Notes under the pieces: model-generated | Database searches by the model: none | The model's input: only the letters and a program-made list of their open reading frames with translations | What the model was told of the DNA's origin: nothing | Program-made: the position numbers and the translations under genes | Shown: in pieces, positions 1 to 34,315 of the stretch | Layout: the number at the start of each line of letters is the position of its first letter | Numbering within the stretch: the stretch's first letter is position 1 | Assembly: GCA_002724245.1 (NCBI GenBank) | Contig: PBOG01000042.1 | Location: 48,664 to 82,978, forward strand | Reading direction: 5' to 3' | Length of the DNA stretch: 34,315 nt | From: Planctomycetaceae bacterium | Lineage (GTDB): Bacteria; Planctomycetota; Planctomycetia; Pirellulales; Pirellulaceae

Positions 1-2
1 GC

Positions 3-977
3 CTAGTAGACGTCAGAATTCAACGCGATAGAAAGTGAAAGATTCGACATTTCCTCGTCGGACAAGTCGTGTGCTCGCGAATAAAACTGGTTTCGCTTGG
101 ATAACACAAAACGCATCAATCCCGTCAAACTGCCTCCGGCATGGGCCCGATAAAACTTGCCCCTTTCATCGCGGCAAATCGTTCCCGCACACCAGATCAT
201 CGGCGAGGCAAGCAAGTAGAAGGCGGCCCGTGATGCGAGGGTTCCCCAGTGGCCGCGGTCCTTGGAGGAAAACAAACGTTGCTGGGTCGCTGAAGTACGT
301 CTCGATCGGTACCACGACCAACAAGCTTTGCTGCGCGGAACCAACTCCCTTACATCACGTTTGTCAAACTTGTAGATTGTGATTCCAAGATCGTGAAGGC
401 GCCGGAAATAATCGGTGTCTTCACCGCCACTCCAACTGAATCGCTCATCAAAGTTGATTGGTTGGTCGACTGCTTTACGCCCGAGTAAGACGTTGCCTGT
501 GGCCGCAGATTTGCGAAACCCGGGGTGAAGCTTTCGTTTGCCGCCATGCAGATCGATCCAACGATTCATCGACTGGGCGATCTTGGGAAATACCGGGAGT
601 ACCGGGGCGGTCGTTATATCCGCCCCAAATCGCTCCATGGCCCGTATATGGTGGATAATCCAGCGAGTGTCTGCGACTTCGTCGTCGTCAATGAATGCCA
701 ATGCGTCGGCATCGGAACTCCGAGCAAACGTCAAGATCTCGTTTCGCGCTCGAGCAATACCCTGGGGCCCAATCGGAATGTACTCTAGGCGGCCAAAATG
801 AGAGATCGAATCCCGAATTCGCGCCAATGCGCTCGACGGGAGAAAAGTGTGGCCTGAATCCACCAGGCATATTTCTACATCCAAGCCGGCGTAAAAAACA
901 CGCCGCAGTGAATCGACACACAGACGCACCAGATTGGGGCGATCACAAGTGCAGATCCCAATGACAATCTTCTTCAT
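3..977 (-). CDS. Family 2 glycosyltransferase (GT-A fold)
   Basis: The 324-residue protein is a GT-A glycosyltransferase that should transfer a sugar from a nucleotide-sugar donor to a glycan acceptor on the cytoplasmic side of the membrane. It opens with the GT2 strand IVIGICTCDRPNLV. It has GPQGIARARNE at 70-80, the metal/nucleotide-binding acidic motif FIDDDE at 95-100, and GGEDTDYFRRL at 184-194, where the acidic pair is the usual position of the catalytic base. No signal peptide or clear membrane anchor is visible. The ATG at 977 is preceded by an AGGGTGA Shine-Dalgarno. It lies 81 bases downstream of the GT4-type gene on the same strand, so the two are probably co-transcribed in an exopolysaccharide or surface-glycan locus that continues left of the window. 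Donor and acceptor cannot be told from sequence. Confidence 0.88.
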   Translation of the reverse strand: MKKIVIGICTCDRPNLVRLCVDSLRRVFYAGLDVEICLVDSGHTFLPSSALARIRDSISHFGRLEYIPIGPQGIARARNEILTFARSSDADALAFIDDDEVADTRWIIHHIRAMERFGADITTAPVLPVFPKIAQSMNRWIDLHGGKRKLHPGFRKSAATGNVLLGRKAVDQPINFDERFSWSGGEDTDYFRRLHDLGITIYKFDKRDVRELVPRSKACWSWYRSRRTSATQQRLFSSKDRGHWGTLASRAAFYLLASPMIWCAGTICRDERGKFYRAHAGGSLTGLMRFVLSKRNQFYSRAHDLSDEEMSNLSLSIALNSDVY

Positions 978-1058
978 GATGTCACCCTAAAAAGGCAGGG
1001 GGTGCGCGAAGACGGAGTCGTTGTATCGTAATGTTAAGCAAGGCTGGTACTTGGGCAG

Positions 1059-2279
1059 CTAGCCTGCATTTCGCTGTTCATGCCTGGGAACCTGTCTCAT
1101 CGCCACTCCCACACAATGCCGCAGCGCAGATTCAATCACTGCGGAACCAAAGGTTTCAATAGCCAGATTGGAAATCTCGTGGCGTTTGGCGGGTTCAGCA
1201 AAGCATCTCATCATGTTGTTGGCAAACTCGGATGCCGTGTCTCCTGGCCAATAGCATCGCGAATGGAGACTTTCCAAACCCTCAGCGCCGATGGAAGTGG
1301 AGACACTGGGCAGTCCAAAGGCCGCGGCTTCCAGAAGTTTTATTCGAGTTCCACCACCTGATAGCAAAGGGACAATGCTGAGATTCGACCGTTCGTAAAG
1401 CCGGGAAAGATTGTCCGAGTCTGCGTGCAGTTCGATGAACGCGTGCCGAGTCAATTCACGCGTTGTTGCCGGCGAAGGATTTCGCCCTGCCACTAACAGC
1501 CGAAACTGCGGATGGCGGTGAAGTAGAAGTGGTGCCACATGCTGATTAAACCAGCGCAAGCCTTCTACGTTCGGCGGGTAGTTAAGCGTTCCTACGAAAA
1601 TAGCGGTTGGCTCCGGGGTGGGTTGTCGTGGTACGACTTTACAACCCGGCGGGATCTCGTTGGGGACGACGACTAGTTTATCTGCAGAGATGCCAGCTTG
1701 CCGAAAACGCAGCAGATCGTGGTCACTGCAGCAGCTGATCGATGCCGCACTGTTGAGCAAGGTGGTTTGGCAAGATCTCAGGCGGTTCAGCTTGAGGACG
1801 AATCTTTTCCGATTTAACCAATTGCGACGCGGAATGGTGTTCAAGACCTGATGCGCCAGATTGACTTCGTCGTTATGCATGTCGACGATCAGGCGATGTC
1901 CGGCTCGTGCGAGTGCAATGGCGTGCGCACCAACACGAATACCACCAACATAGATCCACGCCGGGGCGATGTTGTCAATGCGGGTCAACAAGGAACGCAT
2001 GATTGCGTCGTCAAAACGCGAACCCCACAGGTGGGCCTTGGGTTTGCGCTGTCCCCAGGAAACCGACTCCTCGCACGCAAACTCGAGTTTTCGGAAGTCC
2101 ATATGCTTGATATTGTGTCCACAATTCCAATCGGTTCCGCAAATTGCCACGTTCGTCAAATTGAACTGTTTGCTGAGTGCACGACCGATGGAAGCGACCC
2201 GAAGTTCGTAACCACCGCCCAAGTGAAGCATTGGGCTGCCGGTCAGGTAAACCACGTTGGAACGTTTCGTATTGATCAT
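1059..2279 (-). CDS. Family 4 (GT-B) glycosyltransferase
   Basis: This is a GT-B glycosyltransferase of the GT4 type. The C-terminal half carries the family signature: FVGTLNYPPNVEGLRWF, then LLVAGRNPSP, then VPLLSGGGTRIKLLEAA followed by FGLPSVSTSIGAEGLE. The glycine-rich loop and the following glutamate bind the nucleotide-sugar. The N-terminal domain (VVYLTGSPMLHLGGGYELR) fits the acceptor-binding Rossmann half. Two starts are possible. ATG 2279 gives 406 residues and avoids overlapping the divergent gene, but has no Shine-Dalgarno. GTG 2306 has an AGGTG five bases upstream and would overlap the first 16 bases of the divergent gene. I chose 2279 and hold that choice loosely. The gene probably forms an operon with the GT2 gene downstream. 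Confidence 0.87.
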   Translation of the reverse strand: MINTKRSNVVYLTGSPMLHLGGGYELRVASIGRALSKQFNLTNVAICGTDWNCGHNIKHMDFRKLEFACEESVSWGQRKPKAHLWGSRFDDAIMRSLLTRIDNIAPAWIYVGGIRVGAHAIALARAGHRLIVDMHNDEVNLAHQVLNTIPRRNWLNRKRFVLKLNRLRSCQTTLLNSAASISCCSDHDLLRFRQAGISADKLVVVPNEIPPGCKVVPRQPTPEPTAIFVGTLNYPPNVEGLRWFNQHVAPLLLHRHPQFRLLVAGRNPSPATTRELTRHAFIELHADSDNLSRLYERSNLSIVPLLSGGGTRIKLLEAAAFGLPSVSTSIGAEGLESLHSRCYWPGDTASEFANNMMRCFAEPAKRHEISNLAIETFGSAVIESALRHCVGVAMRQVPRHEQRNAG

Positions 2280-2290
2280 GGAAGAAGCCG

Positions 2291-3910
2291 ATGGACATTC
2301 CTGCACAGCTGCACCTGACGTGGAAAACTCGGACGGTTCCTGAAGGCTACCGAAAGAATCTGGAAAGCTGGAAAGCTACACATCCTGATTGGACCGTCCA
2401 GGTCTGGTCCGACGCGGACATCCGTGAGTTGATCAGCTCGCAATACCCTGACTTTCTGGAGATCTTTGACCGTTACGAAAAGGCCATCATGAGGGCGGAT
2501 GCGTTCCGCTATTTTGTGCTGCATCATTTGGGAGGCGTCTATGCGGACCTGGACATTTTTGCCCACCAGAATCTGTGCCCATTGTTAAACACTTCAACAT
2601 GTTTTCTGACCCTTGAGCCTGATTCCCATGCAAAAAAGCCCAAGGCCATTCGCCGCGGCTTGGAATTCATTGTCTGCAATGCGCTGATGGGCTCGGTTCC
2701 CGGCCACCCCTTCTGGCCTTATGTAATCAAATTGCTCCGACGCCAAGCAGAGGTTCCTTATGTACTGGATTCAACCGGGCCATTCATGTTGACTGGAGCA
2801 GCCTTGAGCTGTCCTGCCCATCAACGCCCAGATTTGATGTCTGCTGACGCCTGGTCGCCTGCGGACGCCGAGTCAATGCCTTCGTCAGCGAAGTGCGCCG
2901 AAGTCGCAGCAGCTCGCGGGTTCAGGATATTAGGGGAAAAGGATGATTCCAGCAACGCGGTTTTTGTTGAACATCAATGGCACTCCAGTTGGTGCAAGGC
3001 AAAACCTGGAGTGCTTGGGAACCTGGAGTCCATGGTCCGCAAACTCAAATACCGGTTGCGCCGTACACGACATGGCGCAATTGAGTTCAGAGCGAGTCCG
3101 CCGCCGGTTCCGATTCAATCGCAAACCTTCGCGCCACCCACACGTCTACCGCGATTGGCCATTGCCACTCCGATAAAACAGGCTGCGGCGTTTCTGGAGG
3201 CCTACGGACAGATCATCGAGTCAGTTGCCTATCCGCCGGAATTGATTGAACTCTGTTTCGTCGTTAGCGACTCGAGTGACGGGACAATGGACCTGCTCCA
3301 AGCGGCTCGGGAACGCTGGAAGGGCCATTTCCGGCGGATTCAAGTTGAAGAAGTAAATTTCGGTTTTCACGCCGCGGTTCCACGGTGGCAGCCTTCCATT
3401 CAACGGAGACGCCGCGCGAACATCGCGCACTGCAGGAATCGATTAGCCGAGCTCGCCAGCGAATCCGACTACGTCCTATTTCTCGATGTCGACCTGACGC
3501 ATGTACCCACTGACATCGTCCAGACTTTGCTCGGAGCCGAAGCACCAGTGGTGATGGCGAATTGTGTTGATGAACTCGATCGCGTTTTTGACCTGAATAG
3601 TTTTTTCTATGAAGAAGAGCCGTCGTTCGGCTACAAATCGCGAGCGCTCAAGGATGGGCTCTTTCAACCGGAGGCGAAATGGCCGCGGATGTATCTTTCC
3701 GACGTGGCCTACCTGAACAAGGTTCCATTGGACTGCGTTGGTGGCACCTGCCTGTTGGTAGAGCAGAGTGTGTTTCAAAGTGGTGTCAGGTTTCCTGAGG
3801 AACCATTTCAATATCACATCGAAACAGAAGGGTTTTCACTGTTGGCCCGGGACAGGGGATTTGAAGTTCTTGGACTACCGAACGTCAAGGTCGTTCATCC
3901 AAGGCGATAG
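2291..3910 (+). CDS. GT32-GT62 (Och1-like plus Anp1/Mnn9-like) fusion glycosyltransferase
   Basis: The 539-residue protein contains two complete-looking glycosyltransferase domains. Residues 1-235 match GT32 (Gly_transf_sug): IPAQLHLTWK near the start, MRADAFRYFVLHHLGGVY then the DxD at 86-88, TGPFMLTGA at 162-170, and a closing VEHQWHSSW at 227-235. Residues 285-539 match GT62 (Anp1/Mnn9/Van1): LPRLAIATPIKQAAAFLEAY, FVVSDSSDGT at 323-332, a DxD (DVD) at 399-401, CVGGTCLLV at 482-490 and HIETEGFSLLARDRGF at 509-524. Residues 236-284 form a basic, proline-rich linker. In yeast these two families act one after the other in N-glycan outer-chain mannan synthesis, so a hexosyl (possibly mannosyl) polymer is a reasonable inference. 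The ATG has GGAAGAA upstream. No signal peptide or membrane segment is visible, so a cytoplasmic location is likely. Confidence 0.85.
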   Translation: MDIPAQLHLTWKTRTVPEGYRKNLESWKATHPDWTVQVWSDADIRELISSQYPDFLEIFDRYEKAIMRADAFRYFVLHHLGGVYADLDIFAHQNLCPLLNTSTCFLTLEPDSHAKKPKAIRRGLEFIVCNALMGSVPGHPFWPYVIKLLRRQAEVPYVLDSTGPFMLTGAALSCPAHQRPDLMSADAWSPADAESMPSSAKCAEVAAARGFRILGEKDDSSNAVFVEHQWHSSWCKAKPGVLGNLESMVRKLKYRLRRTRHGAIEFRASPPPVPIQSQTFAPPTRLPRLAIATPIKQAAAFLEAYGQIIESVAYPPELIELCFVVSDSSDGTMDLLQAARERWKGHFRRIQVEEVNFGFHAAVPRWQPSIQRRRRANIAHCRNRLAELASESDYVLFLDVDLTHVPTDIVQTLLGAEAPVVMANCVDELDRVFDLNSFFYEEEPSFGYKSRALKDGLFQPEAKWPRMYLSDVAYLNKVPLDCVGGTCLLVEQSVFQSGVRFPEEPFQYHIETEGFSLLARDRGFEVLGLPNVKVVHPRR

Positions 3911-3996
3911 AGCTGACGAGGTGTCGTGGCCGGCCCGCTCTGCCAATCCGCCCACGCGTTTCGATAGGTCGCGAGACTCTGGCGGTCAGGACAACG

Positions 3997-4025
3997 TGGA
4001 CACACCCTTGGATGGACCCTAAAAT
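3997..4025 (+). promoter_or_regulatory. Sigma-70-like promoter for the 4104 operon
   Basis: TGGACA at 3997-4002 (5/6 to consensus) is followed after 17 bases by TAAAAT at 4020-4025 (5/6). It lies in the 193-base gap after the fusion glycosyltransferase, about 80 bases before the first DUF1501 start. Apart from this promoter the gap shows nothing. Promoter consensus in Planctomycetota is not well established, so this is a match by analogy. Confidence 0.5.
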
Positions 4026-4103
4026 AGGTGGGTTGTTAACGGGCTGCCGGCTCATCCGCAGACGCGTCTTTGCCGATAACCATCACGGGGACGGAAGGCA
4101 CCA

Positions 4104-5468
4104 ATGACGTTAGAACGCTTCGAGCAAGCGCACTTCTTTCAGAGACGCACATTTTTGCGTGTGGGTGGCGTCAGCGCATTGGGAGTCGGGCTGCCCTGCG
4201 GGCTGCCAATGCCGTCGGTGGCCGCCGCGGATGGTGGAGGGCGAGCCAAATCGGTGATCATGCTGTATATGATCGGTGGTCCGCCGCAACATGAAACCTT
4301 CGACATGAAGCCCGCAGCGGGCAGTAATATTCGTGGCGAATTCAAACCCATCTCCACAACGGTCCCCGGTTTTCAGGTTTGCGAATACCTGCCGCTGTTG
4401 GCGGCCGCAGCGAAAAAATATGCGGTAATTCGGTCGGTTCATCACGATCAGACGTTCCACGCTGCGGGCGTGCATTACAACCTGACAGGTTGGCAACATG
4501 CGCCACGTGCAGGCCAGCCATTCTTGAGCCGCCGGGATGCGCCGTCGGTGGGCGCAGTGCTGGAACAGCTGGAGGGGCGCGGTGCTGGTTTACCGAGGTC
4601 GATTCAATTGCCAGTGTACATAACGCAAGATGGTCCCGGGACGGAATGGGCGGGGCAGCATGCGGGCTTTCTGGGTGCCGGGTACGATCCGCTGATCATG
4701 GACTACAAGGGCGAGTTGCCCGGAACGTTGCCCGGGGATTTTGTTCCCGGTAAGCAAAATGGCGGTACCCGACTGGCGAGGCGTACGGAGTTGCTGCAGG
4801 CGTTAGATCGAAACAACGCCGTGAGCCATGAGCGGGAGGCTCGGCAGCAGGTTCATTTTCAGCGCGAGGCCCTGGGTGTCCTGGAGGCAGCGCCCAAATG
4901 GCAGGCGTTCTGCATTGACGAGGAACCGGTCGCAACGCGCGAGCGCTATGGCGGGTCGCACTTCGGTCGCAGTTGCCTGGTTGCGCGGCGGCTGGTCCAG
5001 GCGGGGGTGCGAATGGTTACCGTGGCCTGGCCGATCCTTCCTGAGACGCCGCATTTTGATACCCATGCGGACAATTTTCCCACCATGAAGAAAAACCTGC
5101 CGGTAATGGATCGTGCGGTATCGGCGCTGTTGCAGGATCTGGAACAACGGGGGATTCTGGACGAGACGCTGGTCGTTTGCACCGGTGAATTCGGCCGGAC
5201 CCCAGTGATTAACCCGAATGGTGGTCGCGATCACTGGGGACCCGTTTACAGTACGTTGCTGGCGGGTGCAGGAGTCACCGGCGGCCAGGTCTACGGCAGC
5301 AGTGACAAACAGGGAGGCCAGCCGCAGGACCACCCCGTCCACGTCAGTGATTTTGTGGCCACGATCTATCACGCACTAGGGTACGATCGCAACACGCGAG
5401 TCGTCGATTACCAGGGGCGGCCGCATTACATCGTCAAGGGACAACCGGTGTTGCCGTTGTTCGCATAA
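4104..5468 (+). CDS. DUF1501 protein, GRDHW subtype
   Basis: This 454-residue DUF1501 protein belongs to a large exported family related to the sulfatase/alkaline phosphatase superfamily, with no settled substrate. The N-terminus has a twin-arginine signal (RRTFLRVGG, arginines 14-15) followed by a hydrophobic glycine-rich stretch, so Tat export is likely. Family blocks are SVIMLYMIGGPPQHETFDMKP, RSVHHDQTFHAAG, GEFGRTP at 361-367 and GRDHW at 374-378. The acidic and histidine residues of the last two blocks probably bind metal, by analogy with the superfamily. The end, GRPHYIVKGQPVLPLF, is typical of this subtype. It is the first gene of a plus-strand operon, 75 bases before the large cytochrome-like gene. 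ATG 4104 follows GGACGGAAGG, a good Shine-Dalgarno. Confidence 0.92.
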   Translation: MTLERFEQAHFFQRRTFLRVGGVSALGVGLPCGLPMPSVAAADGGGRAKSVIMLYMIGGPPQHETFDMKPAAGSNIRGEFKPISTTVPGFQVCEYLPLLAAAAKKYAVIRSVHHDQTFHAAGVHYNLTGWQHAPRAGQPFLSRRDAPSVGAVLEQLEGRGAGLPRSIQLPVYITQDGPGTEWAGQHAGFLGAGYDPLIMDYKGELPGTLPGDFVPGKQNGGTRLARRTELLQALDRNNAVSHEREARQQVHFQREALGVLEAAPKWQAFCIDEEPVATRERYGGSHFGRSCLVARRLVQAGVRMVTVAWPILPETPHFDTHADNFPTMKKNLPVMDRAVSALLQDLEQRGILDETLVVCTGEFGRTPVINPNGGRDHWGPVYSTLLAGAGVTGGQVYGSSDKQGGQPQDHPVHVSDFVATIYHALGYDRNTRVVDYQGRPHYIVKGQPVLPLFA

Positions 5469-5543
5469 GGGCGGTCCCGGGATTGAGGGTAGCGGATCCG
5501 TGTGGCCGCTGGCCAACGAACTGAGCAGACGCGGATCAGGCCG

Positions 5544-8500
5544 ATGCAGTTGGGAAATGGACAAATTCTACTGGTTGGCATCGTGCTGTGGTGTTCCGTG
5601 TCGCGCGCCGCGGAAGACGAACGGTCCTTCTTTTTTGAGAACGAGGTCCGCCCCTTACTGGCGCAGCGTTGTTACGGCTGTCACGGGAAGCGGAAACAGG
5701 AATCGGGATTGCGACTGGATTCGCACTCTGCGGTGGCGCGTGGTGGCCGTGGGGGGGCCGTGGTGGTCCCTGGAAACGCCGCCCAGAGTCGCCTGGTCGA
5801 GTTCGTTGCGCGACAGGGGCCGGTCAAAATGCCCCCTGCCCGCCCGCTTAGCCAACGGGAGGTGGGCGTCTTACGCCAGTGGGTGGAGGAGGGGGCCTAT
5901 TACCCGCGCAGGGTGATTTCCGAAGCAGAAATGGGCAGAGCGCCACGCACCTTCTGGTCGCTGCAGCGATTGGTGAACCCAGAGCGGCATCAGCTCGCAA
6001 CGGATAGCAGCGCGATCGATCGGTTCGTGGTGGACCGGCTGGCGGAGGTTGGTTTGACGCTGGGGGCCCGCGCTGACAAACGAGTATTGATTCGGCGCGC
6101 GACGTACGGCCTGACCGGTCTGCCGCCGACGGTGTTGGAAGTCGAGTCTTTCCTGGGCGATTGCGCTCCGGATTCATATGAACGCCAGCTTGACCGTTTG
6201 CTCGGGTCGCCCGCGTACGGAGAGAAATGGGGCCGCCATTGGTTGGACGTGGTCCGCTACGCGGATACGGCTGGTGAGACCGCCGATTTTCCGGTGCCTC
6301 AGGCGTACCTCTATCGCAATTACGTGATTGACGCGCACAACGCGGATAAGCCCTTCGACGCGTTTGTCCGGGAGCAGGTGGCGGGCGATCTGCTCGCGGA
6401 ACAGTTGGGTGCCCAGAACCGGGTGCACGATGGCAAGACGAGATCGATGGGATTTGAGCCGAATCTGACGGCGCTGGATGTGTTTCTGGGAGACGCGCAG
6501 CTGGCTGCGCGGTACCGTGAACTGGTTACCGCGACCGGATTTCTGGCGATCTCCCGGCGGTTCGGTTTTTCGGCAGATGCGGATCACCATTTGACAATCC
6601 AGGATTCGATCGACACGTTGGGGCAGGCGGTACTGGGGCTTTCGCTGGGATGTGCGCGATGCCATGACCATAAGTATGACCCCGTGAGTACCGAGGACTA
6701 TTACGCGTGGTACGGTATTCTGGCGAGTACCCGCTATGCCTACCCTGGTAGCGAAGGTGCCAATCGGCCGCGGGATATGGCACCGGTGATTCCACTTGCC
6801 ACGGCGGTCCAGCGCGGCAGGGAATTTGGCGAGGAGGAGAAACGCGTTGAGGCGGAGCTGGCGCGGTTGAGTACGCGGCGTATCGAGCTGGAGAAGCTGT
6901 TGCGGCCATTCGCCGCCGTCGTCGCGGAAGCGGTTCCGGCGGACTGGATTTGGAATCCCTATCTCGCGTCCGTTCAGGCGCTGCGTTTTGGTGACTACAT
7001 CGCCAACGACGCAGGACATCAAGGGTACCACGTCTACCGGCCGCTCGGACGTGGTATCCCGTTGATGGCGGTAAATGCGTCCGCGGCGACGCTGCGGGTG
7101 CCCGGTGTGGTTCCCGCTGGCGGTCTGGTGGTGCATCCCGACACGAACGACGCGGCTGCCATTGCCTGGCAGAGTCCGGTGCACGGAAGGGTTCGGGTGA
7201 CCGGGTTGATCGGGGATGTGCATGATTGTGGCAACGGTGTGCGCTGGGATTTGGATCATCTCGGCACAGGCGGATTCTCTGCCGTGGCTGGCGGTACCGT
7301 CGGGCGAGCGTCGATGTACCGGTTGGGCGAGTCAGCAGATGCGGGGGGGAATGGGCTGGAAATCGATGTGAGACGAGGCGATTTACTCCAGCTGGCGATT
7401 TCGATGAATGGAGATCTCGGTTGCGATCTGACTCGCGTCGAATTGCGCGTGCAACATCTGGGCGGAGCCGACGAGGTGTGGGACCTGGCGGAAGACGTGG
7501 TCTCGGACCTGCATCATCGTGGGCAGGGGAACCCGCACAGTGATCGATACGGCAACGGAGAACGCTGGTATTTCTACAGCTTGCCGCGGGGAGTGCGCGA
7601 AGGGTGGGCTGGGGAAAAGATTGCCAGCGGAGCTGAGTTGGCCGCCTTTCGCCGGCAGGCTGGCAGGCTGAAGACAGAGTTGCGAGAAGCGGTGACCACG
7701 TTAGAGGAGTTGGGGCGTCGTCAAGAGGCGATGGCGCGACATGGTGCGTACGAGGCGGTCTATGGTGTTGTCGAAGGTGAGAGTGCGGACGCGCGGGTAC
7801 AGCGGCGGGGAGATCCGACTGCGTTGGGAGCCACGGTGCGCCGGAGGAACCTGGCGATGTTAGGAGGCGAGCGACTTGCTGCAGGAACGGGGAGCGGTCG
7901 TTTGCAGTTGGCCGACTGGTTGACGCGCCAGCAGAACCCGCTTACCGGGCGAGTGATTGCAAACCGCATCTGGCAGCGGCACTTTGTCCACGGCCTCGTT
8001 CGTACCGAAAATGATTTCGGTGTCCGCGGTGAACGACCCACGCATCCGGAACTGCTTGACTGGTTGGCAACGGAGATGATACGGGGTGGCTGGTCGTTGA
8101 AACATCTTCACCGGCGGATTATGACTTCTGCGGTGTATCAACAGGTTTCACGCGGAGCCGCTGACATTGGTTCCAACGATCCAGAGGGCAAGCTTCTGTG
8201 GAGGTTTCCTCGGCGTCGCTTGAGCGCCGAGGAGATTCGAGACTCGATTCTGATGGTAGCCGGTTTGTTGGACCGATCGGTTGGCCAGGCACATCCGTTT
8301 CCACCAGAGTCATCATGGAATTTCACACAACACGGGCCGTTTTATGGTGTCTATGAACATCGGCGTCGCACGATCTATACGATGCAGCAGCGACTGAAGC
8401 GGAACCCGTTCCTGGCGTTGTTTGATGGACCCGATCCAAATAGCACGACGCCGAGGCGACAGGTGTCGGCAGTCCCGACCCAGGCGTTGTTCCTAATGAA

Positions 8501-8744
8501 CAGCGAGGACGTGCATTGGGCTGCAGAATCGATCCAGCAGGCGCTGTCCGAGGACGCGGAAGCAACTGGAAACACGGTTCGCCTCGGGTTCCGCCAGGTG
8601 TTGGCAAGGGACCCGACAACGGCGGAAGTGAAGCGTGCGCGGCGATTCCTGGTGCGGTACTCGGCCCAGGCAGGCAGCAGGGAGGCGCACAACGCGTTCC
8701 TGCGAACATTACTGATTCGCAATGAATTTCTTTTTGTGGATTGA
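5544..8744 (+). CDS. PSCyt1-DUF1549-DUF1553 cytochrome-like protein with beta-sandwich insert
   Basis: The 1066-residue exported protein is of the Planctomycete cytochrome type. I start it at ATG 5544, which gives a Sec signal peptide (GQILLVGIVLWCSVSRA), rather than at an in-frame ATG 42 bases upstream that would hide it. PSCyt1 follows, with the c-type heme motif CYGCH at 43-47. DUF1549 runs from about 156 to 400 and holds a second CxxCH motif, CARCHDHKYDP, from 370. A helical stretch near 430-460 is followed by a beta-rich insert at about 507-645 (LRVPGVVPAGGLVVHP, GNGVRWDLDH) that resembles a carbohydrate-binding or concanavalin-like module. DUF1553 begins near 787 (NPLTGRVIANRIWQRHF) and ends LLIRNEFLFVD. 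Heme binding is inferred from the motifs. The stop is separated by a single base from the next DUF1501 start, so the two are probably translationally coupled. Confidence 0.9.
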   Translation: MQLGNGQILLVGIVLWCSVSRAAEDERSFFFENEVRPLLAQRCYGCHGKRKQESGLRLDSHSAVARGGRGGAVVVPGNAAQSRLVEFVARQGPVKMPPARPLSQREVGVLRQWVEEGAYYPRRVISEAEMGRAPRTFWSLQRLVNPERHQLATDSSAIDRFVVDRLAEVGLTLGARADKRVLIRRATYGLTGLPPTVLEVESFLGDCAPDSYERQLDRLLGSPAYGEKWGRHWLDVVRYADTAGETADFPVPQAYLYRNYVIDAHNADKPFDAFVREQVAGDLLAEQLGAQNRVHDGKTRSMGFEPNLTALDVFLGDAQLAARYRELVTATGFLAISRRFGFSADADHHLTIQDSIDTLGQAVLGLSLGCARCHDHKYDPVSTEDYYAWYGILASTRYAYPGSEGANRPRDMAPVIPLATAVQRGREFGEEEKRVEAELARLSTRRIELEKLLRPFAAVVAEAVPADWIWNPYLASVQALRFGDYIANDAGHQGYHVYRPLGRGIPLMAVNASAATLRVPGVVPAGGLVVHPDTNDAAAIAWQSPVHGRVRVTGLIGDVHDCGNGVRWDLDHLGTGGFSAVAGGTVGRASMYRLGESADAGGNGLEIDVRRGDLLQLAISMNGDLGCDLTRVELRVQHLGGADEVWDLAEDVVSDLHHRGQGNPHSDRYGNGERWYFYSLPRGVREGWAGEKIASGAELAAFRRQAGRLKTELREAVTTLEELGRRQEAMARHGAYEAVYGVVEGESADARVQRRGDPTALGATVRRRNLAMLGGERLAAGTGSGRLQLADWLTRQQNPLTGRVIANRIWQRHFVHGLVRTENDFGVRGERPTHPELLDWLATEMIRGGWSLKHLHRRIMTSAVYQQVSRGAADIGSNDPEGKLLWRFPRRRLSAEEIRDSILMVAGLLDRSVGQAHPFPPESSWNFTQHGPFYGVYEHRRRTIYTMQQRLKRNPFLALFDGPDPNSTTPRRQVSAVPTQALFLMNSEDVHWAAESIQQALSEDAEATGNTVRLGFRQVLARDPTTAEVKRARRFLVRYSAQAGSREAHNAFLRTLLIRNEFLFVD

Positions 8745-8745
8745 T

Positions 8746-10134
8746 ATGGACTCGCATAAGAAGTCGACGCGACGTGAAATGCTGTGCCGAGCCGCCGGAG
8801 GCTTTGGGGGGCTGGCGCTGGGCGGTATGCTGGCGGAACAGGACGGACACGTGGCGCGGGGCGCGGCAACCCATTGGCCAGCAAAAGCGAAGCGGGTCAT
8901 CTTTCTGTACATGACTGGTGGGGTGAGTCATGTCGATTCGTTTGACCATAAGCCGTTGCTCTATCGTGACCACGGCAAAACGATCCCGGTCGATAACTGG
9001 CAAGGGAAGCCAGGAAGTTACGCTCCGTATTTGAAAACGCCTGACTGGGAGTTTCAACACGGTGGGCAATGTGGAACGATGGTCAGTGATCTGTTTCCGC
9101 ATGTGCGCAGGATGGTCGACGAGCTGGCGGTGATTCGGTCAATGCATACCGAACATGCGAACCATTATGAAAGCACGCTGGGAATGCATTGTGGTTCGTG
9201 GACCTTTGCGCGGCCGAGTCTCGGGTCGTGGCTGACGTATGGATTGGGTACTGAGAACGCAGATCTGCCCGGTTTTGTGGTGGTGGCACCGGCTGAACCG
9301 TACGCGGGCGCGCAGGCCTGGTCGAGCGACTTTCTTCCCGCAATACATCAAGGCACTCGGATTCGACCCGGGAGGGATCCTGTGCCAAATTTGCGGCGTC
9401 GTGTGGCGGATGAAGAGCTGCAACGGCTCGAACTGGCGTTGCTGGGAGAAGCCAACCGGGAACATCTGCGGCAGCGGGCGGGGGATCGGCATTTAGAAGG
9501 GGTAATACAGTCGTTTGAAACGGCGTATGGCATGCAGCAGGCGGCGCCTGGTTTGTTCGATCTGACACAGGAGTCCCAGGCGACACTCGATCTTTACGGT
9601 GTGCAACCTGGTGATAGCGCTGGGTTTGGATGGCAGTGTTTGATGGGCCGGCGACTGTCCGAAATGGGGGTGCGCTTTGTCGAGTTGATTGATTCCGGTT
9701 CGTCTGGGAACTGGGATTCACACGCCAACATGCAAGATCATGTGGCGCGGGCTGGCAACGTCGATCGACCGATTGCGGCGTTACTGCAGGATCTGAAACA
9801 ACGTGGATTGCTGGATGAGACGCTGGTCGTCTGGACGACGGAATTTGGCCGCACGCCATATCACGAGGAGGCAAACCACCCTGGCCGCGAACATCACCGG
9901 CATGTGTTTTCGTCATGGTTGGCGGGGGCCGGCGTGCGCGGGGGCAGCGTCTACGGCGCATCCGATGAATATGGCATGCAGGTGGCGGAAGACGGGGTGC
10001 ATGTCCATGACTTTCACGCGACGATCCTGGCGTTGATGGGGATCGATCACGAACGGCTTACCTACCGACACGCGGGACGCGATTACCGGCTTACCGATGT
10101 CCATGGAACCGTGGTTCCGGCGCTGTTTGCATGA
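8746..10134 (+). CDS. DUF1501 protein, GREHH subtype
   Basis: This 462-residue DUF1501 protein pairs with the cytochrome-like gene just upstream. ATG 8746 is preferred over an earlier ATG at 8722 inside the upstream gene, because it leaves a normal twin-arginine signal (STRREMLCRAAGG, arginines 9-10). Family blocks are VIFLYMTGGVSHVDSFDHKP, RSMHTEHANHYEST, EFGRTP at 366-371 and GREHH at 380-384, where most family members have GRDHx. The C-terminus, ERLTYRHAGRDYRLTDVHG, is the hallmark of the subtype found next to DUF1549 genes. Tat export to the periplasm or cell surface is likely. Enzyme activity is unproven for the family; a hydrolase of the alkaline phosphatase superfamily is the working guess. 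Confidence 0.92.
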   Translation: MDSHKKSTRREMLCRAAGGFGGLALGGMLAEQDGHVARGAATHWPAKAKRVIFLYMTGGVSHVDSFDHKPLLYRDHGKTIPVDNWQGKPGSYAPYLKTPDWEFQHGGQCGTMVSDLFPHVRRMVDELAVIRSMHTEHANHYESTLGMHCGSWTFARPSLGSWLTYGLGTENADLPGFVVVAPAEPYAGAQAWSSDFLPAIHQGTRIRPGRDPVPNLRRRVADEELQRLELALLGEANREHLRQRAGDRHLEGVIQSFETAYGMQQAAPGLFDLTQESQATLDLYGVQPGDSAGFGWQCLMGRRLSEMGVRFVELIDSGSSGNWDSHANMQDHVARAGNVDRPIAALLQDLKQRGLLDETLVVWTTEFGRTPYHEEANHPGREHHRHVFSSWLAGAGVRGGSVYGASDEYGMQVAEDGVHVHDFHATILALMGIDHERLTYRHAGRDYRLTDVHGTVVPALFA

Positions 10135-10171
10135 GTTGCTGGCGGGACTGCAAGGGTTCAAACACAACTGG

Positions 10172-10200
10172 GTGACAGTGCTCTCGGCATCGTCTATAGT
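10172..10200 (+). promoter_or_regulatory. Sigma-70-like promoter for the DUF1080 gene
   Basis: GTGACA at 10172-10177 (5/6 to consensus), a 17-base spacer, then TATAGT at 10195-10200 (5/6). It sits 45 bases before the DUF1080 start in a 111-base gap, which suggests the gene can be transcribed independently of the operon upstream. The same CTATAGTG octamer recurs upstream of the gene at 22344. Confidence 0.55.
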
Positions 10201-10245
10201 GGCAGGTATTGCGAGTCGACACCATGTGATCCCAGGGAGACGTCC

Positions 10246-10914
10246 ATGCGCTATACAGTCCTTCGTTGTGCGGTGACCTGTTGCTGTGTTTTTTTCGCCC
10301 AGTTGGCGGTCGCAGCCGAGAAAGACGCGCAGGGAGTGGCGCTGTTTAACGGTAAAGACTTGACCGGCTGGGCACACTTCCTGGTCGACGCGAAGGTTAA
10401 GAAGGAGCAGGTGTGGAGCGTGAAGGATGGCGTGCTGGTATGTCAGGGCAAACCCGGGGGCTATCTGCGGACAACGAAAAAGTACGAAGACTTTAAACTC
10501 GTCGTCGAGTGGCGTTGGGCGGAAAAGCCTGGCAATAGCGGCGTGTTGATGCGGATCACCGGCAAACCGACCATGCTTCCTAACTGTATGGAAGCGCAGC
10601 TGGCCAGCGGCAACGCCGGTGACATGTATGGTTTCCAGGGATTTAAGGTAGGCGGTGACAAGGCGCGTTTTTCAGCCAATCCCAATGCGGTTGGCGGCTT
10701 GACGAATTTGAAGAAGATTACGGGCAACGAAAAGAAACCGGGCGAATGGAATCGGTATGACATTACGGTCAAGGGCGATACGGTGACGCTGCTGGTCAAC
10801 GGGAAAAAAGTGAACCAGGCGAGTGGTTGTACGGTCCGACCGGGGTACATTGGTTTGCAATCTGAGGGCGGTGTCATCCATTTTCGCAACGTGCATATAA
10901 CGCCCCTCAAATAG
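10246..10914 (+). CDS. DUF1080 protein (3-keto-disaccharide hydrolase-like)
   Basis: The 222-residue protein has a Sec signal peptide (VLRCAVTCCCVFFAQLAVAA) followed by a single DUF1080 domain, a concanavalin-like beta-jellyroll. Diagnostic pieces are GVALFNGKDLTGW, VWSVKDGVLVCQG, YEDFKLVVEWRW, GNSGVLMRI and, at the end, GYIGLQSEGGVIHFRNV followed by HITPL. Some DUF1080 members are now linked to hydrolysis of 3-keto-glycosides; others may simply bind glycans. The length is usual for a one-domain member. ATG 10246 follows a GGGAGA Shine-Dalgarno. The position behind two DUF1501 genes and a cytochrome-like gene suggests a shared extracytoplasmic carbohydrate task, which is inference. Confidence 0.92.
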   Translation: MRYTVLRCAVTCCCVFFAQLAVAAEKDAQGVALFNGKDLTGWAHFLVDAKVKKEQVWSVKDGVLVCQGKPGGYLRTTKKYEDFKLVVEWRWAEKPGNSGVLMRITGKPTMLPNCMEAQLASGNAGDMYGFQGFKVGGDKARFSANPNAVGGLTNLKKITGNEKKPGEWNRYDITVKGDTVTLLVNGKKVNQASGCTVRPGYIGLQSEGGVIHFRNVHITPLK

Positions 10915-10921
10915 TTGCGAT

Positions 10922-10941
10922 GCGGTCTGAAATAGACCCGC
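10922..10941 (+). terminator. Possible transcription terminator after DUF1080
   Basis: The hairpin GGTCT-GAAAT-AGACC at 10924-10938 is extended by a GC/GC pair (10922-10923 with 10940-10941) across one bulged C. It begins seven bases after the DUF1080 stop. No T-run follows, so it may be a weak terminator or only an mRNA-stabilising hairpin. Confidence 0.35.
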
Positions 10942-11152
10942 TGCATACCGAGCGCCGGCTACGGTGGCGATGCACGTGTGGTTTGGGTATCGGACGCATC
11001 ATTTGTGGTTTTGCCCAGTGACGGATTCGCGACGTGAGAATCCAGGTCTGGAGCGGGCCGTTCCTGACAAGTAAAATGGAGTGGGGGGATCCGGGACATC
11101 AGGTGTATCTGGTGTCTGCTGCCCGTCGCGCCCTTATGCAAAGGCGATCACC

Positions 11153-11380
11153 GTGGAAGAGGAAATCGTATTGACGACAGCCGAACAGCGCGTGATGCGC
11201 ACGTTCAGGCGTTTTTTGATGACGCCTGGTCAAATGCTCTGCTTTTATGGGCCGAATCTCAAACAGAATCTCACCACGCTTGAGCGCCTGACGGAGCGAG
11301 ATTTTCTCGTCAAGGAAAAATTTCAGGGCGGCTACTCCCTCACGCTGGAAGGTTACGCAGCTATGAACAGCTGCGACTAA
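11153..11380 (+). CDS. Small winged-helix-like protein
   Basis: This ORF encodes 75 residues from GTG 11153, preceded by AAAGG. TTG 11171, preceded by AGAGGA, is an alternative start that gives 69 residues. The sequence has three predicted helices and then a two-strand wing: EQRVMRTFRRFLMTPGQML, LKQNLTTLERLTERDFLV, then GGYSLTLEGYAAM. The order helix, recognition-like helix, then 'YSLTxxG' is what winged-helix DNA-binding proteins show, so a small regulator is possible. It is also a plausible cytoplasmic protein of unknown role. No signal peptide is present. It stands alone, convergent with the minus-strand cytochrome-like gene, whose stop is 83 bases away. I do not recognise a named family. 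Confidence 0.6.
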   Translation: MEEEIVLTTAEQRVMRTFRRFLMTPGQMLCFYGPNLKQNLTTLERLTERDFLVKEKFQGGYSLTLEGYAAMNSCD

Positions 11381-11463
11381 CGGCGCCCGTCGAGATACGT
11401 GTCAGCAATAGGCGGGTGCGGAATCCACCCAAGCTGGCAGGGAAACACAGGCCGCGGGCTGGC

Positions 11464-14436
11464 TTAATCGATGTAGAGGAATTCGTTGGAACACTGCAAC
11501 ATGTGTACGAAGCTCACCAGGGCGCTTTCCCGGGCAATGTCGGCAGGCTGTCCGTTCTTGCTATGCAAAACGGTCAGCCGGTCTAGATAAGCGCGGGCCG
11601 CGGCGGTCTCGCGGTCCGAGGGCGGTCGCACAAAGGTGATCCAATAGGCCTCACGGATTTCTGTATCTCGAGTCGCCCCGTCTCCCAGTTGGCGGTGAAG
11701 CCGTTGTGCCAGGTGGGTGGCGTGTTCTGCGAAGAAGGCGCTGTTGATCATCGTGAGTGACTGCAGCGGAGTCGCTGAAGGGACACGATGTGTGCAATTC
11801 ACGTCGATAATCGGGTAGTCAAAGACGCCCAGTAAACTCAACGGATAGGTGCGACGGGCCAGCAGATAGATACTGCGGCGGGCCACACTATTGGGTGCGG
11901 CTTTACTGGAAACGGTCTGGAGCCCTGTGGGAGTAGCTTCCAGAGCGACTGGTGGCCCACCCATGGCGTAGTCAGCGCGGTCGCTAATGGACAAGACTGA
12001 ATCCCGTAGTGCCTCCGCATCGAGGCGCCGCATGTTCATCTTCCATAGATAACGGTTGGCGGGGTCCACCGTGGCGCCACGGGGCTGCGTCTGACCAGAA
12101 GCCTGCCGATATGCGGAAGAAGACATTAATTGACGGTGCAGTTGTTTCGCGCTAAAGCCACCGCGGATGAAATTGACCGCCAGCCAATCGAGCAATTGCG
12201 GGTGCGTCGGCCGAGCACCGCTGGCTCCAAAATTACCCGGAGTGCGTACGATGCCGTGACCGAAATGGTGTTGCCAGGTCCGGTTGACAATGACGCGAGC
12301 TGCCAACGGGTGCTCTGGAGCTGTCAGCCACTGGGCCAGCGCCAGACGCATCCCCGTTGTATCACCGATGGCATTGGCCGCTCGGACTGGATGGGTGGAG
12401 ACAGGTGGCGACAGGACGCTCAGAAAACCGGCGGCGACCTTGGGTCCGGCAAAATCAACGTCGCCGCGGTGGAGCAGACGAATCGTAGGGGCCGGGCCGA
12501 CGTCCCAGAGTGCTTGGATTTTCTCCAGAGTCAGCGTTTTCAAGGTAGTCCGGTTGGTTGCGATCTTACTATTCAATAACGCAACGTCACGGCGCACGTC
12601 TGCGGGCAGAGCTCGATCGATCCGTTCGTTGCTGATCGTAAGCTGCTTCTTGTAACGCGCGGCAAGCTTCTTCTGTTCGGCGGATCGCTTCTTCTCGCTC
12701 GTTTGGAACGCCTCGCGGGCCGCGGTGCGGTCGCCTGGTGGAAGCTTGGCGATCTCGGCCTCAAAAAGTTTCGCTTGTGTGGCGCTGCGAAGCTGGCTGG
12801 CGTTCTTGGTGAACCGCGCCAAGTCTGCCTCCAGTTCCTTTTTCCGTTCCGCGATCAGGGCCTGCTCCTGACGCGAACGATCGTAGAGATAACGTTGTTT
12901 GGGAGGCAGCCACTGCGTGGGATTGTACGCGGAGGTGAAGAGCGAAAGGAATCGGTAGTAGTCGACCTGAGGAATGGGATCGAATTTGTGGTCGTGGCAA
13001 CGTGCGCACGCCAGTGTCAGGCCAAGTGTGCTGGATGAAAAGCGTTCCATCAATTTGAAAAGTGCCTCGTAGCGATCGAAGGGCAAATTGGAGATGTCTT
13101 CGTCAGTGGCATCGAGGACATTGCGCAGGAAGCCCGTCGCAGTCAGCAACTCCCGGATCTCTGGGGTGAAACGGGCCGCGCCACGCCAGTCGACCAGTTC
13201 ATCGCCGGCGATTTGTTCGGTGAGGAATCGGTCCCAGGGTTTGTCGGCGTTGGTAGCTCGGATGACGTAGTCGCGATAACGCCAGAAGCCGGGCGACAAG
13301 GTTGCCGTCGTAGGATTGAAATCCTTGCCGGTCGTATCGATGTAACCGACTACGTCAAGCCAATGTCGGCCCCAGCGTTCGCCATAGCGTGGGGATGCCA
13401 GCAGTTGGTCGAGCAGACGTTCGTAATGGTCGGGGCGGGTGTTAGCGAGGTATCGCTGTGCGGTACTGGGAGATGGGGGTGTACCCAGAAGATCGAAATA
13501 CGCGCGTCGTAACAAAGTGCGCCGGGAGGCGGGGGCTGAAAAGGTGAGGCCCTGTGCCTCTAGAGCCTGGATCAGGAAGTGGTCGACAGGCGTGCGGACG
13601 CGGAGTTGGACGGCAACGGGGGGAAGTGGCGCAGCGAGCGGTGGTTGGAACGACCAGAAGTCGCGGTCCGCAGAAGAGATGGAAGTTTCTAACACCACGT
13701 CGGTCGTGTTTGTGGTGTCGATGTAGTCGCGGAAATTTCCGCGGTCGATCCAGGCCGTGATGGTACGTATCTGTTGGCTGGTCAACGGCGTTCCTTCACC
13801 GGGAGGTGGCATAGCGTGGCTGGCGACTTTCCGAATCAGCACGCTTTTTTCAGAAAACCCTTCATGAATGACTGGCCCGCTGGAACTGCCACGCACAAGG
13901 CCGATCAGGCTTTGAAGATTGAGTTGGGCATCCGGTGTGTCACCGCCGTGGCAGGCCGTGCAATGTACCGTCAGAATTGGCTGAATATCCCGCTCGTAGG
14001 CGGTGAACTGCGCCTGAACTTCGGGGGGGAACGTCTGGGAACTGGCCGCGGGCGCGCCAGCCAGGATCCATCGTCGAATGGTTTCTATTTCCGCATCGTT
14101 CATTTCCAATTTGAAAAGCTTCAGCGGCATTTCTCTGGTCGAGACCTTTTGCCAAAGGAGGCTGTTTTCCAGTGATCCAGGGACGATGACGGGGCCATTC
14201 TGACTTCCTCGCAACGCCAAACGAGCGCTGCGTAAATCAAGTCCGAGTTGGGGTGAACTTTTACCGTGGCAATTGAAACAGTAGCGTGTAAAGAGCGGAA
14301 GTACGTCCTTTTCAAATATGGGGTCCGCCGCTGTGCAGGCCACAGACAAGAGCAGGTTTACCACGACCAGCGGCGGGGCCCAGATATGCGTTCTGGTAAA
14401 TACCGACCGGGATCGACTGTGTGGCGAGTTGCTCAT
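11464..14436 (-). CDS. Double-PSCyt1 DUF1549-DUF1553 cytochrome-like protein
   Basis: The 990-residue exported protein carries two tandem PSCyt1 units. The N-terminal hydrophobic segment (PPLVVVNLLLSVACTAA) is a Sec signal. The first heme motif, CFNCH, is at 53-57 and the second, CTACH, at 159-163; each is followed by the usual 'LDLRS/LNLQS...GPVI' repeat and a MPL/MPP loop. DUF1549 spans about 290-510, with a further CARCHDHKFDP from 477. Residues about 530-640 are a charged, lysine/glutamate-rich coiled coil. DUF1553 then runs to the end (LAARVIVNRTWQHHFGHG, final CSNEFLYID). Two N-terminal CxxCH units suggest a diheme electron carrier. It is the last gene of a minus-strand run, 62 bases after a DUF1501 gene of the subtype that accompanies such proteins. 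Confidence 0.9.
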   Translation of the reverse strand: MSNSPHSRSRSVFTRTHIWAPPLVVVNLLLSVACTAADPIFEKDVLPLFTRYCFNCHGKSSPQLGLDLRSARLALRGSQNGPVIVPGSLENSLLWQKVSTREMPLKLFKLEMNDAEIETIRRWILAGAPAASSQTFPPEVQAQFTAYERDIQPILTVHCTACHGGDTPDAQLNLQSLIGLVRGSSSGPVIHEGFSEKSVLIRKVASHAMPPPGEGTPLTSQQIRTITAWIDRGNFRDYIDTTNTTDVVLETSISSADRDFWSFQPPLAAPLPPVAVQLRVRTPVDHFLIQALEAQGLTFSAPASRRTLLRRAYFDLLGTPPSPSTAQRYLANTRPDHYERLLDQLLASPRYGERWGRHWLDVVGYIDTTGKDFNPTTATLSPGFWRYRDYVIRATNADKPWDRFLTEQIAGDELVDWRGAARFTPEIRELLTATGFLRNVLDATDEDISNLPFDRYEALFKLMERFSSSTLGLTLACARCHDHKFDPIPQVDYYRFLSLFTSAYNPTQWLPPKQRYLYDRSRQEQALIAERKKELEADLARFTKNASQLRSATQAKLFEAEIAKLPPGDRTAAREAFQTSEKKRSAEQKKLAARYKKQLTISNERIDRALPADVRRDVALLNSKIATNRTTLKTLTLEKIQALWDVGPAPTIRLLHRGDVDFAGPKVAAGFLSVLSPPVSTHPVRAANAIGDTTGMRLALAQWLTAPEHPLAARVIVNRTWQHHFGHGIVRTPGNFGASGARPTHPQLLDWLAVNFIRGGFSAKQLHRQLMSSSAYRQASGQTQPRGATVDPANRYLWKMNMRRLDAEALRDSVLSISDRADYAMGGPPVALEATPTGLQTVSSKAAPNSVARRSIYLLARRTYPLSLLGVFDYPIIDVNCTHRVPSATPLQSLTMINSAFFAEHATHLAQRLHRQLGDGATRDTEIREAYWITFVRPPSDRETAAARAYLDRLTVLHSKNGQPADIARESALVSFVHMLQCSNEFLYID

Positions 14437-14498
14437 GGATCGTGATGCTCACAGGGGAGTCAGGTAAAGAAACGCTGAGGAGAAGGGGATCCTGCGGC

Positions 14499-15932
14499 TC
14501 AAACGTAGACCTGGTTGCTGACCAGGTCAGGGACGACTTCGGCACCCGTTACGGTCACGTCAGCGGGAGTTTCCTTTCGACCACCATAAGGATATTGGAC
14601 GCGACGGTGGTCCAGGCCGAGTTGATGTACGACGGTGGCGATCATGTCCGGGACACTGACACGATTGACGACACTGCGGTACCCAAACGGATCGGTCTCC
14701 CCGTAAATTAATCCCCGACGAAAGCCACCGCCGGCAAACCAGATGGTGAACGCATTGCGGTTGTGGTCCCGCCCGGTTCCCTGCTGGGTGGTCGGAAGCC
14801 TGCCGAATTCGCCGGCCCACATGACGATTGTCTGATCAAGAAGTCCGCGTTGTTTCAGGTCCTTGACGAGGGCAGTAGCGCCTTGGTCTGTTTCGGTGGC
14901 AATCTTGGGCATTTGACTGCGAATGTTGCTATGGTGATCCCAGGGTTGGCCGGGGCTGGTCAGGACCTGAACAAAACGGACCCCGGATTCGACCAGACGT
15001 CGTGCCATCAAACAGCGGGCACCGTACTTTGCTGTGGCGGGCTGGTCGAGCCCGTACATCGTGCGCGTTGCCGCGGTTTCCTGCGAGAGGTCCAGCACCT
15101 GGGGTGCCTCGAGCTGCATCCGCGCCGCTAGTTCAAAATTCTGGATGCGTGTCTCGAGTTCGCTTTCGCCAGGTCGCTGTTGACGATGGTCCGCGTTGAG
15201 TTGTTGCAGGAATGCGAGGTTTTCACGTTGGGCCCCAGGGGGTAACGGACGGGCGGGGTTGAGGTGCTGGATCGGAGCGCCACGGGTACTGAATTCGACA
15301 CCCTGATAGAGGGCCGGTAGATACGCATTGGCCCAGAGTTGCTTTCCACCAATTGTGTAGCCATCGGGATCTCGCAAGACGACATACGCTGGTAAATTCT
15401 GGTTTTCCGTTCCCAGTGCGTAGCTAATCCAGGCACCCATGACCGGTCGCCCGGGAAAGATCTTGCAGGTCAGCAGCATGTTTAGACCTTCCAGGTGATT
15501 GTTGTGTTCGGTGTGCATGGACCGAACAAAACAAAGGTCGTCCACAATGTTGCTGACGTGCGGTAACGCTTCGGAAATATCCATGCCCGATTCCCCATAG
15601 CGAGCGAATTTCAACGGGGACGGCAAGAGCGCGTTTTTGTTGTCGGGCTGATGGATCTCTACACCGTCGGGATGGGGTTGCCCGGCCCGGCGGCTCAATT
15701 CCGGCTTGGGGTCGAACAGGTCCATTTGGCTAGGACCGCCGTTTTGGACGAGTTGAATCACAGCGCGTGCGGGTGCCGGGAAGTGGGTCGGCTGGGGACG
15801 CAGGCTTTTGCCCCGCTGTACTGCCGCGTTTGCTGCCGATTCGCCGAGTAGGCCAGCCAGAGCCATACGGCCAAAACCGAGGCAGGAAGTTTCCAGGAGG
15901 GCACGACGGGATGGGGTAAACATGCTTTTCAT
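14499..15932 (-). CDS. DUF1501 protein, GRDHN subtype
   Basis: This is a 477-residue DUF1501 protein with a twin-arginine start (PSRRALLETSCLGFGRMALAG, arginines 9-10). Family blocks are VIQLVQNGGPSQMDLFDPKP, RSMHTEHNNHLEGLN, GEFGRLP from 374 and GRDHN at 387-391. The end has the LGLDHRRVQYPYGGR pattern of the DUF1549-partner subtype. ATG 15932 and ATG 15921 both fit; the first is used. It precedes the double-PSCyt1 gene by 62 bases on the same strand, matching the DUF1501/DUF1549 pairing seen in the other two operons. Tat export is likely and the substrate is unknown. Confidence 0.91.
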   Translation of the reverse strand: MKSMFTPSRRALLETSCLGFGRMALAGLLGESAANAAVQRGKSLRPQPTHFPAPARAVIQLVQNGGPSQMDLFDPKPELSRRAGQPHPDGVEIHQPDNKNALLPSPLKFARYGESGMDISEALPHVSNIVDDLCFVRSMHTEHNNHLEGLNMLLTCKIFPGRPVMGAWISYALGTENQNLPAYVVLRDPDGYTIGGKQLWANAYLPALYQGVEFSTRGAPIQHLNPARPLPPGAQRENLAFLQQLNADHRQQRPGESELETRIQNFELAARMQLEAPQVLDLSQETAATRTMYGLDQPATAKYGARCLMARRLVESGVRFVQVLTSPGQPWDHHSNIRSQMPKIATETDQGATALVKDLKQRGLLDQTIVMWAGEFGRLPTTQQGTGRDHNRNAFTIWFAGGGFRRGLIYGETDPFGYRSVVNRVSVPDMIATVVHQLGLDHRRVQYPYGGRKETPADVTVTGAEVVPDLVSNQVYV

Positions 15933-15986
15933 GGTCCAATAAAGACGAAGGAAAGAACGTCGTCGAGCCGTGAAACAGGGACTGCA

Positions 15987-16013
15987 ATCGCTATTTTATC
16001 GTAAAATAATCGC
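15987..16013. promoter_or_regulatory. AT-rich inverted repeat with flanking direct repeats
   Basis: TATTTTA at 15992-15998 and TAAAATA at 16002-16008 form a perfect 7-bp inverted repeat around TCG. Both sides are flanked by the same direct repeat ATCGC (15987-15991 and 16009-16013). It lies in the 116-base gap upstream of the DUF1501 gene starting at 15932. On the minus strand one arm supplies a TAAAAT that could be a -10 box. It may be an operator or promoter; no regulator is identified. Confidence 0.35.
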
Positions 16014-16048
16014 TGCGCGCAGTTTCCAGAGGCGTCAGGCTTGTCGCA

Positions 16049-17488
16049 TTAAAACAAACCTGCCACGGGGTTGCCTGACTCGACAAGGCGGCGGGGGCGG
16101 TTGAGGTTATCGAGGTATTCGGTGGCGGGGTTGATTCCGATTGCGTGGTAGAGTGTGGCGAGCAAATCGTATGGATGCATGGCATCGTCTGCGGGCCAGG
16201 CACCGTGGTGGTCGGAACGACCGTAACTGCGGCCTCCGCGGACACCACCTCCGGCGATGAGGAAGCTGTAGCACTCAGGCCAGTGGTCGCGGCCACCGGG
16301 TCCGACGTTGTTTGTTGTCTGGGCACCGATCCGCGGTGAACGACCAAATTCGCCGATGGCCACCACCAGGGTAGTTTCCAGCAGGCCGCGTTGCGCCAGG
16401 TCTTCTAGGAGTGCCGACAGAGAGTGATCGAGAACAGGGCAGCGGTGGTCTCGTAACATGGGGAAGTTGTTGCGGTGCGTATCCCATGACCCGTCGGGGC
16501 CAGGTACGGGTTCTTCGTCCGATCGACCGGGCCAGGTAACCTGAACAAACCGGGTGTCCGCTTCGATCAAACGCCTCGCGAGGAGCAACGATTGACCGAA
16601 ACGCGTCATTCCATACCGCTCGCGGAGTCGCACTGGTTCCTGGTGTAAATGGAACGCCGCCAACGCCTGGCGGCTTTGCAAGAGCGCCATCGCCTGGTCA
16701 TAGAAACCGTCGAACGTGGTGTTGGAGTTTTCAATCTGATGGTAGCGTGCGTCGACCACCTTGCGTAAATCAAGTCGGGACGCAATTCGCTCAAGTGGCA
16801 TGTCTGGTGGCAAAGTGAATCCGGCTGGTGCCAGGGGCTGTGTCGCGTCGTCGTAGAGGGTGTAGGGGTCGTAGGCGGCGCCGTGCAGGCCTGCAGATTG
16901 TCCAACCCCGACAATGCGGCCCTCCATCACCGGTGCGCCAACTGCGACATTGCTGAAAGAACCGCGCGGCGCTGGCTGGTAGCGTGCAATGTTGGCTCCG
17001 AGCGAGGGGAGGTCCTCACGCGAGGGAGCGACGGCCAACCCGGTAGGTGTAAAGTTTGTCGGGTTATGTCCCGTCATCAGCATATAGATGGCGGCACCGT
17101 GGTTGCGGAGCCCTTTGGGATCAACTCCGATCGAACGCACAATAGTGTAGTGGTCGGATTGCTGCGCCAGTTTGGGCAAAACTTCACCCAGTTGCAGACC
17201 GGGCGTACGCGTGCTTATCGGTTTGAACTCGCCGCGAATGTCAGCAGGTGCCTGGGGTTTAGGATCCCATAAATCAATATGGCTCGGGGAACCCTGGAGG
17301 TAGACCAGCAAGACGGACTTTGCGGAACCGAAACCACGATCCTGGCGGGGCCGGATTTCAGACGATTCGAGTTGCCGTAACAGCTGCGGTAGAGACCATC
17401 CCAGCAGCGACATGCCGCCGATCGTCAGGAGTGAACGCCGCGGTAAGCCATGGCGGCCCAGCATACATTGGTCGGATACGGTAAACAC
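16049..17488 (-). CDS. DUF1501 protein, GRDHW subtype
   Basis: This 479-residue DUF1501 protein has a twin-arginine signal (LPRRSLLTIGGMSLLGW, arginines 17-18). Blocks include SVLLVYLQGSPSHIDLWDPKP, the IRGEFKPIST segment, GEFGRSP from 379 and GRDHW at 399-403, with a longer loop between the last two than in its paralogues. It ends in the subtype pattern TEYLDNLNRPRRLV. It sits between two other DUF1501 genes on the same strand (gaps of 89 and 116 bases) and has no cytochrome-like gene of its own beside it. Tat export is likely. Function beyond membership of the alkaline-phosphatase-like superfamily is unknown. Confidence 0.91.
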   Translation of the reverse strand: MFTVSDQCMLGRHGLPRRSLLTIGGMSLLGWSLPQLLRQLESSEIRPRQDRGFGSAKSVLLVYLQGSPSHIDLWDPKPQAPADIRGEFKPISTRTPGLQLGEVLPKLAQQSDHYTIVRSIGVDPKGLRNHGAAIYMLMTGHNPTNFTPTGLAVAPSREDLPSLGANIARYQPAPRGSFSNVAVGAPVMEGRIVGVGQSAGLHGAAYDPYTLYDDATQPLAPAGFTLPPDMPLERIASRLDLRKVVDARYHQIENSNTTFDGFYDQAMALLQSRQALAAFHLHQEPVRLRERYGMTRFGQSLLLARRLIEADTRFVQVTWPGRSDEEPVPGPDGSWDTHRNNFPMLRDHRCPVLDHSLSALLEDLAQRGLLETTLVVAIGEFGRSPRIGAQTTNNVGPGGRDHWPECYSFLIAGGGVRGGRSYGRSDHHGAWPADDAMHPYDLLATLYHAIGINPATEYLDNLNRPRRLVESGNPVAGLF

Positions 17489-17577
17489 GTGTGGTACCAG
17501 GTGTCGAGGGATACGTCGGCGGGGTAGAGTGGTGAACCGGTGGTGAGTGTAACGGGAGCCAAAAGCGGACGCGAGGA

Positions 17578-18990
17578 TCAGCGTGTGCCGACCAGTTCCG
17601 GTATCGGCATCCCACGGGGCAAGATAGGAACCATCTCCGGTACGCTTTTGAACTCAAATTCGCGGGGTACACGATAGGTTTGACGCCAGTCGATGCCAAG
17701 CTGGTGATACATGGTCGCCCAGACGTCTTCAGGGGTGACTGGAGAATCGATCGGTGCGGCACTGATCCGGTCTGATTTGCCAATCACCTGCCCGCCTGGG
17801 ATCCCGCCACCGGCGAGTCCCATTGTCATCACTCCTGGCCAGTGGTCGCGGCCGACGTCCTTGTTGACGCGGGGCGTACGCCCAAACTCACCACTCCAGA
17901 CAACCAACGTGCTTTCCAGCATGCCACGGTCGTGCAAATCCTGGAGGAGCGCGGACATGGCCAGGTCCAGCTCAGGCAGAAGTTGATTTTGCAACGCGTT
18001 GAAATTGTTTTTATGCGTATCCCAGCCTCCGCGTGAGACCGTGACGAACAGCACCCCGGCGTCAACGAGTCGGCGGGCCATCAGGCACGACTGACCAAGC
18101 AAACTGCGGCCATAACGATCGCGGACGCTATCTGGTTCGTGGGAAAGGTCAAACGCCGTGACGGCCTTGTTGGAGGTCACGATGTCAAACGCCTTTTGTT
18201 CGTAATGGGTGACCGGTGTGGTTGCCCGGTGCTGCAACTCGTCGCGGCCCGCTTGAATTCGGTCGTAAGCCCGCAGCAGTTCACGCCGCTGCCGGATGCG
18301 GTCAATCGTCAGTCCAGCAACACGTGCCGTCATGTTGCGGGGTGGCGGGATGTCCTCCGCTTTGAAAATATCACCTTGCCCATCGTTGTTTGTATCTACC
18401 AGGCGACTAGGGATCTTGATCTGGAAAGGTTCACAGCCGCGATGAAGAAAAGCGGATCCGTGGTGACGGTTGACGAGCGTCGGCGGATCTTTCAGCACGA
18501 CGTAGGGCGGCATTGACTGCTGGTCACCCGTTTCATGCACTACCACCGATCCGAGACTGGGGTGTTCATTCTTGAAAACGACACGGCTGGGCATCCAGCC
18601 GGTCAGCATGTAATGCGCTGCCTGCTGGTGTTCAGACTGCACGTGATGGACTGACCGCAGGAGCGCCATTTTGTCAAGATGCCGTGACATGCGTGGCAAA
18701 TGTTCGGTGACTGCAATGCCTGGCAGTGTGGTTGCGATCGGTTCAAACGGCCCGCGGATTTCGCTGGGAGCCAAGGGTTTGGGGTCGAATGAATCAATCT
18801 GGCTGGCGCCGCCTCCCATATACAACTGGATCACCGCCTTGGGGCGAGTGGCAGGCAGTGCGGCGCCCAGCCTACCGTTGGGCAGCGCGGTGGCAAATCC
18901 CCAGCCGCCCAGGGTGCCGGCGGAGATTTGGAGAAATCCGCGTCGACTCGTTGGACCGACGGGATGGCGTGTACACAGGGAAAGGTGCAT
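17578..18990 (-). CDS. DUF1501 protein, GRDHW subtype
   Basis: This is a 470-residue DUF1501 protein. The frame stays open 91 codons further upstream, but ATG 18990 is chosen because it follows an AAGGAAA Shine-Dalgarno, lies just downstream of a promoter-like sequence, and gives a standard twin-arginine signal (TSRRGFLQISAGTLGGWG, arginines 16-17). Family blocks are AVIQLYMGGGASQIDSFDPKP, RSVHHVQSEHQQAAHYML, GEFGRTP from 367 and GRDHW at 380-384. The tail (EFEFKSVPEMVPILPRG) differs from the other GRDHW proteins here. It is the first gene of the minus-strand run of three DUF1501 paralogues plus the double-PSCyt1 gene. Confidence 0.91.
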   Translation of the reverse strand: MHLSLCTRHPVGPTSRRGFLQISAGTLGGWGFATALPNGRLGAALPATRPKAVIQLYMGGGASQIDSFDPKPLAPSEIRGPFEPIATTLPGIAVTEHLPRMSRHLDKMALLRSVHHVQSEHQQAAHYMLTGWMPSRVVFKNEHPSLGSVVVHETGDQQSMPPYVVLKDPPTLVNRHHGSAFLHRGCEPFQIKIPSRLVDTNNDGQGDIFKAEDIPPPRNMTARVAGLTIDRIRQRRELLRAYDRIQAGRDELQHRATTPVTHYEQKAFDIVTSNKAVTAFDLSHEPDSVRDRYGRSLLGQSCLMARRLVDAGVLFVTVSRGGWDTHKNNFNALQNQLLPELDLAMSALLQDLHDRGMLESTLVVWSGEFGRTPRVNKDVGRDHWPGVMTMGLAGGGIPGGQVIGKSDRISAAPIDSPVTPEDVWATMYHQLGIDWRQTYRVPREFEFKSVPEMVPILPRGMPIPELVGTR

Positions 18991-19021
18991 GGCGTATTTC
19001 CTTGAGTTGGCACTGGTTGAA

Positions 19022-19051
19022 ATTCTATCAAATAACGTGGCCTGCTCCCAA
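19022..19051 (-). promoter_or_regulatory. Sigma-70-like promoter for the 18990 run
   Basis: Read on the minus strand, TTGGGA (complement of 19046-19051) is followed after 18 bases by TAGAAT (complement of 19022-19027). Expected transcription would start near 19015, about 25 bases before the chosen ATG at 18990. This supports that start over the longer upstream reading. Confidence 0.45.
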
Positions 19052-19101
19052 TCAGAATGGCACCGGTCGCACCCCGTCTTGCGTGGTGGCCGCCTGGCGC
19101 A

Positions 19102-19132
19102 TTGTGTGCGGGCGGGGCACCGGGTGTATACT
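19102..19132 (+). promoter_or_regulatory. Weak promoter candidate for the PQQ-propeller gene
   Basis: TTGTGT at 19102-19107 and TATACT at 19127-19132 are separated by 19 bases, which is longer than optimal. The site is about 90 bases upstream of the ATG at 19223, in the divergent intergenic region shared with the minus-strand run. Confidence 0.3.
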
Positions 19133-19222
19133 TGCCAGCGTTCTGGTGGCTCGGATCCACCTGGTTTCGGCGAACATGACCGGTCGCGTCGGGTGAAAGT
19201 GGCCGCAGCGAAAGGGTGCGAT

Positions 19223-22219
19223 ATGCGAACTGCGCGAATACTTCTGGGAATGGTCGCCTGCACAGCCTCTCTCGGCGCGGATTGGCCAACGTATCGTGGT
19301 AGTCCGAGCCGCAGTGGGTATGTTCCGCAGCAGTTACCCGGGAAACTGAATTTGATCTGGAAACGCCGGTCTGTGCATCCACCTCAACGAGCCTGGCCTC
19401 GGTCGAAGCGCCAGTTATTTGACGCCTGTTACCAGCCGGTGATGTGTGGCGGACGCGTGTTTTTTGGAAGCTCGGTGGATGGCAGCGTTCGCTGTCTGGA
19501 TGGGAAGACGGGACGCCAGTTGTGGCAATGTTTCACCGGCGCACCGATCCGATTTGCGCCGGTCGCCTGGGCGAACCGGGTCGCGGTGGCTAGCGACGAC
19601 GGCCGGTTGTACGTACTGGAGGCCGAAACAGGATCTGTCGTTTGGGTACATCGTGGTGGTCCGCGGGATGCGTGGCGATTGGGGAATGAACGGATGGTAT
19701 CCAAGTGGCCAGCGCGCGGCGGTCCCGTCCTGTTGGATGGAATCCTCTATTACGCCGCCGGAATTTGGCCCAGCGATGGGATCTACATTTATGCGTTAAA
19801 GAGCGAGACAGGAGAGGTTGTCTGGTCGAACACGGATTCGGGCGGCCTGTACATGGCCCAGCCACACGGTGGTGCCAACGCGGCCAGCGGGCTGGCGGCT
19901 CAGGGGCATTTGTCGGCCCTGGGAAAACGTTTGTTTGTGCCTACCGGCCGGGCCATCCCCGCGGCGCTTGATCGGGCCGATGGGAGACTGGCTTATTTCT
20001 ATCTGCAGAAAAATCGAGCGGTGGGGGGGACTTCTGTGGTGCTCACCGATCGTTACATGGTGAACAGTGGCGTTGTCTTTGACGCGCTGAGTGGCGAGGC
20101 GCGGGGGAAATTGAAGGGGCGGGTGGTGAGCGCGTTTCCCGGAGGGCTGTTGAGTGCTGCGGGCGGCGAAATCCAAGCGGTGTCGACGAAGGTTGCGAAC
20201 AAGCCAGATCGAAAAGGGAACCTCAAGCCACAATTGGATCTTGCGGAACTCTGGACGGAAAGTGGTTTGGGAACGGTGACTAGCCTGATTGTGGCAGGTG
20301 ACACGGTGGTGGCAGGTGGGGCAGGCCATGTGGATGGCCTGGCACTGGGCGAGATCACACCCGCTAAACGGCGGCAGTGGCAGTTGGACGTCGATGGGGC
20401 TGTCTATGGGCTGGCGGTAGCGGACGACAAACTCTACGTGGCCACGGATCACGGCACGCTTTATTGTTTCGGTACTGGCGGGCCGGAGTCGGCGGTGAGC
20501 ATTGAGCCAATGGAGACAGAGGCCTACAAAGCGAATCCGCTAATCACGCGGGGCGTCGAGGAGATTTTGCGGGCGACTCGGGTCCGAGAAGGTTATTGTC
20601 TGGATCTGGGCTGCGGGGACGGTCAGTTGGCGTATGAACTGGCGAAACGTACCGACCTGACAATTTTTGCCGTCGATGATGACCTCGCCAACGTCCGGAA
20701 AGCGCGGAGCAAGTTGACTGCGGCCGGTTACTATGGGGATCGGGTGACCGTGCACTACGCGCCACTGCGGGACACCGGATACCCGCAATATTTTGCCAAC
20801 CTGATCGTTTCAGCGCGTGCCTTGGAAGAGGACCTCGGGCCACAGGTGATCAAGGAAGTGTCTCGGTTGCAACGGCCCTATGGCGGCACGGTCTGCTGGG
20901 GGCGTGTCGGGCAATTGGAATTGACGAAACGGGGTGCCTTGGCAGGTGCCGGGAGCTGGACCCATCAATATTCCAATCCCGCCAATACCGTCAGTTCAGA
21001 CGACGCGCTGGTGAAAGGCAAACTGGGAATCCTCTGGTTCCGCGACGTTGGTCTGGAGTTGCCGCAGCGCCATGGTCGCGGACCTGCTCCGCTCTTCCAT
21101 GAGGGGCGACTGTTTCACGAAGGCCTTGACGAAATTCGGGCGATTGATGCCTACAACGGTCGCCAATTGTGGTCGTACCAGCTTTCAGGGGTCCTGAAAG
21201 CTTACGATGGCGACCACCTGATGGGGACGTCCGGGACCGGAAGCAACTACTGCGTGACGGGTGACGGTGTGTTCGCCCGGCATCGTGATTTTTGCGTACG
21301 GATTGATGCTCGTACCGGGCAACCTCTGGGGGAGTTCAAGGTCCCGGGGAAACAGAGTGAGCGTGACAACGTGTGGGGCTATATTGCCTCCGATAGCGGT
21401 CGGTTGTACGGCTCCCGCGCTGATCCTACTCATGTCGTCACCTATCGCTACAAGCAAGGAGGTGATATGCGCCAACAGTTGACTGAATCGGATCTGTTCT
21501 TCGCGTACGATGTGGCGTCGGGTAAACTTTTGTGGCAATACCGTGCACAACATTCGATTCGGCACAACGCGATTGCGATCGGCCAGCGGTATGTCTATCT
21601 GATTGATCGGCCCCAGGCGGTTAGCGACAGGGTGAAACGCGCCACTGCGCCCCCGGCGCAACAGTCCGGGGCGTTGGTCGCGTTGGATAAAGAGAACGGC
21701 ACGCTGGTCTGGAAACGGGATACTGACATTTACGGAACGACGTTGGCGGTGAGTGATACGCATGGCGTGGTCGTCATGAGTTATCAGAATTCGCGGTTCA
21801 AGCTTGACTCAGAACTCGGCGGCCGATTGACGGCGTTTTCCGCTGACTCGGGGGAACCCTTGTGGGATAGAAAGGCGGATTACCAATCGCGTTTGACCTT
21901 AATGGACCGCACGGTGGTTGCTGATGGGGGCGCTTGGGACCTGATCAGCGGGAAACCGCGGAAGTGGAATTTTGAACGCAGCTATGGCTGTGGTGTCTTG
22001 AGTGGTGGCAAGAATATGCTCTTTTTCCGGTCTGCCACACTGGGCTATTTTGACATTGCCAAGAATGACAAGGTCCAGAACTTTGGTGGGGTCCGGCCGG
22101 GTTGCTGGATTAACGCGATTCCCGCCGGTGGGTTGGTCCTTGTGCCGGATGCGTCGGCAGGCTGCAGTTGCAGCTATCTCAACCGTTCCTGGTTCGCCCT
22201 GGAACCGACTGGGGAGTGA
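19223..22219 (+). CDS. Secreted PQQ-like beta-propeller protein with inserted methyltransferase domain
   Basis: The 998-residue protein starts at ATG 19223. The frame is open far upstream, but that part runs antisense through the DUF1501 gene and lacks a signal. A Sec signal peptide (TARILLGMVACTASLGA) precedes DWPTYRGSPSRSGY, the usual opening of PQQ-like propellers. About residues 30-415 form repeated propeller blades (VRCLDGKTGRQLWQ, LYVLEAETGSVVWVH). Residues about 430-575 look like a SAM-dependent methyltransferase: motif I LDLGCGDG at 460-467, then FAVDDDLANVRKAR, and a later DTGYPQYFANLIVS. Blades resume (AIDAYNGRQLWSYQL, VALDKENGTLVWKR) and the protein closes with AGCSCSYLNRSWFALEP. 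The role is unknown; propellers of this sort are often scaffolds rather than quinoproteins. It is followed 124 bases later by the thioredoxin-like gene. Confidence 0.87.
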   Translation: MRTARILLGMVACTASLGADWPTYRGSPSRSGYVPQQLPGKLNLIWKRRSVHPPQRAWPRSKRQLFDACYQPVMCGGRVFFGSSVDGSVRCLDGKTGRQLWQCFTGAPIRFAPVAWANRVAVASDDGRLYVLEAETGSVVWVHRGGPRDAWRLGNERMVSKWPARGGPVLLDGILYYAAGIWPSDGIYIYALKSETGEVVWSNTDSGGLYMAQPHGGANAASGLAAQGHLSALGKRLFVPTGRAIPAALDRADGRLAYFYLQKNRAVGGTSVVLTDRYMVNSGVVFDALSGEARGKLKGRVVSAFPGGLLSAAGGEIQAVSTKVANKPDRKGNLKPQLDLAELWTESGLGTVTSLIVAGDTVVAGGAGHVDGLALGEITPAKRRQWQLDVDGAVYGLAVADDKLYVATDHGTLYCFGTGGPESAVSIEPMETEAYKANPLITRGVEEILRATRVREGYCLDLGCGDGQLAYELAKRTDLTIFAVDDDLANVRKARSKLTAAGYYGDRVTVHYAPLRDTGYPQYFANLIVSARALEEDLGPQVIKEVSRLQRPYGGTVCWGRVGQLELTKRGALAGAGSWTHQYSNPANTVSSDDALVKGKLGILWFRDVGLELPQRHGRGPAPLFHEGRLFHEGLDEIRAIDAYNGRQLWSYQLSGVLKAYDGDHLMGTSGTGSNYCVTGDGVFARHRDFCVRIDARTGQPLGEFKVPGKQSERDNVWGYIASDSGRLYGSRADPTHVVTYRYKQGGDMRQQLTESDLFFAYDVASGKLLWQYRAQHSIRHNAIAIGQRYVYLIDRPQAVSDRVKRATAPPAQQSGALVALDKENGTLVWKRDTDIYGTTLAVSDTHGVVVMSYQNSRFKLDSELGGRLTAFSADSGEPLWDRKADYQSRLTLMDRTVVADGGAWDLISGKPRKWNFERSYGCGVLSGGKNMLFFRSATLGYFDIAKNDKVQNFGGVRPGCWINAIPAGGLVLVPDASAGCSCSYLNRSWFALEPTGE

Positions 22220-22249
22220 AGTCTCGGTGGCGGCAGGCGGGCATCCGCG

Positions 22250-22278
22250 TTTCCGCAGAGGGCGGACGCAGCTATAGT
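22250..22278 (+). promoter_or_regulatory. Promoter candidate for the thioredoxin-like gene
   Basis: TATAGT at 22273-22278 (5/6) lies 17 bases after TTTCCG at 22250-22255 (3/6). The -10 octamer context CTATAGTG is identical to that upstream of the DUF1080 gene. It is about 65 bases upstream of ATG 22344 and supports transcription that begins before the true start rather than at the GTG at 22512. Confidence 0.4.
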
Positions 22279-22329
22279 GAAAGCGATGCGCGTATTGCTG
22301 GAAAGTATGCAGAGAGAGTCTCTCAATCT

Positions 22330-22337
22330 GGAGGTGA
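22330..22337 (+). promoter_or_regulatory. Ribosome binding site that fixes the start at 22344
   Basis: GGAGGTGA is a full eight-base match to the anti-Shine-Dalgarno, six bases before ATG 22344. It places initiation 51 codons before the in-frame TGA. The next in-frame start after that TGA, GTG 22512, has no comparable site. Confidence 0.75.
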
Positions 22338-22343
22338 GTGGTA

Positions 22344-23489
22344 ATGCGACAGGCAGTTCTGGCACTAATCGTTCTGGTGACGGTCGCTAGCGACATCCGG
22401 GATGCGGCTGCAGCAGCACCCCGTTCGCTAGCCGAGGCGCAAAATGTGGCGCAACTGACAGGGTTACCTATTCTGGCAATTGCGGGTCGAGACACGTGAG
22501 GCGCCTGCAAGGTGCTGGAGAAACGGTTGGTGAGCGACCGTAAACTGGCACCCCTGGTGGCACAGTTCGTGCCGCTGAAAGTCGATGTCTCGAGTGCGGA
22601 CTGGCGGACTCTGTCGAGCCAGTACCCGGTTGCTGGCAATACGATTCCCGTGGTCTACGTGATTCGGGCGGATGGGCAGAAGATTTTCGGCGCACGTAAA
22701 GCGTTGTCCGGTGACGAGCTGCCACGGATGTTGCGGGCGGCACGCGGTCAAGCAGGCGGGACCCTCAACGCACAACAACAGTCGGTGGTTCGTAGTGCTG
22801 TGGCGGAGGCCCGCGACGCGTTCAACCAGGGCCAGGTTGCCAAGACCATCAAAGCGTTACGGCCCCTAGCTAAATTGGGTCCCCTGGGACAGATTCCCTG
22901 TTATGCGAAGGCAGTGGTTGAAGCCAACTCGCTTGCTCAGAAGCTGGTGGACCGTGGCAGAACGGAATTGAAAAAGATCCAGCAGACGCTGGCGAAAAAC
23001 AAGGAGGTGTTCCCGGCGCTGCTGGCGCTGGTCACCGTAGAACGCGCTTATCGGCCGCTGAACGCGTTGAACCGGGAGATCGGCAGTGTCCTCCGTGAAA
23101 CGTCACGGAAAACTGAATTCAAACCTCTGTTGGCGCAGGCCAAGGCGATCGACAAGGCGCGGTTGCGGGCGACGGCCCGCGGAGGTTTGGCGAAAGCCGT
23201 GCGCGAGATGACGGCGTTGGTGATTCTTTACCGTGGTGATGCGGCCGAAGCGACGGCGCGGGTCGAATTGGAGAAACTCGCGGGCAAGGACTTCCAGGTG
23301 CCAGAGTTGGTTCCTGGTGAGTTGCGAACGTGGCAGGATGACACCGGCAAATTTCGCATCGTGGCTAAACTCGTTGAGCATCGGGGATCAAAAGTGGAGT
23401 TGGAACGAGAGACGGGAGACCGTGTTACGGTGCCCATCACGCGTTTGAGCACGGTGGACCGGGCGCTACTGCGTGCGGCACAGAAATGA
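22344..23489 (+). CDS. Candidate selenoprotein: exported thioredoxin-like (UxxC) and SHD1-domain protein
   Basis: Read through one TGA (22497-22499), this gene gives 381 residues. Residues 1-25 are a Sec signal peptide (AVLALIVLVTVA). Residues about 40-115 match a thioredoxin-like fold of the Thioredoxin_7 type: LPILAIAGRDT, the TGA at 52, then GACKVLEKRLVSD, FVPLKVDV and the cis-proline region TIPVVYVIRADG. The TGA occupies the first cysteine position of CxxC, so selenocysteine would give U-G-A-C. A helical middle is followed by an SHD1 domain at about 328-377 (RTWQDDTGKFRIVAKLVEH, then VTVPITRLSTVDRALL), common in Planctomycetota. Starting at GTG 22512 instead would remove the signal, the first strand and the redox motif. 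A nonsense mutation or sequencing error is the alternative. A redox role outside the cytoplasm is inferred. Confidence 0.72.
22497..22499 (+). other. In-frame TGA, probable selenocysteine codon
   Basis: Codon 52 of the frame opened at 22344. The residues after it are G-A-C-K, so the TGA and the cysteine at codon 55 have exact CxxC spacing. The frame then stays open for 329 more sense codons that encode a coherent thioredoxin-like and SHD1 protein. Confidence 0.6.
22511..22552 (+). promoter_or_regulatory. Candidate bacterial SECIS element
   Basis: Lower helix: 22511-22516 (GGTGCT) pairs with 22547-22552 (GGCACC), six pairs including one U-G. After an internal loop (22517-22522 and 22542-22546), the upper helix 22523-22529 (ACGGTTG) pairs with 22535-22541 (CGACCGT), seven pairs including one U-G. 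The apical loop is GTGAG (22530-22534), beginning with the GU expected of SelB-recognised loops. The upper stem starts 23 bases after the TGA, in the range usual for bacterial SECIS elements. Pairing was done by eye. Confidence 0.55.
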
Positions 23490-23529
23490 CCCTGCGGGCA
23501 GCGTGGAGCTGCATTCGCGGTCGCAGCAC

Positions 23530-25488
23530 CTAATCGAGATACAGGAACTCGTTGGTGTTGAACGCTGCCAGGCAAAGGTCGCTGAAAGCCGCCGCGCTGG
23601 CCAGAGACAGCTCGGTGGGCCGGGGGATCGGTAAGGCAAGCTGCGACGGTGCCCGGTTTGCAGTTTGCAACAGCATCGTTTGACGATCGTGAAATGTTGC
23701 CAGGAGCTTAACCTCGGCTGGGGTCGCGGCCCGCGAGTAGATGCGTCGAAACAACGCCTGGAAACAGGCGGCGTCGACCTGGGAGCGGTCCCGTAGCAGG
23801 ACGCCGGCCAGACGGCGGGCTGCATCGAGAGAGAAACGCGAGTTGAGCAACAGGAGCGATTGGGGCGCGGTGGTGGATTGACTGCGACGCGAGCAGCTCG
23901 CATTGCCGTCCGGGCGGTCAAAGGCGTCGAAGATCGGGTAGCGGAGATTGCGGCGGGCGAAAAGATAGATGCTACGCCGATAGTGGTCGGCCTGCCGCGG
24001 TGAAACTTTCCATTGGTTCTTAAGCAGCGTCTGCAGGAGCTCCGGAGGTAACGGCGCCATGATGCCAGGGCCGCCCCGCGCCGAGGAAAGTGATCCGGAT
24101 GTAGCCAGCATGGCGTCCCGTAACGCTTCGCCGGATAGTCGGCGGCGCGGGAAGCCTGCCAGCCAGACGTGTTCTGGATCCGCGGCCGATTTTCCGTCGT
24201 GCCCCGCCTGACGGTAGGTGGCTGAGGTAACGATGATTCTCCGTAATTGTTTGACGCTCCACTGCCGCTTCACAAACTCGGTGGCCAACCAATCGAGCAA
24301 AACGGGATGTGAAGGAGGATCCCCGATGGTGCCGAAATCACTTGGCGTGCGCGACAGGCCTTGTCCGAAATGCGACTGCCAGATTCGGTTCACCATGACC
24401 CGCGAGGTGAGTGGGTTCGCGGGATCAGCGAGCCAGCGGGACAGAGCCAGGCGGCGGCCACTGCTGGCGCCAGGTGCGGGTTGCGGGACCGCGATCGCGG
24501 CCGGGTTGGCGATGCGCGGGAAAGCAGGCAGGACGACGGGGCCTGGTCGCCGCCAGTCACCTCGTAGCATCAGGTGGCTAATCGGCGGCGTTTCCCGTTC
24601 GCTGAGCAGGCTTAACGATTGGTTCCGTTTAACTGCGACGGCGGGTTCAAAAATCGCTCGAAAACGGTAGAAATCCGCCTGACTGATCGGGTCGTATTTG
24701 TGGTCGTGGCATTGGGCACAGCCAATCTGTAGACCAAGTAAAACGCTGCCAATGGTGCTGGTCAGTTCATTTAGCACGTTGTGGAGACGTTCTTGCTGCG
24801 AGTTAATGTCCGGCATGTCGGGACCAGAAAGGCAAAATGCCGTAGCAATTCGGGCCTGATCATTTGCCGGCAGTAACTCGTCACCGGCCACTTGTAACGC
24901 CATGAACTGATCGTAAGGGAGATCGGCATTGAGCGCGTCAATGACCCAATCGCGATAACGCCAGGCCTGTTTGCGGATCAGGTCGTGTTCAAATCCGTCG
25001 GTTTCCGCGAACCGCGCCAGGTCGAGCCAGTGCTGTGCCGCGTATTCCCCGTATGCCGGTGAGGCGAGCATTTGGTCGACGACGCGGTCTACCGCGTCCG
25101 CCTCGTTGCGACCCGACCAGGTTTCCAACTCATGCGGCGTGGGTGGCAGCCCCCGCAGGTCATAGGAGAGACGCCGAAAATAGGTGTGCGGTGCGGCAGG
25201 GCGGGCGGGCCGCAATTTGTGAGTGCGCCACTGATGGGCGATCCAGCAGTCGATGGTGTTCCGAGCGCTAGCCTGTTGGGCGGGGGGCGTCACAGCGGGA
25301 CGCAGCGGCCGGAAAGCCCAGTGGTCGCGGTCAACGGCGCTGATGGGAGTTTCCGTGACGTCGACGGCGGGGGGAGCCGCTGCCGACATGTTCGGTAGGA
25401 ATGCGACCCCCGCGATAAACCAGCCGAGGAGCATTTCCAACGGTGGCAGGCGCCGCGTCGCGGGTCGGGCTGGCGACTCCTGGATCAT
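23530..25488 (-). CDS. DUF1549-DUF1553 protein lacking the PSCyt1 module
   Basis: This 652-residue exported protein has a signal-like N-terminus (LEMLLGWFIAGVAFLPNMSAAA) and then goes straight into DUF1549 (RNTIDCWIAHQWRTHKLRPA, YGEYAAQHWLDLARFAETDG). The only CxxCH is the internal CAQCHDHKYDP from 257. DUF1553 follows (NPLTSRVMVNRIWQSHFGQG, FPRRRLSGEALRDAML, final NTNEFLYLD). It is much shorter than the 990- and 1066-residue relatives in the window because the N-terminal cytochrome module and the central insert are missing. Its ATG overlaps the stop of the upstream DUF1501 gene as ATGA, which implies translational coupling. It is the last gene of a five-gene run whose first gene supplies a separate heme-motif domain. 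It is convergent with the thioredoxin-like gene, 40 bases away. Confidence 0.91.
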   Translation of the reverse strand: MIQESPARPATRRLPPLEMLLGWFIAGVAFLPNMSAAAPPAVDVTETPISAVDRDHWAFRPLRPAVTPPAQQASARNTIDCWIAHQWRTHKLRPARPAAPHTYFRRLSYDLRGLPPTPHELETWSGRNEADAVDRVVDQMLASPAYGEYAAQHWLDLARFAETDGFEHDLIRKQAWRYRDWVIDALNADLPYDQFMALQVAGDELLPANDQARIATAFCLSGPDMPDINSQQERLHNVLNELTSTIGSVLLGLQIGCAQCHDHKYDPISQADFYRFRAIFEPAVAVKRNQSLSLLSERETPPISHLMLRGDWRRPGPVVLPAFPRIANPAAIAVPQPAPGASSGRRLALSRWLADPANPLTSRVMVNRIWQSHFGQGLSRTPSDFGTIGDPPSHPVLLDWLATEFVKRQWSVKQLRRIIVTSATYRQAGHDGKSAADPEHVWLAGFPRRRLSGEALRDAMLATSGSLSSARGGPGIMAPLPPELLQTLLKNQWKVSPRQADHYRRSIYLFARRNLRYPIFDAFDRPDGNASCSRRSQSTTAPQSLLLLNSRFSLDAARRLAGVLLRDRSQVDAACFQALFRRIYSRAATPAEVKLLATFHDRQTMLLQTANRAPSQLALPIPRPTELSLASAAAFSDLCLAAFNTNEFLYLD

Positions 25489-26879
25489 GTGGCAAGATCC
25501 TCGATCACACGCGCTTCACCCGGTCCCGTTAACCGCTCGTCGAGGCCGTTGTGGAAATAGGTGAGCGTTTCGTGGTCGATTCCCAACAGGTGCAGAATCG
25601 TGGCGTGCAGGTCATTGACGTGCACGGGCTTGTCTGCCGCCCGGAGGCCGATGGCGTCAGTGGCGCCGTAGAAACGACCTCCTGGAACACCACCTCCGGC
25701 GAGCCAATAACTGAAGCCCCATGGATTGTGGTCGCGACCAGTCCCTTGTTCGCTCATGGGCATACGACCGAACTCGCCCCCCCAGATAACCAGGGTGTCG
25801 TCCAGTAAACCGCGTTGCCGCAGGTCTATCAGTAGACCGGCGATGGGCAAATCCGTTTGGGAACAGAGCTGGGTATGATTCTTGAGAACGTCGTTGTGGG
25901 CATCCCAACCATTTGTGCCACCGGCATAGATTTGAACAAAACGGACACCGCTTTCAATCATTCGCCGGGCCAGGAGGCAGCGTTGGCCGAATTCCCGTGT
26001 GCGTTCATCATGGAGTCCGTACAAGGCCTGCGTTTGATGTGTCTCGCGATCGATGGCGACCAGTTCGGGTGCAGCTGACTGCATACGGAATGCGAGTTCG
26101 TAGGCAGCAATGCGGGCTGATAATTCATCGTCGCCACGGCGTTGTCCCGCGTGTCGACGATTGAGCCTCTGCAGGAGCCCAAGAATATTGCGCTGCTGGG
26201 GCCCGGAAATTTCGGCGGGAGGTTGCAAATCCAGAATGGGTGCGTCGCCCGGACGGATGGTGACCCCCTGATAGGTGGCAGGCAGGAAGCCACTTCCCCA
26301 CGCCGGAGGTCCGCCTTTGAGGCCGCCACCCGGATCGGGGAGTACGACGAAGGCTGGCATATCGGCGTTTTCAGTACCGAGCCCGTAGGCCAGCCAACTG
26401 CCTACACTCGGACGTCCCATCAGGATGCTACCGGTGTTTGTCTGATAGACGGATTGGGGGTGGTTGACGCTGTCGCCATGTAGGCTACGGATGACAAACA
26501 AGTCGTCCGCCTGCGACGCGATGTGCGGCAGAAAATCACTGATTTCGAGCCCCGATTGGCCGCGGGGTCGAAACGGTTTGAGGGGGCCGAGGAGCGGGTT
26601 CCTGGCAACGTTGCGACGGGTCATCACCGCCCCGAAGCTATCCGGCAGCGGCTGGCCGGAATAGCGGATCAAATCGGGTTTGGGGTCAAAGAGATCCATG
26701 TGCGCGGGGCCGCCGTGCATAAACAGCCAGATCACCCGTTTTGCCCGCGGTGGCATCGCCGAAGCCTGGGACGGCGTGGATGTCAGGAGCGTCGCTAAGG
26801 CCAACGCGCCGGCACCGCCACCGGCTTGACTTAGCCACTGCCTGCGATTGAGGCTGTGCGAATTGCTGGTTGCAGTCAT
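25485..26879 (-). CDS. DUF1501 protein, GRDHN subtype
   Basis: This is a 464-residue DUF1501 protein. The frame is open back to 27047, but that would run into the HEAT-repeat gene. ATG 26879 gives a normal twin-arginine signal (LNRRQWLSQAGGGAGALALA, arginines 12-13). ATG 26891 is an alternative; neither has a clear Shine-Dalgarno. Blocks are VIWLFMHGGPAHMDLFDPKP, RSLHGDSVNHPQSVYQ, GEFGRMP from 368 and GRDHN at 381-385, ending in the LGIDHETLTYFHNGLDERLTG pattern of the DUF1549-partner subtype. It overlaps the DUF1549 gene by four bases, so the two products are probably made in fixed ratio and may interact. Confidence 0.91.
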   Translation of the reverse strand: MTATSNSHSLNRRQWLSQAGGGAGALALATLLTSTPSQASAMPPRAKRVIWLFMHGGPAHMDLFDPKPDLIRYSGQPLPDSFGAVMTRRNVARNPLLGPLKPFRPRGQSGLEISDFLPHIASQADDLFVIRSLHGDSVNHPQSVYQTNTGSILMGRPSVGSWLAYGLGTENADMPAFVVLPDPGGGLKGGPPAWGSGFLPATYQGVTIRPGDAPILDLQPPAEISGPQQRNILGLLQRLNRRHAGQRRGDDELSARIAAYELAFRMQSAAPELVAIDRETHQTQALYGLHDERTREFGQRCLLARRMIESGVRFVQIYAGGTNGWDAHNDVLKNHTQLCSQTDLPIAGLLIDLRQRGLLDDTLVIWGGEFGRMPMSEQGTGRDHNPWGFSYWLAGGGVPGGRFYGATDAIGLRAADKPVHVNDLHATILHLLGIDHETLTYFHNGLDERLTGPGEARVIEDLAT

Positions 26880-26931
26880 GGAAGCGGGCATCGGAAGGTG
26901 GGACGCATCCAGCCCTGGCGAGCTGGTTATT

Positions 26932-28164
26932 TCAAGGGGACGGTGCAATCTTCGCGATTGCCGTTTGGACCGCAGTGGAGACAGCCGGGTCCGTGTGTTC
27001 GCGGTGTGTTTCCAACGCCGGCAGTGCCACTGCTGCGCCGGGTCCAAACCGTTCCAGGCAGGTTGCGGCCATTTTCAACAGACGGGGGCTGTCACTCTGT
27101 AGCAGTTTCGCCAGCGGTGCGATTGATTCGGGGCCAATCCGCCTGAACGTGCGCGGTAGCGTCGTGTCGTCCGCAGGAGGGTCGAGTGTTGTCAGGGTGG
27201 CAATTAATGCCGGTATCGCATCCTTGGCGGCGGCACCGAAGCGTCCCAGGGCACGGGCTGCGCTGAGGACTACCTCAGGACGCTCCTGGCTGAGATGGGG
27301 TATCAAGAGGGCCACCGCAGGCAAACTGTGCGGGCGTGCCTGGGTGAGGGCTGTGACCGCGGCAGCTCGTACGTTGGCTTGCGTATCGGCAACCGCGGCG
27401 ACCAGTTGCGGCAGGGGAGGAATCGTTGCCTCACCGAAAGTACCTACCGTGAGCAACGCCTGACCACGGACCGTTGCGTCGGCATCCTGGGTGGCTTTCA
27501 GCAGGGGTTCCAGCGCATCGAGCGGCGGGTTGGCCATGTGCCCCAGCGCGGCGGCGGCGCCCCGCCGGCGGGCAGGTGATTCGTGAGCCAGCGCGGCGAC
27601 CAGGGGCGCTACGTGGCCGATACGTCCCAGTGCCTCAGCAGACAACACCGCGACAGTGGCTTCCGCATCGTCGAGAAGTTCTAACAGTGCCGGCACGGCA
27701 GAGCCCGCGGGCGGTCCCATCCAGCCGAGGCTGCGGGCAGCGCCACCGCGGGCGGGTGGCTGTTCCGCTTGGAGCGTCTCGAGCAAAACAGGTAGCGCGG
27801 CAGGCCCGATTTGGCTCAAGGCGTAGCCATATCGGTAGGCGCGTTGGCCCCCATCGGACAGCCCTGCCACCAGTTTTGAAATGGCCGGTTCCGCTGACGG
27901 TCCGATGCCAGCCAAGGCACTGGCGGAGCGGCTCCAGACCTGCTGGTCCGCATCGTCCAGGGCCACCATCAGGGCAGCGACGGCGGGCGCCGCCTGCCTT
28001 CCCAATTGGTCGAGGTCGTAGGCGGCATTGCGCCGCGCTGGAAGGTCTTTGGACTGCAACGCTTCGATCAGCGCTTCGACCGAAGCGTTCTCAGCTTCGC
28101 TCCCGGTACCAGCCAGGGGTAGCCAGCAGAGCAGAACTGCTAGAGGCCAATGCATTCTATTCAT
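26932..28164 (-). CDS. Exported HEAT-repeat (PBS-lyase-like) protein
   Basis: The 410-residue protein starts at ATG 28164, preceded by GAGGG, with a Sec signal (WPLAVLLCWLPLAGTGSEA). A longer frame from a TTG at 28200 would abut the upstream stop and is less likely. The rest is about ten HEAT-type alpha-helical repeats of roughly 35-38 residues, each with a '(A/R)xxAxxALGxxG...A(V/I)PxLxxLL' pattern, for example LPARRNAAYDLDQLGRQAAP and ATVAVLSAEALGRIGHVAP. Such solenoids bind proteins and have no catalysis of their own. The location between DUF1552 and DUF1501 genes (gaps of 32 and 52 bases) suggests a scaffold for the exported complex, which is inference. Confidence 0.9.
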   Translation of the reverse strand: MNRMHWPLAVLLCWLPLAGTGSEAENASVEALIEALQSKDLPARRNAAYDLDQLGRQAAPAVAALMVALDDADQQVWSRSASALAGIGPSAEPAISKLVAGLSDGGQRAYRYGYALSQIGPAALPVLLETLQAEQPPARGGAARSLGWMGPPAGSAVPALLELLDDAEATVAVLSAEALGRIGHVAPLVAALAHESPARRRGAAAALGHMANPPLDALEPLLKATQDADATVRGQALLTVGTFGEATIPPLPQLVAAVADTQANVRAAAVTALTQARPHSLPAVALLIPHLSQERPEVVLSAARALGRFGAAAKDAIPALIATLTTLDPPADDTTLPRTFRRIGPESIAPLAKLLQSDSPRLLKMAATCLERFGPGAAVALPALETHREHTDPAVSTAVQTAIAKIAPSP

Positions 28165-28196
28165 GGCTGCCCTCACGGTCCCGTGTTGACGGGAGC

Positions 28197-29546
28197 TCAA
28201 ACCAGGTTCGACAACTGTCCCGTACTGTCGCCCAGCCGAGGGACTGGAACGCCGATGCGGTGCAACATCGACAAGAGTAGGTTCGCCATGGGGGTTTCTT
28301 GTTCGTAGCGCACATGCCGGCCCGTGCGCAGGCTGCCCCCGCCGCCACCCGCCAGCAGAATCGGGAGGTTCTCGTTGTTGTGGGCGTTGCCATCACTGAT
28401 GGCACTGCCGTAACAGATCATTGAGTGATCGAGCAAACGGCTCCCGTCTGGCTCGCGTACTGAAGCCAAACGCTCCAGAAGATAGGCGAGTTGCTGGATG
28501 TGGAAGCGGTTGATCTGCCGAATCTTGTTTTGTTTCTCGGCTTTGCCTTGATGGTGCGACAAGTCATGGTGGCCGTCGGGGACATCGATGAAGGAATACG
28601 AGCGATTACTACCTTCATTGGCCAGCATAAAGGTGCTGATACGAGTCAGATCGCATTGGAACGCCAGTACCATCATGTCACACATCAGGCGGACGTGTTC
28701 TGGATAGTTGTCAGGGATGCCCTCGGGTTTGATCAGCCCTGGCAAGTTCGTGAGACGTTCTGTGGTTTGTTGCTCCGCGCGTGCGATACGCCGTTCGATC
28801 TGGCCCACGCCCGTCAGGTATTCGTCCAGTTTACGTTGATCGGTTTTTCCCAAGAGGGACTGTAGCCCGCGGGCTTCTTCGGCCACGCTATCCAGGATGC
28901 TCTTTTTCAATAGCCGACTGCGGCTGTCCGCAACGCCCTTGTTATCACGGAAGGAAAACAATCGTTCGAAGACCGCCCGGGGATTGTTGGATTTACTCAC
29001 CGGGGTGCTGGCGGAACTCCAGGAAATGCAGGAAGAGTAGGCGCAGCTATACCCGGAGTCACAGTTACCTGATACGTGGGAACCGTCACAGCCAAGCTCG
29101 AGCGAGGGAAAGAGCGTGGCGTCGCCCACGTGGGCGGCTGCCAGCTGGTCTGCGGAAATGCCGACTTGCAGGTTGGCTCCATGAGTTTTGCGGGGTTGAC
29201 AACCCGTCAGGAAGGCGGCGCAAGCGCGGGCATGGTCTCCCGCCGCGTCGCCATTGGCGCGGCCTTTGTCGTGGGTCAGGCCGCTCAACACGAGCAGGTC
29301 ATCCTGGTGCGCTGTTAATGGATCCAGAATATAGGGGAGTGTATAGTCGTAGCCCTCGTCAGCGGGTGTCCAATCGGGCAGATGTACACCGTTGGGGACC
29401 ATCAAAAATGCCATGCGACGTGGCGGTGCGGCAGGCTGTGCCGCCCGCGCAACGTGCGGCTGCATCGCCTCCAGGGCAGGCAACGCCAGGCTGGCGCCGA
29501 TTCCGCGTAACACGGTCCGTCGAGAGAGGCGTCGTGCCGTTGTCAT
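28197..29546 (-). CDS. DUF1552 protein
   Basis: This 449-residue DUF1552 protein belongs to a family that usually sits next to DUF1592-type cytochromes in Planctomycetota and Verrucomicrobia. It starts with a strong twin-arginine signal (LSRRTVLRGIGASLALPALE), so Tat export is expected. Family blocks include FLMVPNGVHLPDWTP, LVLSGLTHDKGRANGDAAGDHARACAAF (first 20 residues LVLSGLTHDKGRANGDAAGD), LELGCDGSHVSGNCDSGYSC, FQCDLTRISTFMLANEG and DHSMICYGSAISDGNAHNNEN near the end, with DGHHDLSHH as a possible metal-binding motif. It is the second gene of the five-gene run, 114 bases after the DUF1592 gene and 32 before the HEAT gene. Its activity is unknown; a metallo-hydrolase or oxidoreductase partner is plausible. 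Confidence 0.91.
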   Translation of the reverse strand: MTTARRLSRRTVLRGIGASLALPALEAMQPHVARAAQPAAPPRRMAFLMVPNGVHLPDWTPADEGYDYTLPYILDPLTAHQDDLLVLSGLTHDKGRANGDAAGDHARACAAFLTGCQPRKTHGANLQVGISADQLAAAHVGDATLFPSLELGCDGSHVSGNCDSGYSCAYSSCISWSSASTPVSKSNNPRAVFERLFSFRDNKGVADSRSRLLKKSILDSVAEEARGLQSLLGKTDQRKLDEYLTGVGQIERRIARAEQQTTERLTNLPGLIKPEGIPDNYPEHVRLMCDMMVLAFQCDLTRISTFMLANEGSNRSYSFIDVPDGHHDLSHHQGKAEKQNKIRQINRFHIQQLAYLLERLASVREPDGSRLLDHSMICYGSAISDGNAHNNENLPILLAGGGGGSLRTGRHVRYEQETPMANLLLSMLHRIGVPVPRLGDSTGQLSNLV

Positions 29547-29660
29547 GGCTCTATTTCCAAGGAGTGAAGGATTTTCAAGGGGTGAGGGCTAGCTGAGTCT
29601 CTGGTATCGACAGCAAGTGGAACGGTTCTGTATCAAAAGGTCCGGCCGGCCGAGCCCGCC

Positions 29661-31913
29661 TCAGCGGGATTCGCGGTACTGGAACGCGTCAGTCTGTACG
29701 ACGGCCATGATTAACTGGGAAAATCGATAGTCGCCGGCGGCGAGGGTTTTCATGATCTCGTCCACCGCGCAGCGATCGTAAAACTCCAGGCCACGTCCTA
29801 ACGCATATGTTAGCATCTTTTCACTCAGGCAGCGACAGAACTGTTCACCACGGGAAGTGCGGAGCAGGTGGGCAAGTTCGTGGGGTTTGGCGAAGGCCTG
29901 CCCATCCGGCAGGGTCCCGCCGGCGTCGACGGGAAAGGCACCGTCTTTTTCGCGCCAGGCCCCGATGGCGTCGAAGTTCTCAAACCCGAATCCGATGGGA
30001 TCCATCAGTTGATGGCAGGAGGCACACAGCGGGTTGGCGCGGTGGGCTACCATCCGCTGGCGTAGCGAACCGGCTGCTTCCGCCTGCTCACCTTCGGCGA
30101 GCTCTTCGACGCCCGGCGGCGGATCCGGGGGAGGGGTACCAAGGATATTTTCTAGAATCCACTTGCCGCGTTTCACTGGAGATGTGCGTGTGGGGTTGGA
30201 GGTGAGCGTGAGAATACTGGCGTGGGTCAGGACACCTGCACGTTGGCCGGACGCCAGGGCGACGCGGCGGAAATCCTCGCCTTCCACAGCTGGCATGCCA
30301 TAGTGGCGCGCCAGGCGTCGGTTGACATAGGTAAAGTCGGCATCCAGCAAATCGAGCACATTGCGATCGCGCCGCATGACTTCCGTAAAAAACAGTTCGG
30401 TTTCCCTGATCATCGCATCCCGCAGCCCGTCGTCGAACTCTGGGAATTGCTTGCGGTCCGGTTCAATCTCGGCCAGTTTGCGGAGGTTGAGCCACTGCCC
30501 GGCAAAGTTTTTCACCATGGCCTCGGCTTTTTTGTCCTGCAGCATCCTCAAGACCTGTCCTTCAAGGACACCCGGAAGGTGGAGAACTTGCTTTTCCGCC
30601 AGGGTGAATAAGGTATCGTCTGGCGCGCTGCTCCAGAGAAAATAGGACAGGCGTGTGGCCAGTTCGAAGTGGTTTAGGCGGCGTGCCGGGTGGCCTTCGG
30701 GTGGGTCGGGTTCCACACGGTAGAGGAAGTGCGGGGAGACGAGGATGCCTTGCAGTGTGAACTGGACCGCTTCCTCGAAAGAGCTGCCGTGCTGCCGCGC
30801 CAGCTGGTAGAGTTTCAGCAGGCGTTTGTCTTCGGGTGCAGTCGTGGGGCGTCGGAAGGCCATCCTGGCGAGGCGCCGGATAAGGACCGTCGCGGCGTCG
30901 GCCGTCGCTTCGGCCTTGGTGCGTGTGGTGGCCTCCGGCAGAGGCCCACGGATCTCCACCCGGTGAACGATCAGGTTGCGGTCGGCGTTCGGCTTGTAAT
31001 AGTCGTTGAGGAAGCTGAGTCCCAGGGTGTGTTCGCCAGCTTCTGCAGGGACTGTGAGTCGGAATAGTTGCGGTGTGGTTTCGGTAGCGGAGACCGCCAA
31101 CGTTGTGATGCGAGCACCCTTGAATTCAACGCCCATTTGGACGGGCTCGTTGGCTGCCTGGTGGCCAAAGGCAAAGATCGCCAGTTCGTAGTGACCCTGG
31201 CTGGGGAAAACAACCTTGGTTGACATGGTCCCGTTACTGGTCAGCATCTGGCCCCCATGTGCGTATTTTGCGACTGGACCTGTCGTCAATTCCTCCCCAC
31301 GTAAACGTCTGACGAGCAGACGGTCGGATGCGGGGCTGGCCAGTACCTGAGGGCTGATGATGCCAGCCGCTTCAAAATACTTGTCCATCAACACCGGAGG
31401 CAGGGAGAGTACATCACCAATGTGGTCAAATCCGTACCCCACATCGTCGGCGGGGAAATGAACTGCTGGTTCGTAGTTGACGCCAAACAGGTCGCGCACG
31501 GTGTTGCGGTATTCAAACCGATTGAGGCGTCTCAGGGTGACTCGCCCCGGCCGGGCCTCCTGAACGCAATCAAGGCTGGTGGCGGTCTGCTGGATCCAGC
31601 TCGCCAGGAAGGCCCGCTCCTCGTCGGTCGGTTGGGGGGCCTCGGCCGGAGGCATGGCCTTGAGAGAGAGTTTCTGTGCGATCAGGGTGGCCAGCTGAGG
31701 CGATTTCTTGACCGCCTCGGCGTTGGCCAAGGGCTCCAGGCTAAGATCGCCCGCGGACTCACCGTTGCCGTGGCATTCGAAACAAAGTCGCTTTAGCAGT
31801 GGGGAGATCCGCTCCGTGAACGCGGTTTCGCGGGCATCCTTCGGGTCGGCGGCCGATAGTGTCACGGTCGACACGGCAGCCACAATGATGGCGCGGAAGA
31901 AGTGTGGTCGCAT
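29661..31913 (-). CDS. DUF1587-1595-1592-1588-1585 cytochrome-like protein
   Basis: The 750-residue exported protein starts at ATG 31913, giving a Sec signal (MRPHFFRAIIVAAVSTVTLS). A longer reading from 31985 would start upstream of the promoter-like site and lose the signal. The N-terminal PSCyt1 unit has CFECH at 44-48. Next come DUF1587 (RLNRFEYRNTVRDLFGVN), a CBM-like middle region, DUF1595 (QGILVSPHFLYRVEPDP), DUF1592 (RRLNHFELATRLSYFLWSSA), DUF1588 (SNPTRTSPVKRGKWILENIL) and DUF1585 at the end (YALGRGLEFYDRCAVDEIMK). A second heme-type motif, CASCH, is at 630-634, followed by QLMDPIGFGFENFDAIG. A diheme periplasmic electron carrier or oxidoreductase is the likely role. It heads the five-gene run. 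Confidence 0.91.
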   Translation of the reverse strand: MRPHFFRAIIVAAVSTVTLSAADPKDARETAFTERISPLLKRLCFECHGNGESAGDLSLEPLANAEAVKKSPQLATLIAQKLSLKAMPPAEAPQPTDEERAFLASWIQQTATSLDCVQEARPGRVTLRRLNRFEYRNTVRDLFGVNYEPAVHFPADDVGYGFDHIGDVLSLPPVLMDKYFEAAGIISPQVLASPASDRLLVRRLRGEELTTGPVAKYAHGGQMLTSNGTMSTKVVFPSQGHYELAIFAFGHQAANEPVQMGVEFKGARITTLAVSATETTPQLFRLTVPAEAGEHTLGLSFLNDYYKPNADRNLIVHRVEIRGPLPEATTRTKAEATADAATVLIRRLARMAFRRPTTAPEDKRLLKLYQLARQHGSSFEEAVQFTLQGILVSPHFLYRVEPDPPEGHPARRLNHFELATRLSYFLWSSAPDDTLFTLAEKQVLHLPGVLEGQVLRMLQDKKAEAMVKNFAGQWLNLRKLAEIEPDRKQFPEFDDGLRDAMIRETELFFTEVMRRDRNVLDLLDADFTYVNRRLARHYGMPAVEGEDFRRVALASGQRAGVLTHASILTLTSNPTRTSPVKRGKWILENILGTPPPDPPPGVEELAEGEQAEAAGSLRQRMVAHRANPLCASCHQLMDPIGFGFENFDAIGAWREKDGAFPVDAGGTLPDGQAFAKPHELAHLLRTSRGEQFCRCLSEKMLTYALGRGLEFYDRCAVDEIMKTLAAGDYRFSQLIMAVVQTDAFQYRESR

Positions 31914-31967
31914 CACAGCGGGGAGACTCCCGGGTAAAGAGGAGGTGACCAGGGCGGTGTACGGCCT

Positions 31968-31995
31968 ATTGTGCCGTACCGGCACCCTGGGTCAA
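31968..31995 (-). promoter_or_regulatory. Sigma-70-like promoter for the five-gene run
   Basis: On the minus strand TTGACC (complement of 31990-31995, 5/6) is followed after 16 bases by CACAAT (complement of 31968-31973, 4/6). Expected transcription would start near 31960, about 47 bases before ATG 31913. The remainder of the 188-base gap holds a hairpin near 32067 and nothing else recognisable. Confidence 0.45.
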
Positions 31996-32066
31996 CTCTC
32001 TTGCGTTGGAGACGCCACCGTGCGACGAGTGACTCGCAACGCCTGGCTGGGAACCCAAATGGGTGC

Positions 32067-32084
32067 TGGCTGGCGGCACAGCCA
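32067..32084 (-). terminator. Possible terminator after the SLC4 gene
   Basis: TGGCTG at 32067-32072 and CAGCCA at 32079-32084 form a 6-bp stem with a 6-base loop, 17 bases past the SLC4 stop on the minus strand. No T-run follows, so this is only a weak candidate. Confidence 0.3.
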
Positions 32085-32101
32085 CGTGTAATGTTATGAA
32101 A

Positions 32102-33724
32102 TCATGGGTGTAATTCCTGTTGCTCCACTTCGTCTTCTGATTCCTCAGCGTCCAGGATGTCCAAGTGCGCAGGGTCGAAGAAACGCGCCATCGACATGCG
32201 GAATGGGACCAGTAACGCGATTAACAGAGGAAAGAAGATGCCCAGAGCGAATCCCTGAATTTTCGCCGTTTTGAGGACCCAGAGCGAGACCAGTCCCAAT
32301 AACTGCAACGCCGTGAAAACGTGGATGGTCTTGATGGGCACGGTGCGAATGTAGTGGGTCTTTGGATAGAGCGCCGGATCGGTGACCCAGAGTCGAATGC
32401 GATCGAAGAAATCGTTGCCGCCGAGGGTGGTAAATCCCATATAGAGGAAGAGCCCAAACAATACCGCATTGGGAATAAGGGTAACCATGGGCAGGAACAG
32501 CAACGAGGCGCCGATCAACAGGTGAACGAGTAACGGTGAAACTCGATTTTCCCGCACTTCTTTGATTCGTTCACGCATCTCGCCTCCCACGTCGACGGTT
32601 TCCTGCGTCGCGAGACTCTTTACGTGGTTCAATGCGTGCACTGTGGCGGCGACCATCCAGGGCAAACCGAAGAGGGAACCAATGAGCGTGATCAAGCCGA
32701 CGACGAGCAGGTCCAGATGGAACCCCGCACCCTTGACGAGACGGTTTCCCGGGGAATTGACGAGTCTGGTGGTGATGTTCTGGTCCAAGTAAAGCAGAAT
32801 GGTTGCCATCAATGCGGGCACAACAGAGCCTGCAATGACCCACCAGGGGACGGTAAACATATCGACGAGCGTGGGCAGTTCCAGTTTGTCGGGGACAGTA
32901 GCCACCTCCAGGCTGATACCGTCAGGCGTTCCGATCTCGTAGGAGCTCCCGCCCAATTCAAGTTTGGCGTTCAACGCGCCAAACGTAACGGCGACAAAGG
33001 TCATGACGCCGATGGCAATCGAAGGCCCAAAGTCGGCAAGAAATTCACGCACCGTCGATCGCATATAGCTGCTGTTGCGAAACACTTTAAGATTGCGGGC
33101 AATCATGAAGGTTCCCATGGCCAACACGAGCGTCAAGAAAGCAGTCTCGTAGGAGATGGCTTCCTGGCCGACGGGGGGCGTTGTAAATGGGGTGACGACA
33201 CTCTTGATGGCTTCGACGATGAAGATGACCGCGACCAGTGCGGCGAAAATCTCATCGGTGAAACGCGTGAAGTATTTCATCAGGTAACTGAGATCCAACA
33301 CGGCGCAGAGGATTAACAGAATTCCGGACCATACGCCGACCCAGGCGTATGTGGGGAGGAATGGGATTTCGGTGCTTTGGCATGTTGAATAGAGCAGGCC
33401 GGTGAAGATCACGATGGGGCCGGTGCCGCCAAGAATGGTGAGTGGTTGACCGGAAAACAGGGCGAAGCAGACGCCACCAATTGCCGTCACGATCAGCATT
33501 TCAGGGGTGCCGATCTCGCCTCCGGTGGCGACGGATGTCAAGAGTCCGAATGCGATGGCGTTTGCCAGACATGCAAAGAACATAAAGAGAGATGATCCAA
33601 GAACCTTGGGGTGAAGTCCTTGGGTGAAATCGCTGACGTAATGCGGGAGGCGGCGGTGGATGTCGTCGATCAGTCCGCCACAGAAACGTCCTGTTCGCTC
33701 GAGTCCTTGATTGGTGTTGGTCAT
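32102..33724 (-). CDS. SLC4-family bicarbonate/anion transporter homologue
   Basis: This 540-residue membrane protein is homologous to the SLC4 (band 3/HCO3 transporter) membrane domain. It begins with GGLIDDIHRRLPHYVSDF, the entry to TM1 in animal anion exchangers, and lacks their large cytoplasmic N-terminal domain. About 12-14 hydrophobic segments follow, including the TM3 region SGQPLTILGGTGPIVIF at 91-107. Strong family blocks are LDQNITTRLV at 313-322, GAGFHLDLLVVGLITLIG, FGLPWMVAATVHALNH, IPNAVLFGLFLYMGFTTLGG and IKTIHVFTALQLLGL. The acidic tail has LDAEE at 524-528. The family carries bicarbonate by exchange with chloride or co-transport with sodium; which applies here is not clear. 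No carbonic anhydrase gene is beside it. It is a single gene, 188 bases from the next coding region. Confidence 0.93.
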   Translation of the reverse strand: MTNTNQGLERTGRFCGGLIDDIHRRLPHYVSDFTQGLHPKVLGSSLFMFFACLANAIAFGLLTSVATGGEIGTPEMLIVTAIGGVCFALFSGQPLTILGGTGPIVIFTGLLYSTCQSTEIPFLPTYAWVGVWSGILLILCAVLDLSYLMKYFTRFTDEIFAALVAVIFIVEAIKSVVTPFTTPPVGQEAISYETAFLTLVLAMGTFMIARNLKVFRNSSYMRSTVREFLADFGPSIAIGVMTFVAVTFGALNAKLELGGSSYEIGTPDGISLEVATVPDKLELPTLVDMFTVPWWVIAGSVVPALMATILLYLDQNITTRLVNSPGNRLVKGAGFHLDLLVVGLITLIGSLFGLPWMVAATVHALNHVKSLATQETVDVGGEMRERIKEVRENRVSPLLVHLLIGASLLFLPMVTLIPNAVLFGLFLYMGFTTLGGNDFFDRIRLWVTDPALYPKTHYIRTVPIKTIHVFTALQLLGLVSLWVLKTAKIQGFALGIFFPLLIALLVPFRMSMARFFDPAHLDILDAEESEDEVEQQELHP

Positions 33725-33952
33725 AGTTCTTCTCAGTGACGCTTCGTTGAGTGGTTTCGGCCCAGGTTATTGGGCAAACCGACAGTTAGGATGGGAGGAA
33801 ACGCACGCCCGGCACAAATCCGGTACGTTGGCTCTTTGGCAAACCGACAGGCATCAGGCAGGAACAATGCCAGCCGAGGGATGCTTCCAGACAGACGTGC
33901 TGAGTGCGTGGCGAGATGCAGGGTGCGACCAGCAACGCGGCCCGACCATGCT

Positions 33953-34282
33953 TCAGGTGAGTAGTGGCGCCAGCAACCCATTGGGAAGGCGGTGGCCCTG
34001 TCGAGCTGGTAAGCGGCCTAGCTGCCAGGGACGCGGCCGCAAGTTGCGAGACACCGAACGCCGGCCGAGCAAGCATCGTGCGCCCCTCCTCGCTCGCTGC
34101 GAATGCGACGTCGCGAAGATTGGAGCCACTTCTTCCTTTTGTTCCTCTTCAAACGGTGCATCCGTTTCGCTGGCAGTGCCGGTTGCAGGTCCAATCGGCA
34201 GCGGTGCTGTGAGGAGCGCGGCACAAAGTAACACATGCCGTAGTGTTGGGCCAAGCGAGAATGACCAGTCGGACGACGTCAC
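33953..34282 (-). CDS. Small exported hypothetical protein
   Basis: The frame encodes 109 residues from GTG 34282, preceded by AAGGA with 8-9 bases spacing. The N-terminus is a convincing Sec signal (LRHVLLCAALLTAPLPIGP, then ATGTASE), followed by an acidic stretch (FEEEQKEEVAPIFA) and an arginine-rich, low-complexity C-terminal half (SQRARRGARCLLGRRSVSRN, final GHRLPNGLLAPLLT). The signal peptide and ribosome binding site argue for a real gene. The basic tail resembles out-of-frame GC-rich translation, so a frameshift after about residue 58 or a misread end is possible. No family is recognised. The 228 bases between this stop and the SLC4 start hold nothing I can identify. Confidence 0.42.
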   Translation of the reverse strand: MTSSDWSFSLGPTLRHVLLCAALLTAPLPIGPATGTASETDAPFEEEQKEEVAPIFATSHSQRARRGARCLLGRRSVSRNLRPRPWQLGRLPARQGHRLPNGLLAPLLT

Positions 34283-34315
34283 TCTTGGGTTCCTTGTTTC
34301 GAAGAACTACCACTA

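Follow-up and report, generated by a model that had tools for sequence, protein, structure and literature searches.

Gene layout and surroundings

The window (the whole stretch of DNA that was analysed, 34,315 nucleotides) carries a putative selenoprotein gene on its forward strand, and the parts of this gene are listed in Table 1. The reading frame begins with an ATG at 22344 and runs through 51 codons to a TGA at 22497-22499. It then continues for 329 sense codons and ends with a TGA stop at 23487-23489. Only one internal TGA is present in the frame 22344-23489. A standard open reading frame list contains only a 325-codon piece that starts at 22512. The initial annotation had described the ATG, a Shine-Dalgarno sequence, the TGA at 22497 and the 329 sense codons, and direct reading gives the same frame. 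It had also regarded the Shine-Dalgarno sequence as strong. This is true of the window, where GGAGGTGA is present, but the sequence is not kept in L017, a relative that is 78% identical.

Two Pfam domains were identified in the translated frame. Thioredoxin_7 (PF13899) was matched at residues 28-107 with 35.6 bits (gathering cut-off 27), and SHD1 (PF03983) was matched at residues 325-379 with 40.1 bits (gathering cut-off 23.7). With the TGA read as U, the motif is GRDT-U-GAC, and the TGA takes the first position of the thioredoxin C-x-x-C. The U-G-A-C motif reported earlier is thus borne out by the translation. The N-terminus is hydrophobic and Ala-rich in the window protein and its relatives, as judged by eye from the alignment.

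Table 1. Parts of the putative selenoprotein gene (positions in the window)
Feature	Positions	Strand	Basis
Complete gene of the predicted selenoprotein, 381 residues, Sec at position 52	22344..23489	+	Frame, homologues, dN/dS
Shine-Dalgarno sequence GGAGGTGA, 6 nt ahead of the ATG	22330..22337	+	Direct reading; weaker in relative L017
Putative N-terminal export signal (hydrophobic helix, Ala-rich cleavage region)	22344..22418	+	By inspection; helix 2-16 in the model
Thioredoxin-fold domain, residues 28-137	22425..22754	+	Pfam Thioredoxin_7 at 28-107; model; fold matches
UGA codon, predicted to specify selenocysteine, residue 52	22497..22499	+	TGA in the column at 47/57 family-search loci and 4/13 further loci; the rest are Cys codons
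Cys55, putative partner (resolving) thiol of the UxxC motif	22506..22508	+	Invariant column, 32-row alignment
Bacterial SECIS (predicted)	22511..22552	+	Folding, recoding and covariation tests
Helical domain, 8 helices, residues 143-313	22770..23282	+	AlphaFold2 model
SHD1 domain	23316..23480	+	PF03983, 40.1 bits; missing from part of the family

The downstream neighbour, on the opposite strand, encodes a DUF1549/DUF1553 protein that is kept in the same genus at 70-84% identity. The upstream PQQ-repeat protein is kept in L017 and L019. At 27 other loci, most with flanks no longer than 1.5 kb on either side, the type of neighbouring gene was matched only in L041 and L030. These matches stand alone and did not point to an operon partner, although the flanks are short. 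Other genes of the window were also noted. A 1182-residue frame at 18671-22219 (+) has PQQ beta-propeller repeats flanking a methyltransferase domain. The gene at 29661-31985 (-) combines planctomycete cytochrome and DUF1592-type domains, with a CBM60 carbohydrate-binding match inside. The protein encoded at 32102-33724 (-) has 540 residues and a match to HCO3_cotransp (PF00955, E 1.9e-163). HCO3_cotransp is the SLC4-type bicarbonate transporter family, which is known mainly from eukaryotes.

The selenocysteine column in related genes

Homologues were searched in 241 genomes of the bacterial family. At least 47 of these genomes, the host genome included, have a TGA at the Sec column in a homologue of the thioredoxin part; the matches listed are a lower bound, and further weak TGA forms may exist. 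Within the same genus, the gene with one TGA was found in all three genomes. A total of 59 loci, with the window locus among them, were checked codon by codon. The first 31 gave 30 TGA and one TGC, and the full batch, these 31 included, gave 47 TGA, five TGC, five TGT, one apparent AAC and one locus without a match over the site. The apparent AAC (L077) comes from an alignment shifted by one codon, with the TGA directly after it. Two loci were left out of the count: L082, where the site is not covered, and L017, a near-copy of L019 with the same identity and the same residues around the site. The final column thus comprises 57 distinct loci, 47 with TGA and 10 with a Cys codon (TGC or TGT), and nothing else. 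The Cys loci are five family-like genes (L041, L064, L073, L078, and L079) and five distant thioredoxin-like ones (L080, L081, and L083-L085).

The search was extended to 397 genomes of the class, and Sec forms were found in two further families of the same order. The 13 further loci that were checked have four TGA (two in G929 and one each in G722 and G792) and nine TGC, which brings the TGA genes to 51 in total. Some matches with stop codons were set apart. L103 (G763) has an in-frame TGA, but its Sec column reads TGC and the second Cys is missing, and it was not counted as Sec. L105 (G864) has a TAG in the match and a TGC at the column, and it was counted as Cys. A match with TGA and TAA in G125 spans only residues 245-377. 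A profile search across the phylum (392 genomes, E 1e-20) gave the host genome and three Cys forms among only four first-look candidates scored per genome, so that absence from this search is weak. One of the two TGA genes in G929 (L104, G929:C1:243968-244333) is a second, diverged Sec paralogue of the family, in which the region after the TGA is strongly structured (z -3.17).

It had been proposed that the TGA would not fall on this residue by chance, and that homologues should be examined for TGA or Cys codons at the position. Both points hold, with 47 TGA and 10 Cys codons in the first set and four and nine in the second. Unrelated disruptions of the gene, which would have spoken for decay, were looked for in the relatives and none were seen. 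Thus, an in-frame UGA at the catalytic Cys/Sec position with Cys homologues, as is looked for in bacterial selenoproteins, was found. A sequencing error was also considered and is ruled out because the same TGA occurs in 47 separately assembled family genomes.

In a tree of 52 rows (the 47 Sec genes and the five family-like Cys genes), two changes of state are needed, and a single origin of Sec is compatible with 24% of the bootstrap trees. The invariant columns of the 32-row alignment include G48, C/U52, and C55. Between the window and its nearest relative L019 (78% identical), the part of the frame after the TGA has a dN/dS (NG86) of 0.094, and the part ahead of it 0.19. The frames of the members are otherwise open up to their own ends. 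Two search matches with further stops, in G138 and G186, run into the frame's own end, which was read as TAG in L058 and as TGA in L037. It is hardly credible that the gene is a pseudogene, with the TGA a decay mutation and a 51-residue fragment the only product: TGA is a stop in the standard bacterial code and the standard list gives only the piece from 22512, but the identical TGA recurs across the 47 genomes in members down to 21% identity, and the frame after it is both open and constrained.

The RNA element and the decoding machinery

A SECIS-like element was predicted directly downstream of the UGA. When 22497-22556 is folded alone, a lower stem of eight pairs (22511-22518/22545-22552) is followed by an internal loop and by an upper stem of seven pairs (22523-22529/22535-22541), with the apical loop GUGAG at 22530-22534. 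A spacing of 30 nt separates the UGA and the loop. The fold has an energy of -22.5 kcal/mol, a value reached by 6 of 200 dinucleotide shuffles (z -1.98), and the 25-nt upper hairpin alone reaches z -3.70 with none of 200 shuffles as good. This hairpin (7-bp stem, loop GUGAG, -8.8 kcal/mol) lies within the bSECIS limits given in the available part of PMC13188914, which are a loop of 3-9 nt, an upper stem of 4-16 bp, a G in the first two loop positions, a spacing of 16-37 nt and an MFE of at most -7.5.

The initial annotation had pointed to the region after the TGA, and compensatory changes were found there. Of the 57 nt that follow the TGA, five differ between the window and L019. Two upper-stem pairs account for four of them by compensatory change, A-U becoming G-C in one and G-C becoming A-U in the other; the remaining difference falls in the loop. 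In L020, two lower-stem pairs (17-54 and 19-52) are changed on both sides relative to the window, and this partly alters the protein (V to A, A to T). Among seven near relatives, 85.7% of cells pair, a share that none of 500 shuffles reached and that compares with 53.3% for the best slid version. Their covariation score is 0.400, and slid versions do not exceed 0.165; the counted structure was taken from the window and is therefore favoured over slid versions.

The signal extends to the 47 members. For the 57 nt after the TGA, the mean folding z against synonymous recodings is -1.67, and 46 of the 47 values are negative; because the sequences are related, neither the z-scores nor the counts are independent of one another. 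In the same genes, five control stretches have mean z of -0.41, -0.37, 0.00, -0.29, and +0.08, and the 10 Cys loci have a mean of +0.15 with four negative. A scan for the centre of excess pairing in 25 representatives peaks at position +35 relative to the UGA (z 4.7, the top of 52 centres), and three other centres in the scan exceed z 3.

The detail of the element is less constant. A strict bSECIS scan, which requires an unbroken stem, finds no hairpin in 20 of the 47 members, and only four of the 47 have apical hairpins at -7.5 kcal/mol or better. Compared with recodings, the apical hairpins have a mean percentile of 0.51 and a mean energy of -2.4 against -1.0; for the Cys loci both energies are -1.5. 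With RNAalifold, no consensus structure and no pairs were obtained over all 47 members, and thus the SECIS element varies between clades. The 15-pair structure has a covariation of 0.192 over all 47, against 0.184 and 0.177 for slid controls, and the upper stem alone has 0.175, which two slid versions exceed (0.201 and 0.197). A stem-loop directly after the UGA, as expected of a bacterial selenoprotein, is therefore present, with the strict form missing in those 20. Judged from these sequence comparisons, the RNA structure after the UGA is under selection. Being selected and variable between clades in detail, it could be useful for refining SECIS models.

The genome that carries the window (7.79 Mb, 287 contigs, 98.8% complete) was searched for selA, selB, selD, and tRNA-Sec, as had been suggested, and all four were found; absence of selB and selC, which would have counted against selenocysteine, is not the case. 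The tRNA-Sec gene scores 70 bits (gathering score 47), and ARAGORN also calls a tRNA-SeC, with the anticodon TCA. SelB scores 366.8 bits (cut-off 242.25), SelA follows directly after SelB with 560.9 bits, and SelD scores 350.8 bits. SelD itself has one in-frame TGA, which sits in the motif CAGUAGK (L055, C89:28294-29220). UxxK is the Sec motif of SelD in the available part of PMC13188914. SelD is thus very probably a second selenoprotein of this organism, and a well-known one. Truncation of this gene under standard gene calling would also be expected.

SelB was found in 114 of the 241 family genomes (E at most 1e-60), and 113 of these are above the cut-off. It is present in 40 of the 47 TGA genomes as against 74 of the 194 others (Fisher p 3.7e-9, with kinship ignored). 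Among the seven TGA genomes without SelB, three have tRNA-Sec. Neither was found in the other four, G232 (91% complete), G190 (77%), G138 (80%), and G144 (71%). Both are also missing from two genomes with the Cys form, G220 (80% complete) and G221 (91%). G047 and G071 contain Cys relatives (L078 and L079) despite having SelB and tRNA-Sec, so Cys is not always tied to loss of the machinery. G063 holds a Sec copy (L030) together with a Cys relative (L073). Four genomes (G062, G196, G197, and G198) have two SelB matches each, some of them partial, and these are possibly two Sec-decoding sets or contig fragments.

Two other ways of reading the UGA can be considered. The stop could be obeyed in most cases, and the GTG at 22512, 12 nt past the TGA, could start a separate cytoplasmic protein with the helical and SHD1 domains. 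Such a product would lack the first thioredoxin strand and both active-site residues, whereas G48, C/U52, and C55 are invariant, and this outcome is very improbable. It is just as improbable that the UGA is decoded as some other amino acid or passed by general read-through, with a suppressor tRNA or a partial UGA reassignment. The inserted residue cannot be told from sequence alone, but tRNA-Sec with the anticodon TCA, SelA, SelB, and SelD are all present, homologues have Cys at the column, the gene itself ends in a UGA stop, the structure after the TGA is under selection, and the Cys-codon genomes G220 and G221 are without SelB and tRNA-Sec. Selenocysteine is thus, with high confidence, the predicted reading of the UGA at 22497, and the gene would encode a real selenoprotein. 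A UGA at the catalytic position, a complete Sec machinery, a conserved frame, and a selected structure after the UGA all point to this reading.

Protein role and comparison with known selenoproteins

The AlphaFold2 model (32 rows) has a mean pLDDT of 94.7 and a pTM of 0.85. It predicts an N-terminal helix, a thioredoxin fold, eight helices, and a small barrel. The thioredoxin part was matched in fold to AGR2 (Z 13.1), Rp19 (Z 13.0), and DsbD-gamma (Z 11.1), with rmsd of 2.0-2.7 A over 107-112 residues and sequence identities of 17-23%. Thioredoxins and a protein titled disulphide isomerase are also among the fold matches. A DsbD_TM protein is present in the host genome (77.2 bits) and in two of three same-genus genomes, and it is a possible electron donor for an exported thioredoxin domain.

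The initial annotation had considered an SHD1 domain in an exported redox protein to be unusual. The SHD1 of yeast Sla1 is intracellular. However, many of the 241 family genomes have matches to SHD1 alone, among the matches listed, and SHD1 is missing in nine of the 32 aligned members, the rows of which end before the domain. These observations rule out SHD1 as an oddity. The available part of PMC5906684 has also already described bacterial SHD1 in extracellular proteins. The SHD1 fusion is real, yet it is neither universal in the protein family nor unusual for these bacteria.

The selenium in the protein, its export, the direction of its redox reaction, its electron donor, and the role of SHD1 are inferred. 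SelB with tRNA-Sec would bind the stem-loop at 22511-22552, and ribosomes would then decode the UGA as selenocysteine. The N-terminal signal would take the product out of the cytoplasm. After export, the pair formed in Sec52-Gly-Ala-Cys55 of the thioredoxin domain could serve as a selenol/thiol redox centre, with Sec attacking a disulfide or other oxidised substrate and Cys55 resolving the bond. Electrons would probably be returned by a DsbD-like membrane protein, and the helical domain and SHD1 barrel may position a substrate or partner.

A role as an exported (envelope) disulfide reductase is somewhat favoured. The protein could instead be a selenoprotein of the oxidase, isomerase, or peroxide/methionine-sulfoxide type. 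The fold matches to AGR2 and Rp19, which are ER proteins, and to the protein titled disulphide isomerase agree with this, although they stand beside DsbD-gamma and thioredoxins. Sec redox couples usually have a low potential, and a DsbD-like electron donor is present in the genome. Both speak against this alternative and neither is decisive; such an activity is possible if rather doubtful.

A wider picture can be proposed tentatively, at a little under an even chance. The gene may belong to an ancient selenoprotein family of the planctomycete envelope, with Sec as the norm in three or more families of one order. Cys would have replaced it in lineages that lost the machinery (so far G220 and G221), and the more distant Cys relatives in G047 and G071 would be paralogues. 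Exported selenol reduction would be the dedicated function of the protein, with substrates selected by its helical-SHD1 tail, and the protein would be one reason for keeping selenocysteine. This is a testable reason for the retention of SelB in about half of the bacterial family (114 of 241 genomes). The 51 genes add a selenoprotein family to a phylum with a little-described selenoproteome in the literature searched, and splitting or truncation of such genes by standard gene calling would be expected.

The gene had been called undescribed. No NCBIfam model matches the window protein over its cut-off. The available part of PMC13188914 (2026) states 119 prokaryotic selenoprotein families, none of which is there SHD1-linked or matching, and its main text, as available, does not mention Planctomycetes, Pirellulaceae, or SHD1. 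Planctomycetes and SHD1 are likewise not mentioned in the available part of PMC9312934, and none of the 25 families in the tables seen of PMC1794560 is of the exported UxxC-SHD1 type. In the full-text literature, the reports on planctomycete selenoproteins were not relevant, as judged by title; SHD1 together with selenoproteins led to work on T cells, and SHD1 in Planctomycetes to work on SH3-like domains. No report was found on selenocysteine in Pirellulaceae, and nothing joins the Sla1 homology domain with thioredoxin. PMC4807772, in the part available, describes Sec machinery and selenoproteins in two planctomycetes, with candidates in its supplement S9. The claim thus holds for NCBIfam and the published inventories as available, and an earlier listing in S9 is possible.

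The nearest entry in PMC13188914, as far as available, is the Trx7/PDZ domain-containing selenoprotein (NF041199). It resembles the window protein in having Sec and a Thioredoxin_7-type domain (PMC9312934, available part). Its published motif is CxxU, with Sec at the second position (PMC13188914, available part), whereas the window protein has UxxC. NF041199 is named for a PDZ domain, and the window protein has no PDZ match and scores 12.9 bits against a cut-off of 300. The bacterial Sec-thioredoxin (PF00085) and the thiol:disulfide interchange selenoprotein (PF13098) likewise have a thioredoxin fold and UxxC in the available part of PMC13188914. However, PF13098 is another Pfam family, to which the window protein scores 12.5 bits (cut-off 27), and PF00085 gives no match to it up to E 10. 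DsbD-gamma, AGR2, and Rp19 have the thioredoxin fold in common with the window protein; these domains are not known to be selenoproteins. The C-terminal domain of the window protein is above the Pfam cut-off for Sla1/Slap homology domain 1 (PF03983). Within the inventories compared, this is a new selenoprotein family within a well-known kind, the thioredoxin-fold UxxC selenoproteins.
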